Shown here: piece by piece, positions 1-64,000 of the stretch
Numbering within the stretch: the stretch's first letter is position 1
Layout of the letters: each line of letters opens with the position of its first letter
Assembly: GCF_008933115.1 (NCBI RefSeq)
Contig: NZ_WBVO01000003.1
Coordinates: 124,001 to 188,000, forward strand
Source: Phaeocystidibacter luteus
GTDB taxonomy: Bacteria; Bacteroidota; Bacteroidia; Flavobacteriales; Schleiferiaceae
DNA length: 64,000 nucleotides
Direction: 5' to 3'
Translations under genes and position numbers: made by a program
The notes under the pieces: generated by a model
The model's database searches: none
What the model saw: only the letters and a program-made list of their open reading frames with translations
What the model was told of the DNA's origin: nothing

Positions 1-2
1 TT

Positions 3-2999
3 GCGGAAGACATCGCCTACCACTATGTTTCTCTCGACACAATCAATGCGGTAGACGCTAACGGTGTTGCTTCGCACGATGGTGATACGGTTCTTGCAAC
101 AGGTACTGTATTTACGGTTGACTACGACGGAAACACGGGTTATTCCTTCTTTATGCAGGATGCTACCGGTGGAATCAACATCTTCAACTTCAACGATGTT
201 TCTGGTTACCAGGTGAACCTCGGCGACTCTATCCGAGTATGGGGTAGAGTTGATCAGTTCAACGGTCTTACTGAAATCGTTCCTGATAGCATTCAGTTGA
301 TCGCTTCAGGCAAGAATGTCGGAGCGCCGTTGGTTGTAACGACTTTGGACGAATCTACAGAGAGCGAATTCATCCGTATGAACGGCATGACACTCGCAAC
401 ACCTTCACAATGGTCTACTTCTGGTGGGTCATTCAACGTGGACATCACTGACGGAACGAACACATTCACAATGCGTATCGACAGCGACGTGAACATTCAC
501 GGTACACCTGCTCCAACAGGTACGTTTGACGTGATTGGTGTTGGTAGTCAGTTCGACAGCAGCAACCCTTACACTTCAGGTTATCAGATTCTTCCTCGCT
601 TTACAGCGGATATTATTCCTGCTGGTGCGGTTCGCTCTATTGATCCAATTGTTACTGTTGATCCAGCAGACGCAAACGGATTGGCTCTGCGTGACGGCGA
701 TACCGTAGCTATTCGCGGTGTTGTATTTACAGACGACTTTGACGGAAATACTGGCTATAGCTTCTTTATTCAAGATGCTACAGGTGGCGTAAACGTTTGG
801 GACTTCGCTGATCAGCCAAACTACTTGACTCCAATGCGTGGAGACAGTTTGGAAATCATCGGTACTGTTACTCAGTTCAACGGTCTCATCGAAGTTCAAC
901 CAGATACTATCATTACACTCGGTACAGGAACGATTAATGGTCCAACTGTAGTTACCACACTTGGTGAAATGACAGAAGGTGAGTTTATCAGAATGAACAA
1001 TGTTTCATTGGTTAACCCATCGCAATGGCAGACTTCTGGTTCATTCAATGTGGACATCACAGACGGTACGAATACGTACACGATGCGTATTGATTCTGAT
1101 GCCAACTTCGGTACGTTCCCTGCTCCATCTGGTGCGTTCGACGTAATCGGTGCGGGAAGCCAGTTCGATAACAGCAATCCGTACACAAGCGGATACCAGA
1201 TTCTTCCGCGTGATACGAATGATATCATTCTAGTTGCGCCTACTACGCCAACTGTGAACTTCGTATCCTCTTTGGTGAGCGTTTCAGAAAGCGCGGGTAC
1301 GGTTGACGTTGATCTTTACATCAACCCAACCGTAGGTACTGCTGAAACGGTTGATCTTCAAGTTACACTCGGACCTGGCGTTACAATTCCAGGCGATGGT
1401 AGCATCACTCCTATGCCAAATATCACTACGGGTATCTTCACATTGAACGTACCAGCTAACGGTGATACAGTGAGCTTCCAAGTGAGCATCGTGGATGACA
1501 TCATCACAGAAAGCAACGAGTACATCGATATCACGATCAACTCCGTTTCTTCTGGATTGACAGCTGGTATTATCGACAGCATGCGTTTCGAGGTAATCGA
1601 CAACGACATCTTCATTCCAACTTACACAATCGATCAGATTGACGGTAGAGATGCTGACTGTGCTATCGACTCACTCCTTTCTTATGTTAGATTGAATGCA
1701 GTAGTAGTTGGGGTTGACCTTCAGGGTGCAGCTTCTTCGAACAGTGCATTTACCATTTGGGACGGTGAAGGCTTCGGTGTATTTGCCGGAGGTTTGAACT
1801 TCACAGTGAACGAAGGTGATTCAATCACACTTGTGGGTGAGCTTGATGAGTTCAACGGCCTTGCCCAAATCTACCCAGATTCAATTCGTGTATTGAAGAG
1901 CGGGTCTACATTGCCAACTCCGGTAGTTATCACTTCTTTGGATGAGACTACAGAATCTGAATTGGTTCGATTTAACAACGCCGAATTGGTTGACCCATCA
2001 CAGTGGAGCTTGACAGGTTCATTCAACGCAGATATTACTAACGGAACTGATACCATCACTATGCGTATCGACTCTGACGTGAATATCTCGGGTACACCTG
2101 CGCCAATTGGCAAGTTCGACGTAATCGGTATTGGTGGTCAGTTTGATAACAGCACACCACGTTGTGACGGTTACCAGTTGTTGCCACGCTACTTGATGGA
2201 TATCATCCTTCCTGAGCCGCCAACGTATGACCTTCACATTTCTGAAGTGATGGCGAACTCAAATGATCCGAATGGTTTGAACTTCGATTGGTTCGAGATT
2301 ACGAACTACTCGACTACCGAAACGTACAACCTTGAGAACTTCTCGTTCGACGACAACAGCGAAATCGACGGATTGAATGTACTTCCAAACGTGAGCATTG
2401 CTCCAGGTGAAGCTATCATCGTGTTCGAAGGAACTGCTGCTGACGAGGCTGCTTGGATTCAGAACTGGAACATCGTGAACGGTGCACCACAGATCGTAGC
2501 GGTTGACGAACTACTCAATGGTTCATTCCCAGGATTGAGCTCTACAAGCGACGCGGTAGTGTTGTACGACAGCTCTTCTAATGTGATTGAGATCTGTAAG
2601 GTAGATTACAACAGTACCCTTCCAGGTCAGTCGCTAGAATTCGACACTGCATGTGCCTTTGTAGGATTTGCAGTTGATGGAACAAACGGAGCGCACACTG
2701 CTGATGGTGGTGATGTTGGTTCTCCGGGTAACGTTGCTCCAGGTATTGGTCTCGCTGAGGCACAATTGAGCAGCATTCGTATCTATCCTAACCCTGCTGT
2801 TCAGAACATCTTTGTTGACATGCCATTCGAAGGCGTGAAGGCAATTACGTTGATGGACATTCGCGGTGCGGTTGTAGAGGTTCTTCAAACAGAAGAAACA
2901 CTCCTCAACATGGACTTGGCGAAGTTCGATGCAGGTGTTTACATGCTACAGATTGAATCAGGAGATGCGCAACGCACAGTTCGCGTGATTCTTCAGTAA
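3..2999 (+). CDS. Large modular secreted protein, T9SS sorting domain (5' truncated)
   Basis: The reading frame is open from the window edge, so the N-terminus and signal peptide lie upstream. What is visible is modular. Two near-identical units of about 190 residues come first, each with a DGDTV...YSFF.QDATGG motif, a QFNGL.E.. strand, an EFIRMN segment and a FDVIG.GSQFD..NPY.SGYQ block. A Calx-beta-like segment (around nt 1245-1610) follows, then a third, more divergent unit, a lamin-tail-like domain (starting LHISEVMAN, around nt 2233-2600) and a C-terminal T9SS type A sorting domain beginning RIYPNPA. The QDATGG/GDSI/NGL.EI pattern resembles OB-fold domains (DUF5689/YhcR type) of Bacteroidota cell-surface proteins and nucleases. 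It is presumably exported to the cell surface or medium. No catalytic motif is visible in this part, but one could lie upstream. Domain identities are inferred from sequence pattern only. Confidence 0.85.
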   Translation, partial: AEDIAYHYVSLDTINAVDANGVASHDGDTVLATGTVFTVDYDGNTGYSFFMQDATGGINIFNFNDVSGYQVNLGDSIRVWGRVDQFNGLTEIVPDSIQLIASGKNVGAPLVVTTLDESTESEFIRMNGMTLATPSQWSTSGGSFNVDITDGTNTFTMRIDSDVNIHGTPAPTGTFDVIGVGSQFDSSNPYTSGYQILPRFTADIIPAGAVRSIDPIVTVDPADANGLALRDGDTVAIRGVVFTDDFDGNTGYSFFIQDATGGVNVWDFADQPNYLTPMRGDSLEIIGTVTQFNGLIEVQPDTIITLGTGTINGPTVVTTLGEMTEGEFIRMNNVSLVNPSQWQTSGSFNVDITDGTNTYTMRIDSDANFGTFPAPSGAFDVIGAGSQFDNSNPYTSGYQILPRDTNDIILVAPTTPTVNFVSSLVSVSESAGTVDVDLYINPTVGTAETVDLQVTLGPGVTIPGDGSITPMPNITTGIFTLNVPANGDTVSFQVSIVDDIITESNEYIDITINSVSSGLTAGIIDSMRFEVIDNDIFIPTYTIDQIDGRDADCAIDSLLSYVRLNAVVVGVDLQGAASSNSAFTIWDGEGFGVFAGGLNFTVNEGDSITLVGELDEFNGLAQIYPDSIRVLKSGSTLPTPVVITSLDETTESELVRFNNAELVDPSQWSLTGSFNADITNGTDTITMRIDSDVNISGTPAPIGKFDVIGIGGQFDNSTPRCDGYQLLPRYLMDIILPEPPTYDLHISEVMANSNDPNGLNFDWFEITNYSTTETYNLENFSFDDNSEIDGLNVLPNVSIAPGEAIIVFEGTAADEAAWIQNWNIVNGAPQIVAVDELLNGSFPGLSSTSDAVVLYDSSSNVIEICKVDYNSTLPGQSLEFDTACAFVGFAVDGTNGAHTADGGDVGSPGNVAPGIGLAEAQLSSIRIYPNPAVQNIFVDMPFEGVKAITLMDIRGAVVEVLQTEETLLNMDLAKFDAGVYMLQIESGDAQRTVRVILQ

Positions 3000-3021
3000 T
3001 CTGCAGACAAACATTTAGGGA

Positions 3022-3055
3022 AGCCGCTCCGGGAAACTGGGGCGGCTTTTTTTTT
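3022..3055 (+). terminator. Rho-independent terminator
   Basis: A 9-bp stem AGCCGCTCC / GGGGCGGCT (one G-T wobble) with an 8-nt loop is followed by an eight-T run. It lies 22 nt after the stop codon of the T9SS surface protein. Confidence 0.85.
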
Positions 3056-3310
3056 GAGTTTTGGACTGATGTACCGACCGAAGGGAGGTATCCCGAGAGG
3101 CGCAGCCGATTCGGGAGAGGGTTGGACTGCTAGAGGGTTAGATGGCCAGAGGGTTAGACTGGCAGACTGATGACCTTATTGGAGGGGGCGCCCAGTGAAG
3201 CGGTGCCGAAGTGGGAGACTATGATACTGCTGGTTGAACCACGACAGTAAAGAATGGGGGCTGATTGCCCCGCCCCGTCCTCAAGCTACGAATCCAGAAG
3301 CCGCTAGTCG

Positions 3311-3330
3311 GATTGTAAACGTTTACAATC
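3311..3330. promoter_or_regulatory. 20-bp perfect palindrome, LacI/cre-type operator look-alike
   Basis: The sequence is GATTGTAAAC followed by its exact reverse complement. The inner 14 bp, TGTAAACGTTTACA, has the central CG and half-site form typical of LacI-family operators and cre sites. It recurs at 3739-3758 and, with only the 14-bp core intact, at 13884-13897. Whether a regulator binds it is unknown; there is no gene immediately downstream on either strand. Confidence 0.5.
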
Positions 3331-3738
3331 GGATAGTTATTCACTTCGAGGAGTTGTCCTCTTTTTGTCCATGATTCGGATGAAGTTGTCCACCAGAAGT
3401 CCACGTGAGATCAGTTAGAATGTCACTAAAAGAATTGAACTTCGCCACATGGGGTGGGGTTGGGGCCCCCACAGGAGGAGGGTTAGAGGGTTAGATGGCC
3501 AGAGGGTTAGACTAGCAGACTGATGACCTTACTGGAAGGGGTGTCCCGTGAGGCGCACGCTATGCGGAGACTGTTAGAGGGTTAGACTGGCAGACTGATG
3601 ACCTTATTGGAGGGGGCGCCCAGTGAAGCGGTGCCGAAGTGGGAGACTATGATACTGCTGGTTGAACCACGACAGTAAAGAATGGGGGCTGATTGCCCCA
3701 CCCCGTCCTCAAGCTACGAATCTAGAAGCCGTTAGTCG

Positions 3739-3758
3739 GATTGTAAACGTTTACAATC
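3739..3758. promoter_or_regulatory. Second copy of the 20-bp palindrome
   Basis: Identical to the palindrome at 3311-3330, in the second unit of the 428-bp tandem duplication. The shared surroundings mean its identity is not independent evidence of constraint; the diverged copy at 13884-13897 is the better comparison. Confidence 0.5.
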
Positions 3759-4184
3759 GGATAGTTATTCACTTCGAGGAGTTGTCCTCTTTTTGTCCAT
3801 GATTCGGATGAAGTTGTCCACCAGAAGTCCACGTGAGATCAGTTAGAATGTCACTAAAAGAATTGAACTTCGCCACATGGGGTGGGGTTGGGGCCCCCAC
3901 AGGAGGAGGGTTAGAGGGTTCGATGGCCAGAGGGTTAGACTGGCAGACTGATGACCTTACTGGAAGGGGTGTCCCGTGAGGCGCACGCTATGCGGAGACT
4001 GTTAGACTGTTAGAGGGTCAGACACTTTGATTGATGGGCTGATGTACCGACCGAAGGGAGGTATCCCGAGAGGCGCAGCCGATTCGGGAGAGGGTTAGAT
4101 TGTCGAGGCAAACACCAACCGTTAGCTTGAAGTCTTTCAAGGGCTATTCTAAAGTCCGTTTATATATTATTCTGTGGACTTTGT

Positions 4185-4192
4185 TAGTTTTG
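4185..4192 (+). promoter_or_regulatory. Bacteroidota -7 box (TAGTTTTG)
   Basis: It matches TAnnTTTG, the -7 element of the Bacteroidota primary sigma factor, 17 nt upstream of the ATG at 4209. A TTTA at 4159-4162 could serve as a weak -33 element. Confidence 0.5.
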
Positions 4193-4208
4193 TCCAAACT
4201 CTCATCGC

Positions 4209-4757
4209 ATGAAAAAGCTTCTCTCTATTGTGCTGTTCGCACTATTGTCCACTCCAGGATATTCCCAAACGTTGTCTGGAAAGAACTTTGTCGCATCGAC
4301 GTATGCTGGCGTAGCACCTAAATGGACTTGGAGTAATTTGGGTTTCTCCGGGGGGATTGGCTTTCAATATCAGCACAGCGCATTGCCTGGAGTTTCAGTG
4401 GCCATGCAAGTTGGGACGTATACTCGAACCATCACTTTAATAAGTTTTGTTGATCCAAATTATGGGTTTTGCCGAACTGGTTGCGAGGAAACCATCGACT
4501 TCAACGTGTACAGTTTCTACCCGCGAATCGATCTGCATCCTATTTCTTGGTTCAGCCGAGAATTTCCGCTAGACGTTTACTTCGGAGCCGGCTATGGATA
4601 TTTTTTTCACGACTATGACTCGGTAGACCTCAGTTCGTGGGACTACGCCATGCAAGGTGGCATCCGCTATTGGATAAACGATAGCTGGGGAGTGTATCTT
4701 GAATCAGGTATTCGCGACCAATCACAAGTGGTGATCGGCGGAAGCTTCGCCTTCTAG
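4209..4757 (+). CDS. Exported outer-membrane beta-barrel-like protein
   Basis: A 182-aa protein with a clear signal peptide (MKKLLSIVLFALLSTPGYSQ, cleavage after about residue 19). The mature part alternates aromatic and glycine-rich strands (GGIGFQYQ, YFGAGYGYFF, GGIRYWINDSWGVYLESG) and ends in a strand finishing with phenylalanine, as is usual for small outer-membrane beta-barrels. Two cysteines (FCRTGCEE) could form a disulfide. No specific family was recognised. It is a single gene with its own -7 box, converging on leuS. Outer-membrane location is inferred; function is unknown. Confidence 0.75.
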   Translation: MKKLLSIVLFALLSTPGYSQTLSGKNFVASTYAGVAPKWTWSNLGFSGGIGFQYQHSALPGVSVAMQVGTYTRTITLISFVDPNYGFCRTGCEETIDFNVYSFYPRIDLHPISWFSREFPLDVYFGAGYGYFFHDYDSVDLSSWDYAMQGGIRYWINDSWGVYLESGIRDQSQVVIGGSFAF

Positions 4758-4783
4758 AGTGAAACCGATTCAGTCCAACAAGC

Positions 4784-4810
4784 CCCCAGCCCATAGCTTT
4801 AAGGCTGAGG
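4784..4810. terminator. Weak bidirectional hairpin between convergent genes
   Basis: CCCCAGCC pairs with GGCTGAGG (one wobble pair) across an 11-nt loop, between the ends of the beta-barrel gene and leuS. No clear T-run follows on either strand, so termination activity is uncertain. Confidence 0.35.
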
Positions 4811-4822
4811 CCTGTCACCTCC

Positions 4823-7747
4823 TTATCCTACAACGATATTCACAATCCTGCCAGGTACCACAATCACCTTGCGGATGGTCTTTCCTTCCGTCCACTTGGC
4901 GCTGCGCTCATCGGCCAATACAGCCTCTTCAATCCCTTTTCTATCGAGATCAGCAGCCACGGCGATATTGAAACGAGTCTTCCCATTGAATTGCACCGGA
5001 TACTCGATGCTGCTCTCAACTAAGAATTCTTCGTTGTGCTCCGGATAGCTCTGCTGCGTTACACTTGGCTCGTGACCTAATTTTACCCAAAGCTCCTCTG
5101 CTGTGTGTGGGGCAAATGGCGAAAGTAAGATGGTCAACGGTTCTAGGATCTCGCGCTTACCACATTTGGCATCAGTGAGCTCGTTTACACAAATCATAAA
5201 GGCACTTACGGAAGTGTTGAAGGAGAAGTTCTCAATGTCCTCATTCACCTTTTTGATGGTCTTGTGCAACGTCTTGAGTTCATCTGCTGATGGCTTATCA
5301 TCATTCAGGTTCTCAAAGAGTCGGGTCAATTTGCGAAGGAAGTTGGAAACTCCAGTGATTCCTTTCGTGTCCCATGGCTTCGATTGTTCAATCGGACCAA
5401 GGAACATTTCGTACATGCGGAAGACGTCGGCACCATATTGGTCGACCATGTCATCTGGGTTAACCACATTACCCCAGCGTTTTGACATTTTTTCCACTAT
5501 TCGTTGAGCATAGAACTCCGATCCTTTGCTGATGAAGTAGTTTCTCTTACCAGTGTTATTGAGCTCCTCGCGTTCGAGTTTTTCGGTATCTACGATATCA
5601 GTAATGTCATCAAAGAATGAATTAAAAATGCGAACATCTTGCGGTTTTGAAATGACCTTGAATTCTTCTCGTGTTTGTCCACCTTGGAGTTGTTCCGATA
5701 TCTCTTCCGCAAAAATCTTATTGATCCTTTCAAGTATCCAATCTTCTTTGTTGATCAAGGCCTTTTGTGCATCTCGATCAATGAAAATATCGAAATCAGA
5801 AGGGTTCAGTAGAGTAGCATCATCGGAAGAAGAGTCAGTCCATAGAACTGCATTCTTAATTACTCTGTACATGTATCCACTCACCCCTTGAATCATCCCT
5901 TGGTTTACCAATTTTTGAAACGGCTCCTGAGTGTTTACAAATCCTCTATCTGCCAAGAATTTGTGCCAGAAGCGAGAGTAAAGTAGGTGACCCGTAGCGT
6001 GTTCCGAACCTCCCATGTAGAGGTCCACATTCTGCCAGTAGTTTACCTTGTCTGATGATGCAAACTCCTCCTTGTTTCCGGCATCCATGTAACGCAAGAA
6101 ATACCAACTACTTCCAGCCCAACCAGGCATGGTGGTGGTCTCAAGAGGATGTCCATCAGCCGTGTGCCAATTCGTCGCTCGGGCCAACGGCGGTTCGCCA
6201 TCTTCCGTTGGCAAGTATTTATCCACCTCGGGTAAGGTCAATGGCAATTGATCTTCAGAAAGTGTCTTTGGAATTCCGTTTTCGTAATATACCGGAATCG
6301 GCTCGCCCCAATAGCGTTGGCGACCAAAGATGGCGTCGCGCAAGCGATAGTTGGTCTGTCCAGTTCCAATGCCCTTCGCTTCAATTTCAGAAATGGCTTT
6401 CGCAATAGCATCCTTCACCTCAAGTCCATTGAGGAAATCGCTGTTCATCACCTTGCCCTCTTTCGCATCAACGGCTTCTTCTTCAATGTTTCCGCCTTCT
6501 ACAACTTGGACGATGGGTAGGTCGAAGTGCTTTGCGAAAGCGTGGTCTCTACTATCGTGACCTGGCACCGCCATCACAGCACCCGTACCGTAGTTTGCAA
6601 GCACGTAATCGCCAATCCAAATGGGAACTTTCGCTCCGCTGAATGGATGTATTACGTAAGCGCCTGTGAATGCACCCGAAACGGTTTTCGTATCCGTCAT
6701 ACGGTCGCGCTCACTTTTACGAGCTGCGGCTTCTACATAGGCGTCTATTTCCGAACGCTGTTCATCCGTAGTAATCACATCAACCAAGTCGTGCTCTGGA
6801 GCCAACACCATGAAGGTTACCCCAAAGATGGTATCAGGACGAGTAGTAAACACCTCCACGTTCGCATCGTGGCCATCCACTGCGAATTGAACACTCGCGC
6901 CTTTTGATTTTCCAATCCAGTTACGCTGTGTTTCTTTGAGGGCTTCCGACCATTCTATATCGTTCAAGCCTTGAAGCAAACGTTCCGCATATGCAGAAAT
7001 ACGCATGCTCCATTGCATCATTTTCTTTTGAATAACAGGGAATCCGCCTCGTTCGGAAACGCCGTCTTTGACCTCGTCGTTTGCGAGCACTGTTCCCAAT
7101 TCTGGGCACCAATTAACCATGCTCTCTGAGCGATAGGCCAGTCGGTAATTGAGTAGAATCTCGCTCCGCTCGGATTCATTCTTAGCTTGCCATTCGCTTG
7201 CCGAAAAGCTCAGCTCTTCGTCGCAATGAGCATGTAGATTCGCTGTCCCCAAAGCCTCGAAGTGGGCTTCTAATTCTTGAATCGGACGAGCCTTGTCCAT
7301 CTCGGTATCGTACCAAGAATGAAAGAGCTGAATGAAAATCCACTGCGTCCATTTATAGAACTTGGGGTCACTCGTGCGTACCTCGCGGTTCCAATCAAAG
7401 CTAAATCCGATTCGGTCGAGCTGCTGGCGATAACGCGTAATGTTCGCCTCTGTGGTAATTGCAGGATGCTGACCCGTTTGGATGGCATACTGCTCAGCGG
7501 GAAGACCAAATGAGTCGTATCCCATAGGATGGAGAACGTTGAATCCTTTGTGACGCTTGTAGCGCGCGTAAATATCGCTGGCAATGTAGCCTAGAGGGTG
7601 ACCAACGTGCAATCCTGCTCCGGAAGGATAGGGGAACATGTCGAGCACATAAAACTTAGGTTTACTCGAATGATCTTCTGCTGCGTACGTATTGTTGGCT
7701 GCCCAGTACTGCTGCCACTTTTGGTCTATCTCGCGATGGTTCTCCAT
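4823..7747 (-). CDS. leuS: Leucyl-tRNA synthetase
   Basis: A class Ia synthetase that charges tRNA-Leu in the cytoplasm. The HIGH signature appears as HVGH at residues 47-50 after FPYPSGAGL. The CP1 editing domain carries the T-rich motif ending TTRPDTIFG, and the KMSKS loop reads KMSKR (nt 5477-5491, residue about 752). At 974 aa it is longer than usual for the family because the stretch between GMIQG and the KMSKR loop holds roughly 50-60 extra, charged residues (DNA around 5500-5870). I chose the ATG at 7747; an in-frame TTG nine bases upstream only adds three residues. It is a single gene, and TATTTTCG at about 7768-7775 on the minus strand is a plausible -7 box. Confidence 0.97.
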
Positions 7748-7807
7748 TGTTGTCAATTGTGACCGCGAAAATAGAGCTTTCCTAACGGATGCTCAAGCGT
7801 TTTGAGA

Positions 7808-8638
7808 CTATCGGAGGTCTCTGCTAATCATCAAGCGCGCATTCGCCAGTAAGGTGATTCCCAACCAGGCAAGGGCAGGGTATACGTTCGACCATTGGAC
7901 ATGTTCGTGCACATACCAAGTGATGTACTTTCCAAGGGGAGAAGGAATCAAACTCCATGAAGCATCAATCGGTAAGAACACGGCCAAATCTGCCCATCCC
8001 TGTTTTGCGTGCATGAATCCCAAAATGCCCCAAGCCACAGGCTCTATGAAGTACATGTAGAGCAGGAAAATCAGAATAGTGAGGCCAACTTTTCGCATCA
8101 AGTTTATCGCCAGCATGGCAATGTTTAGATGTAGGAAAATGTGCAGCCAATAGGCGAAGAGGAAATCAATGTGAGAAACGATTTCATTCCAAGAGAAACC
8201 GCCCGACATGGCCCCTCCGAGAACTAACCCGAGGATGAGGAGCAGTGTGAAACTCAAGAAGCTCAAAAAGGCAAGTAGAATAACTTTCGAGAAAAAGTAT
8301 TCGGTTCTACTCAGTCCATCAATCACGTTTTGGCGAATGGTTTTCTCCTCCCATTCTTGCCCTACATTCACAATGACAATGATGCACAGGAGCGGTGTGA
8401 TGAGCTTGTATATGTAGCTCAAGTTGTGCCAAATGTCAATAAAGTAGAATACCGGAAAGTCTTCTGGCTTCACCCCTAAATCGGTAGAGATAAAGTCAGA
8501 ACTATCGTTAATCCATGAGAGGAACTGGTCGATTCCGAATGGGACAACCAAGAAGGCGAATAGCCATAGTCCCATCATCCACTTGAAGTATCTCGAACGA
8601 GAAATCTTCAGCCATTCGATGTAGAATAATCTGATCAT
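7808..8638 (-). CDS. ABC-2 type transporter permease
   Basis: A 276-aa integral membrane protein with about six hydrophobic segments (first at residues 20-40, last near 255-270). It starts MIRLFYIEWLKISRSRYFKW, the charged cytoplasmic lead seen in ABC-2 permeases of Bacteroidota. Its ATG overlaps the stop of the ATPase gene by 4 bp, so the two form a translationally coupled exporter. The substrate is unknown. A gliding-motility GldF-type or bacteriocin-immunity-type exporter is possible, but nothing in the sequence decides. Confidence 0.85.
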   Translation of the reverse strand: MIRLFYIEWLKISRSRYFKWMMGLWLFAFLVVPFGIDQFLSWINDSSDFISTDLGVKPEDFPVFYFIDIWHNLSYIYKLITPLLCIIVIVNVGQEWEEKTIRQNVIDGLSRTEYFFSKVILLAFLSFLSFTLLLILGLVLGGAMSGGFSWNEIVSHIDFLFAYWLHIFLHLNIAMLAINLMRKVGLTILIFLLYMYFIEPVAWGILGFMHAKQGWADLAVFLPIDASWSLIPSPLGKYITWYVHEHVQWSNVYPALAWLGITLLANARLMISRDLR

Positions 8639-9528
8639 TGGTTGCTTTTCAAGAGTTCGAGGAATTTTTCTTCAAGGGTGTTGCGGCGCTCAGAGATTTG
8701 GCCCAAAACAATCTGTTTGTCGATGAATGCACGATTAATCGTTTGGCCATCAACATCGTCACCCACTTGAATGAGAAGTGAATCTTCTTGTTTCTCAACC
8801 TCTGTAATGAAGTTGATTTCACGGGCGGAAACTGCGAGTTTCTCGAGATCCGATGAAGATATCTCCCATCCGCCGTTTCCAGATAGGTCTTCTTTCACGT
8901 TCCCCTTGTGAATGCAGGTTCCTCGTTTCAGGACCGCGTAATCTTTACAAACACGTTGTACTTCATCGAGCAGGTGTGAAGCGAGCACGATAGATTTTCC
9001 GCTTTCTGCAATTTGTGTGATAAGATCTCGGATGTCGTGAATTCCTTCTGGGTCCAATCCATTCGTAGGCTCGTCAAGGATGAGAACTTCCGGATCTCCA
9101 ACGAGTGCAGATGCTATTGCCAAACGCTGTTTCATGCCAAGGGAGTAGGCTTTAAAAGGATCTTTGCCTCGCTTTCCTAGCCCAACAAAATCGAGAACTT
9201 CCTCGATTCTGTCTGCACCGCTCTGTTTTATCGATGCGGCAATTTTCAAGTTCTGTGCTCCTGACAAGTGGGGGTAAAACACGGGGTATTCAAGGATGGC
9301 ACCAACTCGTTTTCTCGCTTTCGATCCCGTTTGGCCATCAAACCAATGGAAGTCGCCTTCGGTAGGGCGAATGGCCCCGAGCACCATGCCAAGCGTTGTG
9401 GTTTTTCCACTGCCGTTAGGTCCCAATAGTCCGAATACCGTTCCCGCTGGAATGTCTAAATCAAGTTTGTTGACCGCTCGAATTCTACCGTAATCCTTCG
9501 TTAGTCCTGTGGTAGTAAGTACGCTCAT
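8635..9528 (-). CDS. ABC transporter ATP-binding protein
   Basis: A 297-aa nucleotide-binding subunit. It has Walker A GLLGPNGSGKTT (about residues 33-44), the ABC signature YSLGMKQRLAIA, Walker B VLILDEPTNGLDPEG and the H-loop segment IVLASHLLDE. The C-terminal extension of about 80 residues is typical of the ABC-2 (drug/Nod/CcmA-like) ATPases. It overlaps the permease gene downstream by 4 bp and the lipoprotein gene upstream by 4 bp, giving a three-gene operon read on the minus strand. Confidence 0.95.
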   Translation of the reverse strand: MSVLTTTGLTKDYGRIRAVNKLDLDIPAGTVFGLLGPNGSGKTTTLGMVLGAIRPTEGDFHWFDGQTGSKARKRVGAILEYPVFYPHLSGAQNLKIAASIKQSGADRIEEVLDFVGLGKRGKDPFKAYSLGMKQRLAIASALVGDPEVLILDEPTNGLDPEGIHDIRDLITQIAESGKSIVLASHLLDEVQRVCKDYAVLKRGTCIHKGNVKEDLSGNGGWEISSSDLEKLAVSAREINFITEVEKQEDSLLIQVGDDVDGQTINRAFIDKQIVLGQISERRNTLEEKFLELLKSNQ

Positions 9529-10040
9529 TTTCCGAAGGGTAGAAGATTAGTTGATCCTGACTGTAATCCAGCGCGCATGAGCGACAACATTTTGTTCTGG
9601 AGGTTGTCACCCCGCAATTCGACGATGTGCAAGCCCTCATCATTTTGAGTGGCGATCAGGATATAATTGAGGCCGTTGTCTGACTTGTTTCCCAATAATT
9701 GAAATGAACCGGTGCCACGGTATACAGGTGGCAACAAGCTCTCGAGCTCCATGGCATCAATTTTTTCCATGATTTCGGTCGGGATGGAGTACTCGGTTGA
9801 GTCCAAGCGCTCCATAGTTATGTCGTACATGCAGGCATCGTGTATGCCGACGAACATCTCGCTCATGGAGCTTGAAGAATCCATGTTGGAGGCGGCCATG
9901 ATCATGCTTGGTGAGAAATAGGAAAAGTTTCCTACTCTGGTATACTCTTCGTGAATGTCGGGCGTGACCAAATCAGGATAATCAGAGGTGCACGAGACGG
10001 CCAGGCATGCAAAAAGAAGAATGGCGATGTATTTGGGCAT
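9525..10040 (-). CDS. Predicted lipoprotein, first gene of ABC operon
   Basis: A 171-aa protein with a lipoprotein signal (MPKYIAILLFACLAVSC, lipobox AVSC, Cys17). The mature part, about 154 residues, has a methionine- and serine-rich stretch around MIMAASNMDSSSSMSEMF and a C-terminal half whose layout (conserved GNKSDNGLNYILIAT region) vaguely recalls DUF4252 lipoproteins; I would not assign that family. It overlaps the ATPase gene by 4 bp, so its role is probably tied to the exporter, as an accessory or cargo-sensing envelope protein (inference). Confidence 0.75.
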   Translation of the reverse strand: MPKYIAILLFACLAVSCTSDYPDLVTPDIHEEYTRVGNFSYFSPSMIMAASNMDSSSSMSEMFVGIHDACMYDITMERLDSTEYSIPTEIMEKIDAMELESLLPPVYRGTGSFQLLGNKSDNGLNYILIATQNDEGLHIVELRGDNLQNKMLSLMRAGLQSGSTNLLPFGK

Positions 10041-10133
10041 CGTCTATCGGTTAGAGGTTGAATTACGAATATCAGAATATTCTCGTAGCAGAAGGGATGT
10101 TAAATGTACGAACGGATTTTCTACCTTTCTGGT

Positions 10134-10631
10134 ATGACATGGACCCCAGACCAACAAAAGCTCATCAATAGATTAAATAATCAGCTGGCATTTCGCTTCT
10201 TTACGAGGAAAATGGTGCCTGCCGCAGCGCACGCTGGAGTGCGTTTTATCAAGTTTGATGAACGGGAATGCCAGATTGCTATGCCGTATCGAAAGCGGAA
10301 CAAAAATCCGTTTCGAAGCATGTACTTCGCGGTTCAAAGTATGGCTGCCGAAATGAGTACGGCTCTGCCAGCCATGATTCACATGAAGAAACACGATGTT
10401 TCGATTGCTTGGATTGTCATCGATTTCACAGCATCTTTTCCAGCAAAGGCCACGGGCGATGTAGTGTTTACTTGTCAGCAAGTCGACGAAATCGGTAAGG
10501 TTATAGAAGCCGCAAGCCAGTCAGATGAGGCGCAGACCATTGCCGTAAAAACCGTGGGCAAGATGTCAGATGGAACAGTAGTGAGTGAATTCACGTTCCA
10601 CTGGTCTTTCAAAAGAAGAGCAAAGCGCTAG
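10134..10631 (+). CDS. DUF4442/PaaI-like hotdog-fold protein
   Basis: A 165-aa protein matching the DUF4442 hotdog family (relatives of PaaI thioesterases): a VPAAAHAGVRF start, the IAMPYRKRNKNPFRSMYFA segment and the SMAAEMSTALPAM helix are the family hallmarks. A catalytic role in acyl-CoA or acyl thioester metabolism is possible, but DUF4442 members mostly lack tested activity. An in-frame ATG at 10104 would add ten residues; I prefer 10134 because a near -7 box (TACCTTTC, 10120-10127) lies just before it and because family members start about 25 residues before the first conserved proline. It converges with the next gene, sharing 4 bp. Confidence 0.75.
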   Translation: MTWTPDQQKLINRLNNQLAFRFFTRKMVPAAAHAGVRFIKFDERECQIAMPYRKRNKNPFRSMYFAVQSMAAEMSTALPAMIHMKKHDVSIAWIVIDFTASFPAKATGDVVFTCQQVDEIGKVIEAASQSDEAQTIAVKTVGKMSDGTVVSEFTFHWSFKRRAKR

Positions 10632-11053
10632 TCTGCCTTCGCGTACGTTTGAAGTATCTCAACTTCCAGCTTTTCTCCATTTGCAGCCTTGTCGAAATGA
10701 ACCGTGCTACTCGTTATGAGTGAATCTTCAGTGAGTTTCACGATTTGATACGCAACGGTGTCTCCGAAGTTGGTAATCAATAGTTTTTGATCATTGACAT
10801 ACCACTTGCCATCGGTGCTCGTGTGGGTAGTCATTTCTTGAAAACTGTACGTTTTGTTTTCGCTGAAGTTCAGAACAGAAGACTTGTGAAGACTGTATTG
10901 CTTTTTGAAGATGCTGACGAGTGACGGGTCACTTGTAACTATCTCAACATCATGACCACGCCATGCGCCGGTGAGGTCGGATTCATCAAAAGATTCATTA
11001 GAGCAAGCAGCTGTGAGCAGGAGAATGCTCATCCATCCAAGTGTACGTTTCAT
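10628..11053 (-). CDS. Predicted lipoprotein, lipocalin-like
   Basis: A 141-aa protein starting at the ATG at 11053 (MKRTLGWMSILLLTAAC, lipobox TAAC, Cys17); the open frame extends upstream but would bury the signal peptide. The mature domain has the LTGAWRG opening, KTYSF strand and GKWYVNDQKLLI pattern of the lipocalin-like domains common in small Bacteroidota lipoproteins. Ligand and function are unknown. It overlaps the hotdog gene tail-to-tail by 4 bp. Confidence 0.7.
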   Translation of the reverse strand: MKRTLGWMSILLLTAACSNESFDESDLTGAWRGHDVEIVTSDPSLVSIFKKQYSLHKSSVLNFSENKTYSFQEMTTHTSTDGKWYVNDQKLLITNFGDTVAYQIVKLTEDSLITSSTVHFDKAANGEKLEVEILQTYAKAD

Positions 11054-11148
11054 CGGTAGCGAGTTTGAGTTAAAATAAACAGGAATTGTTAAATATTCCA
11101 AGCGCAGACCCGCACATATTTTATCAGGCTCTATTTTGCCTCAAGTGT

Positions 11149-12198
11149 TCACATCAACTCACTCTCCGTCTTATTCGCCAATTGTCCACATGCAGCATCG
11201 ATATCCTGTCCTCGGCTTTGTCGAACTTTTGCAATTACCCCAACATCTTCTAGAGCTTTGATGTAGGCATCTACGCGCTCTTGAGGAGCTTGGGTGTAAT
11301 CACCATTGTCGATAGGGTTGTATTGAATGATGTTCACTTTGGACGGAACCTTCTTTACGAAGGAAACGAGTGCGGCGATCTCTTCATCCGTATCATTCAC
11401 ACCACGCCAAACTACAAACTCGAAGGTCACCTTCCTGCCAGTTACTTTGTACCAATGCTGAAGCGAGGCAAGCAGATCATCCAAGTGGTTTTTTGAAGCT
11501 AATGGCATGATGCGTTCGCGTGTGCTCTGAATAGCTGAATGAAGGGAAACCGCAAGATTAAAACGGACCCCGTCGTCAGCCATTTTAGTGATGAGTTTAG
11601 GAATGCCTACGGTGCTGAGCGTGATGCGGCGTGCTGCCATGCCAAGTCCCTCCGGAGAGGTGACCTTATCCAATGCCGCAATTACATTCTTGTAGTTGAG
11701 TAGAGGTTCGCCCATACCCATCATCACAATATTCGTAAGCGGACGATCGAAGTATTTTTCTCCTTCTTTTTTAATGGCTACAACCTGGTCATAGATCTCA
11801 TCTGGGTTGAGATTGCGCATGCGTTTTAGTCCAGCGGTTGCGCAAAAATCACAGTCCAAACTACATCCCACTTGGGAGGAAACACAGGCGGTGATTCTCT
11901 TTTCGGTGGGGATAAGAACACTCTCTACGATGAGGCCGTCGTGAAGTTTGACGGCATTCTTTATGGTGCCGTCAACACTGCGTTGCATTTGATCAACCTC
12001 TACATTGTTGATGACAAAATGGGCGTCGAGTTCTTCACGTAAGGCTTTGGAGATATTCGACATCTCATCGAAACGAACGTGCGATTTGTTCCACAGCCAA
12101 TCGTAAACTTGGTTGGCGCGGAAAGCAGGGTGACCGTTCTCGGTGAACCAAGCTTTCAGTTCTTCTCTGGATAACGCTCGAATATCTTGTTTTGCCAT
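11149..12198 (-). CDS. rlmN: 23S rRNA (adenine-2503-C2)-methyltransferase RlmN
   Basis: A 349-aa radical-SAM enzyme that methylates C2 of A2503 in 23S rRNA (and A37 of some tRNAs). The Fe-S triad is in GCSLDCDFC (Cys112, 116, 119); the SAM-binding GMGEPL motif follows, and a late cysteine in DAACGQL (about 340) fits the methyl-carrying cysteine pair. I start at ATG 12198; the longer frame adds five residues upstream. A perfect -7 box (TACCTTTG, 12203-12210 minus strand) ends only five bases before this ATG, implying a leaderless or nearly leaderless mRNA. Confidence 0.97.
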   Translation of the reverse strand: MAKQDIRALSREELKAWFTENGHPAFRANQVYDWLWNKSHVRFDEMSNISKALREELDAHFVINNVEVDQMQRSVDGTIKNAVKLHDGLIVESVLIPTEKRITACVSSQVGCSLDCDFCATAGLKRMRNLNPDEIYDQVVAIKKEGEKYFDRPLTNIVMMGMGEPLLNYKNVIAALDKVTSPEGLGMAARRITLSTVGIPKLITKMADDGVRFNLAVSLHSAIQSTRERIMPLASKNHLDDLLASLQHWYKVTGRKVTFEFVVWRGVNDTDEEIAALVSFVKKVPSKVNIIQYNPIDNGDYTQAPQERVDAYIKALEDVGVIAKVRQSRGQDIDAACGQLANKTESELM

Positions 12199-12202
12199 GG
12201 GG

Positions 12203-12210
12203 CAAAGGTA
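12203..12210 (-). promoter_or_regulatory. -7 box (TACCTTTG) immediately before rlmN ATG
   Basis: It matches TAnnTTTG on the minus strand and ends five bases from the rlmN start codon, so transcription would begin at or within the start codon. Confidence 0.55.
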
Positions 12211-12304
12211 CAAATAGCCTACGTGGCAACGAAAGTTTGAAACAAAGCGTAAGGATTGATGTTGATCATCGTATTAGAGTTGTGGCCAACTTCAAAATAT
12301 ATCC

Positions 12305-13249
12305 ATGAAACACATTTTACTCTCCGTATTTAGTCTGCTTACACTTGCTTCAACCGCTCAGGTTCAGAAAGCAATTGTAGTGGAACATTTCACTAATTCG
12401 CGTTGCGGAATTTGCTCGAGCCGAAATCCTGCGTTGTTCACCAACATTGACAATACAGGTGGTGTGATGCACATTGCGTATCACCCTAGCTCACCTTATT
12501 CTTCATGCATTTTTAGCCAGCACAACTCTAGCGAAAATGATGCAAGAACGAATCATTACGGCATTTATGGTGGTACACCCCGCATCGTGATAAATGGAGA
12601 TGTGACCAATAAAAGTTTTGGAGACAACACGCTCTTCACTCAGTATCAAGGGCAGACTTCGGAGTTTGATGTTCGTATGCAGCACACGATTACAGCCGAC
12701 AGTGTTTTGATTCGCTTGGTAGTTGAGAAGGTGAGCAGTGGAGCTTCATCTTATCAGCTTACAGTTGGATTGGCTGAAGACACCATTAATTATAACGCAC
12801 CGAATGGCGAGGATCTACACAGGAATGTGTTCCGTGAGTTTGCCGTTCATGACCAGATGGAAACCGCTCCAATGATGAACGACTCCATCGTTTATACTTA
12901 CAAAATTGAAAGAAGAGGCGCTTGGAACCCAGATGCCATTTACGCCTATGCTTTATTGCAAGAATCGAATGACGACCTCCTTCAAGCTGGACGAAGCATG
13001 AAAATGTCGAACAGTGTAGGTCTCGGAGAGATGAGCGCGGATGACTTCCGCGTATATCCGGTACCAGCGAATGACGAGGTGAAGTTCGACAAGTTTGTAC
13101 ACTACCGATTGGTAGATTTAACTGGAAAAGTAATGGCTGAAGGATTCAGTGATAGACTTAATGTATCCTCGATGCCAGAAGGATTGTACCTCTTGAATGT
13201 AAACGTTCAAGGGTCAGAGAGAACACTACGTTTGCCCGTAGTGCATTAG
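12305..13249 (+). CDS. Omp28-related secreted protein with T9SS sorting domain
   Basis: A 314-aa protein with a signal peptide (MKHILLSVFSLLTLASTAQ). The first mature segment, VEHFTNSRCGICSSRNPALF, has a thioredoxin-like CxxC (CGIC) and matches the Omp28/thioredoxin-like fold seen in Bacteroidota surface proteins. The last 75 residues (VYPVPANDEVKF...LPEGLYLLNV-like pattern) are a T9SS type A sorting domain, so it should cross the outer membrane. Role unknown; thiol-disulfide activity at the cell surface is a reasonable guess from CGIC. It is a single gene followed by a terminator. Confidence 0.85.
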   Translation: MKHILLSVFSLLTLASTAQVQKAIVVEHFTNSRCGICSSRNPALFTNIDNTGGVMHIAYHPSSPYSSCIFSQHNSSENDARTNHYGIYGGTPRIVINGDVTNKSFGDNTLFTQYQGQTSEFDVRMQHTITADSVLIRLVVEKVSSGASSYQLTVGLAEDTINYNAPNGEDLHRNVFREFAVHDQMETAPMMNDSIVYTYKIERRGAWNPDAIYAYALLQESNDDLLQAGRSMKMSNSVGLGEMSADDFRVYPVPANDEVKFDKFVHYRLVDLTGKVMAEGFSDRLNVSSMPEGLYLLNVNVQGSERTLRLPVVH

Positions 13250-13274
13250 TTCGTGAGAATTGAGAGAGAGAGGA

Positions 13275-13307
13275 AGCTCCCTTGGCGAAAGCTGGGGGAG
13301 TTTTTTT
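13275..13307 (+). terminator. Rho-independent terminator
   Basis: AGCTCCC pairs with GGGAGTT (one G-T) around a 14-nt loop, followed by seven T. It lies just after the Omp28-like gene. Confidence 0.7.
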
Positions 13308-13379
13308 ATTCCGCCAACTACGAAAAAGGGTTACTCGCCAATCGTTCAATAGCCTCCCACATCGCCACCGCTTCACTGG

Positions 13380-14089
13380 ACGCCCATTCCAATAAGGTCA
13401 TCAGTCTCCCAGTCTAACCCTCTAACCCTCTGGCCCTCCAACCCTCTATTAGTCTCCCGAATCGGCTGCGCCTCTCGGGATGCCTCCCTTCGGTCGGCAC
13501 ATCAGTCTGCCAGTCTAACCCTCCGGCCATCTAACCCTCGAACCCTCTCCCGAATCGGCTGCGCCTCTCGGGATACCTCCCTTCGGTCGGCACATCAGTC
13601 TGCCAGTCTAACCTTCTGGCCCTCTAACCCTCGAACCCTCTCCCGAATCGGCTGCGCCTCTCGGGATACCTCCCTTCGGTCGGCACATCAGTCTGCCAGT
13701 CTACCCCTCCGGCCATCCAACCCTCGAACCCTCTACCTGAGGGGGCCCCAACCCCACCCCATGTGGCGAAGTTCAATTCTTTTAGTGACATTCTAACTGA
13801 TCTCACGTGGACTTCTGGTGGACAACTTGATCCGAATCATGGACAAAAAGGGGACAACTCCTAGAAGTGAATAACTACCCGTATGTAAACGTTTACAATC
13901 CGACTAGCAGCTTTGAGATTCGTAGCTTGAGAACGGGGCGGGGCAATCAGCCCCCATTTCTATACTGTCATGGGTCAACTAGCAATATCACAGTCTCCCA
14001 GTCTAACCCTCCAACCCTCTAACCCTCTCCCGAATCGGCTGCGCCTCTCGGGATACCTCCCTTCGGTCGGCACATCAGTCCAACCCTCC
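13380..14089. repeat. Intergenic repeat cluster 2 (inverted relative to cluster 1)
   Basis: The spacer between convergent genes holds the reverse complement of the cluster 1 material. The 26-nt hairpin core occurs at 13455-13480, 13548-13573, 13641-13666 and 14028-14053, each followed by CCTCCCTTCGGTCGG-type sequence. They are linked by C-rich octamers (AACCCTCT). A single inverted copy of the cluster 1 block lies at about 13739-13980, perhaps 85 percent identical by eye, and keeps the TGTAAACGTTTACA core (13884-13897). No mobile-element gene is visible. Confidence 0.85.
13884..13897. promoter_or_regulatory. Conserved 14-bp palindrome core in inverted element copy
   Basis: TGTAAACGTTTACA is retained although the flanking bases of the 20-bp palindrome have changed on one side (GTA instead of the GAT half). 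This is the only independent copy in the window and supports constraint on the core. Confidence 0.5.
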
Positions 14090-14122
14090 AAAAAAAAAGC
14101 CCAGGCTTTCAACCCAGGCTTC
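14090..14122 (-). terminator. Rho-independent terminator of queA
   Basis: On the minus strand AAGCCTGGG pairs with CCTGGGCTT (two wobble pairs) around a 7-nt loop and runs into a nine-T tract, 25 nt after the queA stop. Confidence 0.8.
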
Positions 14123-14146
14123 TCATATCGAAAAAGGAGCTTATCC

Positions 14147-15196
14147 TTAAATAACCATAATCGCATCGCCGTAGCAAAGGAACTTGTAGCCCTCTTTAAT
14201 AGCGACGTCGTACGCGTGCATGGTGAGCTCGTGACCCGCGAAGGCGGAGGTCATCATGAGTAGTGTAGACTGCGGCGGGTGGAAGTTTGTGATCAAACTA
14301 TTGGCTACCTGGAAGTCGTATGGAGGGAAGATGAAACGGTTCGTCCAACCTTCGTACGCCTTTAGTTTGCCTTCCGTAGTAACGCTAGATTCCATGGCGC
14401 GCATTACAGTTGTGCCAACAGCACAAATACGCTTTTTACCTTCGATGGCCTTGTTTACCTTCTCTACGGTTTCATCGTAAATCCAGTACTGCTCGCTATC
14501 CATTTTGTGCTTGCTGAGGTCTTCTACCTCAACCGGACGGAACGTTCCGAGGCCAACGTGGAGAGTGAGTTCTGGGAACTCAATTCCTTTGATTTCGAGG
14601 CGCTTCATCAATTGCTTGGAGAAGTGAAGTCCAGCCACTGGAGCTGCAACGGCACCTTCAACACTTGCGAAGATTGATTGATAACGCTCTGCATCAAGTG
14701 CGGTAGGCTCGCGGTCGATGTACTTCGGAAGTGGTGTTTCGCCAAGTTCGTTCAACTTGTTGCGGAACTCCTCATAGCTTCCATCGTAAAGGAAGCGAAG
14801 TGTTCTACCGCGGCTAGTAGTATTGTCAATTACTTCGGCAACGAGGCTATCGTCCTCTCCGAAGTAGAGCTTATTGCCAATTCTGATTTTACGCGCTGGA
14901 TCCACCAATACGTCCCACAAGCGTGACTCTGAATTCAACTCTCGAAGCAAGAATACCTCGATGCGTGCACCCGTTTTCTCCTTGTTACCCCAAAGACGGG
15001 CAGGAAAAACCTTGGTGTTATTCAAAACCATGGCATCGCCATCGTCGAAATAGTTGATTACTTCATTGAATTTCTTGTGCTCAATTTCACCAGTGTCGCG
15101 GTGAACGACCATGAGACGAGTATCGTCGCGGTGAGTGGTTGGTTCCTGAGCGATGAGTTCCTTAGGAAGCTCATAATTGAAGTTGGATAACTTCAT
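14147..15196 (-). CDS. queA: tRNA preQ1(34) S-adenosylmethionine ribosyltransferase-isomerase
   Basis: A 349-aa enzyme that transfers and isomerises the ribosyl part of SAM onto 7-aminomethyl-7-deazaguanine at tRNA position 34, in queuosine synthesis. It is full length, with the family opening [18 protein letters not shown], the [12 protein letters not shown] block, the [12 protein letters not shown] motif and the C-terminal [16 protein letters not shown]. Two in-frame ATGs lie 6 nt apart; the second (15196) gives the usual MKLS start. A -7 box (TACCTTTG, 15242-15249 minus) and a terminator frame it as a single-gene unit. Confidence 0.96.
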
Positions 15197-15241
15197 TTTC
15201 ATAGCTTACGGGCTTTGAAAGTGATACAAAATGGGAAGCTG

Positions 15242-15249
15242 CAAAGGTA
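15242..15249 (-). promoter_or_regulatory. -7 box (TACCTTTG) of queA
   Basis: A perfect TAnnTTTG on the minus strand, about 46 nt upstream of the queA start. Confidence 0.55.
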
Positions 15250-15321
15250 AGAATTTTCAGCATGCGAAAATCAGTTTACGAGAAGTGGGTGCAACAAAAA
15301 AATCTTGAAGTCCTTTTGAAC

Positions 15322-15354
15322 TTTGTGAACAGCTAATTGGTTTCCAGTATATTG
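15322..15354 (+). promoter_or_regulatory. Probable promoter, TTTG (-33) and TATATTG (-7)
   Basis: TTTG at 15322-15325 and TATATTG at 15348-15354 are separated by 22 nt, close to the Bacteroidota spacing. The predicted transcription start is just before the ATG at 15370. Confidence 0.45.
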
Positions 15355-15369
15355 TATCGACGAATTGAA

Positions 15370-16110
15370 ATGCACGGGATTATGATGAGAGTGAATTTGC
15401 CGGAAGCGCTACAAAGAATTAGAAAAAAGGCGGTCGATTACCGTGAAGATGATGTCCTTGCAGCGTTCCGATCTATGCTTGAAGAGGATTCTCTAATGGA
15501 GATCAATTTAGAAAACGCTCTTCAGTCTCCACCCAATGAAAATCATGCTAAAGTAGACGCCTCTCAGCTCGATGAGAGTCGAGTATTCCATCTCGCACAC
15601 ATTAAAAGGCTCGCCACGGCATACCGTCTTCGTTTTTTAGATGCCCACTTATTTAAAGGCGAAATCCCATCAGAAGCCATTTCTGAATTGAAGAGTATCC
15701 AGCGTCGACAACCTGAAGCTCTCAATAACTTTAAGATTATGGCACCGGCTTCCTTGTTCGAGCTGAGTTATCAGGATAAAGATCCAATGTTATTCATGCC
15801 ACTCGGAAACAATTTGTACTACCTCGTTCATCAGTGGGGTAAGGATATGAATCCACTGCGCAAGCTGATCGTGTATCCGTTCAGAAACGTCGGCACGCTC
15901 ATCAAATCGATGTTTGTTATCGCATTCCTATTTCAAATGGCAATCCCTACCAACATTATGATGGATGGTTTGGGAGATTCAGAGTTCGCAATGCGCATTT
16001 GGATGACGCTTCACGTGTTCATCGCCCTTGCGGGAATCGTGGCCATGTTCGGATATCCTTACGTGAAGAATTTTAACTCTGTGCTTTGGAATAGTAGGTA
16101 TTCGGACTAG
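15370..16110 (+). CDS. Membrane protein of unknown function
   Basis: A 246-aa protein with a soluble, charged N-terminal part of about 170 residues (LPEALQRIRKKAVDYREDDVL start) and two membrane segments near the C-terminus (around IKSMFVIAFLFQMAIPTNIMM and LHVFIALAGIVAMFGYPYV). An upstream TTG would extend it by 11 residues, but that start lies inside the predicted promoter, so I take the ATG at 15370. No family is recognised. The layout, cytosolic domain then membrane hairpin, leaves function open. Confidence 0.7.
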   Translation: MHGIMMRVNLPEALQRIRKKAVDYREDDVLAAFRSMLEEDSLMEINLENALQSPPNENHAKVDASQLDESRVFHLAHIKRLATAYRLRFLDAHLFKGEIPSEAISELKSIQRRQPEALNNFKIMAPASLFELSYQDKDPMLFMPLGNNLYYLVHQWGKDMNPLRKLIVYPFRNVGTLIKSMFVIAFLFQMAIPTNIMMDGLGDSEFAMRIWMTLHVFIALAGIVAMFGYPYVKNFNSVLWNSRYSD

Positions 16111-16152
16111 GAAATAATCATCCAGTTTGCCCAGATTGGCTACCTTGGTTGA

Positions 16153-17619
16153 ATGGACAAGCTCTCTCAAACCTTTGTATTCGCTAAGCGAAAATGTAGT
16201 CTCGTACTCGGCTGCGTCATTCTTCTCGGATTTAATGCTTTTTCTCAGGTTATCTTATCCGATGAGATTTATTCTGGATTTACACAACAATATCCGGCCT
16301 CAGCTGGCTTAAGTGATGCGGGTACGTCAGATATATGTTATACAGCGCTATCCAAAAGTGGCGTTAATTACGTCATGTCTTTGAGGCTTTTTGACAAGGT
16401 GACCTTGCAGAAAAAGGATTCACTGTTTATTGCAACCTTTTCAACAGATGCTATAGCGGGCTGGCGAATTGACCAGGTTGATAATCAGTATTTTGCGATA
16501 AGTTTTGGGGACAGCAACAGTACAACGCTTCAAATATTTGATCTAGATTTCTCCAATGTGACCTCAAATAAGGTTGTGGATACAGTTTTCAGTACCGGTT
16601 TTATGGCTGTCACTAGCTTCGCAACTTTAGGGAATGATCATTTTGTTCATTTAGGTAGAGGCACTGGAGGTGATTCATCACTCGCGGTAGTTTATGATTC
16701 AAATTGGCATTTCAATAGATCAAAGTATTATTGGCGGAATGCGCCACTTGAATCAACTTTTCGCTACGGCAATGGACCTTATTTAAGTCCACGAGATCCC
16801 ACCGAAATTATATTTGGAATTGATGCTAGAGCACTATTCATGGATTTGCAATCTCTTGAAGTTCAGAGTATTTTGAATCCTGTAGCGTTCGATCCACATT
16901 CTTCCGCCACTTATTCAGAAGGTTACTCCTTCCGTAGTGATGGTTTTTATTATGGTGGGACAGTCGTCCACGATTCCGATTTTTTCACAACTGGAAATAG
17001 TCACGTGTTTCAAACTTTTGTGGCATTTAGAGATTATGAGAGTGATACCGTCCATTTGAAAAGATTTGGAAATATTCGTATCAATGAAAGGTGCTACGCA
17101 TACCTATACAATGAAACAAGTAATCAGCATATTACCGCCTCTTCCCGCCCTTTTGATAATCCCAATCTAGGTGCAATCGAACAACGAACGGTAGTGATTA
17201 GAAAGTCAAATGAATGGGGAGTAGATAGTATTGAATTGTTTGGCAATGATAACCACGTAGTTCTTGATTTACTTAGTGTTGCAGACGATGTTTATGGCGT
17301 GGCTCGATATTTTGAACAGAATCAACAGCGATTTGAAGATATCATTTTCAAGTTACCCAGATTCGCTCTTGGAGAATCCGAAGAGGTACGAGCACAGTTC
17401 TCTGTTTACCCTAATCCAACGAAAGACTACATTATAATATCGGGAATTGAAGAGCTGACAAATGCTCAAGTAGTTTCCGCTGTTGGCCAATCGATACATC
17501 AGAAACTAGAATTTGAAGGAAACAGGATTAATCTAGAATCTTTACCTGAAGGAGTCTATGTGCTTTCATTGACACACTCAGATGGTGAGTACATGACCAA
17601 AATTGTCATTGACCGCTAG
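16153..17619 (+). CDS. Secreted protein with T9SS sorting domain, unknown function
   Basis: A 488-aa protein with a long signal peptide (hydrophobic core CSLVLGCVILLGFNAFSQ). The large middle region is beta-rich with no recognised catalytic motif and little internal repetition. The C-terminal 70 residues start FSVYPNPTKDYI and end TKIVIDR, a T9SS type A sorting domain. The gene is visibly richer in A+T than its neighbours, which may mean weaker codon adaptation or recent acquisition. It overlaps truB tail-to-tail by 14 bp. Confidence 0.8.
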   Translation: MDKLSQTFVFAKRKCSLVLGCVILLGFNAFSQVILSDEIYSGFTQQYPASAGLSDAGTSDICYTALSKSGVNYVMSLRLFDKVTLQKKDSLFIATFSTDAIAGWRIDQVDNQYFAISFGDSNSTTLQIFDLDFSNVTSNKVVDTVFSTGFMAVTSFATLGNDHFVHLGRGTGGDSSLAVVYDSNWHFNRSKYYWRNAPLESTFRYGNGPYLSPRDPTEIIFGIDARALFMDLQSLEVQSILNPVAFDPHSSATYSEGYSFRSDGFYYGGTVVHDSDFFTTGNSHVFQTFVAFRDYESDTVHLKRFGNIRINERCYAYLYNETSNQHITASSRPFDNPNLGAIEQRTVVIRKSNEWGVDSIELFGNDNHVVLDLLSVADDVYGVARYFEQNQQRFEDIIFKLPRFALGESEEVRAQFSVYPNPTKDYIIISGIEELTNAQVVSAVGQSIHQKLEFEGNRINLESLPEGVYVLSLTHSDGEYMTKIVIDR

Positions 17620-18322
17620 CTTCCTCCGCCCAAACCCTCTCACAAACCTGTTCTACCGTGTAGGCGCCGTCTACCGAAACGTCTCCAATCGCGGTTCGAC
17701 GTAGACCTATAAGGTAACCTCCGCTGTTTAGCGCTGCGCCTAAGTCGTGTGCCAATGAGCGTATGTAGGTGCCTTTTCCACAATGGATGTCCAAAATGAG
17801 TTCATCGTTCTTGAAACTCAAAATATCAATGGAGTGAATGACAATCGGACGCGCCGGAATGTCTACTTCCTCTCCCTTTCGGGCCATTTCATACAACCGT
17901 TTCCCGTCTTTCTTCAAGGCCGAAAATACGGGTGGGACCTGCATAATGTCGCCCGTAAATTGTGGGAGTGTTGCCTCGATTAACTCCCGAGTGATGTGCT
18001 TCGTCGGGAAGGTTTCATTTGGCTCCGTTTCCGTATCGTAACTCGGTGTAGTTTCTCCAAGTTTGATTGTAGCGACATACCGCTTCGAGCGCCCCATGAG
18101 CTCGGGGATCGTCTTAGTAGCTCGACCTATACAAATGATGAGAAGTCCCGTAGCCTTTGGGTCTAACGTGCCTGCATGTCCAACCTTAAACTTCTTGAGC
18201 TTATGCGTTTTTCGAATGGCAAACTTAATCTTGTTCACCGCGTCGAAAGATGTCCAATCGAGGGGTTTGTCTACCGCAAGGACCTTTCCTTCTCGGAGTC
18301 CTTCGAGTGACCAATCGTCCAT
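17606..18322 (-). CDS. truB: tRNA pseudouridine(55) synthase
   Basis: A 238-aa enzyme that isomerises U55 in the T-loop of tRNAs. Motifs: KPLDWTSFDAVNKIK, GHAGTLDPKATGLL with the catalytic Asp54, and the GKGTYIRSLAHDLG segment. It lacks a long C-terminal PUA extension, as is common in this phylum. Its ATG shares one base with the uppP stop (TAATG), so the two are translationally coupled in the minus-strand run ftsX-DUF3098-uppP-truB. Confidence 0.96.
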   Translation of the reverse strand: MDDWSLEGLREGKVLAVDKPLDWTSFDAVNKIKFAIRKTHKLKKFKVGHAGTLDPKATGLLIICIGRATKTIPELMGRSKRYVATIKLGETTPSYDTETEPNETFPTKHITRELIEATLPQFTGDIMQVPPVFSALKKDGKRLYEMARKGEEVDIPARPIVIHSIDILSFKNDELILDIHCGKGTYIRSLAHDLGAALNSGGYLIGLRRTAIGDVSVDGAYTVEQVCERVWAEEASGQ

Positions 18323-19122
18323 TAAACCATGGTGTAAATGAGGGCGCCAACGCCTACTACGAAGCAGTATATGGCAAAGTAGGTGAGCTTAGCTCGCTTC
18401 ACAAGGGCAATCATCCATCTACAAGCGAAAAGTCCAACGACAAACGCGGCAATAAAGCCAATGATCAATGGTGTTGCTGAGGTTTCTGGGACCTGCATTT
18501 CTCCACTGAAAATGTCCTTCAAGTCGAGGAGCATTTTTCCGAGGATTAGCGGGATAACCATCAAAAAGCTAAAACGAGCAGCTTTGTCTCTATCGATACC
18601 GAGAAGTACCGACGTTGAAATTGTCGCACCAGATCTCGAAATGCCTGGAGCAATGGCTACTGCCTGAGCAACGCCGATGATGATTGCTTCGAATCCGGTA
18701 ACCTTCTTGTGCGTCTTTTTTGCCCTGTCGGCCAGCACAAGGAGTAGGCTGGTGATGATGAGCATCAAGCCAACGAGCGTTAGTTCACCTTCGAAGAAAT
18801 AATCTATCTGATCCTCAAAGAAGAGTCCGGCAATCGCCGCAGGAATCATAGACAATGCAATGAAGGTGATGAACTTGGTTTCATCATTCCAGGCAAACTT
18901 GAAGAGTCCTTTAAACAGGCTAACAATGTCCTTTCGATAAATGACGATGGTGGAAAGTGCCGTAGCTCCGTGGAGGAAAACCATGTAGAGCTTGTTCTCT
19001 TCGGGTAGGTTGTCGCCGCCCATGATGAACTCTGCAATCGTAAGGTGACCGCTGGAGCTAACGGGTAGGAACTCGGTTAGGCCCTGGATGATTCCAAGGA
19101 TGATGGCTTCAATAACACTCAT
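18322..19122 (-). CDS. uppP: Undecaprenyl-diphosphatase
   Basis: A 266-aa BacA-type integral membrane phosphatase that recycles undecaprenyl pyrophosphate for peptidoglycan and other envelope glycans. Motifs: LTEFLPVSSSGHL (about residues 15-27) and APGISRSGATIS, the two signature blocks that carry the catalytic Glu, Ser and Arg. About eight hydrophobic segments fit the family. It sits between DUF3098 and truB. Confidence 0.96.
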   Translation of the reverse strand: MSVIEAIILGIIQGLTEFLPVSSSGHLTIAEFIMGGDNLPEENKLYMVFLHGATALSTIVIYRKDIVSLFKGLFKFAWNDETKFITFIALSMIPAAIAGLFFEDQIDYFFEGELTLVGLMLIITSLLLVLADRAKKTHKKVTGFEAIIIGVAQAVAIAPGISRSGATISTSVLLGIDRDKAARFSFLMVIPLILGKMLLDLKDIFSGEMQVPETSATPLIIGFIAAFVVGLFACRWMIALVKRAKLTYFAIYCFVVGVGALIYTMV

Positions 19123-19143
19123 GAACTGAGCTGTGTAGGTTGC

Positions 19144-19395
19144 TTATTTTTCGGCTGACTCTTCTTCGGTCTTCGAAGGTGTCCACATGATAGCGAAGAT
19201 TTCTACTACGAAACCTACTACCAAAAGAGCAGGCGCTACGGCGATGCGTGTTTTGCTGAAAATCTCTGGATTGAATACTTCAGGATCTTCCGAACCTCCA
19301 CCAATCATCAATAGGTAACCTAGGGTGATGATGGCCAATCCAACAAACATCAAGATGTAGTTCATTCTTCCGAACAGAAACGTGGCTGTTTTCAT
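19144..19395 (-). CDS. DUF3098 family membrane protein
   Basis: An 83-aa protein with two membrane segments (YILMFVGLAIITLGYLLMIG and IAVAPALLVVGFVVEIFAIM) separated by a short acidic loop (GGGSEDPEVFNPEIFSKTR). This pattern is the DUF3098 family, found in Bacteroidota next to ftsX. It is 4 nt downstream of ftsX, so co-transcribed; a role linked to FtsX or the division/envelope machinery is inference from neighbourhood only. Confidence 0.85.
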   Translation of the reverse strand: MKTATFLFGRMNYILMFVGLAIITLGYLLMIGGGSEDPEVFNPEIFSKTRIAVAPALLVVGFVVEIFAIMWTPSKTEEESAEK

Positions 19396-19399
19396 ATCC

Positions 19400-20278
19400 T
19401 TAGTTGTATAAATCGTCAGTTTTTAAATTGAGATAGCGGCTTACCGCGAAGATTGTACATCCCCAAACAAGCAGGGTTCCGAACACAATCATTCCGCCAC
19501 AGATGAGTGCAAGCTCTAGCGGAGAATATACAAGTCCAACCTGCCAAAGCTCAGCCTTGCCGAAGTAGACACCTGCAACCAACATCGCTGATGACAGAAC
19601 GCCGCCTACAACGCCGAGCTGCAGACTGTTCTTCATAAACGGACGTTGGATAAACGCTTTGGTAGCACCAACCAATTGCATGGTTTTTATGGTGAAACGC
19701 TTGGAGTAAATCGATAGTCGGATGCTAGAGTTGATCAAGGCAATCGAAACCAAAATCAACAATATAGAAGCAATGAGAAGTCCGCTGCCAATCTTGCGAA
19801 CAAAAGCGTTCATCAATTCCACAAAATCGGGATCGTAAACGACGTCGGAAACCACAGGGTTTTCCTTTAGCTCAGCGCTGAAGGCTTCCACATCATTCAT
19901 GTTCACAAAGTTGGCCTGCATCTTAATTTCGATAGCATCACTCAACGGGTTTGAACCGAGGAAGTCGACGAATTCTTCTCCGAGAAGTTCTTCGAGTTCT
20001 TCCGCTGCTTCATCCTTTGTAATGAACTCGGTTGAAACAACTTTTTCAGAAATCTCAAGCTCCTTTTGAAATTGGCGAATGTCAGCTTCTTGCGCGTCGT
20101 TTTTGAGCATTACCGTGAAGGCATACTCTTCGAGCATCTTATTTCGCATGCTATCGGCCTTCATGACCAATGTTCCGAAAACGCCCAAAATGAAAAGCAC
20201 AAGCGTGATGCTTATCACAACCGAGAGGTAAGAAGATCTGAGTCTTCTCTTGTGAAATTTTTCTTCTGATTTCGCCAT
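19400..20278 (-). CDS. ftsX: Cell division protein FtsX
   Basis: A 292-aa inner-membrane protein with four membrane segments: one at residues 17-40, then a large periplasmic domain (about 45-170), and three at the C-terminus with LVGATKAFIQRPFMKNSLQLG, the FtsX signature. FtsX pairs with the ATPase FtsE to control peptidoglycan hydrolases at division; ftsE is not in this window. A near -7 box (TACCTTAG, 20286-20293 minus) lies just upstream. Confidence 0.93.
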   Translation of the reverse strand: MAKSEEKFHKRRLRSSYLSVVISITLVLFILGVFGTLVMKADSMRNKMLEEYAFTVMLKNDAQEADIRQFQKELEISEKVVSTEFITKDEAAEELEELLGEEFVDFLGSNPLSDAIEIKMQANFVNMNDVEAFSAELKENPVVSDVVYDPDFVELMNAFVRKIGSGLLIASILLILVSIALINSSIRLSIYSKRFTIKTMQLVGATKAFIQRPFMKNSLQLGVVGGVLSSAMLVAGVYFGKAELWQVGLVYSPLELALICGGMIVFGTLLVWGCTIFAVSRYLNLKTDDLYN

Positions 20279-20445
20279 AGCTGCGGCTAAGGTAAGGAAT
20301 GACTATCTATGCTGTCATGTAACGAAAAGTTAATTTCCACAGTACACTTCAACACACTTGTTTCAAACAGTACCTCCTTTTACCTGTTAAGGAGTACATA
20401 GGTCGGATGACTGTTTAGAATCGTTCTTACTAGGCGTCTATTTCG

Positions 20446-20453
20446 TACCTTTG
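20446..20453 (+). promoter_or_regulatory. -7 box (TACCTTTG) of the mrp-nifU-korAB run
   Basis: A perfect TAnnTTTG, 24 nt upstream of the ATG at 20478. The open frame's TTG at 20451 falls inside this box, which argues against that upstream start. Confidence 0.55.
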
Positions 20454-20477
20454 CACTACCTTTTTTTAAGCAAATTG

Positions 20478-21632
20478 ATGAAGTACGATAAGTCTCAGAT
20501 ATACAGCAGTTTGAAGCATGTTCAGGCCACCGAAGGCGATCAGAATTTGATCGATGCCGGACACGTGCGTAACATTCAAGTTTTTGGCGATGAAGTGGAA
20601 GTTGATGTGATCAGCATGAACCCAACTCTTCAAGCTAAGAAGAAATTAGAGGTGAACATCCTCAAAGCAGTTCACGAACACGCTTACCCTAAAGCGAAAA
20701 TCAAAGTAAATGTAATCGTTCCCGAAGAGGCAAAGCAGAAAGCGGCCGCTCAACAGCAAATTCGCGGCGAGGAGCTTCCTGGCGTGAAGAATATCATTGC
20801 CGTTGCTTCTGGTAAAGGAGGTGTTGGGAAGAGCACACTTACCGCCAACTTAGCGGTATCGTTAGCCAAAATGGGATTCAAAGTAGGTTTGGTAGATGCC
20901 GATATCTACGGTCCCTCCATGCCGATTATGTTCGATGTTGTGAACGAACGCCCTTCGAGCATTGAAGTGAATGGCAAGAAGTTGATGGATCCAGTAGAAG
21001 CTCACGGGGTGAAAATGCTTTCGATCGGATTCTTTGCCGGTACCGACCAAGCCGTAGTTTGGCGAGGTCCAATGGCCACCAAGGCATTAAACCAAATGAT
21101 TCGCGATTCACATTGGGGCGATCTCGACTTCATGCTAATCGACCTGCCTCCTGGAACAGGTGATATCCACCTAAGTCTAGTACAGGCCGTTCCAGTGACC
21201 GGCGCTGTAATCGTCAGCACACCACAGGCAATTGCCCTTTCGGATGCGCGCAAAGGCGTAGCGATGTTCGGCATGGATTCTATCAATGTTCCAGTACTAG
21301 GAATCGTTGAAAACATGTCCTACTTCAGTCCGGAGGAGCTTCCTGATAACAAATACTATATCTTCGGTAAGTCGGGTGCGAAGAACCTGACCGAAGAACT
21401 AAAAGTGCCTTTCCTCGGCGAAGTGCCACTCGTGCAGAGTGTTCGTGAGGCGGGTGACGTAGGTAGACCAGCCGTGATGCAGGAGAATACTCCAATCGCC
21501 GAAACCTTGAAGAAGGTGGCTCAAAACATGGTGGAATCGCTCGTGGAGAGAAACGAGAATCTTCCTCCAACTGAAGCTGTTCGCATCACAACTATGGCCG
21601 GTTGCTCACCTAAAAAAGAGAAGACAGTATGA
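20478..21632 (+). CDS. Mrp/NBP35-family P-loop ATPase (Fe-S cluster carrier)
   Basis: A 384-aa protein: an N-terminal MIP18/DUF59-like domain (residues 1-80), then a deviant Walker A SGKGGVGKSTLTANLA (about 110-125), DADIYGPSMP and LIDLPPGTGD. ApbC/Mrp proteins load and deliver Fe-S clusters. Many have a CxxC pair for the bridging cluster; here only one cysteine is present in the whole protein (MAGCSPKKEK near the C-terminus), and the usual site reads ENMSYFSPEELPDNKYYIFG. It overlaps the NifU-like gene by 4 bp. Confidence 0.93.
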   Translation: MKYDKSQIYSSLKHVQATEGDQNLIDAGHVRNIQVFGDEVEVDVISMNPTLQAKKKLEVNILKAVHEHAYPKAKIKVNVIVPEEAKQKAAAQQQIRGEELPGVKNIIAVASGKGGVGKSTLTANLAVSLAKMGFKVGLVDADIYGPSMPIMFDVVNERPSSIEVNGKKLMDPVEAHGVKMLSIGFFAGTDQAVVWRGPMATKALNQMIRDSHWGDLDFMLIDLPPGTGDIHLSLVQAVPVTGAVIVSTPQAIALSDARKGVAMFGMDSINVPVLGIVENMSYFSPEELPDNKYYIFGKSGAKNLTEELKVPFLGEVPLVQSVREAGDVGRPAVMQENTPIAETLKKVAQNMVESLVERNENLPPTEAVRITTMAGCSPKKEKTV

Positions 21633-21877
21633 GTGCAAGAACACAAACTGTAGATAAAATTCTTAATGCCCTCGAAGAAATTCGTCCGTTCCTCAAGTCA
21701 GATGGAGGCGATATTACCTTCGTGGAGCTCACCGACGATAATATTGTTCGTGTTCAGCTTCACGGCGCATGCACGGGTTGTTCAGTTAACCAAATGACCT
21801 TGAAGTCTGGTGTTGAAATGACCATCAAGAAGCACGTTCCGGAAATCGTTCGCGTAGAACAAGCGGTCGAAGCATAA
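21629..21877 (+). CDS. NifU C-terminal domain (Nfu-type) Fe-S scaffold
   Basis: An 82-aa single-domain protein. HGACTGCSVNQMTLKSGVE carries the CxxC (Cys48, Cys51) that binds a 4Fe-4S cluster between two subunits in Nfu proteins. It starts inside the mrp stop region (4-bp overlap) and is followed after 12 nt by the oxidoreductase, whose KorB-type subunits need Fe-S clusters. The order suggests scaffold, carrier and client in one transcript (inference). Confidence 0.93.
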   Translation: MSARTQTVDKILNALEEIRPFLKSDGGDITFVELTDDNIVRVQLHGACTGCSVNQMTLKSGVEMTIKKHVPEIVRVEQAVEA

Positions 21878-21889
21878 GGAGTAGACCTC

Positions 21890-23743
21890 ATGAGTCAGCA
21901 CGAAGTTTCTAAAGTCACCATTCTATTTTCAGGGGATTCGGGCGACGGTATTCAACTTACCGGATCTGAGTTTTCCCATACCGCTGCGCTTTATGGCAAC
22001 GACCTCAGTACGTTTCCAGATTTCCCGGCGGAGATCCGTGCCCCGCAAGGTACAGTTGCCGGTGTATCAGGATTCAAACTGAATTTTGGAAGTGAGGCGA
22101 TTTATACTCCAGGAGGCAGTGTAGATGTCTTAGTGGTGATGAACGCAGCTGCACTCAAAAAGAACTTGTCCGATCTCAAGGAAGACGGATTTATCATTGC
22201 GAATTCTGCAGGTTTCGATAAGCGCAATCTGAAATTGGCTGGATATCCGGACGACTCCGATGTGCTTTCTGAACTTAGGGAATCGCATCGGGTGCTCGAC
22301 CTCGATGTAACTAAGTTGACGCGCGAAGCACTCAAAGATTCAAGCTTAGGAACAAAAGACCGCGATCGTTCTAAGAACATGTTTGTCCTTGGTTTCCTCT
22401 ATTGGATTTACGGAAGATCGCTCGATAGAACCACCCAGTTCCTCGAAACCAAGTTTGCCAAGAAACCTGAAATCGCAAGCGCGAATATTACCGTGCTCAA
22501 GGCCGGTTATCATTATGGTGAAACGATTGAAGCTTCTCTTCCACGTTACATCGTGAAACCAGCAAAGCTCGAAGCAGGCACGTATAGAAACATCTCAGGC
22601 AACCAGGGATTGGCCATCGGATTAATAGCCGCGGCTGAGAAATCAAACCTGCCTCTTTTCTACGGATCATATCCAATTACTCCGGCAAGTGATATTCTGC
22701 ACGAGTTATCACGACACAAGAACTTCGGAGTAAAAACTTTCCAGGCAGAAGATGAAATCGCTGCCGTCACCAGCGCCATTGGTGCGAGTTTTGGCGGGAA
22801 TCTCGGCGTTACTGCTTCATCTGGCCCGGGTATCGCATTGAAAACGGAAGCAATTGGACTCGCCATTATGCTCGAGCTTCCACTTGTGATTGTCAATGTG
22901 CAGCGAGGTGGACCATCAACAGGTCTTCCTACTAAAACAGAGCAGGCAGATTTGCTTCAAGCGGTTTACGGTAGAAACGGAGAGGCTCCCATGCCCGTCA
23001 TCGCGGCCCATAGTCCATCCGATACATTTAGTACGGCCATTGAAGCATGCAAGATTGCTATTGAGCACATGACACCGGTAATGGTGCTAAGTGATGGATA
23101 CATTGCGAATGGTTCGGAACCTTGGAAGTTTCCAAATGCCAAAGACTTGCCGACCATCAATCCTCCAAAAGCGAAACTCGACGGTGGCGAATATCTTCCG
23201 TACCAGCGCGACGAAAAGCTCGTTCGAAGTTGGGCCGTTCCCGGCGAGGCTGGTGGAGAGCACCGCGTAGGTGGACTCGAGAAAGAAGAAAATACAGGAA
23301 ACGTATCCTACGATCCTGAAAACCACGAGAGGATGGTGAAAATCCGCGCTGAGAAAGTGCAGAGGATTGCCAACTCTTTTACGCCGCTAGAAATGGAGGA
23401 AGGTGAGACTTCCGGCGATATCCTCGTTTTGGGCTGGGGTTCAACCTTCGGCGCGATAAAAGTGGCCGTACGTGAACTTCGCGGCGATGGAGTACATGTT
23501 AGTCACCTCCACTTACGACATGTTTCGCCTTTCCCAAATGACCTTGAAGAGCTGTTGAAGAGCTTTAAACGTGTGTTGATTCCGGAGATTAACAACGGCC
23601 AACTCGTAAAGCTTATCCGTGATCAGTATTTGATTGATGCGAAGTCGCTCTGCAAGATTCAAGGTTTGCCTTTCCGCTCTTCAGAAATTAAAGCGGCGGT
23701 AATGGAAGAAGTTAGAATACTCACCCAAATGCAAGAATCATGA
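21890..23743 (+). CDS. korA: 2-oxoacid:acceptor (ferredoxin) oxidoreductase, fused gamma-alpha subunit
   Basis: A 617-aa protein with the gamma domain first (residues 1-190, SGDSGDGIQLTG motif) and the alpha domain after (ISGNQGLAIGLIAAAEKSN, YPITPASDILHEL, EDEIAAVTSAIGASFGG, SSGPGIALKTEAIGLA). This is the KorA type that oxidises 2-oxoglutarate to succinyl-CoA with ferredoxin as acceptor, though the substrate could be another 2-oxoacid. The next gene, overlapping by 4 bp, is the thiamine-diphosphate-binding beta subunit. Confidence 0.93.
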   Translation: MSQHEVSKVTILFSGDSGDGIQLTGSEFSHTAALYGNDLSTFPDFPAEIRAPQGTVAGVSGFKLNFGSEAIYTPGGSVDVLVVMNAAALKKNLSDLKEDGFIIANSAGFDKRNLKLAGYPDDSDVLSELRESHRVLDLDVTKLTREALKDSSLGTKDRDRSKNMFVLGFLYWIYGRSLDRTTQFLETKFAKKPEIASANITVLKAGYHYGETIEASLPRYIVKPAKLEAGTYRNISGNQGLAIGLIAAAEKSNLPLFYGSYPITPASDILHELSRHKNFGVKTFQAEDEIAAVTSAIGASFGGNLGVTASSGPGIALKTEAIGLAIMLELPLVIVNVQRGGPSTGLPTKTEQADLLQAVYGRNGEAPMPVIAAHSPSDTFSTAIEACKIAIEHMTPVMVLSDGYIANGSEPWKFPNAKDLPTINPPKAKLDGGEYLPYQRDEKLVRSWAVPGEAGGEHRVGGLEKEENTGNVSYDPENHERMVKIRAEKVQRIANSFTPLEMEEGETSGDILVLGWGSTFGAIKVAVRELRGDGVHVSHLHLRHVSPFPNDLEELLKSFKRVLIPEINNGQLVKLIRDQYLIDAKSLCKIQGLPFRSSEIKAAVMEEVRILTQMQES

Positions 23744-24756
23744 GCGAGGAGAACATCACCTTGACGCCCAAAGATTTTGCAACGGACCAGGATGTACGCT
23801 GGTGTCCGGGGTGTGGCGACTATTCCATATTGAAACAAGTTCAGACCATCATGCCTGAGCTCGATGTGCCGAAAGAAGACATCGTTTTCATTTCGGGTAT
23901 CGGCTGTTCGTCTCGCTTCCCATATTACATGAATACCTATGGAATGCACAGTATTCATGGTCGAGCTACGAGCGTAGCTTCTGGCTTGAAGCTGGCAAAT
24001 CCCAATACGAGTGTTTGGGTGGTGACAGGCGATGGCGACGGACTGTCCATTGGGGGGAATCATCTTATTCACTTATTGAGGAGGAACCTCGATGTGAATA
24101 TTCTTCTCTTTAACAATGAGATTTACGGTCTCACAAAAGGCCAATACTCTCCAACATCTCCGGTTGGACAAGTCACGAAGTCTAGTCCGATGGGGGCTAT
24201 CGACCATCCATTCAATCCACTTGCCTTAGCCCTGGGGGCTGATGCTACTTTTATTGCCAGAACGGCTGATCGAGACCCGTTGCATCAGCGCGAGATGTTG
24301 TTGCGTTCCCACAAGCACAAAGGCTCTAGTTTCTTGGAGATTTACCAGAATTGCAACGTGTTTAACGACGGTGCCTTTGAGGTAATGACGGATAAGAAGG
24401 GCCGACCATTTACTACGCTTTATCTCGAGCATGGCAAACCTCTCGTTTTTGCAAATGGAGAGAAGGGAATTATCCTCGATGGGTTAAAGCCGAAAGTGGT
24501 GAATCTGGGAGCTGATTACAGCGAATCGGATTTGTGGATTCACGACGAACACGATCAAACCAAAGCGTATATCTTGACTAGGATGTTCGAAGATCCTCAA
24601 GACGGATTGCCTAGACCATTCGGGGTGTTGTATTCGGAGGAACGTCCACTTTATGAAGACTTGCTCGAAGGTCAGTTGGTTTCAGCCAAGGCCATCAAAG
24701 GGGAGGGAAACCTGGATGCATTGATTGCAGGTTCGAATACGTGGGACGTGAAATAA
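23740..24756 (+). CDS. korB: 2-oxoacid:acceptor oxidoreductase beta subunit
   Basis: A 338-aa subunit. RWCPGCGDYSIL near the N-terminus supplies Fe-S ligands (CxxC), and the thiamine-diphosphate motif runs GDGDGLSIGGNH to the NNEIYGLTKGQYSPTS block. Together with KorA it makes CoA-dependent oxidative decarboxylation possible in a largely aerobic cell. The stop codon abuts the stop of the convergent 24757 gene with no spacer. Confidence 0.93.
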   Translation: MSEENITLTPKDFATDQDVRWCPGCGDYSILKQVQTIMPELDVPKEDIVFISGIGCSSRFPYYMNTYGMHSIHGRATSVASGLKLANPNTSVWVVTGDGDGLSIGGNHLIHLLRRNLDVNILLFNNEIYGLTKGQYSPTSPVGQVTKSSPMGAIDHPFNPLALALGADATFIARTADRDPLHQREMLLRSHKHKGSSFLEIYQNCNVFNDGAFEVMTDKKGRPFTTLYLEHGKPLVFANGEKGIILDGLKPKVVNLGADYSESDLWIHDEHDQTKAYILTRMFEDPQDGLPRPFGVLYSEERPLYEDLLEGQLVSAKAIKGEGNLDALIAGSNTWDVK

Positions 24757-25053
24757 TTACTCGGCTGGTTCGTAGCCAGCGAGATTTAACGTGTCCAAAT
24801 CAACTTCAGTGATTGTTGTGCTAACGAAGCCCTTGCTGATTTGCACAATGCGCTGTGACTCTGTCCCGTCTTCCTCTTCGCGAACCTGAAGCTCTATTCT
24901 ATCCGTTGCTCTTCCCACTTTGAAATAGAGAACTCGATCGGTGTGGTATCCATCGTATTCGGATAGTGGATTGTACTGCTTCATGAGGAGTACAAATCCG
25001 GTTCCGATCACAACGGTAATGAGGACAATGAGAAGCTGTGTGCGAGGTTTCAT
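24757..25053 (-). CDS. Small membrane-anchored protein, unknown
   Basis: A 98-aa protein: residues 1-25 form a single membrane anchor (RTQLLIVLITVVIGTGFVLLM), and the rest is a charged extracytoplasmic domain (VGRATDRIELQVREEEDG). I start at the ATG 25053; a GTG two codons upstream is possible. No family is recognised. It lies between korB and a DUF3667 gene, on its own. Confidence 0.6.
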   Translation of the reverse strand: MKPRTQLLIVLITVVIGTGFVLLMKQYNPLSEYDGYHTDRVLYFKVGRATDRIELQVREEEDGTESQRIVQISKGFVSTTITEVDLDTLNLAGYEPAE

Positions 25054-25114
25054 GAACACAATTTTTACAAAGGTAAGGGTAGAAATACAACCCTTCGGGC
25101 TTTACGAGGTTCAT

Positions 25115-25843
25115 TTACGAGGTGACCAAGAAATAGGCTAGTAGGAAACCCACATTTACGTATACGAGCAGAGATACTAGGGCCGCAAAGAAATATGCAA
25201 TCCATCTGTACCATGGCGTGCTTCCCATGGTAGAGGCCATCATGTACATGAGATAGCCAATCAAGATGAACAATTGAATCTGATTGTAACGAACATCGAA
25301 AGTATAGTTGAACAGCATGACGAATGTTCCATAGAAGATATAGAAGCCTGTTGTGTAGAAGGCCATGCTCAGGAATTCGGCGAAGTTGTAACGTTTCCAG
25401 AAGAAAAGCTTCATACCGCCTCCGATGGCGAAGACGAGCACAAGTAGGAAATTGTCGATGTGACTCACCATGTAATAGGCGGCGAGTTTTGAGTTCTTCT
25501 GAATACTGTCAGGGTTACCTTCTGGCACATCTACAATTTGTCCCTTCAGTGGGTCATATTCGAGCAGTGCTCTTAGTATGATATAGATTGCGGTCAGTAC
25601 AATGAAGAAGGGAACAGGCTTGTAATACAGTTGCCGCCTTCCTTCAATAAAGGCCTTCATGACGGTGCCCGGCTGAGTGAACAAGTGTTTGATTGTGCGA
25701 AGCAGAGGGCCATCTAGAGAAAGGTATGCTCCTAGGAATTGAAGGAAAGTATCTTTTACCGTAACTCTTTTCGCGCCAGCTCTTTGACCGCAGTTTGAAC
25801 AAAAGTTTCCGGTGACAGGCTGACCGCAATTCAGACAGTTCAT
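25115..25843 (-). CDS. DUF3667 family membrane protein
   Basis: A 242-aa protein with an N-terminal zinc-ribbon-like motif (CLNCGQPVTGNFCSNCGQR, four Cys), a cytoplasmic helix (VTVKDTFLQFLGAYLSLDGPLLRTIKHL) and about five membrane segments. This is the DUF3667 architecture widespread in Bacteroidota, with no known function. The Cys-ribbon presumably binds zinc. Confidence 0.85.
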   Translation of the reverse strand: MNCLNCGQPVTGNFCSNCGQRAGAKRVTVKDTFLQFLGAYLSLDGPLLRTIKHLFTQPGTVMKAFIEGRRQLYYKPVPFFIVLTAIYIILRALLEYDPLKGQIVDVPEGNPDSIQKNSKLAAYYMVSHIDNFLLVLVFAIGGGMKLFFWKRYNFAEFLSMAFYTTGFYIFYGTFVMLFNYTFDVRYNQIQLFILIGYLMYMMASTMGSTPWYRWIAYFFAALVSLLVYVNVGFLLAYFLVTS

Positions 25844-25950
25844 GGCAGGGGTAGGTTGGGTTGGATGGATTTACAAATTATGAATTTTGAGAATAGGATT
25901 CGGCGTCGGGAAAATTGATAGCTTTAGCCAACGATTAAAAACTTCATCCA

Positions 25951-27201
25951 TTGAACCGCCTTAAAATCCTTTACAGAGATCCACGTAGAAAGCAGCCGAC
26001 AAAAGTGCTTTTGAAAATGATCTTCCTTCACGTTTTGGCCATCATCCCAATTTTGATCTTGGAGCAATCCGAATGGGTGAAAGACAATATGTTCGACCCG
26101 AGCGAAAGTGGAATGCTAGATGCCGTCAGAGAAATTCCGGTAGGGTATTTTGTGCTCTATGCGAGTATCGTTGCACCACTTATGGAGGAAGCAGTTTTTA
26201 GAGCTTGGATGGGCTTGCATGCTGCGGCGATAGTCCTCTTTACAACCGGGGCAACGGTTTATGGAGGATTGGTAATCTCCCCTTCATTTGCCCTAGGTGC
26301 TGGTGTAGTGGTTCTGATTCTCACGCTGATATTTCTTCCGCACATAAAGCGGAATATGGACATACGATTCCAGCGCTGGTTCTATGGAAGCGCTATTCTC
26401 TTCGGAGCAATTCACCTCGGAAACTTCGGTCTGGCGGCTGGTGCGCTTTTGTTCATTTTACCACAGGTAATTTTGGGATTGACCATCGGGCTCGTTCGAG
26501 TGCAAAGAGGCTTTTGGTTTGGCGTCCTCTTTCACGCGTTGTGGAATGGAACGATTAGTATGTTGCTCCTAGTTCCCTATTTCGATTCAGAGGAAAAGGT
26601 CGAAGAGGGCGATGCGTTTTATGCAACATGGGAAACCAGCGATGCCTTCAGCTTTGGAAGTTCTTCGTATTTAAGTTCAGATTCTGTCAACTTTGAGAAC
26701 GTACTTATTGAAGAGTGCTTGAAGGCTATTCACAGATCTTTGGACAGTGAAGTCATCGTTGAATTAAATGGATTTTCCGGCGTTCGAATAAACCTGATGA
26801 TTGAAGGCGATGTGCAAGCGGGCCTCGAGAGGCTGTCGGAAGTTTGGAGTGACAAATACAATGTGAAAGTGAATGCTTCGGAAGGGGAAGAGGATGTCTA
26901 CATACTCTCCAATATAGAAGATTGCGAAGCAGAGGAAATCCCAGGGGAATCGAGGGATGTACTCCAGCTCTTGGCAAGGTATAAGAATGATGCTTTCGGA
27001 AATAGTATAGCGCGCAGAATGGAATCGCTTTATGAAGTGAAGGTTCGATTCGAAGGGGATGATGCGTTTTACACGCCGGTTATTTACCCGTCAGAGGGCC
27101 TCGATTCCGCTTTACATGCTGCGGAATACTACAGCTGTTTGTCTACCAAAGTGGTGAAGGAAGAGGTGAAGAGGATTGTGGTGGAGGCGGGGGAGTTTTA
27201 A
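25951..27201 (+). CDS. CPBP-family intramembrane metalloprotease with long C-terminal extension
   Basis: A 416-aa protein. Its CPBP/CAAX-protease core holds the motifs EEAVFRAW (Glu79-Glu80, Arg84), FGAIHLGNFG and LFHALWNG, which supply the catalytic Glu and His residues in the membrane. The first about 215 residues are membrane; the last 200 are soluble, acidic and unlike usual family members. The start is TTG at 25951, favoured by the basic lead MNRLKILYRDPRRKQ and a near -7 box (TAGCTTTA, 25918-25925); the next ATG (around 26017) would cut into the first helix. Bacteriocin-immunity-like or protein-maturation roles are known for the family; this one is unassigned. Confidence 0.85.
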   Translation: MNRLKILYRDPRRKQPTKVLLKMIFLHVLAIIPILILEQSEWVKDNMFDPSESGMLDAVREIPVGYFVLYASIVAPLMEEAVFRAWMGLHAAAIVLFTTGATVYGGLVISPSFALGAGVVVLILTLIFLPHIKRNMDIRFQRWFYGSAILFGAIHLGNFGLAAGALLFILPQVILGLTIGLVRVQRGFWFGVLFHALWNGTISMLLLVPYFDSEEKVEEGDAFYATWETSDAFSFGSSSYLSSDSVNFENVLIEECLKAIHRSLDSEVIVELNGFSGVRINLMIEGDVQAGLERLSEVWSDKYNVKVNASEGEEDVYILSNIEDCEAEEIPGESRDVLQLLARYKNDAFGNSIARRMESLYEVKVRFEGDDAFYTPVIYPSEGLDSALHAAEYYSCLSTKVVKEEVKRIVVEAGEF

Positions 27202-27202
27202 G

Positions 27203-27775
27203 TTCCGCCTAAGGCGGATAGGACTCGCTTTGCTCGTAAGTTTCGCTTCGCGAAAAATACCGAGTACCTCGGTAAGAAGCCTTCGGCTAAGGCTCGCTAG
27301 GCTCGCAAGTTTCGCTACGCGAAAAAGACCGAGTGCCTCGGTAAGAAGCCTCCGGCTAAGACTCGCTTCGCTCGTAAGATTCGCTTTGTGAAAAGGCCGA
27401 GTGCCTCGGTAAGAAGCCTCCGGCTAAGGCTCGCTCCGCTCGTAAGTTTCGCTACGCGAAAAAGACCGAGTGCCTCGGTAAGAAGCCGTCGGCTAAGGCT
27501 CGCTTCGCTCGTAAGTTTCGCTTTGTGAAAAAGACCGAGTACCTCGGTAAGAAGCCTCCGGCTAAGGCTCGCTAGGCTCGTAAGTTTCGCTACGCGAAAA
27601 AGACTGAGTGCCTCGGTAAGAAGCCTTCGGCTAAGACTCGCTAGGCTCGCAAGTTTCGCTACGCGAAAAAGACCGAGTGCCTCGGTAAGAAGCCTCCGGC
27701 TAAGGCTCGCTAGGCTCGCAAGTTTCGCTTTGCGAAAAAGACCGAGTGCCTCGGTAAGAAGCCGTCGGCTAAGGC
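27203..27775. repeat. Tandem array of eight 69-bp hairpin units
   Basis: Eight units of 69 bp (one of 68) begin their central hairpin at 27259, 27328, 27396, 27465, 27534, 27603, 27672 and 27741. Each unit holds three tight hairpins with three-base loops: TTTCGC-nnn-GCGAAA, ACCGAG-nnn-CTCGGT and AGCC-nnn-GGCT. Loop bases vary (TAC/TTC/TTT; TGC/TAC; TCC/TTC/GTC) while stems are kept, including wobble changes. A CTCGCTTCGCTC-type mirror segment alternates with a TAGG variant. The array starts directly after the CPBP gene stop and is bracketed by TCCGCC...GGCGGA hairpins (27204-27218, 27840-27855). Confidence 0.9.
27204..27218. repeat. TCCGCC-TAA-GGCGGA hairpin at array left edge
   Basis: A perfect 6-bp inverted repeat, 2 nt after the CPBP stop codon. 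The same arms recur with other loops at 27840-27855 and 49591-49606. There is no T-run, so it is not a classic terminator. Confidence 0.6.
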
Positions 27776-27943
27776 AGTTCGGTTTGAAGCTGGGGCATGC
27801 AAAGTAGGCTTGCGTATCGCCGGGAGGCGTTGCGCCTTATCCGCCAAGAGGCGGATCTTAAATCACGACGACAGGAGAGATTTCTTATGCGCAGCATTAT
27901 CTCTCTCCCAATCCATATCTTTGCCCTTTAACCACATTACTCT
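27776..27943. other. Spacer after hairpin array, upstream of yebC-like gene
   Basis: It contains the TCCGCC-AAGA-GGCGGA hairpin (27840-27855) and a -7 box (27916-27923). No gene is seen in it. Confidence 0.5.
27916..27923 (+). promoter_or_regulatory. -7 box (TATCTTTG) of the YebC gene
   Basis: A perfect TAnnTTTG, 20 nt upstream of the ATG at 27944. Confidence 0.6.
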
Positions 27944-28669
27944 ATGGGACGCGCGTTCGAATATCGCAAGGCAAGAAAAATGAAACGTTGGGCATCAATG
28001 GCCAAAACGTTTACGAGAATTACGAAGGACATCATCATGGCTGTTAAGGAAGGGGGAGATAGCCCTGAAGCTAACTACCGCCTGAAGATGCTCATGCAGA
28101 ACGCCCGCGATGCGAACATGCCTAAGGACAATGTGGAGCGCGCCATCAAAAAGGCGATGTCCAAGGATCAGCAGGACTATAAAGAGGTTGTGTACGAAGG
28201 GTACGCGCCGCACGGAATTGCTGTTCTCATCGAAACGGCCACTGACAACACGACTAGAACCGTTGGTAACGTTCGCTCGTATTTCAACAAGGCCAATGGA
28301 AGTCTAGGCACAAGTGGCTCAGTAGAATTCATGTTCGAGCACAAGTGCCACTTTAAGATTGCTGCTGAAGGAATCGATATCGAAGAGTTTGAACTCGAGA
28401 TGATTGATTACGGCGTTGAGGAGATTTTCGCAGATCATGACGATGAAAAGGAAATGGACATCATCATGCTTTACGGCAACTTCCCTGATTACGGCAATAT
28501 TGCAAAGGGTCTCGATGAGAAAGGCATCGAAGTGCTTTCTTCTGGTTTTGAGCGTATCCCAATGGACCGCAAAGAGCTTTCGGAAGAAGAGCAAGCGGAT
28601 GTTGACAAGCTTATTGAGCGCATCGAAGAGGACGATGACGTCCAGGCAGTTTACACAAATATGGCCTAG
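27944..28669 (+). CDS. YebC/PmpR-family protein
   Basis: A 241-aa protein of the YebC/TACO1 family. The conserved N-terminus (MGRAFEYRKARKMKRWASMAK) and the NMPKDNVERAIKKA and YEGYAPHGIAVLIE blocks are clear. The family is described both as transcriptional regulators and as factors that help ribosomes through difficult peptides; no more specific role is visible. It is a monocistronic gene downstream of the hairpin array. Confidence 0.93.
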   Translation: MGRAFEYRKARKMKRWASMAKTFTRITKDIIMAVKEGGDSPEANYRLKMLMQNARDANMPKDNVERAIKKAMSKDQQDYKEVVYEGYAPHGIAVLIETATDNTTRTVGNVRSYFNKANGSLGTSGSVEFMFEHKCHFKIAAEGIDIEEFELEMIDYGVEEIFADHDDEKEMDIIMLYGNFPDYGNIAKGLDEKGIEVLSSGFERIPMDRKELSEEEQADVDKLIERIEEDDDVQAVYTNMA

Positions 28670-28733
28670 ACCTTACCTAGATTTTCTAGCACTTTCACTA
28701 ACTTCTTGGTCTCATTAATACCGTAGTAGACCA

Positions 28734-29150
28734 ATGGAAACCAAAGAAGTTATTGTTGACTATACCGATGGGATGTCATTCGACGGCCATGTGGATGAGT
28801 ATTCTATCACCATGGACGCGAAAGACGATGTTGGAGGTAGAGGACTTGGCCCCACACCAAAGCCCCTTTTGCTCGTTTCGCTTGCGGGTTGCACCGGTAT
28901 GGACGTAGTGAGCCTGCTCAAAAAGATGCGTCAAGAATACGATTCCTTCCAGATAAAGGTAACCGCTGAGCAAACTGACGAGCATCCAAAGCATTACCAC
29001 AAAATCCACATCGACTACATCTTCGAGGGATCGAGTCTTGACAAAGACAAGGTTCAAAAGGCTGTAGACCTAAGTCAGGATAAATACTGCGGCGTGAGCT
29101 ACATGTTGGGCAAGGTGGCGAAGATTACCTACGAGATTACTATTCAGTAA
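28734..29150 (+). CDS. OsmC/Ohr-family protein
   Basis: A 138-aa protein. The two redox cysteines of OsmC-type peroxidases are present: Cys in VSLAGCTGMDV and Cys in DKYCGVSYMLG. The family reduces organic hydroperoxides with thiol cofactors. It overlaps the serine hydrolase gene tail-to-tail by 11 bp. Confidence 0.9.
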   Translation: METKEVIVDYTDGMSFDGHVDEYSITMDAKDDVGGRGLGPTPKPLLLVSLAGCTGMDVVSLLKKMRQEYDSFQIKVTAEQTDEHPKHYHKIHIDYIFEGSSLDKDKVQKAVDLSQDKYCGVSYMLGKVAKITYEITIQ

Positions 29151-30231
29151 TCACCTGGTTCATACGCTGCCACAATTCCTCAGGAAACTTGGTAGGCACC
29201 AAGCTCACATCCGGATCTTCGCCCATACGTACCACAACCATGTTCATCGACGGTACCACCATTAGTAACTGACTGTTTTTTCCCATTGCAGCGTACATAT
29301 CGCTTGGTGCAGAAGGAACGAGGTTTCCACTAAAAGTAAGCTGACTTCCAGGTAGCATGTAGGTTCCTTGACCGTTCAACCAGTAGAGGTATCCATAGCT
29401 CGGGTTGAGTACTTGGCTAGTGGTGGTGAAAAGATCATGGTTAGCTTCCGATAAAATCTGGGTACCATTCCAGTTTCCTCGATTGAGATTGAGAATTCCG
29501 AACCTCGCCATCGAGCGAGCATTGCTGAAATAAACGTGGTTCGATCCAAGCCAATACCAAGTACCTGACATCCCAATTTTGAGGGATAGCGAATCGCGGA
29601 AGTAAGAGGTAAACGTTTCACCCGTAGCACCACCAATCACGTCCTGTAACAGGGTGTACGGCGCATTGTGATATGCCCATCTAGTACCTGCATCCGCTAG
29701 ATATTCCAAACATGGAGGATCTGTACAATCTGGATCCGCAACACCATCGTTCAATCCAGAAGTCATGGTGAGCTGATTGCGAACCGTAATATTCACTTCT
29801 TGTGCGCTCGAGGCGTTTGTCCATCCTGTTCCTATGTAATCACTGGTAGAGGCGTCAAGGTCGAGCGAGCCATCTTGCATCGCAATGCCGCAGACATAAG
29901 CGGTAAGGGTTTTTCCAGCCGAAGCCCAATACCAATTTGAACTGCGCTCGAAAGGTTGGCCATTGAGACTTTGACCATTGTAGTGTTCAATGACCATTCG
30001 GCCATTTACCAATACTAAGAAGGCCCTCGTATTCGTCGAATCGAGAAAGTCGAGCATGGGTTGTATGGCGCCCGTGTTCCAGCCGAGAACTTCAGGATCA
30101 ATGGTTTCCCAATCGCCCGACCAATTTGCAGGGAAGTACATGGAAGGCTCTGACGGTTCCGGTGGGGAAGGTGGAGGTTCTTTTTCACAAGAAACAAACA
30201 AGATGACCGCTAAAATGCTCCAGTACTTCAT
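29140..30231 (-). CDS. Serine hydrolase lipoprotein, class C beta-lactamase fold
   Basis: A 363-aa protein with a lipoprotein signal (MKYWSILAVILFVSC, Cys15) and a proline-rich linker. SAGK (residues 104-107) is the SxxK catalytic motif and YHN (187-189) the YxN motif of the beta-lactamase/DD-peptidase superfamily (Pfam Beta-lactamase). Related proteins are esterases or peptidases; beta-lactam hydrolysis is not implied. I start at ATG 30231 because the TTG at 30249 puts residues ahead of the signal peptide. It sits 7 nt after the kinase gene stop. Confidence 0.88.
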   Translation of the reverse strand: MKYWSILAVILFVSCEKEPPPSPPEPSEPSMYFPANWSGDWETIDPEVLGWNTGAIQPMLDFLDSTNTRAFLVLVNGRMVIEHYNGQSLNGQPFERSSNWYWASAGKTLTAYVCGIAMQDGSLDLDASTSDYIGTGWTNASSAQEVNITVRNQLTMTSGLNDGVADPDCTDPPCLEYLADAGTRWAYHNAPYTLLQDVIGGATGETFTSYFRDSLSLKIGMSGTWYWLGSNHVYFSNARSMARFGILNLNRGNWNGTQILSEANHDLFTTTSQVLNPSYGYLYWLNGQGTYMLPGSQLTFSGNLVPSAPSDMYAAMGKNSQLLMVVPSMNMVVVRMGEDPDVSLVPTKFPEELWQRMNQVITE

Positions 30232-30238
30232 GCCTATA

Positions 30239-31645
30239 CTAGTTTGCAATATCTACGTTCGAAGCCGATGAAAAGTTGCTAGCACCATGATTCGGGAAGC
30301 TCAAGGAGAACCGAGTTTCTACGTCTGGGGTAGAGGTCACCGTAATCGTTCCTTGATGAATTTTCATGATGTTCTTACTCAAACTCAACCCAATTCCAGT
30401 TCCATCGCGTTTCGTGCTATAAAAGGGTATGAAGATTCTTTGAAGCTTGTCTTTGTCAATACCCGACCCATTGTCCGAAACATTCAAGGCAATTCTCTTT
30501 TCAGAAACATCAGCATGCACTCGGATAGTCGGATTATCAACATCTCTCAGCGCCGCAAAGCTGTTCGTCATCAAATTGATAAGCACCTGTTCTATCAGCT
30601 TTCTATCGCATCGGATGGCCAAGTTTCTATTGCTACACTGCATGTCGAAGGCAATTTCACGCTTTTCCAATTCTCCTTTCAACAAGGCTTGAAGGTCCTC
30701 AAACATGTCGCATACCTTCACCAATTCAAATGACGGTGCCGGTATCTTCGTCAGCTTGCGGTAATCATTTACAAACTCCAACATCCCAACGCTACGTCGG
30801 TGTATGGTGTTTAGCGCCAACAGGATGTCCTCAACTGTTTCATCATCCAAATCTTTGGCTGACTTTTGCTGACCATCATCGTCTTTTAATAAACTACGCA
30901 TGGTTTCGGTCAGGGAGGTCACCGGCGTAATGGAGTTCATTATTTCGTGTGTCAATATTCGGATGAGTTTATGCCAAGCCTCGATTTCCTTTTGCTCAAT
31001 TTCATCCTTGATGTCTTGGAAGGCGATGATGTAATGAGTCGTGCCTGTAAGTCGAACGGGGTTCACGTCAATCGACAATTCCTTGATGCCGGTAATGTCC
31101 TCAAAGGGGACAAGTCGCCTACCGCCATGTTCGAGCTCTTCCACCGCTTGGCAAAATTCCGGGTGGCGGGCTTTGAGTCGATCCCATTGTGCAACTTGTG
31201 GACTATTCAATGTAGTCCCGGCCGCTTTGTTGAGAATACCGATGTGCCCTTCTTCGTCAACCGTGATGATACCGACATTGATCTTCTCGAGTATGAGCTT
31301 GAAGAGCTGAAACTGACTCTCCTTTTCAATTCGAGCATTTTTAAATTTCTCGATAATCTCGTTGAACGTTACGTTGAGGTCCGTAAAGCTTTTGCCCATT
31401 TTTGGGTCAGAAAAACTCACGGAGTAGTCTTCATATTTGACGGCATATAGGAATTTGGTCAGCTCTCGGTTTGTTCTATTTACATAGTGTACGATTTCAT
31501 ACACCTGTATCAATAGGAGAATGAAGAGGCTGATGGAGGTAAACCAGAAGTTTCCATTCGTAATGAGGAAGGCCATCAATACCAAATTGCCCAGCATGAT
31601 CACAAGCCGGACGATTAGGAATAGATTGAAGCGATTAAATTCCAT
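30239..31645 (-). CDS. Two-component sensor histidine kinase (NtrB-like)
   Basis: A 468-aa kinase: two N-terminal membrane helices (residues 8-30 and 34-55) with almost no periplasmic loop, a linker, a PAS-like domain (about 115-215), the H-box LTHEIMNSITP with phospho-acceptor His233, an N-box LINLMTNSFAAL, and GSGIDKDKLQRIFIPFYSTK plus GTGIGLSLSKNIM for ATP binding. The lack of a sensory loop points to an internal or membrane signal. It overlaps the regulator gene by 11 bp, marking them as partners. I start at ATG 31645 rather than the frame's upstream start. Confidence 0.93.
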   Translation of the reverse strand: MEFNRFNLFLIVRLVIMLGNLVLMAFLITNGNFWFTSISLFILLLIQVYEIVHYVNRTNRELTKFLYAVKYEDYSVSFSDPKMGKSFTDLNVTFNEIIEKFKNARIEKESQFQLFKLILEKINVGIITVDEEGHIGILNKAAGTTLNSPQVAQWDRLKARHPEFCQAVEELEHGGRRLVPFEDITGIKELSIDVNPVRLTGTTHYIIAFQDIKDEIEQKEIEAWHKLIRILTHEIMNSITPVTSLTETMRSLLKDDDGQQKSAKDLDDETVEDILLALNTIHRRSVGMLEFVNDYRKLTKIPAPSFELVKVCDMFEDLQALLKGELEKREIAFDMQCSNRNLAIRCDRKLIEQVLINLMTNSFAALRDVDNPTIRVHADVSEKRIALNVSDNGSGIDKDKLQRIFIPFYSTKRDGTGIGLSLSKNIMKIHQGTITVTSTPDVETRFSLSFPNHGASNFSSASNVDIAN

Positions 31646-33005
31646 GCTTTTCGAGTCGTCTGTACAGCGCTGCACGTGTGAGTCCTAAGTCGGAGGCTGC
31701 TTTGCTGATATTTCCTTTGTGCTTTCTGATGGCCTTATCAATCAAATAGCGCTCCATATCATCCAAATTGAGCGTGTCGAGTGCCTCGTCATCGGATCCT
31801 GCACTTCTAAAATTGACCATATCTGAAGTGAGGTGTGAAGAGTCAGAAAGGATAACCATCCGCTCTATAGCGTGCTCTAGCTCTCGGATATTTCCTGGCC
31901 AGTGGTAATCCATCAGGCTGCTCATCACTTCTTTCGACATGCTCAACTCGAGTTTGTTGTACTTCTTTCCATAGCGCTTTAAGAAGTGGTCAACCAGAAT
32001 TGGGATATCCTCAACGCGTTCACGCAGCGGTGGTATCACAAGTTCTACAGTATTAATACGGTACAAGAGGTCTTGCCTAAATTCACCATTGTCCACATGT
32101 TGGTGAATGGGCATATTCGTAGCACAGATGAGGCGGACGTCAAAATTGAACTCCTTTGTATCGCCTAGTCGCTTGAGTTTTCTGTCTTGAAGAACCGTGA
32201 GCATCTTCGCTTGTAGATGAAGAGGTAAGTTTCCGATTTCATCTAAAAACAGTGTGCCTGTGTCGGCTAGTTCGAACCTACCCGCTCGATCTTGATGCGC
32301 ATCGGTAAATGCGCCTTTTTTATGTCCGAAGAGTTCACTCTCGAATAGGTTTTCGTTGAGTGCGCCAAGGTCTACATGTATAAATGCTTCGTTGTTTCGC
32401 AATGATGCGCGATGAAGTGCGCGGGCTACGAGTGTTTTACCCGTTCCGTTTTCACCGAGTATAAGCACATTGGCATCCGTGGTCCCTACCTTTTCGATGG
32501 TCTTCATCAGATTCAGCATGGCTTCGCTTTCTCCAATGAACTCGCCTAGGTCGCGATCGCGATCCTGCTCCATGCTTTTGCGTGTTTCTTCGAGGCGGGT
32601 GACTTTCTTATTTGATTTGCGGAGTTGCAATGCAGAATTAATGGTGGCAAGCAGCTTCTCATTCTTCCACGGTTTGAGTACGAAATCGGTTGCGCCTCGC
32701 TTGATCGCGCTCACGGCAAGTTCTACATCGCCATAGGCGGTCATGAGAATTACAAGGGTATCTGGAGAAACTTCTTTGATGTGGTTCAGCCAATAGATTC
32801 CCTCCCTTCCATCATTGTCACCTTTCGTGAAATTCATGTCGAGGAGAATGAGGTCTACATCCGATTTGCTCAACACACCGTTGAGTTCGCGTGGATGTTT
32901 CTCGGCATCTACTTGAGTGAAATGGTGTTTGAGGAAGAGTCTTGCCGTAGTGAGAACATCGGGATCGTCGTCTACAACGAGAATATGTGCTTTGGTTTTT
33001 TGCAT
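31635..33005 (-). CDS. Sigma-54-dependent response regulator (NtrC family)
   Basis: A 456-aa regulator. The receiver domain has VVDDDPDVL, phospho-acceptor Asp56 (LILLDMN), Thr89 and Lys111. The AAA+ domain has Walker A GENGTGKT (184-191), the sigma-54 contact loop as GAFTDA (231-236, canonical GAFTGA), and Walker B LFLDEIGNLPL. A Fis-type helix-turn-helix closes it (HKGNISKAASDLGLTRAALYRRL). It should open sigma-54 promoters when phosphorylated. The divergent neighbour at 33227, whose upstream region has GGCAC boxes, is the obvious target. Confidence 0.95.
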   Translation of the reverse strand: MQKTKAHILVVDDDPDVLTTARLFLKHHFTQVDAEKHPRELNGVLSKSDVDLILLDMNFTKGDNDGREGIYWLNHIKEVSPDTLVILMTAYGDVELAVSAIKRGATDFVLKPWKNEKLLATINSALQLRKSNKKVTRLEETRKSMEQDRDRDLGEFIGESEAMLNLMKTIEKVGTTDANVLILGENGTGKTLVARALHRASLRNNEAFIHVDLGALNENLFESELFGHKKGAFTDAHQDRAGRFELADTGTLFLDEIGNLPLHLQAKMLTVLQDRKLKRLGDTKEFNFDVRLICATNMPIHQHVDNGEFRQDLLYRINTVELVIPPLRERVEDIPILVDHFLKRYGKKYNKLELSMSKEVMSSLMDYHWPGNIRELEHAIERMVILSDSSHLTSDMVNFRSAGSDDEALDTLNLDDMERYLIDKAIRKHKGNISKAASDLGLTRAALYRRLEKHGI

Positions 33006-33155
33006 GTGAGGTTGGTTTTCGCTCCTGTGAATGTACGGAAACGAACGGCAGAGTGTTCGCTTTCGAACAGTTTTTCAGTTTGGCACGAAAGGTTGAAAAA
33101 ATTAAAATGTTGAAAAACAGGTATTTACATTTTTGGCACGGTAGCGAAGCCGAAA

Positions 33156-33170
33156 CGGCACATGCATTGT
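33156..33170 (+). promoter_or_regulatory. Candidate sigma-54 promoter (-24/-12)
   Basis: CGGCAC-ATGCA-TTGT has GG and TTG at the spacing of the TGGCAC-N5-TTGC consensus, with mismatches at the first T and last C. It would start transcription near 33182, about 45 nt before the ATG at 33227. Two more TGGCACG boxes lie upstream (near 33077 and 33134), but without a properly spaced -12 part. Confidence 0.4.
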
Positions 33171-33226
33171 CTAATACCTGGCAACAAAACTAAAACACAG
33201 TCGACGAGAGGGTCTCGAAGACAAAA

Positions 33227-33592
33227 ATGAAAAAACTAACTGAAATGAAAACGTTGCGCCACCTTCTTACCGTCGGACTAGTAATGGCAGGATCAATTGC
33301 CGGATATGCAGAGGAAGCCCCTCGTCCGATTCGTCAAGTTAACACACTGAAGTCAGTGATGTTGAACAAGATTTCAGAGCTCAGCCTTGAGAGATACAAT
33401 ATTGATGAAGTAGAGCTCCAGGTATCATACACCGTTAATGAGAACGGTCAGGTAACAGTAACCAAAGTAACAGGAGCGAGCTGTTTCGTAAACGAATACG
33501 TTCGCATGATGATTGAGAAAGACGAGGTTCCTGTATCAGACGCTCTTGTTAACCAAGAAGTGACCATGAACATCAAGTACGCTCGAGTATAA
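33227..33592 (+). CDS. Small exported protein, TonB C-terminal-like
   Basis: A 121-aa protein with a signal peptide (after MKKLTEMKTLRHLL, core TVGLVMAGSIAGYA). The mature 90 residues (VELQVSYTVNENGQVTVTKVTGASCF...VTMNIKYARV) have the beta-alpha-beta pattern of TonB C-terminal/energy-transducer-like domains, but no membrane anchor. Function unknown. It is divergent from the sigma-54 regulator, and its upstream region has a candidate -24/-12 promoter, so it is plausibly the regulator's direct target. An alternative ATG at 33245 trims six residues. Confidence 0.75.
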   Translation: MKKLTEMKTLRHLLTVGLVMAGSIAGYAEEAPRPIRQVNTLKSVMLNKISELSLERYNIDEVELQVSYTVNENGQVTVTKVTGASCFVNEYVRMMIEKDEVPVSDALVNQEVTMNIKYARV

Positions 33593-34010
33593 ATCGAGCA
33601 CCGCTTAGAGAGTCGTGATCACTAATGAGCAAAAATAGATAATTCGAACAGCCCACGAGACTGACTAGTCAGCGTTCTTAAGCCAAGTATAACAGTCAGT
33701 TCAAGTAGCAGAACATTAGGGTTTTGACGTCGGTTTCGACGGGCCGTTTCGAGTTACGATCACGATACTAGAGAGCTCCGCCTATCACGGATGCGTCCAC
33801 CTTCAAGACATCAACGGGTAAATTTTGTGTTAAACGTGCTTCATTCACCCAGCGAGAATCTGAAACTACAAGACGCTCTTCCAACCGATGGTAGCGGAGC
33901 TTTTTCTTTAGATTGAGAGTAAGGAGAGTGGGATGAGCTGCGCAGTTCATCCCTCTTTTCAGCAAAGACCCACGCTATTCCTTATTTTCGAACAAATAAC
34001 TCTAACGCGC
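33593..34010. other. Gene-free 418-bp spacer holding a candidate structured RNA
   Basis: No credible reading frame is present. It contains long-range and local inverted repeats (see the ncRNA entry), a terminator-like end at 33894-33905, and a TTATTTTCG near -7 box at about 33981-33989, ahead of the ABC operon start. Confidence 0.6.
33613..33905 (+). ncRNA. Candidate structured RNA ending in a terminator
   Basis: Several pairings can be drawn by hand: TCGTGATC (33613-33620) with GATCACGA (33758-33765), enclosing a perfect palindrome CTGACTAGTCAG (33661-33672) and hairpin CGTCG-GTTT-CGACG (33728-33741). After that comes a long rod: AGCTCCGC (33774-33781) with GCGGAGCT (33894-33901), TATCA with TGGTA, CGG with CCG, and GCGTC (33893 side: GACGC at 33872-33876) with the 5' partner at 33793-33797. 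Five T follow the closing stem (33901-33905). The rod shape resembles 6S-type RNAs, but it could also be a leader attenuator for the ABC operon starting at 34011. No Rfam search was done. Confidence 0.5.
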
Positions 34011-34694
34011 ATGATTGAGATTGATAAGCTTTCGAAGATTTATCGTTCGAATTCTGTTGAAACCGTAGCCCTTAGTAATGTTTCTCTCACCGTAAAAGAA
34101 GGTGAGTTCGTTTCGATTATGGGACCTTCCGGTTGTGGCAAATCGACCCTCCTGAACTTGCTGGGAATGCTCGATACACCAAGTACGGGTTCCTATCAAT
34201 TTAATGGAATCGACGTTTTCAGTCTCAAAGAAACCGAGCGCGTTGCGCTTCGCAAAGTCAACATCGGTTTTGTCTTCCAAAGCTTTAACCTCATAGATGA
34301 GCTCACCGTCGCCGAGAACGTTGAGCTTCCCCTCGTTTATCTCAAACGTCCAAGTGCCGATCGCAAAAAGCGCGTAGCCGAAATCCTCGATAGAATGGGG
34401 ATGATGCACCGCGCCCAACACTACCCGGGTGAGCTTTCTGGCGGACAACAGCAGCGTGTTTCCGTTGCCCGTGCAGTCATTGCTAATCCAAAGGTGATTC
34501 TTGCCGATGAACCTACCGGTAACCTCGACTCCCTTCACGGAAATGAGGTGATGGAGCTCCTCAGCGAATTGAATGCCTCCGGCACCACCATCGTCATGGT
34601 AACACACAGTTCCCACGATGCGAGTTACTCCAAGCGTATTGTCCGTTTACTTGACGGCGAAGTAGTTTCAGAAAACAACCTGATGCATGTTTAA
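34011..34694 (+). CDS. ABC transporter ATP-binding protein (MacB/LolD type)
   Basis: A 227-aa ATPase with Walker [10 protein letters not shown], signature [14 protein letters not shown], Walker [14 protein letters not shown] and the H-loop MVTHSSHD, typical of the LolCDE/MacB subfamily. I start at ATG 34011; the frame extends upstream through the spacer without support. It overlaps the first permease by 8 bp. With the two FtsX-like permeases it probably forms a mechanotransmission-type transporter acting on envelope substrates. Confidence 0.95.
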
Positions 34695-37098
34695 TACCTC
34701 GTGGCGGTTCTTCATTCGGGCTATTCTTCAGCACCGAACCTATACGCTGCTCAATGTTCTTGGGCTTGCGATAGGATTGGCCGTTACTTTATTGGTTGTT
34801 CTCTTTCTTCGCTCCGAACTCACGTACGATAAGCACAATCCAGATCACGATAGAATCTACCGACTCACCAGCCTTCTCTATTTGGAGAACAAAGTGGACC
34901 ATTTCGCGCCAACGAGTGTTGGCTTGGCTCCGCTTCTACAGGAAGAAACAGATGCGATTCAAGATTACGTTCGCATTGGTTCGGCTGGGGAAAATATCCT
35001 CCTAAAGTCGGGTAGACAATCCTTTTATGAGGATGGCATTTTCTATTCCGACACCACCTACTTCGATTTATTCCCGGCCGAGTTTATTCTCGGATCAAAA
35101 GAAACCGCCTTCGACAAAGAGCGGAGCATGGTTCTCACCAAAAGCCTTGCAACGACCATTTTCGGGGACGAAAACCCCATTGGGAAGACTCTTCGCACGA
35201 ACAATTCACGATTCACCGTTTCGGCCGTAATCGCCGATTTGCCGGAGAATAGTCACATCAAGTTTAAGGCACTGCTGCCAGCTTTTCCAGAAACGTTCTC
35301 TCGCGAAGAGCTCATTCAAAGTCTATGGGTAGCTTCTATGTACACGTATGTGCGACTGAAGCCGGATCGGGATATTCGCGAGGTCAAAGAGGCTTTCAAT
35401 GTCCTTCACGATAAGTACATGGTAAGCCTAGCCAGGGCAATCAATACAGATTACGACATCAAGCCAGAGGCGCTAGCTGAAATACATTATAACTCCACGG
35501 CTGAGTACGACTTGCCGCGAGGTAAGGACGAGTACTTGATGGTGTTCAGCGGAATCGGGCTTCTGATTCTCGCACTTGCCATGATCAATTACATGAACTT
35601 GGCAACGGCCAGAGCTTCGGGTAGAGCGAAGGAAATTGGTGTACGAAAGGTTCTGGGAAGCACACGCAGAGACCTCGTTTGGCAATTGCTTATTGAATCG
35701 GTCAGCCTTACGCTCATCGCGCTATTCTTAAGCGTGATTTTGGTTGAAATCATCATTCAAGTTCCCTATTTCCAGGATCTCATTCAAAAGGAGCTATCGC
35801 TAGACCTTCTAGCTGAACCTTGGCTCATTTACTTCGGTATTCTCACCACATTAATTGTAGGTGTGCTCTCCGGATTGTATCCTGCGCTCTATCTATCGAA
35901 GATCCCTGCGGCCTCTGCATTGAAAGGAAGTTTTAAAGCTGGAAGCAAATCCAAACGACTCCGAAAATTCCTAGTGGGAATTCAATTTACCATTAGCGTT
36001 TCAGTGGTCGTATTGGCACTCCTCATGACGGGGCAAATGCAGTATATGTCAGACAGATACTTGGGATTCAATAAAGAAGACTTGGTTATTGTTCCGATTC
36101 AAGACACGGCATTGCAGAGCGAGATTCCTCAAATGCTGGAAGATTTGAGAGAAAAGCCTCATGTGCTTGCAGCGAGTTATGCTCAGGCCTCGCCTGGCGG
36201 ACGTGTAGGAAGGATGGTGATGTCTGAAATCACCCAACACGATGAAGAAGCACAGCGAGAAGCAGTAGATTACCTGAAAGTGGGTGACGGCTATTTCGAA
36301 ACCATGGAAATCGGATTTGTGAAAGGCGGAACTTTTCAGCCAGAAAGGCATATCGACACCATGGAAACCGTCATCGTGAATGAGCGGCTGGTGGAATTCT
36401 ACGGATGGGACGAGCCGATCGGACAAAGATTGGTTTGGGGTGTTTCTGAAACAGGGAGACCTAGCCAAATGGCCGAGGTTGTTGGGGTTATTCGTGATTA
36501 TAATATCATGAGTCTGCACAACGAAATAAAGCCAATGGTCATTTTCAACGAAAACGACGGCCATGGCCTGTTACACATTCGAGTAGATTCAGAGCGACTT
36601 AAAACCGCCCTAGCAGAAATAGAAGCGGTGTGGAATTCGAATGATGTAGATAGAGATTTTGAGTTTAGTTTCCTCGATAAAACGCTTGCGGAGTTGTACC
36701 GCGACGACCGACGTCAGACCCGCTTGATAACCACTTTCACGCTCATTACCATACTGATTTCATCGCTTGGCCTGCTAGGACTGACCTCGTACACGGCCCA
36801 GCAACGATACAAGGAAATTGGTGTAAGGAAGGTCTTGGGAGCTACCGTTCAACAAATTGTCAGCTTGTTGTTTAGAGACATTGCTGCTCTCGTTGCTATC
36901 GCAGTTGTGATTAGCGTGCCACTGAGCTATTTGGCTTATCACAATTGGGTGAAAAACTTTGCCTTCTTGGCTCCAATGCACTGGTACCTCTTCTTTGTGA
37001 CGGGCATTTTCGCTGTGATCATATCGTATGCGATTGTGAGTTTGCACTCGCTGAAGGCCGCCAGAACGAATCCGGTTAAGTCGCTGAAATACGAGTAA
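34687..37098 (+). CDS. FtsX/MacB-like ABC permease 1
   Basis: An 803-aa permease: one N-terminal membrane helix (about residues 20-45), a MacB-type periplasmic domain, three helices including ARASGRAKEIGVRKVLGSTRRDL, a second periplasmic domain and a repeat of the FtsX unit (QQRYKEIGVRKVLGATVQQI), ending TNPVKSLKYE. It is thus a tandem FtsX-domain protein of about 800 aa, the Bacteroidota form. It lies 2 nt upstream of a paralogous permease. Confidence 0.93.
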   Translation: MFNTSWRFFIRAILQHRTYTLLNVLGLAIGLAVTLLVVLFLRSELTYDKHNPDHDRIYRLTSLLYLENKVDHFAPTSVGLAPLLQEETDAIQDYVRIGSAGENILLKSGRQSFYEDGIFYSDTTYFDLFPAEFILGSKETAFDKERSMVLTKSLATTIFGDENPIGKTLRTNNSRFTVSAVIADLPENSHIKFKALLPAFPETFSREELIQSLWVASMYTYVRLKPDRDIREVKEAFNVLHDKYMVSLARAINTDYDIKPEALAEIHYNSTAEYDLPRGKDEYLMVFSGIGLLILALAMINYMNLATARASGRAKEIGVRKVLGSTRRDLVWQLLIESVSLTLIALFLSVILVEIIIQVPYFQDLIQKELSLDLLAEPWLIYFGILTTLIVGVLSGLYPALYLSKIPAASALKGSFKAGSKSKRLRKFLVGIQFTISVSVVVLALLMTGQMQYMSDRYLGFNKEDLVIVPIQDTALQSEIPQMLEDLREKPHVLAASYAQASPGGRVGRMVMSEITQHDEEAQREAVDYLKVGDGYFETMEIGFVKGGTFQPERHIDTMETVIVNERLVEFYGWDEPIGQRLVWGVSETGRPSQMAEVVGVIRDYNIMSLHNEIKPMVIFNENDGHGLLHIRVDSERLKTALAEIEAVWNSNDVDRDFEFSFLDKTLAELYRDDRRQTRLITTFTLITILISSLGLLGLTSYTAQQRYKEIGVRKVLGATVQQIVSLLFRDIAALVAIAVVISVPLSYLAYHNWVKNFAFLAPMHWYLFFVTGIFAVIISYAIVSLHSLKAARTNPVKSLKYE

Positions 37099-37100
37099 TC

Positions 37101-39497
37101 ATGTGGCAGCATTACTTGAAAATAGCATGGCGTAACCTCACGAGAGATAGGGCATATACCTTCCTGAATATTTCCGTGCTCGTGATTGGGATGGCTTCAT
37201 TTCTATTGATTGGCTTGTACATCAAGGATGAGATGAGCTATGATCAATACAACGACAACAGCGACCGCATCTACCGTATTTGGACAAACCTAGAGGCGGA
37301 AGGTTCGGGTGAGCAGTCGGCTTCAATGAGCTTCCCGGTAGCTAATGCTCTGGAAGAAGCGTACCCTACTTATGTCGATGAAGCCGTGCGTTTCTTCAAT
37401 ATGCAATCGCCCTTTATCACCATGGGGCGGGATAGCCTTCGTTTCAATGAGCCGCATGTATACTTCGTCGATCCGGAAGTGTTTGATGTCTTCACCTATA
37501 AATTCATAGAAGGCGATAGAACCGCATTACTTGATACACATGGTGTTGTGCTCACACGAACCATGGCTGTCAAATACTTCGGAACTACGGATGTTCTGGG
37601 GGAGGAGATGTATGCTGAAAGCAATATACCAGTCACGGTTACTGGAGTGGTGGAAGATTTGCCTTCTTCTTCGCATATGCCTGTTGACGCACTGATCTCC
37701 ATGTATCTCATTGATCGAATCTTCAGCGAGGAGCTTACCTCGTCGAATTGGGTTTGGAATCCTTGCTGGACTTATCTCTTGTTGAAAGATGAGAAGTGTG
37801 CTGCTGATCTTGAAGCGAAGTTGCCGGAGTTTATCGCCGCGAACTATCCAGAACTCATGCGCAACAGGATGCATGCCTATCTGATGCCTTTGGAGGATAT
37901 TCACCTCAACTCACATCTTCAATATGAGATTACGGCTAATGGCTATCAGGAGAATGTGCGCCTTTTCAGCATAGTGGGCTTTTTTATATTGATAGTAGCC
38001 TGTATCAATTACACAAACTTGGCAACTTCACGAGCAACTAGAATTGCGAAGGAAGTCGGTGTTTCCAAAGTATTAGGAGCAAGCCGAAAGGAGTTGATAT
38101 TCAGATTCCTCGGGGAGTCAGTGCTCACAAGTACCATTTCGATATTCGCATCACTCGTAGTGGTGGAGGTGTTTTTGCCGCTTTTCAATACGCTCACAGG
38201 TAAAGACTTGGTGTCTGCTTCGCTATTCGAACCCTTGAACCTCGTTGCGGTATTGGCTGTAGCCGTTGGCGTAGGCATAGTCGCCGGTTTTTATCCCGCC
38301 TGGATGCTTAGCAAGCTGTCGCCGACAGTCATTTTGAGTCGTTCCTCAAAGTCGACGAGCGGTGTTCGCGTTCGCAAAGCCTTGGTACTCGTTCAATTCT
38401 GCGTAGCTCTCGGTCTAATCATTGGGACAACCGTAGTTAACCGGCAATTTGACTACCTGCAAAGTCAGGACATTGGCTTCGATCATGAAAAACTTATTAT
38501 GGTTCCGGTGAAGTGGGATGCCGCGAGAACCTATACTGAAATGCGTGAGCAATTGATCGCGTCTGAAGCCATAGAGAACGTCACCAGAATGAACGATGTG
38601 GTCGGCGTGAAGCACAACATGCACGAGTATAATCACACAGGGCTTGAGGAGTCCGATTACATGTATTTCGCTTCGCTCATTACGGATGAACATTTCACCG
38701 AAACGGTAGGACTAGAAGTGATTGCAGGTAGAGCTCTTGGTCAGCCTGGGGACGATTCTGCCGCAGTGCTTGTAAACGAAACCTTGGTCAAGCAAATGGG
38801 ATGGGGAAGTCCAAGCGAGGCGATTGGCAAGCTCTTTCGAACACCTCAAGGCAAGGAAGTGGTCGTGGGTGTAATTAAAGACTTTCACTTCGTTTCACTC
38901 TCTCAACAAATTCAGCCTTTCGTACTCGACGTAGTTAAGGGCGCGCCAGAAGTGTTCTTTACCCGTTACTTCTGTATTCGAACGAAAAGAGGAATGGAAG
39001 ATGAAGCGATTGCCGAACTCAAAAAGGCGTGGTTGAAGTATCATCCAAGTCAACCGCTTGATGAATTCTTCCTTAGCGATGCTATCAACGAAGCGTATAG
39101 AAGTCAGAACACCCTTCGTGATTTGATGGCCATCTTTTCAATTGTTGCCGTAGCCATTGCCTGCTTAGGTCTATTCGCCTTGAGCGCCTTCACTGCAGAA
39201 CAAAAGACGCGTGAATTGAGTATTAGAAGAATTATTGGAGCTTCAAACTCGGAACTATTCAAGGTAGTAGCGATTGATTTTGTCCGAATGGCAGTGGTTG
39301 GAGTGTTGATAACCGCGCCAGTAACGTATGCCGTGCTGTACAATTGGTTGCAGGGCTTTGCTTACCATGTGGAATTGGACTGGATGAGCTTTATCTTAGT
39401 CTCGCTCTTTGGTGGAGCACTTGCATTGTTGGCCGTTGTTTTTCAGGCTTATAAAGCAACTCGACTTGATCCGATTGCGGCACTTCGTTATGAATGA
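37101..39497 (+). CDS. FtsX/MacB-like ABC permease 2
   Basis: A 798-aa paralogue of the previous permease, with the same plan: N-terminal helix, MacB periplasmic domain, TRIAKEVGVSKVLGASRKELI unit, second periplasmic domain, EQKTRELSIRRIIGASNSELF unit and the terminal TRLDPIAALRYE. Either the two permeases pair as a heterodimer with the single ATPase, or they serve as alternatives. The downstream S9 peptidase starts 30 nt later and may be co-transcribed. Confidence 0.93.
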   Translation: MWQHYLKIAWRNLTRDRAYTFLNISVLVIGMASFLLIGLYIKDEMSYDQYNDNSDRIYRIWTNLEAEGSGEQSASMSFPVANALEEAYPTYVDEAVRFFNMQSPFITMGRDSLRFNEPHVYFVDPEVFDVFTYKFIEGDRTALLDTHGVVLTRTMAVKYFGTTDVLGEEMYAESNIPVTVTGVVEDLPSSSHMPVDALISMYLIDRIFSEELTSSNWVWNPCWTYLLLKDEKCAADLEAKLPEFIAANYPELMRNRMHAYLMPLEDIHLNSHLQYEITANGYQENVRLFSIVGFFILIVACINYTNLATSRATRIAKEVGVSKVLGASRKELIFRFLGESVLTSTISIFASLVVVEVFLPLFNTLTGKDLVSASLFEPLNLVAVLAVAVGVGIVAGFYPAWMLSKLSPTVILSRSSKSTSGVRVRKALVLVQFCVALGLIIGTTVVNRQFDYLQSQDIGFDHEKLIMVPVKWDAARTYTEMREQLIASEAIENVTRMNDVVGVKHNMHEYNHTGLEESDYMYFASLITDEHFTETVGLEVIAGRALGQPGDDSAAVLVNETLVKQMGWGSPSEAIGKLFRTPQGKEVVVGVIKDFHFVSLSQQIQPFVLDVVKGAPEVFFTRYFCIRTKRGMEDEAIAELKKAWLKYHPSQPLDEFFLSDAINEAYRSQNTLRDLMAIFSIVAVAIACLGLFALSAFTAEQKTRELSIRRIIGASNSELFKVVAIDFVRMAVVGVLITAPVTYAVLYNWLQGFAYHVELDWMSFILVSLFGGALALLAVVFQAYKATRLDPIAALRYE

Positions 39498-39527
39498 CGA
39501 ACTTGTGGCTCCCAAATTCGAAATTGT

Positions 39528-42374
39528 ATGAGAAAACACCTCCTCACACTCACCCTACTTCTTCCCTTATTTTCATTGGCTCAGCAGCGAGCTCTTACAC
39601 ATGATGATTACGACGGTTGGAAGGCCATCACCAATTATACATATACTCACTTCGGCGACCATATTGCGGTGGAAACCTCACCCCAACGCGGCGATAGCCA
39701 TGTTGAGCTTTTCAGAGTAAGAGGTGGACGTGTAGTGGCGACCTTAGAAAGAGCGAGTAGCCCTTCTTTTACTGCTGATGGGAAATGGCTCTTTGTAAAC
39801 GTGAGCCCGCCTTACGCGGAGGTACGCGCGCTCAAACTAAAGGATACGAAGAAGGAGGATATGCCAAAGGATCATCTTGTTCGTGTGAATGTGCGCAATG
39901 GTGAAATGGATACCCTATTCAATGTGGCATCATTCAAGGTTCATTCAAACCACGGTGCAGTAATCGCTATTACGCTGGAGGATGAGCCTGAAGTTGAAGA
40001 AGAAGAGGAGGCAGATTCTACCGAAGTAGAGGTTGAAACCGACTTCATTGTAGATGGAGACGACGAACACGGTTCTGGGTATTTCTCCAAAACGGCAAAG
40101 CGCCTTGTGGTATGGAATCTTGAAACAAATAAGAGAGATACCATTGATAGAGTAACCACTTTTAAGTGGGCGGAAGATGTTGACATTATTGCGGGGGTTC
40201 GCTCGGCAGGAGACTCAACACAGCCTTCCGAATTCTTCACAGCAAATGCGGCAACGGTAGGTAATTCACAAGGCTGGATGTCTGTGATTGACACCGCCTT
40301 TGAGGACATTTCGCAATTCACATTAAATTCTACCGGAAGTAAGATTGCTTGGTTGCGCACCTCTGATTCTGCAGACGCCGATGTGCGATATTATGAATTG
40401 AGAACCAGCGACGGTGCGAAAATGGGAGCGACCATCATTGCGACTGACGATACCCAGATGCCGGGAGGATGGATGCTTTCGCCGCATAGCTCCTTGAACT
40501 ATTCCAAGGATTCGAAGTCGTTGTATTTAGCAACCATGCCAGTTCCATTCGTGCCTGAAGAAGACACTACGGTTTTGGATGAAGAAAGAGTGAAGCTCGA
40601 CATCTGGTCGTGGAACGATGAGGAGATTCAACCCATGCAGAAGGTAAATGCGGATTCTGATAAAAAGCAATCGTATACTGCCCGACTCAACCTCGCAAAC
40701 TCGAAGTTATTCCAACTCGAAACCGAGGAATTAGAGAATGTATCTGTAGATGCAGATGAAACCGTAATGTATGCGGTCGGATATCAAGTACCTCATGCCG
40801 AACGTGCGTCGTTAAGCTGGAATTATCCTACTCGTAGAGATTTCTATTTGGTGAATGTAATGACAGGAGGTCGTGAGCTCGTAGCGCGCGGTGTGCGCTC
40901 TTGGCCGAGCTTGAGCCCAGACGAAAAATATGTCTATTGGTGGGACGGTTCTGCTAAAAATTGGATGGCCTACCGCGTGGCGGATGGTCAGGAGATAATC
41001 CTAAACGCCAACATTCCTACTCCAATGTGGAATGAAGACCATGATACTCCAAACGACCCAGGGTCTTACGGCATGGCCGGCTGGATGGAAGACGATGAGG
41101 CGGTTGTTTTGTATGATCGTTTCGATATGTGGAAGGTCATGCCTGGTGGCGATGCCGTAAATCTTACCAAGGGCATTGGTCGACAAAACGAAACGTCAAT
41201 TCGCTATCAACGCCTAGATCGTGAGAACAGGTTTTTGTCGACCGGAGATTGGATCGTTTCGACATTTGACGACCGCGATAAGTCTACTTCCTACACTGAG
41301 TTCCGCTGGAAAGAAGGCAAGTTCGAAGAGTTAGTTGGTGGCGACTACCGACTGAGTTCACTACAGAAAGCAGACTCTGCCGATATCTACTTTTACCGAA
41401 AGGAGACAATCTCACAGTATCCAGAAATTTACGCGGTAAGGGGAGACGATTTAGCCGATGCTAAGAAACTGACTAGCACCAACCCACAGCAGAGTGAATA
41501 CCGCTGGGGAACAAGCGAGTTGGTAAAATGGACTTCCCCTCGTGGTATTGAGTTAGAAGGATTACTTCTGAAGCCAGAAGATTTCAATCCAAATAAGAAG
41601 TATCCTGTTCTTGTGTACTTCTACGAAACCTACAGCGACTTACTGCACAACTACTGGAATCCGCGTCCGTCGGCCAGCACAATTAACTTCCCGTATTTCC
41701 TCAGTAACGAGTATGTGATTTTCATTCCAGATATCGTGTATCAGGAAGGATATCCTGGTCGAAGTGCTGAGGAATGCATTATTAGTGGAGCTGAGATGAT
41801 TGCTGAATTCCCTTGGGCCGACGCTTCCAAGATGGCCATTCAAGGTCAGTCTTGGGGTGGCTATCAAGTTGCGCATCTGGTTACACGCACAGATATGTTT
41901 GCTTGTGCCATGGCAGGCGCTCCTGTAAGTAACATGACTTCCGCGTATGGAGGCATTCGTTGGGGGTCTGGTATGAGCCGAGAGTTTCAATATGAAAGAA
42001 CACAGAGTAGAATTGGCGGGACGCTTTGGGAAAGAAAGGATCTTTACCTCGAGAATTCTCCTGTCTTCTATGCGGATCAGGTGAGCACTCCACTACTTAT
42101 CATGCACAACGATGGCGATGGAGCGGTGCCGTGGTATCAAGGTATCGAGTACTTCATGGCGCTTCGCAGACTACAAAAACCAGTATGGATGCTCGTGTAC
42201 AACGGGGAGGAACACAACCTCATGCAGCGCCATAATCGTATGGATTTGAGTGTGAGAATGGGACAGTTCTTCGACCACTATTTGAAAGGCGAAGCTGCGC
42301 CAGAATGGATGGTGAAGGGAAGACCATATTTAGAGAAAGAATACAACGAGGCTACAGAATTAATCACAGAATAA
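39528..42374 (+). CDS. S9-family (prolyl oligopeptidase-type) exported peptidase
   Basis: A 948-aa protein with a signal peptide (MRKHLLTLTLLLPLFSLAQQ). A beta-propeller-like N-terminal domain holds an acidic low-complexity insert (EPEVEEEEEADSTEVEVETD). The alpha/beta hydrolase domain at the C-terminus has the nucleophile motif GQSWGG (Ser at about 774), an Asp in DGDGAVP and a His in EEHNLM (about 896). S9 enzymes cleave small peptides after proline or act as acylaminoacyl or dipeptidyl peptidases. The periplasmic location is from the signal peptide. Confidence 0.92.
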   Translation: MRKHLLTLTLLLPLFSLAQQRALTHDDYDGWKAITNYTYTHFGDHIAVETSPQRGDSHVELFRVRGGRVVATLERASSPSFTADGKWLFVNVSPPYAEVRALKLKDTKKEDMPKDHLVRVNVRNGEMDTLFNVASFKVHSNHGAVIAITLEDEPEVEEEEEADSTEVEVETDFIVDGDDEHGSGYFSKTAKRLVVWNLETNKRDTIDRVTTFKWAEDVDIIAGVRSAGDSTQPSEFFTANAATVGNSQGWMSVIDTAFEDISQFTLNSTGSKIAWLRTSDSADADVRYYELRTSDGAKMGATIIATDDTQMPGGWMLSPHSSLNYSKDSKSLYLATMPVPFVPEEDTTVLDEERVKLDIWSWNDEEIQPMQKVNADSDKKQSYTARLNLANSKLFQLETEELENVSVDADETVMYAVGYQVPHAERASLSWNYPTRRDFYLVNVMTGGRELVARGVRSWPSLSPDEKYVYWWDGSAKNWMAYRVADGQEIILNANIPTPMWNEDHDTPNDPGSYGMAGWMEDDEAVVLYDRFDMWKVMPGGDAVNLTKGIGRQNETSIRYQRLDRENRFLSTGDWIVSTFDDRDKSTSYTEFRWKEGKFEELVGGDYRLSSLQKADSADIYFYRKETISQYPEIYAVRGDDLADAKKLTSTNPQQSEYRWGTSELVKWTSPRGIELEGLLLKPEDFNPNKKYPVLVYFYETYSDLLHNYWNPRPSASTINFPYFLSNEYVIFIPDIVYQEGYPGRSAEECIISGAEMIAEFPWADASKMAIQGQSWGGYQVAHLVTRTDMFACAMAGAPVSNMTSAYGGIRWGSGMSREFQYERTQSRIGGTLWERKDLYLENSPVFYADQVSTPLLIMHNDGDGAVPWYQGIEYFMALRRLQKPVWMLVYNGEEHNLMQRHNRMDLSVRMGQFFDHYLKGEAAPEWMVKGRPYLEKEYNEATELITE

Positions 42375-42388
42375 ATCGCAATAAAAAC

Positions 42389-44242
42389 ATGAAACGCAAC
42401 TTGATTTCAGGAGTCCTGATGTTGGCTTCCACCCTTTCATTCGCGAGTTACGACCCCGTGCAAGAGTCGGGAAAGTACCGAGTGCAAGTAGATATTGTAG
42501 ACCTAACGGATGATGAGGTTTCCGTAACCGTAGTGCCGCCTGTTATGAACGCGGATACTGTGGTTTACGCACTTCCCAAAATTATTCCAGGTACATATGA
42601 CATCTCGGATTTTGGTCAGTTTGTTCGAAACCTCAAGGCGTTTGACAGCATGGGAACTGAGCTGAAAGTAGAGCGCCTAGACGATAACCGTTGGGCGATT
42701 TACGAGGGCAAGGAACTCTATAAGATTACTTACTCGGCGGTAGATACGGAAGAGGAAAGAGGCGCAGGCATCTTCCTTCCGGGAGGTACTGCGATTAAGG
42801 AGGATGCAATTATGCTGAATGCCTTCGGCTTTATCGGCTTTATGGTAGATCATGATAAGATGCCTTATGAACTAGTGGTTGTAAAGGGCAATGATTTGAA
42901 GCCGACCACTACCTTGGATATTGTTGAAGAAGGTGGAGACATGGACCGCTTTTACGCGAAGGACTATTTCGAATTGCACGATTGCCCGATTCTTTACTCG
43001 GTTATGCCGAATGCAAGTGTAATGGTGGCAGGCGCTGAAGTAACGGTAGGTGTTTACTCGCCAACTGGAAACTTTGTTGCAAAAGATATTCTTGAGGAGA
43101 TTAAGCCAGTATTCGAGGCAACTGCTGCATACCTTGGTGGAGATCTTCCAACCGATCGCTATGCCGTCCTACTTTGGGGAAGAACGCGAACCGACTTCAT
43201 GCAAGATGGAGCAGCAGGTGCTCTTGAGCATTTTACCAGTACAACCATGGTAATGCCAGATTTTCCAGGTCTGGAAGAAGATATTCGTCACATTACGGCT
43301 CACGAATTCTTCCACATTATCACACCGCTTAACATTCACAGTGAGCACATACACAGTTACGACTTTTTGAACCCGCAAATGAGTGCACATCTCTGGTTTT
43401 ATGAAGGTGTAACCGAGTACAACAGCTTGATTGCGCAGGTTCGCGGTGATGTAATGACTGAAGAGGACTTCTTGGATCAAATGCTAGATAAGATGACTTC
43501 GGCGGACGGCTTCAATGAGCATATTCCGATGACCATAAGAAGTCAGCATGCTTTGGGGATTTTCGCAGACCAGTATTTAGATGTCTACTCAAAAGGAGCC
43601 CTCATTGGTATGGCTCTAGACATGCACATTCGCAAAGAAACGAATGGCGCTCAAGGTTTGGTCGATCTTCAAATCAAACTTAAAAACATGTATGGTCCGG
43701 ATACATTCTTTGTAGACGATAAGTTCTTTGATATCATCATTGAGCACTCGCCAGAAGGAACGGAGAACTTCTTGTACGAGTACATTGCAGGTACAACACC
43801 ACTTCCATTCGAGGAAATGTTTGATGCAATGGGATATAACTATACGGAGAGCGAAAAGACCTACAGCGTAGCCGATCCAGACTGGAATGTTACCTACATC
43901 TCTAGTAGAAGCAAATACTATATCGTGAGCAACTTCAACAACGAAGATGCATTTACAGCTGGCTTTGGATTCCAGAAAGGGGATAAGATTAAAGAGTGGA
44001 ACGGTGAGCGAGTAAAGGGCGGAGAACTAAACGAAGTTCTCGCTGAATGGCGTGAAACTGCCGCTCCGGGTTCTACCGTTGAGGTTGAGGTGATTCGCAC
44101 GGATGCCGATGGAGATGAAGAAGAGGTGATCTTAACGAGTACGGCCAGCGTGACGTACACCGAGGAACGCCACATTTTGGAAGAGAAGGCGAACCCAACT
44201 TCAGAAGAGTTAGCTTTGCGAAAGGCTTGGTTGAAACAGTAA
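42389..44242 (+). CDS. M61-family metallopeptidase with PDZ domain
   Basis: A 617-aa protein; the start is ATG 42389, giving a signal peptide (MKRNLISGVLMLASTLSFAS). The zinc site is HEFFH (about residues 305-309), with the downstream glutamate in WFYEGVTEY, as in glycyl aminopeptidases (M61). The C-terminal segment (around 500-590) is PDZ-like (AGFGFQKGDKIKEWNGERV). It starts 14 nt after the S9 gene stop, pointing to co-transcription. Confidence 0.92.
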   Translation: MKRNLISGVLMLASTLSFASYDPVQESGKYRVQVDIVDLTDDEVSVTVVPPVMNADTVVYALPKIIPGTYDISDFGQFVRNLKAFDSMGTELKVERLDDNRWAIYEGKELYKITYSAVDTEEERGAGIFLPGGTAIKEDAIMLNAFGFIGFMVDHDKMPYELVVVKGNDLKPTTTLDIVEEGGDMDRFYAKDYFELHDCPILYSVMPNASVMVAGAEVTVGVYSPTGNFVAKDILEEIKPVFEATAAYLGGDLPTDRYAVLLWGRTRTDFMQDGAAGALEHFTSTTMVMPDFPGLEEDIRHITAHEFFHIITPLNIHSEHIHSYDFLNPQMSAHLWFYEGVTEYNSLIAQVRGDVMTEEDFLDQMLDKMTSADGFNEHIPMTIRSQHALGIFADQYLDVYSKGALIGMALDMHIRKETNGAQGLVDLQIKLKNMYGPDTFFVDDKFFDIIIEHSPEGTENFLYEYIAGTTPLPFEEMFDAMGYNYTESEKTYSVADPDWNVTYISSRSKYYIVSNFNNEDAFTAGFGFQKGDKIKEWNGERVKGGELNEVLAEWRETAAPGSTVEVEVIRTDADGDEEEVILTSTASVTYTEERHILEEKANPTSEELALRKAWLKQ

Positions 44243-44258
44243 TATATCGCTCAGAAAT

Positions 44259-46298
44259 ATGAGAAAAGTAGTTTTAAGTGCATTGGGAGTTGCGGCAATC
44301 GCCGTGGCATGCACGCCAAAAGGTGAAAGTGAAGTAGATCCGAATACTGGATTTGAACTTTCTTCCCTGGATAGTTCGTACGCACCATGCGACGACTTCT
44401 TTCACTTCTCTGCACAGGGGTGGATTGATCAGAATCCAATTCCGAATACGGAATCGTCTTGGGGTAAATTCAACATCCTGGCACGAGAGAACCAAACTCG
44501 CGTTCGAGGAATTTTTGAAGACCTACTAGCGGCTGAAACATCTGCAGAAAAGGGGTCTGATGCTCAACTTGTTGGTGACCTTTACCGCTCAGGAATGGAT
44601 TCACTTCGTATTGAAGAGCTGAAATTCCAACCCTTGGAAGGAATGATGGCACATATCGATGAGGCCACGTCTGTAGAAGATTGGTTCCGCCGAGCTTCTG
44701 AACTTCAGATGTCTGGAATCGGAATGCCAATTAGCAGTTATGTGAGCTCCGACGATAAGAATGCAAGCATGAACGTGTTGCATATTGGTCAGAGCGGATT
44801 GGGTCTGCCAGATCGCAGCTACTACTTCAAGGAAGATTCGCTATCCCTTTATATTCAGTCAGAATACCGCAATTTCATCACCAAGATGTTTGTGATGAGT
44901 GGTATGGATGGAGCTGAAGCTGAGAAGAGTGCAATGGACATTTACATGTTTGAAAAGCAGCTTGCGGGCAACATGCTAACACGTGAGCAGCGTCGAATTC
45001 CTGAGCTCCGCTACAATAAGATGATGTATTCGGAATTGAAGTCAATCGCACCGGGAATTCCTTTGGACGCTTACTTCAAGGCAAAGAATATCGAACCAAA
45101 GAACGTGATTGTTACCTCTTTAGATTACATCAAATGGATGGGGCAAGCAGCGCAAAGTTGGGACTTGAACACCTTGAAAGTGTATTCGAAGTGGAACATC
45201 ATTAATGGATGGGCTGGAGAATTGCACCACGATGCGGTTCAGGCCAACTTCGATTTTTACAGTGCAACCTTGCGCGGTAATAAGGAATTGCAACCACGCT
45301 GGAGAAGAGTTCAAGGCGCAATGGGTGGTCTCGACGAGCAAATCGGTCACCTTTACGTTGAGGAGTACTTCCCTGCGGAATACAAAGAGCGCATTGAGGG
45401 TATGGTTGAGGATTTGCGCTCGGCGTTCCGTGTGCGCATCAACAACCTCGAATGGATGAGTCCTGCCACGAAGGAAAAGGCCCTGGAGAAATTGGAAAGC
45501 TTCACGTATAAAATTGGTTACCCAGATAAGTGGGCCGATTGGAGCGATCTTGATATCAATGCGGAAGACTACGTAACCAATCTTGCTAACCTCAGCGCAT
45601 ACATCACGGCGGATAACTTCGCTAAGATGGATCAGCCTGTAGATAAGAGCGAGTGGTTTATGGGTGCACACATCGTGAATGCATACTACAATCCGAACTT
45701 TAACGAAGTGGTATTCCCTGCCGGAATCCTTCAACCTCCGTTCTTTATGCCAGAGGCTGATGACGCAATCAATTACGGCGCAATTGGCGGTGTGATTGGT
45801 CACGAATTCACCCACGGATTTGACGATCAAGGTGCGAAGTACGATAAAGATGGCAACCTCGAGAGCTGGTGGACATCTGAAGATAGTGCTCGTTTCCACG
45901 ACTTGACGCACAAGGTGGTGGAGTTGTACGATAGCTACGAAGCCCTTCCGAACGAGTACGTGAATGGTCAGATGACTTTGGGTGAGAACATTGCAGACCT
46001 CGGAGGATTGACCTTGGCTTACCATGCTTACTTGAAGCATATGGAAGGTAAAGAAGCGCCGGCGCCAATTGGCGGATTTACGGACAAGCAACGTGTATTC
46101 CTTGGCTGGGCTCAGGTTTGGCAAGTGCACTACACAGAGGAGGCATTGCGTTTCCGCCTGAATAACGACTATCACTCACCGGGTGAATTCCGTGTGATTG
46201 GCCCAATGAGTAACATGCCAGAATTCTGGGATGCGTTTAGCTGTGACCCTGGGTCGCCAATGCATCTGCCAGATTCATCGCATGTTGTGATTTGGTAA
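44259..46298 (+). CDS. M13-family metallopeptidase lipoprotein (neprilysin/PepO-like)
   Basis: A 679-aa zinc endopeptidase with a lipoprotein signal (MRKVVLSALGVAAIAVAC, Cys18). Catalytic HEFTH at about 514-518 (VIGHEFTHGFDDQG), third ligand Glu in ENIADLGGL (about 576) and the family C-terminal motif ending CDPGSPMHLPDSSHVVIW. M13 enzymes cut oligopeptides up to about 40 residues. It follows the M61 gene by 16 nt and ends in a strong terminator, closing the operon. Confidence 0.95.
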   Translation: MRKVVLSALGVAAIAVACTPKGESEVDPNTGFELSSLDSSYAPCDDFFHFSAQGWIDQNPIPNTESSWGKFNILARENQTRVRGIFEDLLAAETSAEKGSDAQLVGDLYRSGMDSLRIEELKFQPLEGMMAHIDEATSVEDWFRRASELQMSGIGMPISSYVSSDDKNASMNVLHIGQSGLGLPDRSYYFKEDSLSLYIQSEYRNFITKMFVMSGMDGAEAEKSAMDIYMFEKQLAGNMLTREQRRIPELRYNKMMYSELKSIAPGIPLDAYFKAKNIEPKNVIVTSLDYIKWMGQAAQSWDLNTLKVYSKWNIINGWAGELHHDAVQANFDFYSATLRGNKELQPRWRRVQGAMGGLDEQIGHLYVEEYFPAEYKERIEGMVEDLRSAFRVRINNLEWMSPATKEKALEKLESFTYKIGYPDKWADWSDLDINAEDYVTNLANLSAYITADNFAKMDQPVDKSEWFMGAHIVNAYYNPNFNEVVFPAGILQPPFFMPEADDAINYGAIGGVIGHEFTHGFDDQGAKYDKDGNLESWWTSEDSARFHDLTHKVVELYDSYEALPNEYVNGQMTLGENIADLGGLTLAYHAYLKHMEGKEAPAPIGGFTDKQRVFLGWAQVWQVHYTEEALRFRLNNDYHSPGEFRVIGPMSNMPEFWDAFSCDPGSPMHLPDSSHVVIW

Positions 46299-46304
46299 TA
46301 CATG

Positions 46305-46331
46305 AACCCCGGCGAAAACGTCGGGGTTTTT
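46305..46331 (+). terminator. Rho-independent terminator
   Basis: CCCCGGCG-AAAA-CGTCGGGG (8 bp, one wobble) is flanked by AA/TT and followed by five T. It closes the peptidase run. Confidence 0.9.
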
Positions 46332-46350
46332 CTTTTGTTGATATTGCCAA

Positions 46351-46366
46351 AGTGACGAACGTCACT
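46351..46366 (+). promoter_or_regulatory. Crp/Fnr-type operator
   Basis: AGTGA-CGAACG-TCACT is a perfect inverted repeat with the 6-bp spacer of Crp/Fnr sites. It lies 23 bp upstream of the -7 box at 46389, where an activator of this family would bind. Confidence 0.5.
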
Positions 46367-46388
46367 AAACGTGCGAAGCGAATCACAT

Positions 46389-46396
46389 TATCTTTG
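46389..46396 (+). promoter_or_regulatory. -7 box (TATCTTTG) of the rhodanese run
   Basis: A perfect TAnnTTTG, 57 nt before the ATG at 46454 and downstream of the Crp/Fnr-type repeat. Confidence 0.6.
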
Positions 46397-46453
46397 TGGC
46401 TCGTTTAACACGACATTTAGAGAACACAGTAGAAACAAGTAAAACCGTTTGAT

Positions 46454-46726
46454 ATGAACGAAATCATCAATAACCCGAACGCAACGATTGTTGACGTTCG
46501 CACTCCGGGAGAATTTGCCTCAGGCAACGTGCAAGGTTCAGTTAACATTCCATTGAATGAGGTTCCTGAGAGAATTGAAGAATTCAAACAGATGAGCAAG
46601 CCACTCGTACTATGTTGTCTTTCTGGCGGACGTTCAGGGCAAGCCGTTCAGTTCCTAAAAGCGCAAGGCGTAGAAGACATTTACAACGGAGGCGGCTGGT
46701 CACAAGTTGCTGTTCACAAGCTCTAA
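46454..46726 (+). CDS. Single-domain rhodanese 1 (cytosolic)
   Basis: A 90-aa sulfurtransferase domain. The active-site loop is CLSGGRS with the catalytic Cys55 (in LVLCCLSGGRSG); IVDVRTPGEF is the usual first strand. It lacks a signal peptide, so it is cytosolic. Such small rhodaneses carry a persulfide from donors to acceptors. It is 3 nt ahead of the next rhodanese gene. Confidence 0.92.
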   Translation: MNEIINNPNATIVDVRTPGEFASGNVQGSVNIPLNEVPERIEEFKQMSKPLVLCCLSGGRSGQAVQFLKAQGVEDIYNGGGWSQVAVHKL

Positions 46727-46729
46727 TCT

Positions 46730-47038
46730 ATGGGATTGCTAGGTAAACTTTTCAATCGTTCAAGTCCAGATTACAACCAGTGGTTGTCGGAGGGCGGCGT
46801 CATTGTAGACGTCAGGACGCGTCCGGAATATAAGTCTGGGCACATCAAAGGAAGCAAGAACATTCCTTTAGATGAAATCAGCCGAAGCATGCATAAGCTT
46901 GACAAGCACAAGCCTGTAATTGTATGCTGCCGAAGTGGAATGAGGAGCGGACAAGCTTTGGGCATTCTTCGTCAGGCTGGCTTCGAAAGAGTTCACAACG
47001 GAGGCGGTTGGATGAATCTTCAGCGCAAGTTGGGGTAA
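46730..47038 (+). CDS. Single-domain rhodanese 2 (cytosolic)
   Basis: A 102-aa sulfurtransferase domain with active loop CRSGMRS (Cys67), VIVDVRTRPEY strand and no signal peptide. The loop differs from rhodanese 1 (basic RSGMRS rather than LSGGRS), suggesting a different acceptor. It is in the same run, followed after 25 nt by the lipoprotein rhodanese. Confidence 0.92.
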   Translation: MGLLGKLFNRSSPDYNQWLSEGGVIVDVRTRPEYKSGHIKGSKNIPLDEISRSMHKLDKHKPVIVCCRSGMRSGQALGILRQAGFERVHNGGGWMNLQRKLG

Positions 47039-47063
47039 TTCAAAACTCATTAACTTTATAACT

Positions 47064-47501
47064 ATGAAAGCAACATTTTTCGCGATGTTGGTAGCGTCAC
47101 TGGGCCTTGCGGCATGTGGGCAGACCAAATCAGAGAACACAGCAGCACAATCTGAAATTCAAACTGAGCAAGAGGCTACGGAAGTAATTCATGTAGGTCC
47201 GGTTGAGTTTGAACAGCTGATGGCTGATGAGCCGGGACTACTCATTGACGTTCGTACGCCAGGAGAATACGCTGGAGGTCACCTTGAAGGATCGCAACTC
47301 ATTGATTACAATGGGGAGAGTTTCCGATCTAAGATTGATGCACTCGACAAAGATCAAACTGTATATGTGTATTGCCGCTCGGGTGGTCGCAGTGGTAGAT
47401 CTGCGAATATGATGCGTGACATGGGATTCACCAAGGTAGTTGACTTGTCAGGAGGTATCATGGCTTGGCAAGATGCCGGCAAATCGGTGACTACAGAATA
47501 A
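47064..47501 (+). CDS. Rhodanese lipoprotein (periplasmic)
   Basis: A 145-aa protein with lipoprotein signal MKATFFAMLVASLGLAAC (Cys18), a linker rich in Glu and Gln, and one rhodanese domain with active loop CRSGGRS (Cys104). It would act on the periplasmic face of a membrane. Together with the two cytosolic domains it gives a possible sulfur relay across the envelope. Confidence 0.92.
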   Translation: MKATFFAMLVASLGLAACGQTKSENTAAQSEIQTEQEATEVIHVGPVEFEQLMADEPGLLIDVRTPGEYAGGHLEGSQLIDYNGESFRSKIDALDKDQTVYVYCRSGGRSGRSANMMRDMGFTKVVDLSGGIMAWQDAGKSVTTE

Positions 47502-47503
47502 GG

Positions 47504-47719
47504 ATGACAAGATTTCTGAAGAATAGATTTTTCTGGTGGGGCGTTGGTATCATTACTGGCGCCCTTGCTGGTTATGCGTATTACTACTTCTACGGTTGCA
47601 CGAGTGGCTCGTGTGCCATTACATCAAACCCTTGGCGCAGCTCAGGATATGGTGCGATGATGGGCGTGCTTTTGTTTGACGGCTTACACAGAAAAGGCAG
47701 CTGGGGCAGGGAGGAGTAG
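47504..47719 (+). CDS. DUF6132 family membrane protein
   Basis: A 71-aa protein starting at ATG 47504, 2 nt after the rhodanese stop. Two membrane segments flank the motif GCTSGSCAITSNPWRSSGYG; the two-cysteine C-x4-C plus SNPW pattern is the DUF6132 signature as I remember it. The family is commonly next to rhodanese or sulfur genes, and the Cys pair is a plausible metal- or thiol-handling site (inference). Confidence 0.75.
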   Translation: MTRFLKNRFFWWGVGIITGALAGYAYYYFYGCTSGSCAITSNPWRSSGYGAMMGVLLFDGLHRKGSWGREE

Positions 47720-47806
47720 AATGTAGGAATGTACTTTAGGATTATTCGAGGTAGACAGTCTTACTTTAAAGGTTCGTCGGTTCTAGCTTAATCTAAACGA
47801 TTCCTC

Positions 47807-48271
47807 ATGAAAAACACCTACCTAAAATCAGTATTGGTCGCATTAGGCATCCTGATGTCTGCATCGAGTCTAATGGCACAAATCTATTCTGAGTCAGAGA
47901 TCCAAGATATCTACATGTCTTTTTTGGAAGATGAGGAGATTGAAGGATTCGTAGACAGTGATGGTGACGTTCAGTTCGAGTATCATGGCAGAAAGTACTA
48001 TATTGAAGTAGATGAAGACAACCCTAACTATCTTTCGATAGTGCTTTGGGATTTTTGGCCGATTGAATCGACCTCAGAAGCTGTGCAAATAGCCATTGCT
48101 TGTGATGTTGTGAATAGAGAAACGAAGGTTGTGAAGGCCTTTTCTGAAAATGACAATGTTGTGCTCGCTTGTGAGCTTTTTGTTGAGAGTCCAAGAGACA
48201 TGGCATCAGTATTCTCCTTGTGTATTGCCTCGATTGAGGCTGCGGTTGATATCTTTGTAGATGAAATGTAA
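47807..48271 (+). CDS. Small secreted acidic protein, possibly YbjN-like
   Basis: A 154-aa protein with a signal peptide (MKNTYLKSVLVALGILMSASSLMAQ) and a mature acidic domain (LEDEEIEGFVDSDGDVQFEYHGRKYYIEVDED). The strand-helix layout with V.F...G..Y.I and the ...VNRETKVVKAF helix recalls the YbjN/type III chaperone-like fold, but I hold this as a weak guess. It is followed after 6 nt by a haem-binding lipoprotein gene. Confidence 0.6.
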   Translation: MKNTYLKSVLVALGILMSASSLMAQIYSESEIQDIYMSFLEDEEIEGFVDSDGDVQFEYHGRKYYIEVDEDNPNYLSIVLWDFWPIESTSEAVQIAIACDVVNRETKVVKAFSENDNVVLACELFVESPRDMASVFSLCIASIEAAVDIFVDEM

Positions 48272-48277
48272 CCCCCT

Positions 48278-48883
48278 ATGAAATCACTTTGGATTGCCTC
48301 AGTATCACTTGCCTTATTCGTGAGCTCTTGTCAGTGTTCTGACGACCAATCTGGAACCGCACCTTTTATACCGGTGGAGCAAGCAGCGTCTGAAGGGGCA
48401 TTGATTGCGGATGCGAGTCAAGGTGCGCTGGCTTCAGCATTGATGAAGCAAATCAACAAAGACGGTTTTGAGGGAGCGGTAACATTTTGTCATGAAAATG
48501 CATTGCCGCTTACGGATAGTCTTGAGCTGATATACAACGCGGACATTCGCAGGACATCTTTCCGTTTTAGGAATGCAGGGAATGAGCCGGACTCCTTAGA
48601 TGTGGTTGTTCTTTCAGAATTTGAGCGCATCCATGAACTGGATTCCGTTCCTCAGCCTAAGGTTGTAGAAACTACGAGTGGAACCTTGAGATATTACAGT
48701 CCAATATTCGTCGCTCCCGTATGTTTGAACTGTCATGGTATGCCTGGCGAAGACTTGACTGCTGATTTACATGCGCTCATACTTGAGGAATATCCTCAGG
48801 ATGAGGCGGTGGGTTTTGAAGTCGGCGATGTGCGAGGTTCATGGGTTATTGAATTCGCGGAAGCGTTTAACTCGAATAGATGA
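48278..48883 (+). CDS. DUF3365 (Tll0287-like) c-type haem lipoprotein
   Basis: A 201-aa protein with lipoprotein signal (MKSLWIASVSLALFVSSC, Cys18), one c-type haem motif CLNCH (about 149-153) and the conserved DUF3365 ends (GALASALMKQINKDGFEGAV, FRNAGNEPDS). It fits the haem-containing Tll0287-like family, proposed as redox sensors or electron carriers. It overlaps the thioredoxin gene by 4 bp. Confidence 0.88.
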   Translation: MKSLWIASVSLALFVSSCQCSDDQSGTAPFIPVEQAASEGALIADASQGALASALMKQINKDGFEGAVTFCHENALPLTDSLELIYNADIRRTSFRFRNAGNEPDSLDVVVLSEFERIHELDSVPQPKVVETTSGTLRYYSPIFVAPVCLNCHGMPGEDLTADLHALILEEYPQDEAVGFEVGDVRGSWVIEFAEAFNSNR

Positions 48884-49179
48884 GCAAATTTGGAGAGCTT
48901 GTCCGCGAGGGCAATGTGTTGGTCGACTTTCATGCGACGTGGTGCCAGCCATGTAAAATACTAGGGCCGATCCTTCAAGAACTCGCTAGAGAGTGGGAGG
49001 GGAAGGTTCGAATCATCAAAATAGATATTGATAAGAATCCCGCGATAGCTCAGAAGCTAGCTGTTCAAGGCGTTCCAACAATGATCTTTTATAGCAATGG
49101 TGAGCAGAAGTGGCGCAGGTCAGGAGCTTTGCCGAAGCATGTTATAAAAGGAGAATTGGAGGGGTTTTTAGACTGTTAG
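48880..49179 (+). CDS. Thioredoxin
   Basis: A 99-aa cytosolic thioredoxin with active site WCQPCK (Cys22, Cys25), cis-Pro in GVPTMIFY and no signal peptide. It is shortened at the N-terminus compared with E. coli TrxA. It overlaps the DUF3365 gene by 4 bp, tying thiol redox to the haem protein and the rhodaneses. This is a dedicated paralogue rather than an obvious housekeeping trxA. Confidence 0.92.
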   Translation: MSKFGELVREGNVLVDFHATWCQPCKILGPILQELAREWEGKVRIIKIDIDKNPAIAQKLAVQGVPTMIFYSNGEQKWRRSGALPKHVIKGELEGFLDC

Positions 49180-49623
49180 ACTTTTAGACCGTTAGACCTT
49201 TAGAGGGTTAGAGGGTTAGAGGGTCGGAGGGTTGGACTGGTAGGCTTCTGTTCCGACTGAAAGGAGGAATCCCGAGAGGCGCAGCCGATTCGGGAGACTG
49301 ATAGAAACTTTGAGGGTTGGAGGGTTGGAGGGTTAGACTGGTAGGCTTACGTTCCGACTGAAAGGAGGAATCCCGAGAGGCGCAGCCGATTCGGGAGACT
49401 TATAGACAGTCAGACTTATAGACAGGTTAAACTATATTCAGACTGAAAAGAGACGTTCTGAGATGCATAGCCGACTCGGGCGTCATTTAAATTGATATTT
49501 CTACCAGCAGGTGGAGTTCTGGGAGGGGTGATCACGCTAGTAGACGGCTAGGCTTGCAGCGATAGCTGCCTTGCTGAGGAACGAAGCATTTCCGCCGGAA
49601 GGCGGACTTGCCGAAGAATGAGG
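49180..49623. repeat. Intergenic repeat cluster 3 with G-rich octamers
   Basis: A gene-free spacer between convergent genes. The 26-nt hairpin core occurs at 49271-49296 and 49371-49396; a degenerate copy follows at about 49443-49480. Octamers of the form GGGTTAGA give GGG runs at 49205, 49213, 49221 and 49229 with loops of five bases. A TCCGCC-GGAA-GGCGGA hairpin (49591-49606) closes the cluster before the SPOR gene. The cores are in the same orientation as cluster 1. Confidence 0.85.
49205..49231 (+). other. Candidate G-quadruplex motif
   Basis: Four GGG runs with 5-nt loops at an 8-bp period fit the G3+N1-7 pattern. Formation in the cell is untested; it lies just 3' of the thioredoxin gene. 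Confidence 0.5.
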
Positions 49624-50025
49624 CTATTCCTCCTCCAGCGCCGGCGGATCAATATCCGTTTCCACTATAAAGGCGCCAGGGAATTCCTTGCGAATCGCTT
49701 GCAGCGCTTCTTCTGCTTCGTATAGGGTGCGGTAATTTCCAACTTGTAGTTTGTAATCAGGCGTCTCAAAAATGACCATGCTTAGCATATCTGGAAAAAG
49801 GCGCAGGCACTTCGTGCGCATCTCATTCGCGGTGCTTCGTTGACCATTGAAAATCTGCACGCGATAGCCTTCAATCTTTCTTCTTTCGTTCATGCGAACG
49901 TAATTGCTCATCGATCTGAAGAAAGATGGTTCGGCATTTTGCTTGATTTCGCCTTTGGTTTGGGCGGAGACATCATTCGCGAAGGCGAAGATTAGTATGC
50001 AGAATGTGAGGCGAATGAACTTCAT
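49624..50025 (-). CDS. SPOR-domain protein, exported
   Basis: A 133-aa protein with a signal peptide (MKFIRLTFCILIFAFANDVSAQ). The C-terminal 70 residues (EGYRVQIFNGQRSTANEMR...YKLQVGNYRTLYEAEEALQAIRKEFPGAFIV) are a SPOR domain, which binds denuded peptidoglycan. It may sit in the periplasm at sites of division or septal remodelling. A -7 box at 50043-50050 (minus) serves it; it is divergent from the act operon. Confidence 0.88.
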   Translation of the reverse strand: MKFIRLTFCILIFAFANDVSAQTKGEIKQNAEPSFFRSMSNYVRMNERRKIEGYRVQIFNGQRSTANEMRTKCLRLFPDMLSMVIFETPDYKLQVGNYRTLYEAEEALQAIRKEFPGAFIVETDIDPPALEEE

Positions 50026-50042
50026 AAAAGCCGGATTTGTTG

Positions 50043-50050
50043 CAAAGATA
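50043..50050 (-). promoter_or_regulatory. -7 box (TATCTTTG) of the SPOR gene
   Basis: A perfect TAnnTTTG on the minus strand, 17 nt from the SPOR start codon. Confidence 0.55.
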
Positions 50051-50154
50051 AGTAACCTAGGATTCTTGTAATTATGCGGACTCCCTCTTAATTTAGAACC
50101 GTTATAAATTACCAGAAGTAGTCAACAATGCATGTTCCGAGGCCATCTATGTGT

Positions 50155-50162
50155 TAAATTTG
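50155..50162 (+). promoter_or_regulatory. -7 box (TAAATTTG) of the act-cox operon
   Basis: A perfect TAnnTTTG, 38 nt before the ATG at 50201. It lies inside the extended open frame, which is another reason to prefer the ATG at 50201. Confidence 0.55.
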
Positions 50163-50200
50163 CCAACCGAAGTACGGAATCGTATCATTTGAGGTCCCTT

Positions 50201-51529
50201 ATGAAAAATCTTTACCGATTTCACATTCGCCTAATCCCATTGATGCTTAGCATTTTTGCGATGGGATTTGCAGCGAATGCCCAGAGCATCGAAGGCGATG
50301 CAGCCGCGGGCGAGAAATTGTTCAAAACCTATTGTGCATCCTGCCACAAGCTCGATAGCAAGGCCATTGGTCCTGCGCTCGGGGGCGTGACCGACCGTCG
50401 TGAAACCGACTGGTTGTACAGCTGGATTAAGAACAACGCAACTTTCCGCGCTAGTGGTAATTCAGATGCAATTGCCATTTTCGAAGAGTATAATGGTTCT
50501 GTGATGCCGCAGTTCGAGTACCTCAGTGATGAGGAAATCGGCAACATCTTGGCGTACACGGCTAATCCACCTGCAAAGCCTATTGTTGTTTCAGACGGTC
50601 CAGTGGTTGCTGGCGGCGAAGCTGACAATAGCGGCATGCAGATGTGGGCCATGATCATTCTTGGAGCCATCTTCCTCGTGTTGGTGTTCATCCTTGCAAC
50701 CGTTCGCAACACACTTCGTGTCGTGAAGGGCGAGGAGCCAATCACCGTTGTAGAGGACGCTTCAAATTATGCTAAGTTCCTTCGCAAGAACACAGGCTTC
50801 ATGACGGTATTGACTATCGTAGTTGCTGTGGCCTTCCTCAACGTTACTTACTGGTACCTTATGGATGTAGGTGTTGAAGGTGGAAAGGGAATTGAAGCTA
50901 GCTACATGCCACCACACCCAGAGCCAGGTCAGGAAGCGCAATACGGAGAGCAACCAATTGCTTTCTCTCACAAATTGCACGCAGGCGAGAATCAAATCGA
51001 CTGTAACTACTGCCACAGCTCAGCGCGTCACAGCAAGACTTCTGGTATTCCATCTGCAAACGTTTGTATGAACTGCCACATGTATGTGAATGGTTCTGAA
51101 ATTACAGACGAAGCTGGAAATCCTAAGTACGGAGGTGAGCGCTCACCAGAGATTCAGAAAATTTATGATGCAGTAGGTTGGGATGCCGACAAACTCGCAT
51201 ACATCGAAGGGTATGAAGAGAAGCCAATCCGTTGGGTTCGCATTCACAACCTTCCAGATCTAGCATACTTCAACCACGCACAGCACGTGACCGCAGGTCA
51301 GGTAGAGTGCCAGACTTGTCACGGTCCGGTTGAAGAAATGGAAGTTATGTATCAATACAGCTCACTAACTATGGGCTGGTGTATCAACTGTCACCGCGAG
51401 ACAGAAGTTAAAGTGAATACGAACGGCTACTATGAGCCACAGCACGACAAGCTCGTTGAGAAGTACCACGGTGAGAACATCACTGTTGAGAAAATTGGCG
51501 GTCTCGAGTGCGGTAAGTGTCACTATTAA
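50201..51529 (+). CDS. actA: Alternative complex III subunit A, multihaem cytochrome c
   Basis: A 442-aa protein with a signal peptide or anchor (core IPLMLSIFAMGFAANAQ), then a class I cytochrome c domain (CASCH, around residue 45), two membrane segments near 150-170 and 195-220, and a C-terminal part with five CxxCH sites (CNYCH, CMNCH, CQTCH, CINCH, CGKCH). That makes six haems in total. ActA takes electrons from quinol oxidation and passes them to ActE or an external cytochrome c. The longer open frame from 50132 would run through the promoter; I start at 50201. Confidence 0.93.
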   Translation: MKNLYRFHIRLIPLMLSIFAMGFAANAQSIEGDAAAGEKLFKTYCASCHKLDSKAIGPALGGVTDRRETDWLYSWIKNNATFRASGNSDAIAIFEEYNGSVMPQFEYLSDEEIGNILAYTANPPAKPIVVSDGPVVAGGEADNSGMQMWAMIILGAIFLVLVFILATVRNTLRVVKGEEPITVVEDASNYAKFLRKNTGFMTVLTIVVAVAFLNVTYWYLMDVGVEGGKGIEASYMPPHPEPGQEAQYGEQPIAFSHKLHAGENQIDCNYCHSSARHSKTSGIPSANVCMNCHMYVNGSEITDEAGNPKYGGERSPEIQKIYDAVGWDADKLAYIEGYEEKPIRWVRIHNLPDLAYFNHAQHVTAGQVECQTCHGPVEEMEVMYQYSSLTMGWCINCHRETEVKVNTNGYYEPQHDKLVEKYHGENITVEKIGGLECGKCHY

Positions 51530-51547
51530 TAAATCCGGATCATCATA

Positions 51548-54500
51548 ATGGCTACGACAAAGAAATATTGGAAGAGCTTCGACGAACTGGCAGGAACACC
51601 TACTGCACAGAAGCTCGCTCAAAATGAGTTTGCTGAAGAGATTCCGGTTGAGGATTTCCTCGGTGACGACAACGCCCTGTCGAATTCAAATACAAGTCGT
51701 CGTGACTTCTTGAAGTACCTAGGGTTCTCTACAGCCGCTGCTACACTTGCAGCCTGTGAGTCTCCAGTGGTAGAATCAATTCCATATGTAGTTAAGCCTG
51801 ACGCAATCACTCCAGGCGTTCCTAACTACTATGCATCTACTTACTTCGACGGTAACGACTACGCTAGCATCCTCGTGAAGACTCGCGAAGGTCGCCCTAT
51901 TAAGGTTGAGCCGAACGATATGGCTGCCTTCAACGGTGGAACCAACGCTCGCGTTCAAGCTTCAGTTCTTTCCTTGTACGATTCAGCTCGTCTGCGTCAA
52001 CCAATGAAAGGCGGCGAAGCAATGTCTTGGGGCGATGTTATGTCTTCACTTCGTTCTGAATTGAAGAAGGCGAACGATTCTGGAAAAGAAGTTGTGCTTC
52101 TTACTTCTAGCATCATCAGCCCATCTACAAAAGAAATTATTGCCGAACTCGGTAACCAGTTCACCAACTTCCGTCACGTTTCTTACGACCCAATGTCGTA
52201 CTCAAACAAGCTTGACGTTTGGCAGAACATTCTTGGAGAGCGCGCGCTTCCAAGCTACCGTGTTGAGAATGCCGACTTGATTGTAGGTGTAGGCGCTGAC
52301 TTCTTGGCCAATTATACAGGTCAAGACGTAGCAAAAGCTTACACGGATCGTCGCACTCCAGGTAAGGATATGAACCGTCACATTCAAATTGAAACTCAGC
52401 TTTCATTGACGGGTTCTAATGCCGACAAGAGAATTAAAGTGAAGGCTTCCGAGCACGGTGCTGTTCTCCTTCACCTTTATAATACGATCGCAGGTATGAA
52501 GGGTGGTACTTCACTCGCCTCTGCGAACCTTCCAGAAGAGAAGAAAACTATGATTGAAGGCGTTGCCAAGGAGTTGGCGAACGCTGGAAGCAAAGCGCTC
52601 GTTCTCGCTGGAAACAACAACTTCGCACAGGAAGCTCTAGCTGCTGGCATCAACCGAATGCTCGGCAACTTTGGAACGACTGTGGACACGAATACTCCAG
52701 TTTATCTTCGTCAAGGTGACGACAAGGCAGTTGCCTCGTTGATCGCTGGAATGAAGTCTGGAAACGTTGGTGGATTGATTACATGGGGCGTTAACCCAGC
52801 TTACAGCTTGAATGGCTTCGCTGAAGGCATCGAGAAGGTAGGCGTTACCGCTGCACTTACAGATCGTATCGACGAAACTGCTTCGAAGTTCGGCTACCAA
52901 CTTCCAGTGAACCACTTCTTGGAGAGCTGGGGAGATTACATGCCAACTTCAAATGTTTATTCCCTTGCACAGCCAACTATTCGTCCGTTGTTCGACACCA
53001 TGCAAGGTGAAGAAGTGTTGATGAACTTGGCTGGTATCGATGGAAGCTATCACGCTTACCTCAAAGGATTCTTTGCGGCTAAGGTTCAGATGGCTGCCCC
53101 AATGCTTTCTTGGAACACCGTATTGCATGATGGCTCTGCTGAAGTGCCGAACATGTATGCCGCTTCTGAAGCAATGGGCACTATTGATATGAATGCTGCG
53201 GCTTCAGCTGCCAACAACGACGTTAAGTCGGCAGGTGAAATGGAGATCTTCTTCTATCAGAAGACGGGAATGGGCGTAGGTAACCAGGCTAATAACCCTT
53301 GGTTGCACGAACTTCCAGATCCAATTAGCCGTGTGTCTTGGGACAACTACGCAACCATTTCTCAAGCAGATGCTGAGAGATTGGAGATTGCTACGAAGGC
53401 AAACAGTATGGGTGCATACGACGGATACACAGTTACCCTTAAAGTGGGTGACCGTACGTTGAATGGCGTTCCTGTATTTGTTCAGCCTGGTCAAGAATCT
53501 GGAACCATCGGTTTGGCCGTAGGATACGGTCGTACCATGGTAGGAAAGGCTGGAGACAATGTAGGTGTGAATGCATTCGCATTGATGTCTGGTGATCACT
53601 ATGCAACTTCTGCTGAGATTTCTGAAATCAGCTCAGATCGCGATCATGGATTTGCCTGCATCCAGTTGGCTCACACGATGATGGGACGTAAGATTGTAAA
53701 CGAGACTACGAATGACGTTTACATGACTGCGGCTCCACAAGAGTGGAATGAGCTTCCATTGTTTGAAACATTCAAAGGCAAGATGGGTCCAGATAAAGTG
53801 AACCTCTGGGAGGATCACGATCACGAGACCGGCCATATGTGGAACATGTCGATGGACTTGAACAAGTGTATCGGTTGTGGAGCATGTGTGGTAGCTTGTC
53901 ACCTTGAGAATAACGTACCTGTTGTAGGTAAGGAAGAAGTGCGTAAGCACCGCGATATGCACTGGTTGCGTATCGACCGCTACTACTCATCTGAGGAGAG
54001 CTTTGCGGCTGACGAAGAGAAGGTAGAAGAAATGAGCGGCTTGTGGGGTGAGAACGGATCATTGGGTGGATTTGGTGAGCTTGAGAAAGCTTCTGAAAAC
54101 CCTGCTGTAGCGTTCCAGCCTGTAATGTGCCAGCACTGTAACCACGCTCCGTGCGAGACTGTATGTCCGGTTGGAGCTACGGTACACTCAAAAGAAGGTT
54201 TGAACCACATGGCTTACAACCGTTGTATCGGAACGCGCTACTGCGCAAACAACTGTCCGTACAAGGTTCGTCGCTTTAACTGGTTCAACTACAAAGGAAA
54301 TGAGGACTTTGCTGACTTCAACCCATCGCAAGATGAGTATGGCAAGATGGTACTCAATCCGGATGTTACTGTTCGTGCACGTGGTGTTATGGAGAAATGT
54401 TCACTCTGTATCCAACGTATTCAATACAACAAATTGGAGGCTAAGAAAGCCGGTAAGCCAATTGAAGATGGTCAATTCACAACTGCATGTGCTCAAGCAT

Positions 54501-54658
54501 GTGGAACGGGAGCGATTACCTTCGGTGACGTAAATGATACGAACAGTGCGGTATATGCAGCGAAAAATGATACTCGCGCATACCACTTGCTCGAAGAGAT
54601 TGGAACGCAGCCATCTGTGTTCTATCAGACGAAAGTTCGCAATACTAAAGAAGCCTAA
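51548..54658 (+). CDS. actB: Alternative complex III subunit B, molybdopterin-like and iron-sulfur
   Basis: A 1036-aa subunit. It has a twin-arginine-type motif (SRRDFLKYLGF), then a long molybdopterin oxidoreductase-like domain (about 90-730) that in characterised ActB proteins lacks the cofactor, then a ferredoxin-like domain with cysteine groups CIGCGACVVACH, CQHCNHAPCETVC, CIGTRYCANNCPY and CSLC...C for three 4Fe-4S and one 3Fe-4S cluster. It is the cytochrome-side electron conduit with ActC. 18 nt after actA. Confidence 0.95.
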   Translation: MATTKKYWKSFDELAGTPTAQKLAQNEFAEEIPVEDFLGDDNALSNSNTSRRDFLKYLGFSTAAATLAACESPVVESIPYVVKPDAITPGVPNYYASTYFDGNDYASILVKTREGRPIKVEPNDMAAFNGGTNARVQASVLSLYDSARLRQPMKGGEAMSWGDVMSSLRSELKKANDSGKEVVLLTSSIISPSTKEIIAELGNQFTNFRHVSYDPMSYSNKLDVWQNILGERALPSYRVENADLIVGVGADFLANYTGQDVAKAYTDRRTPGKDMNRHIQIETQLSLTGSNADKRIKVKASEHGAVLLHLYNTIAGMKGGTSLASANLPEEKKTMIEGVAKELANAGSKALVLAGNNNFAQEALAAGINRMLGNFGTTVDTNTPVYLRQGDDKAVASLIAGMKSGNVGGLITWGVNPAYSLNGFAEGIEKVGVTAALTDRIDETASKFGYQLPVNHFLESWGDYMPTSNVYSLAQPTIRPLFDTMQGEEVLMNLAGIDGSYHAYLKGFFAAKVQMAAPMLSWNTVLHDGSAEVPNMYAASEAMGTIDMNAAASAANNDVKSAGEMEIFFYQKTGMGVGNQANNPWLHELPDPISRVSWDNYATISQADAERLEIATKANSMGAYDGYTVTLKVGDRTLNGVPVFVQPGQESGTIGLAVGYGRTMVGKAGDNVGVNAFALMSGDHYATSAEISEISSDRDHGFACIQLAHTMMGRKIVNETTNDVYMTAAPQEWNELPLFETFKGKMGPDKVNLWEDHDHETGHMWNMSMDLNKCIGCGACVVACHLENNVPVVGKEEVRKHRDMHWLRIDRYYSSEESFAADEEKVEEMSGLWGENGSLGGFGELEKASENPAVAFQPVMCQHCNHAPCETVCPVGATVHSKEGLNHMAYNRCIGTRYCANNCPYKVRRFNWFNYKGNEDFADFNPSQDEYGKMVLNPDVTVRARGVMEKCSLCIQRIQYNKLEAKKAGKPIEDGQFTTACAQACGTGAITFGDVNDTNSAVYAAKNDTRAYHLLEEIGTQPSVFYQTKVRNTKEA

Positions 54659-54684
54659 TTCAACCTGACTAAAGGAGATCGCTG

Positions 54685-56073
54685 ATGCATTACGAAGCGC
54701 CTATACGTGAGCCCCTTATTATAGGAGACAAATCGTACCACGATATAACAGTGGACGTGGCTCGCCCAATTGAAACGGCACCTCCCCGTTCTTGGTGGAT
54801 TGTTTTCTCCATCTCACTAGTAATGTTCTTGTGGGGTGTGGGATGTATCCTCTACACCATTGGCACCGGTATCGGTGTTTGGGGACTTAATAAAACTGTA
54901 GGATGGGCATGGGATATCACCAACTTCGTTTGGTGGGTAGGTATCGGTCACGCCGGTACTCTTATCTCTGCGGTACTCTTGCTCTTCAAGCAAAAGTGGC
55001 GTATGTCTATCAACCGCTCTGCAGAGGCGATGACTATCTTCTCTGTAATCCAAGCGGCGTTGTTCCCAGGAATTCACATGGGTCGTATTTGGTTGGCCTA
55101 TTTCGTATTCCCAATCCCGAACCAGTTCGGCTCACTTTGGCCAAACTTCAACTCACCACTTTTGTGGGACGTGTTCGCGATTTCAACGTACTTCTCAGTA
55201 TCAATTGTATTCTGGTACGTAGGTCTAATTCCTGACTTTGCCGCGATTCGCGACCGTGCTGTTCGTCCAGTTACGAAGCACGTGTACAAGATTCTTAGCT
55301 TTGGTTGGGGCGGTAAAGCCAAGCACTGGCAGCGTTTCGAAGAGGTTTCTCTCGTACTCGCAGGTTTGGCTACTCCACTCGTACTTTCAGTACACACTAT
55401 TGTATCCATGGACTTCGCAACATCGGTGATTCCAGGATGGCACACCACCATCTTCCCACCATACTTCGTTGCGGGTGCGATCTTCTCGGGATTCGCCATG
55501 GTACAGACGCTTCTCATCATCATGAGAAAGCTCTTCAAGATGGAAGACTACATCACAATTCAACACGTAGAAATGATGAACATTATCATCATGGTTACGG
55601 GGTCGATTGTGGGTATCGCTTATATAACCGAGCTATTTATCGCATGGTACTCTGGTGTTGAATACGAACAATACGCGTTCCTCAACCGTGCTACTGGTCC
55701 TTACTGGTGGGCATACTGGTCGATGATGACGTGTAACGTATTCTCTCCACAGTTAATGTGGTCTAAGAAGCTCCGTACTAGCTTGATGTTTACATTCTTC
55801 ATTTCGATTGTAGTAAACATCGGTATGTGGTTCGAACGATTTGTAATTATCGTGACTTCACTTCACCGTGACTACTTGCCTTCATCATGGTCAATGTTCT
55901 CTCCAACGTTCGTTGACATCGGCATCTTCCTCGGTACAATTGGATTCTTCTTCGTATTGTTCCTTCTTTATGCACGTACCTTCCCGGTAATTGCACAGGC
56001 GGAATTGAAGACGATCTTGAAGTCATCTGGTGAAAACTATAAAAAACTCCACGAGCAGCATGGCGACCACTAG
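54685..56073 (+). CDS. actC: Alternative complex III subunit C (NrfD/PsrC-like quinol-binding membrane subunit)
   Basis: A 462-aa integral membrane protein with about ten helices, of the NrfD/PsrC family. It is the likely quinol oxidation site, alongside ActF. Its tail overlaps the next gene's chosen start by 14 bp. Seen directly: hydrophobic segments such as WWIVFSISLVMFLWGVGCIL and FFFVLFLLYARTF; the assignment to ActC follows from order and family pattern. Confidence 0.93.
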   Translation: MHYEAPIREPLIIGDKSYHDITVDVARPIETAPPRSWWIVFSISLVMFLWGVGCILYTIGTGIGVWGLNKTVGWAWDITNFVWWVGIGHAGTLISAVLLLFKQKWRMSINRSAEAMTIFSVIQAALFPGIHMGRIWLAYFVFPIPNQFGSLWPNFNSPLLWDVFAISTYFSVSIVFWYVGLIPDFAAIRDRAVRPVTKHVYKILSFGWGGKAKHWQRFEEVSLVLAGLATPLVLSVHTIVSMDFATSVIPGWHTTIFPPYFVAGAIFSGFAMVQTLLIIMRKLFKMEDYITIQHVEMMNIIIMVTGSIVGIAYITELFIAWYSGVEYEQYAFLNRATGPYWWAYWSMMTCNVFSPQLMWSKKLRTSLMFTFFISIVVNIGMWFERFVIIVTSLHRDYLPSSWSMFSPTFVDIGIFLGTIGFFFVLFLLYARTFPVIAQAELKTILKSSGENYKKLHEQHGDH

Positions 56074-56599
56074 TAGCAAAGAAATCATCCGCGCTCTATA
56101 CGACGACGATGACGTGATCTTGAAGGCCGTCAAAGACGTTCGTGAGAAGGGCCACCGCGTAAGCGAAGTTTATTCTCCATTCCCAATTCACGGATTGGAT
56201 CACGCTATGGGCTTGAAGCCAACGCGTATCGCTATCGCATCATTCCTTTATGGTTGTGCAGGTCTAACAACTGCCATCCTCATTACTTGGTTCATGATGA
56301 ACCACGATTGGCCACAAAACATTGGTGGTAAGCCAAGCATGACTTGGGCTCAGAACATGCCGGCATTCGTGCCTGTGATGTTTGAGCTTACGGTATTCTT
56401 CGCAGCTCACCTTATGGTGTGGACGTACTTCGCGGTAAACAAGCTTTACCCGGGGGCTGAAGCGCAAAACCCAGACAAGCGTACTACAGATGACAAGTTC
56501 ATGATGGAAGTACCAGTATCTGGCAATCGCGACGAGTTGGTTGAGCTTCTCAAGTCAACCGGAGCTATTGAGATTAATGATGTTAATGAAAATGCGTAA
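56060..56599 (+). CDS. actD: Alternative complex III subunit D (DUF3341)
   Basis: A 179-aa protein with two membrane helices (FLYGCAGLTTAILITWFMM; PVMFELTVFFAAHLMVWTYF) and the conserved SPFPIHGLD segment of DUF3341. ATG 56060 is within the end of actC; an upstream GTG would add ten residues. ActD is a small membrane subunit of complex III analogues in Bacteroidota. Confidence 0.93.
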   Translation: MATTSSKEIIRALYDDDDVILKAVKDVREKGHRVSEVYSPFPIHGLDHAMGLKPTRIAIASFLYGCAGLTTAILITWFMMNHDWPQNIGGKPSMTWAQNMPAFVPVMFELTVFFAAHLMVWTYFAVNKLYPGAEAQNPDKRTTDDKFMMEVPVSGNRDELVELLKSTGAIEINDVNENA

Positions 56600-56609
56600 A
56601 TCCATAGCT

Positions 56610-57284
56610 ATGAAGATGACCACTGTCATCCGCGCAACACTTGCGGTTTCAGCCATGGCAGTCGTAGCAACGTCATGTAACTACGACAACTCGACACCAG
56701 GCTATACATACATGGACGACATGTATACTTCGCCTTCTTTGGAAGCCTATTCAGCGGCTGACGAGGATATTCTCAAGAATGGTATGTCGGCGCAAAAGCC
56801 TGTTGAAGGAACTATTCCACGCGGATACCACCCTTACGAGGTGCCAAACACGAACGAAGGCTATGCTTGGTCTAAACAACACAGCGATGTTGTTCCAGCT
56901 GGCTTCGCCGCTATGGATCCTGCCGAAGGCAAAGAGTTGTACACGATTTTCTGTGCACACTGCCACGGCGACAAAGGAGACGGAAACGGAATCCTTGTAC
57001 AAAATGAAAAAATCCTCGGTGTACCAGGATACGGCTCAAGCCGTCTTCCGGACATCACTCCAGCTTCTGCATATCACGTTGTGATGTACGGAAAAGGTGT
57101 GATGGGTTCACACGCATCGCAAATCAACTACGACGAGCGCTGGAAGATTATCCGCTACGTGTGGAGCCTTCGCGCTGAGCAAGACGGCACTCCTGACATT
57201 GGAGAGTCTGTACAAGTAGAAGAGGAAGAAGCGCCAGCTGAAGAAGCTGAAGCTACTCACGAGGAAACTGAAGAACACGCATAA
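56610..57284 (+). CDS. actE: Alternative complex III subunit E, monohaem cytochrome c lipoprotein
   Basis: A 224-aa lipoprotein (MKMTTVIRATLAVSAMAVVATSC, lipobox ATSC). One haem motif CAHCHGDKGDGNG with an axial methionine downstream (VVMYGKGVMGSHA). ActE is the electron exit of ACIII toward cytochrome oxidase. In-frame ATGs at 56586 and 56592 overlap actD; I took 56610 because it gives a standard lipoprotein signal. The tail is acidic (VQVEEEEAPAEEAEATHEETEEHA pattern). Confidence 0.9.
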   Translation: MKMTTVIRATLAVSAMAVVATSCNYDNSTPGYTYMDDMYTSPSLEAYSAADEDILKNGMSAQKPVEGTIPRGYHPYEVPNTNEGYAWSKQHSDVVPAGFAAMDPAEGKELYTIFCAHCHGDKGDGNGILVQNEKILGVPGYGSSRLPDITPASAYHVVMYGKGVMGSHASQINYDERWKIIRYVWSLRAEQDGTPDIGESVQVEEEEAPAEEAEATHEETEEHA

Positions 57285-57304
57285 TCTGACCTGAACGAAG
57301 AGCC

Positions 57305-58729
57305 ATGTTTCAATTCACTTCGAAGGCAAAAATCCTAGCTTATGTGCTCATCGCCCTTGGCGCTGTGTCACTCATCATAGGGTTTACATCTGTTCCCGGC
57401 GATCATCACGCAGAGGGACATGACACGGAAATGCACGCAGAGGCCGGTCACGGTGACGCTCACGCGGAAGACACCCATGCAGAAGAAGCACATCACGATG
57501 ATGCTCACCACGGCGATGATCACGCCGAGGAAGGTCACGGTGATGCCCACGCAGCTGCTGGCGATGATCACGGTCATGCTGAGTCTCACGGCGCGCACGG
57601 CGATCATGACGCCCATGCAGAGCACGCTCACCACCAACAGCAGAACCGCCCGTGGTCTGCATTCTTAGTTAACACGATCTTCTTCCTTGCAATCGGTATC
57701 GGTTCAATCTTCTTCCTAATGATCCAGTACGTAGCACGTGCAGGATGGACCGTTGGAATGTTCCGAATCTTTGAAGCAGTTGGTCTATTCGTAGCCATCC
57801 CATTGATCGGTATGTTGATTATCGTTTTCACAGGTGCGGCAGACGTTCACCACATCTGGCACTGGATGGCGGACGGTATCATGGACCCTGAGTCAGCAAA
57901 CTACGACGCAATCATTGCGGGCAAAGAGGGATATTTGAATAACACATTCTTTATCATTCGCGCAGTAGTTTACGCTGCTGTTTGGTTCGGAGTTATCTAC
58001 CTCGTTCGTAAGAACAGCTTGAAGGAAGATCAAGAAGGTGGAACGAAACGTTACCACAAGATCTTCAAGATTGCAGCATTCTTTACTGTATTCTACGGTG
58101 TTACATCTTCTACGAGTGCATGGGACTGGATTATGTCAATCGACACACACTGGTTCTCAACACTCTTTGGATGGTACACATTCGCGGGTATGTTCGTAAC
58201 CGCATTGGCAACATTGAACTTATTGGTTGTGTTCCTCCGTTTCAACGGCTACACACCATGGTTGAATGAGAATCACCAGCACGACTTGGCAAAGTTCATG
58301 TTCGCGTTCTCCATCTTCTGGACGTACCTATGGTTCTCCCAGTTCATGTTGATTTGGTACTCGAACATTCCTGAAGAAGTTACGTATTACATGCAGCGCT
58401 TTGGTCAGTACAATACCTTGTTCTTGATCATGGTTTCCATGAACTTCATCGCTCCAGTATTGTTAGTAATGTCACGCGATTCTAAGCGTGTGATGGGATT
58501 GGTTTCATTCACGGCTGTGATTGTATTAGTAGGTCACTGGTTAGACCACTTCATCATGATTATGCCTGGATCTGTAGGTGAATATTACGGATTCGGTTGG
58601 GCTGAGATTGGTGGATTCATGCTTTACGCAGGACTATTCATTCTAGTGGTGTTCCGAAACCTTGCAAACGCTCCGCTTCTCCAGAAGAATCATCCAATGG
58701 TGGTGGAAAGCAAACACTTTACACTCTAA
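57305..58729 (+). CDS. actF: Alternative complex III subunit F, with His-rich loop
   Basis: A 474-aa membrane protein. After the first helix (about 10-26) there is a hydrophilic stretch (about 29-117) dominated by His, Asp, Glu, Ala and Gly, in HxD/HAE repeats. Then come about nine membrane helices with the family's conserved FLAIGIGSIFF and WDWIMSIDTHWFSTLFGWYTFAG. ActF resembles ActC and completes the membrane part. The His-rich loop is unusual in length and probably binds metal (inference). Confidence 0.93.
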   Translation: MFQFTSKAKILAYVLIALGAVSLIIGFTSVPGDHHAEGHDTEMHAEAGHGDAHAEDTHAEEAHHDDAHHGDDHAEEGHGDAHAAAGDDHGHAESHGAHGDHDAHAEHAHHQQQNRPWSAFLVNTIFFLAIGIGSIFFLMIQYVARAGWTVGMFRIFEAVGLFVAIPLIGMLIIVFTGAADVHHIWHWMADGIMDPESANYDAIIAGKEGYLNNTFFIIRAVVYAAVWFGVIYLVRKNSLKEDQEGGTKRYHKIFKIAAFFTVFYGVTSSTSAWDWIMSIDTHWFSTLFGWYTFAGMFVTALATLNLLVVFLRFNGYTPWLNENHQHDLAKFMFAFSIFWTYLWFSQFMLIWYSNIPEEVTYYMQRFGQYNTLFLIMVSMNFIAPVLLVMSRDSKRVMGLVSFTAVIVLVGHWLDHFIMIMPGSVGEYYGFGWAEIGGFMLYAGLFILVVFRNLANAPLLQKNHPMVVESKHFTL

Positions 58730-58749
58730 TCGCATAATCGAAGGATAAG

Positions 58750-59778
58750 ATGTTTGAAATTATTGGATTCATAGTTGCCGTCCTCGGTATCATAGCCATC
58801 GCTCAAGTAGTGAAGGTGTATGAGGCTTCTTCAAAATTGAAGGAGAAAGACGGCAATGACGTTACGTCTAAAGACAACAACACGCAGGGTCGCCTAATGC
58901 TACTCTTCGGTATCCTTTTCATGGTTTCTTTTGTGGCCATGATTATTGGTTGGGGTGATGTAATGCTCGATACTCCGGCTTCAGAGCACGGATCAGATTA
59001 CGACTTCCTTTGGGACGTCTCTATGGCTATCATCATTGTTGTGTTCGTTATCGTGCAGCCAATCTTGTTCTACTTCGCATGGAAGTACCGTGGTACGAAG
59101 GGACGCAAGGCTACTTACTACGAGCACAACAACCGCTTAGAGCTTATCTGGACCGTTGTTCCAGCCTTGACATTGGCTGTTCTCATCATCTACGGATTGA
59201 CTACTTGGTCGAACGTGATGAACCCAGATAACGAAGATCAGGAACCAATTGTGGTTGAACTTTACGCTCAGCAGTTCTACTGGACTGCACGTTATGCAGG
59301 TGAGGATAACATCCTCGGTGAAGCGAACGTGCGTTACATTGGAGGTTCTAACGTGGTTGGTATCAATGATGCCGACGCGAATGGTCACAATGATATCATC
59401 ACAAGAGAGCTCGTTCTTCCAAAAGGACAGCCGGTACTTTTCAAGTTCCGCTCACAGGACATTATTCACTCAGCGTACTTCCCACACTTCCGTGCACAGA
59501 TGAACTGTGTGCCAGGTATGGTTACTCAATTCCAATTCACTCCAACCGTTTCTACTGAAGAAATGCGCAGAGATCCTTCTATCATGCAGAAAGTAAAACG
59601 TATCAATGAGATTCGTTCTGCAGAAGGCAAAGAATCATGGGAATTCGATTACGTTCTTCTTTGTAACAAAATTTGCGGTGCGGCACACTACAACATGCAG
59701 ATGCCAATTCGTGTTGTTGAGCAAGAAGAATATGATGAATGGATCAGTGAACAAAAGACCTTCCTAGAGTCTTTGTAA
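58750..59778 (+). CDS. coxB: Cytochrome c oxidase subunit II
   Basis: A 342-aa protein with an extra N-terminal membrane helix (EIIGFIVAVLGIIAIAQVV), then the two-helix hairpin, and a periplasmic CuA domain: DIIHSAYFPHFRAQMNC then CNKICGAAHYNM, which supply His, Cys, Cys, His and Met for binuclear copper. It is the entry point for electrons from ActE. Its start is 20 nt after actF. Confidence 0.96.
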   Translation: MFEIIGFIVAVLGIIAIAQVVKVYEASSKLKEKDGNDVTSKDNNTQGRLMLLFGILFMVSFVAMIIGWGDVMLDTPASEHGSDYDFLWDVSMAIIIVVFVIVQPILFYFAWKYRGTKGRKATYYEHNNRLELIWTVVPALTLAVLIIYGLTTWSNVMNPDNEDQEPIVVELYAQQFYWTARYAGEDNILGEANVRYIGGSNVVGINDADANGHNDIITRELVLPKGQPVLFKFRSQDIIHSAYFPHFRAQMNCVPGMVTQFQFTPTVSTEEMRRDPSIMQKVKRINEIRSAEGKESWEFDYVLLCNKICGAAHYNMQMPIRVVEQEEYDEWISEQKTFLESL

Positions 59779-59805
59779 GATATAGTGCTGAAGAAAGAAC
59801 TTTAA

Positions 59806-61599
59806 ATGGGTAATAGTATGTCGGCAGAAGCACACGCACACGACGAACACCACGAGCACCACGAGACCTTCTTTACGAAGTATGTGTTCAGTATGGACCA
59901 CAAGATGATTGCCAAGCAGTTCCTGATTACAGGTATGATTATGGGTGTCATCGGTGTGGCAATGTCTCTCCTTTTCCGCCTTCAATTGGCATGGCCAGGA
60001 GAGAAGTTCGAAATCCTAAACGTATTGTTGGGTGATCGTTTCGCTCCAGATGGCGTGATGGATCCTAACATCTACCTAGCCTTGGTAACCATTCACGGTA
60101 CCATCATGGTATTCTTCGTACTAACTGCCGGATTGAGCGGTACGTTCTCAAACCTCCTAATTCCTTTGCAGATCGGTGCGCGCGATATGGCTTCAGGTTT
60201 CATCAACATGTTGTCTTACTGGTTCTTCTTCGCTTCGAGCGTTGTTATGGTAGCTAGTTTGTTTGTTGAGGCTGGACCAGCATCTGCAGGTTGGACGATC
60301 TACCCACCATTGAGTGCATTGCCACAAGCAATCCCGGGTTCAGGTGCAGGTATGACGCTTTGGTTGGTATCAATGACCTTGTTCATCGTTTCATCTCTTA
60401 TGGGAGCGCTGAACTACATCGTAACCGTACTCAACCTTCGTACGAAAGGTATGAGCATGACACGCTTGCCACTTACAATTTGGGCGTTCTTCGTAACAGC
60501 CATCTTGGGTGTGCTTTCATTCCCAGTTCTTTTGAGCGCAGCATTGCTTTTGTTGTTCGACCGCAGCATGGGAACGAGCTTCTACCTTTCTGATATCATG
60601 ATTGCCGGTGAGGTTCTTCCGAACCAAGGTGGTAGCCCTGTATTGTTCGAGCACCTTTTCTGGTTCCTCGGTCACCCAGAGGTTTACATCATCCTTCTTC
60701 CAGCACTAGGTATCACCTCAGAGGTTATTTCTACCAACTCACGTAAGCCAATCTTTGGATACCGTGCGATGGTGGGTTCAATCCTAGCAATTGCATTCTT
60801 GTCGTTCATCGTGTGGGGTCACCACATGTTCGTAACAGGTATGAGTCCGTTCTTGGGTTCAGTCTTCACCTTTACAACCTTGTTGATTGCGATTCCATCC
60901 GCCGTAAAGGCATTTAACTACATCACCACCCTTTGGAAGGGTAACTTGCAGTTCACTCCTGCGATGTTGTTCTCTATTGGACTTGTATCTACGTTTGTTG
61001 CTGGTGGTCTTACCGGTATCATCCTTGGTGATTCTGCTCTAGACATCAACGTTCACGATACCTACTTCGTAGTTGCTCACTTCCACATTGTAATGGGTCT
61101 ATCAGCCATCTTCGGAATGTTCGCCGGTGTATACCACTGGTTCCCTAAGATGTTTGGTCGACGTATGAACAAGATGCTCGGGTATCTACACTTCTGGATC
61201 ACATTTGTGTGTGCCTACGGTGTATTCTTCCCAATGCACTTCACTGGTCTAGCAGGTCTACCACGTCGTTACTTCTCTAACCAAGAGTTCCCGATGTTCG
61301 ACGACCTTCAAGACATCAACGTATTGATTACTTTCTTCGCAATTGTAGGCGGTATTGCACAGGTGTTCTTCTTGTTCAACTTCTTCTACAGCGCGTTGCG
61401 TGGACCAAAGAGTTCACAGAACCCATGGCGTTCAAACACTTTGGAATGGACTACTCCAGTGGAGCACATCCATGGCAACTGGCCTGGAGCAATTCCAGAG
61501 GTACACCGTTGGGCTTACGACTACAGCAAGCCTGGTATGGATGAAGACTTCGTTCCTCAGATTGTACCATTGAAAGAAGGAGAAGAGTCAGGTCACTGA
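59806..61599 (+). CDS. coxA: Cytochrome c oxidase subunit I
   Basis: A 597-aa catalytic subunit. Haem and copper ligands are in TIHGTIMVFF, WFLGHPEVYIILLPALG (CuB His and crosslinked Tyr), HHMF and HDTYFVVAHFHIVMG. About twelve helices follow a short His-rich lead (AHAHDEHHEHHE). It reduces O2 to water while pumping protons. Subunit III and the SCO/haem A assembly genes are not in this window. A terminator follows. Confidence 0.97.
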   Translation: MGNSMSAEAHAHDEHHEHHETFFTKYVFSMDHKMIAKQFLITGMIMGVIGVAMSLLFRLQLAWPGEKFEILNVLLGDRFAPDGVMDPNIYLALVTIHGTIMVFFVLTAGLSGTFSNLLIPLQIGARDMASGFINMLSYWFFFASSVVMVASLFVEAGPASAGWTIYPPLSALPQAIPGSGAGMTLWLVSMTLFIVSSLMGALNYIVTVLNLRTKGMSMTRLPLTIWAFFVTAILGVLSFPVLLSAALLLLFDRSMGTSFYLSDIMIAGEVLPNQGGSPVLFEHLFWFLGHPEVYIILLPALGITSEVISTNSRKPIFGYRAMVGSILAIAFLSFIVWGHHMFVTGMSPFLGSVFTFTTLLIAIPSAVKAFNYITTLWKGNLQFTPAMLFSIGLVSTFVAGGLTGIILGDSALDINVHDTYFVVAHFHIVMGLSAIFGMFAGVYHWFPKMFGRRMNKMLGYLHFWITFVCAYGVFFPMHFTGLAGLPRRYFSNQEFPMFDDLQDINVLITFFAIVGGIAQVFFLFNFFYSALRGPKSSQNPWRSNTLEWTTPVEHIHGNWPGAIPEVHRWAYDYSKPGMDEDFVPQIVPLKEGEESGH

Positions 61600-61826
61600 T
61601 TACCTTCCCCATGATATAAAGAAAGTCCTCATCATTCGATGGGGACTTTTTTGTTTTGTGTACCTCACAAAGAGGTGGACAAGCTCGTCCATTGCCCTAT
61701 CCAGCCTGCTTTGAAAGATGTCCACCAAATGTCCACCATGAGAATTCACAACTTCGTTGGATAGACCGTATCTTGTGTGGTGATGGGGTGGGGGAAATCC
61801 CACCAAGGTATGCTCAATCTCTCGCC
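61600..61826. other. Spacer with terminator and a faint copy of the cluster 1 element
   Basis: The terminator at 61623-61652 is followed by GTGGAC/GTCC motifs at about 61674-61693 and a stretch (61710-61760) resembling the GTCCACC-N4-GTCCAC part of the element at about 3388-3415 and 13805-13830. No gene is seen. Confidence 0.4.
61623..61652 (+). terminator. Rho-independent terminator of the act-cox operon
   Basis: AAGTCCTCATC-ATTC-GATGGGGACTT (11 bp with one wobble) followed by six T, 24 nt after the coxA stop. Confidence 0.9.
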
Positions 61827-63083
61827 ATGAAACGTCTTCATATCATTATTGGTGTCCTACTTACAGGTCTAATAGTTTCTAGCTGTAGCTCTGATAGGAA
61901 ATCAGATGCAGTTTTTCCTCCTGCCGATGTGGAAGTCCATGAGGAGGTCGAAAGAGATTCTACTGTGCAGACATGGTCTCACCCAGATTCATTGCTTTCC
62001 GACTTTTACTACCGCTACTTACGTTACGATTGGCGGATGAGTTCCGTTCCTGAAGGTTACCTGTCCGATCGTTTACAGTTGGCTCTCATGGTTTCTGGAA
62101 TTGATTGGGACCCTTTCATAAATGGGCAAGATAATAGTCCATTTTGGATTGAAGAAGAGCCGGAGTTTCGTCCTATCTCAGAAGACGGATTTACTCACCG
62201 CGTAATTCTTGGGCCATCAAGTGAAAACCCGCATGAAATCTTCTTAAGGGTTTCAAAGATCAATGGAGATTACAGAATTGACTCACTTGACTTCATGTCG
62301 GAAGATGTGCTCCGAACCCTTCAGCTATGGAAGGATATGAACCCAGATAGTGCCAACATGTTCCTCGAAGAGGTGATTTCTCATTTCAAATCGGAAGATT
62401 GGGACAGAGCCGAAAACTCTGAGTACTATTCTAAACGATATCAAAAAGCGGTGGAGGTGTGGAACCTGCCGGGCATCCCGTTGCTCGGCACTTCTGATTG
62501 GGGTCCATATGTGAGGACTTGGAACTATGATATTTACTTCAGTCAAGAAGCGACTTTTACACATGAGATTGGATGGGTAAGCGAAGGAAACTATTGGACG
62601 ATACCAGTGAAGGTGATTGTCGAGGATGGGAAATACGTGGTTGATTCAATATCGGAAATAGATGAAGATCGGATGACGGCTATCAACCTCATTGGTACTT
62701 ACGTGCTGCTAGATTCCCTCTTCGATAACTGTGTAGAAGCCAAAGTAACTCCAATTGAATTTCTACGTCAGGGTAAGGTCGATCTCGATAGCCTTGTAAT
62801 TCATGCGAATATGCGCGAGCTGATGATTGAAGAAGGAGACTCCTTAGTTCCATATATCCCCAATGACTATTTGATCCTCGAATCAAACATTGATCTGGGC
62901 CATCTCGCCTACGTTTATTACCCTGAGTTTAACCTCAAGGAAATTGAATTGGATTGGATTCAATTTGAGAATACGTCGACCAAATGTGATTCAATTCAAG
63001 CCGTTCTGTCTAGTTACAGCCTGTTTTACGTTGAGGATTACTCTATGGACGTCATTTTTTTAAAGCCTGTGTTTCTTCCTTAG
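61827..63083 (+). CDS. Predicted lipoprotein, unknown function
   Basis: A 418-aa protein; the start at ATG 61827 gives a lipoprotein signal (MKRLHIIIGVLLTGLIVSSC, Cys20). The upstream open frame has no support. The mature part is rich in Trp, Asp and Tyr (WSHPDSLLSDFYYRYLRYDWRM; FTHRVILG) with no recognised motif. It is a single gene after the act-cox terminator, possibly a substrate-binding or envelope protein (guess). Confidence 0.75.
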   Translation: MKRLHIIIGVLLTGLIVSSCSSDRKSDAVFPPADVEVHEEVERDSTVQTWSHPDSLLSDFYYRYLRYDWRMSSVPEGYLSDRLQLALMVSGIDWDPFINGQDNSPFWIEEEPEFRPISEDGFTHRVILGPSSENPHEIFLRVSKINGDYRIDSLDFMSEDVLRTLQLWKDMNPDSANMFLEEVISHFKSEDWDRAENSEYYSKRYQKAVEVWNLPGIPLLGTSDWGPYVRTWNYDIYFSQEATFTHEIGWVSEGNYWTIPVKVIVEDGKYVVDSISEIDEDRMTAINLIGTYVLLDSLFDNCVEAKVTPIEFLRQGKVDLDSLVIHANMRELMIEEGDSLVPYIPNDYLILESNIDLGHLAYVYYPEFNLKEIELDWIQFENTSTKCDSIQAVLSSYSLFYVEDYSMDVIFLKPVFLP

Positions 63084-63127
63084 TTGGGTATTCGATCTCA
63101 ATCATGGGTTTCAATGACCATCATCCC

Positions 63128-64000
63128 TTATGCGAAGTCCAAATCCATAGCCAAAAGCTTTTCCATCGCCCCAATTTGATCTCTCAGCTTTCGAAAGAAC
63201 TCGGATCTCTGCTTCTCAGCGCTACCCGAGATCAGCACTCCTAAGTTCGCATGTTGTCGAAAGGCCTTTTCGTAATCTTCACAAAAGTTGGGGTTTGTAG
63301 TATTCACGAAATTGATGCCGTTAAATGCTACCCAGGCCATTCTGTTGGGACCAAGCTTAGCCATGGCTCCATTGGCCATCATGAGAAAATCACATGAGTA
63401 CAGCTCGGCCTTAATCTTTTCCTTCTTCTCATTCTCTCTGGCTCTCGTCTCGCGTTCATCGATAAGCTTGCGCACGTCTTCTAAAACATGCTTTGCATCT
63501 TCTTTGTGTAGTAAGCCAGAACGATAATAGTATTGAATCTGTTCGAACACATTTGCCATAGTTCTTGGAGTCCATATCTCCGAAGTGGGCATGTCGTAAT
63601 ACGTTTGATTCAATTTATACCCAAGCTCCAATAGTTCTTTGGGAACCTTGTTGAAATCGAACACTTCATTACGTTCCATCAAATCGCTACCTGCATCCTT
63701 CAGCCATACTAATATTTTGAATGCTCCAAGGCTTGGAAACCTGAAATAAAAGAATAGCGGAAGGTCTCTAGCCGCATAGTATAAGGTCGCCTCAGGAATA
63801 TTTCGGAGAGTTTCTAGCTGCGCGAGTGTAGTGTGGAAGTAAAGCTCCATGGTTTCGAGCGATACCACCTCTTGAGTTTTTTTGAAAATAACAACCTGAC
63901 TGGGATCTGAATACATGGCCTCGTCAAGCGATATGAGATATCTTTCGCATAGCGTTGTCAGTTCCTCCGTACTAAACGGCGACTTCCCGCTGAGCTTTCT
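63128..64000 (-). CDS. Probable helix-turn-helix protein (5' truncated at window edge)
   Basis: The reading frame stays open from the ATG at 63916 to the window edge: 28 more codons (RKLSGKSPFSTEELTTLCER...SLDEA) without a stop, so the protein starts beyond 64000. SPFSTEELTTLCERYLISLDE has the shape of the second half of an XRE-type HTH found in uncharacterised Bacteroidota regulators; the rest, 262 aa, is helical and charged with no further recognised domain. Calling it DNA-binding is inference from the edge segment. Confidence 0.65.
   Translation of the reverse strand, partial: RKLSGKSPFSTEELTTLCERYLISLDEAMYSDPSQVVIFKKTQEVVSLETMELYFHTTLAQLETLRNIPEATLYYAARDLPLFFYFRFPSLGAFKILVWLKDAGSDLMERNEVFDFNKVPKELLELGYKLNQTYYDMPTSEIWTPRTMANVFEQIQYYYRSGLLHKEDAKHVLEDVRKLIDERETRARENEKKEKIKAELYSCDFLMMANGAMAKLGPNRMAWVAFNGINFVNTTNPNFCEDYEKAFRQHANLGVLISGSAEKQRSEFFRKLRDQIGAMEKLLAMDLDFA

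Follow-up and report, generated by a model that had tools for sequence, protein, structure and literature searches.

Architecture of the array

The 64-kb stretch of DNA analysed here (the window) carries a regular array of small hairpins, located between yebC and a gene for a protease. The question raised by this locus is what such an array is: a structured transcript, a product of tandem duplication, or one part of a mobile element. TRF places the array at 27224-27775, with a period of 69, 8.0 copies and 89% matches, and the starts of its eight units are spaced 69, 69, 68, 69, 69, 69 and 69, one unit being 68 bp long. Each unit has three triloop hairpins, TTTCGCnnnGCGAAA, ACCGAGnnnCTCGGT and AGCCnnnGGCT, giving 24 in total, a few of them with one wobble. 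The density is above what chance would give: the 64 kb contain 28 perfect triloop hairpins whose stem is 6 bp or longer, and 13 of these start within 27203-27775.

A preliminary description of this DNA had counted the eight 69-bp units and the 24 triloop hairpins, and both counts hold. It also had the right end, 27775, but its start at 27203 takes in an extra hairpin, TCCGCC-TAA-GGCGGA (27204-27218), that lies outside the array proper. Two features were overlooked, namely a fourth module in each unit, CTCGCnnnGCTCG, which is imperfect with two T/C mismatches, and the spacer AAG, which separates the modules throughout. Furthermore, stem changes had been described as compensated and loops as changing freely. 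When the eight units are aligned, however, none of the 19 stem pairs changes on both sides; the departures amount to four G-U cells across three pairs plus one unpaired cell, and the examples cited as compensation are wobbles on the plus strand and A-C mismatches on the minus strand. The loops are constrained as well, with T as the first base in 30 of 32 triplets and the form T-N-C in 22 of 32.

A protein-coding role for the array was considered and rejected. No frame is open throughout, and the variable triplet TAG also stops one plus frame. A minus frame (27318-27836) is open for 173 codons and covers most of the array, yet it has no ATG, GTG or TTG; starts in the other frames yield 71 residues at best, and no ORF of at least 80 aa is listed. 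In the absence of a whole-length frame, a usual start and an ORF of this size, the array was judged non-coding. Searches for structured RNAs gave no tRNA or tmRNA candidates for the array, and Rfam 15, which includes rRNA families, gave nothing in the window that reached a gathering score and nothing up to E 1 over 27180-27960. Used as a query, the whole array had one match in its own genome, no match at E 0.001 in 20 relatives and none in plasmid and phage records, and it was not found in viral contigs with the one pattern tried. Its hairpin C (ACCGAGnnnCTCGGTAAG, 0-1 mismatches) was found in the array only and is not dispersed.

On the minus strand, 27258-27755 contains six terminator-like sites, each made of hairpin C and a T-rich tail, where 1.5 are expected. 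We know of no minus-strand gene that runs into them.

An apparent insert, missing between the same genes of two congeners

The gene upstream encodes a CPBP/Rce1-like intramembrane protease (25951-27201, plus strand; PF02517, E 1.3e-6), and the one downstream a YebC/TACO1-family regulator (27944-28669, plus strand; PF01709, E 7.9e-50; TIGR01033). The two genes are adjacent in both congeners compared, G001 and G002, where the protease counterparts are 42% and 38% identical, respectively; used as a query in the search of genome contigs, the protease found no relative. The gap between protease and yebC, however, is 742 bp here versus 71 and 72 bp in the congeners, so that a gain here is simpler than a loss twice. 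With protease and yebC kept side by side at this distance, the earlier suggestion of a long 3' UTR finds no support.

From the gap comparison, the insert would measure about 660 bp and span approximately 27202-27862, leaving 81 bp to yebC. Its left end (27196-27222, plus strand) consists of TTTTAAG, the TCCGCC-TAA-GGCGGA hairpin and TAGG, and overlaps the protease stop codon (27199-27201); the preliminary description had the array follow directly on that codon. By eye only, this end resembles 27835-27863 inverted, the hairpin part being palindromic on its own. The AAG arm follows (27224-27775, plus strand), with eight tandem units of four AAG-separated modules, one imperfect and three with triloops, as defined by TRF, the unit split, the chain scan, the module parse and pair counts. 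A core of 33 bp (27776-27808) without an ORF of at least 80 aa then leads to a CTT arm (27809-27859, minus strand), whose two modules read AAG-wise on the minus strand. These modules, ATCCGCC-TCTT-GGCGGAT and the mismatched GCGCAACGCC-TCCC-GGCGATACGC, were obtained by chain scan and module parse with one mismatch allowed, and two from 7-bp stems on. As judged from this layout, the array is apparently the left arm of an insert that ends in a short CTT arm.

Neither a target duplication nor a neighbouring transposase was found at the insert, the G001 and G002 intergenic sequences being too diverged to reveal the former. The outer hairpin, TCCGCCN{3,4}GGCGGA, stands at both insert ends; a genome-wide count gave 74 places for it, many of them clustered, and 0 for the reversed control.

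AAG-spaced chains across the genome

Constant trinucleotide spacers between perfect hairpins were scanned in 448 kb of the own genome, that is, the window plus 384 kb of other stretches. For AAG (with CTT), 18 chains of at least two hairpins were found, comprising 56 modules; every other trinucleotide class gave at most one chain. With settings slightly narrower, the modules in chains of at least three numbered 42 for AAG/CTT and 0 for every other trinucleotide. Because the modules were selected by their perfect stems, the test lies in the comparison of spacers and not in the stems, and we used perfect-stem counts only, since chains with mismatches allowed give many chance pairs in all four genomes. 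The other three of these genomes yielded one AAG chain in 400 kb (the congener G001) and none in 200 kb each (G005 and G051); there, other spacers yield single chains too.

The 18 chains come from five places, namely the window, L037, L038 and, twice, L040. Their stems are mostly place-specific (GTGC/GCAC, ACTAGC/GCTAGT, GCAGC/GCTGC, ACAGC/GCTGT, ATGC/GCAT and others), except that the two L040 arrays have stems in common. The idea that hairpins as such are maintained therefore draws support from other places, where different self-complementary stems keep the same AAG spacing, and not, as had been thought, from changes inside the array. Other AAG/CTT arrays sit between co-directional and between divergent genes. 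At the eamA-ctaA site, which holds the L038 array, G001 is without an array and G002 has a different AG/CT array (both by eye).

The order of the arms was also counted. Among neighbouring arms of opposite sense (at most 700 bp apart, at least one arm with two modules), AAG precedes CTT in 7 of 10 pairs, and each of the three pairs in CTT-AAG order has a single-module arm. Four pairs have two or more modules in each arm (L037, two at L040, and L157), and in all four AAG comes before CTT.

Three further observations concern such arrays. In the eamA-ctaA intergenic region of G002 (L152), there is a short-word array with AG on the left and CT on the right, whose left and right words look unrelated. 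At L040, AAG/CTT arrays at 5578-6740 and 7845-8215 flank one gene on each side, an ORF at 6765-7871 on the minus strand with, by eye, the look of a metallo-beta-lactamase fold. At L034, an AAG hairpin array (2290-3240) contains a repeat of ~246 bp in its core, the same module pair recurring at 2434, 2680 and 2926.

Loop polarity and folding

The AAG-tagged hairpins have polar loops. In the own-genome sample, loops of the form T..C occur in 44 of 207 tagged versus 606 of 8313 untagged hairpins (p 1e-10, tandem copies being counted separately), and G..A loops, at 11 of 207 tagged hairpins, are not enriched. Ten further loci of the genome, fetched for related hairpins, gave T..C in 24 of 37, and the tagged hairpins of G001 in 4 of 114. 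When distinct modules were counted in 18 arms of our choosing, 38 loops were T..C, four G..A and 33 of another kind, and the mismatches in distinct stems were T/C (14), TT (4), CA (4), GG (3) and G/A (1), besides rarer types.

Viewed on the CTT strand, the T..C loops become G..A loops and the T/C mismatches become G-A; the closing pair on that strand is C-G in 98 of 207. Exceptional stability is described for DNA mini-hairpins in which a G-C stem carries a GNA or GNNA loop (PMC4686876). Taken together, the G..A loops, the G-A mismatches and the stability of GNA/GNNA loops suggest that it is the CTT strand that matters, in the form of single-stranded DNA. Opposite to this reading, the AAG strand is favoured by the four G-U cells found in the window array.

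Predicted folds were compared for RNA and DNA. As RNA, the whole array folds no better than its shuffles (z -0.76 and -0.32), and two single units score z -0.24 to -0.72, with one or two of the three hairpins replaced by other pairings. With DNA parameters, the same two units form exactly the three hairpins on the plus strand, and on the minus strand a fourth joins these three; the z is moderate, -1.1 to -1.6. We consider it most likely that the modules act as single-stranded DNA, the CTT strand being the better folder.

IVP genes and their inverted arms

One of the AAG arrays encloses a gene. At L037, an IVP gene of 119 aa (PF05635, 23S rRNA intervening-sequence protein; 9377-9736) has an AAG arm on one side and a CTT arm on the other; the same element is also denoted L053. 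The genome has two PF05635 genes, neither of them in the window, and the second (L052), which has an internal stop, lies between GGGTTAGA-type arms that resemble three clusters in the window. PF05635 proteins are common, with matches in 60 of 118 genomes sampled from the host's order. Compared with solved structures, IVP gave one weak match, 2gsc (E 0.0066).

Whether arms are a regular companion of these genes was assessed at 56 IVP loci from 35 genomes (30 + 24 + 2 own), the best matches of a longer list, by comparing the upstream and downstream 350-bp flanks as inverted repeats with 2906 swapped pairs; 55 of the 56 were usable, L104 having too short a flank. Among the matches listed, the score lies above the 99th percentile of swapped arms at 20 of 55 loci and above the 95th at 34 of 55, and 35 of 55 stay at or below the 99th; the loci are partly orthologous to each other, so that not all are independent. 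In direct orientation, the same flanks of the matches listed exceed these percentiles in 2 and 8 of 55, respectively. As a control, yebC flanks compared with their own swapped pairs did so in 1 and 4 of 73 loci, 7 of the 80 having been left out as shorter than 3650 bases. The arms of L053, with a score of 115, are the highest of the 55 among the matches listed.

The arms also differ in composition. Among the matches listed, 27 left arms score above 26; AG outnumbers CT in 24 of them, and one of the other three is a tie. The left arm of L053, with 11 AG and 13 CT, is one of the 2 of 27 with more CT, because its stems carry CT; we count this against the IVS-like reading proposed below. At 20-60 bp upstream, the IVP loci among the matches listed, with the two own loci set aside, have an AG:CT of 225:74 versus 115:154 for yebC, and downstream of IVP it is 76:152 (among the matches listed). 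Further out (60-120 bp), the yebC flanks show a milder bias in the same sense, 306:203 upstream and 201:273 downstream. In the host's order, then, inverted arms specific to the locus are a frequent setting of IVP genes, with AG mostly prevailing in the left arm and CT in the right.

G001 keeps an IVP gene (42.7% identity over 110 residues) at the orthologous M16-S9 peptidase site, between arms of other words. These arms give one tagged hairpin module, and by that test do not count as hairpin arrays. Neither an IVP match nor a tagged module was found in G002 at this site.

Origin of the array

The reading that we favour, tentatively and at a little under an even chance, is that the array forms one arm of a selfish repeat element, IVS-like but gene-less, that became inserted in the interval from the protease gene to yebC. 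The same design recurs elsewhere with other hairpins, once around an IVP gene, which suggests a little-described selfish repeat element. On the anatomy observed (architecture, spacer specificity, loop polarity, absence from this site in both congeners, association of IVP genes with arms) we would build the following account of mobility, of the part played by the protein and of action as DNA rather than RNA. The element is polar, with [hairpin-AAG]n, a core and then [CTT-hairpin]n, and at L037 the same architecture with other stems encloses the gene for the PF05635 four-helix-bundle protein, 'IVP'. The CTT strand would fold better: the T/C mismatches, common in the stems, turn into G-A pairs there, and many of its loops are c(GNA)g or c(GNNA)g. 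Tandem duplication has raised the number of modules within the arm, arms might be replicated or moved via hairpin-forming single-stranded DNA, and IVP might recognise the tagged arms. The window element would have lost its IVP gene or would never have had one. Its link with IVP rests on the layout in common, since there are two IVP genes only and none is in view at four of the five AAG-chain places. Further results that tell against this reading are the IVP loci at or below the 99th percentile, the single tagged module in the G001 arms, the milder AG/CT bias of the yebC flanks, the modest z of the DNA folds, the wobbles on the AAG strand, the mismatch types other than T/C, the three arm pairs in CTT-AAG order, and the negative outcome for a target duplication and a neighbouring transposase.

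Among the closest known models is the 23S rRNA intervening sequence (IVS) with an S23/IVP gene, for example in Coxiella, where it is described as a selfish element (PMC4990558). As far as that text goes, the likeness lies in complementary terminal arms around a PF05635-type gene, a layout found at L037, and the difference in the site, an rRNA gene versus intergenic DNA, and in the arms, which here are AAG-tagged hairpin arrays. By definition the window element is no IVS, because it lies outside rRNA, between the protease gene and yebC, and contains neither an ORF of at least 80 aa nor a PF05635 match, such as the gene that L037 does contain. In its manner of working it would combine traits of an IVS with those of a MITE. 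Two kinds of repeat known from this phylum are also comparable. BrickBuilt, a MITE of Porphyromonas gingivalis (PMC4596501), is likewise intergenic in a member of the Bacteroidota and has a tandem array within an element with small inverted ends; unlike here, it has a single conserved unit of 23 nt, forms that occur 19 times and long stem-loops, as opposed to hairpin-AAG modules with place-specific stems. The heptamer (TAACTGA) direct repeats, which occur in Bacteroidetes too (PMC4679880), are also intergenic arrays of short words that are missing at the same site in relatives, but the words are without hairpins, and IVP genes and inverted arms do not figure in the text at hand.

REP/BIME elements are another close parallel, and a BIME-like cluster was the nearest of the three guesses in the preliminary description. 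The array would then consist of short AAG-tagged palindromes that a Y1 (RAYT-type) transposase had mobilised in the form of single-stranded DNA and that were later amplified in tandem, a possibility that we think unlikely but worth serious weight. The available text on REP/BIME with GTAG or CGTC tags (PMC3733652) describes short, polar, tagged palindromes, mostly intergenic and often in opposed pairs; here, too, tag and loop are polar and clusters hold both orientations. The end hairpin, at its 74 places, qualifies as a single widely dispersed palindrome, which the array hairpin C does not, and the genome has three Y1_Tnp genes. The tag, however, is neither GTAG nor CGTC at one foot but AAG on both feet, AAG being the sole trinucleotide spacer with more than one chain, and the stems vary by place instead of following one family sequence as in that source. 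Nor was a Y1 transposase gene found beside the arrays, a further difference from the systems described there: repeats that flank a RAYT gene, as in the GTAG families, were not found in AAG form at the three Y1_Tnp loci, each having 0-1 AAG/CTT modules within 1.5 kb, and the Y1 flanks are other repeats, direct ones (scores 378-423 direct, 22-32 inverted). The Y1 loci lend no support to RAYT mobilisation of AAG arrays, though the Y1 proteins may still act at a distance. Could the array instead be a chance hairpin cluster expanded by slippage, with neither mobility nor function? The regular period, the high identity of the units, the lack of double changes in all 19 pairs and whole-array folds no better than shuffles speak for such plain tandem duplication. 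It leaves unexplained, though, why AAG-specific chains with mostly different stems occur at five places, why the loops are polar and why such chains are nearly absent from the congener (one in 400 kb), and we hold it to be very unlikely.

A functional transcribed structure, be it a long structured 3' UTR belonging to the protease gene or an array of RNA that binds protein and affects yebC, is in our view very improbable. In its favour, the array region begins at the protease stop codon, the stems depart from perfect pairing by G-U when read on the strand that carries both genes, and the minus-strand hairpins are terminator-like in the number given above (6 vs 1.5). Against this stand the absence from both congeners, the RNA folds of two units in which one or two hairpins rearrange, the lack of an Rfam match, and the placement of other arrays between divergent as well as co-directional genes.

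A bolder form of the preferred reading, to which we give a distinctly low probability, would place the Bacteroidota IVP genes as coding members in a class of selfish elements that has gone unrecognised. Their arms would be grown and re-written as polar AG/CT-tagged repeats via hairpins of single-stranded DNA whose c(GN(N)A)g loops are extra stable, and would be replaced while the gene stays, as between G001 and the own genome; the window array would be a gene-less offspring. A limited search of the open-licence PMC literature found no account of AG/CT-tagged inverted arms at IVP genes or of AAG-spaced hairpin arrays, and the accessible parts of a REP survey (PMC12306157) and of a Flavobacterium columnare paper (PMC5524665) contain nothing on such arms or arrays. 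If IVP genes as a rule lie in locus-specific, AG/CT-polar arms, with gene-less AAG copies scattered about, the protein and its own arms would form a concrete, testable substrate. If true, this would also be a case of DNA structure persisting while the sequence gets replaced.

Other repeats in the genome and the window

The three Y1_Tnp genes (L049, L050 and L051) each lie within their own direct-repeat palindrome arrays, which differ in sequence. In the window, 3053-4141, 13349-14124 and 49166-49448 are GGGTTAGA-type octamer arrays with a common hairpin segment, in both orientations. Near its left edge (243-2154), diverged 46- and 58-nt repeats recur at a spacing of about 0.6-1.0 kb, perhaps as parts of a gene for a repetitive protein.
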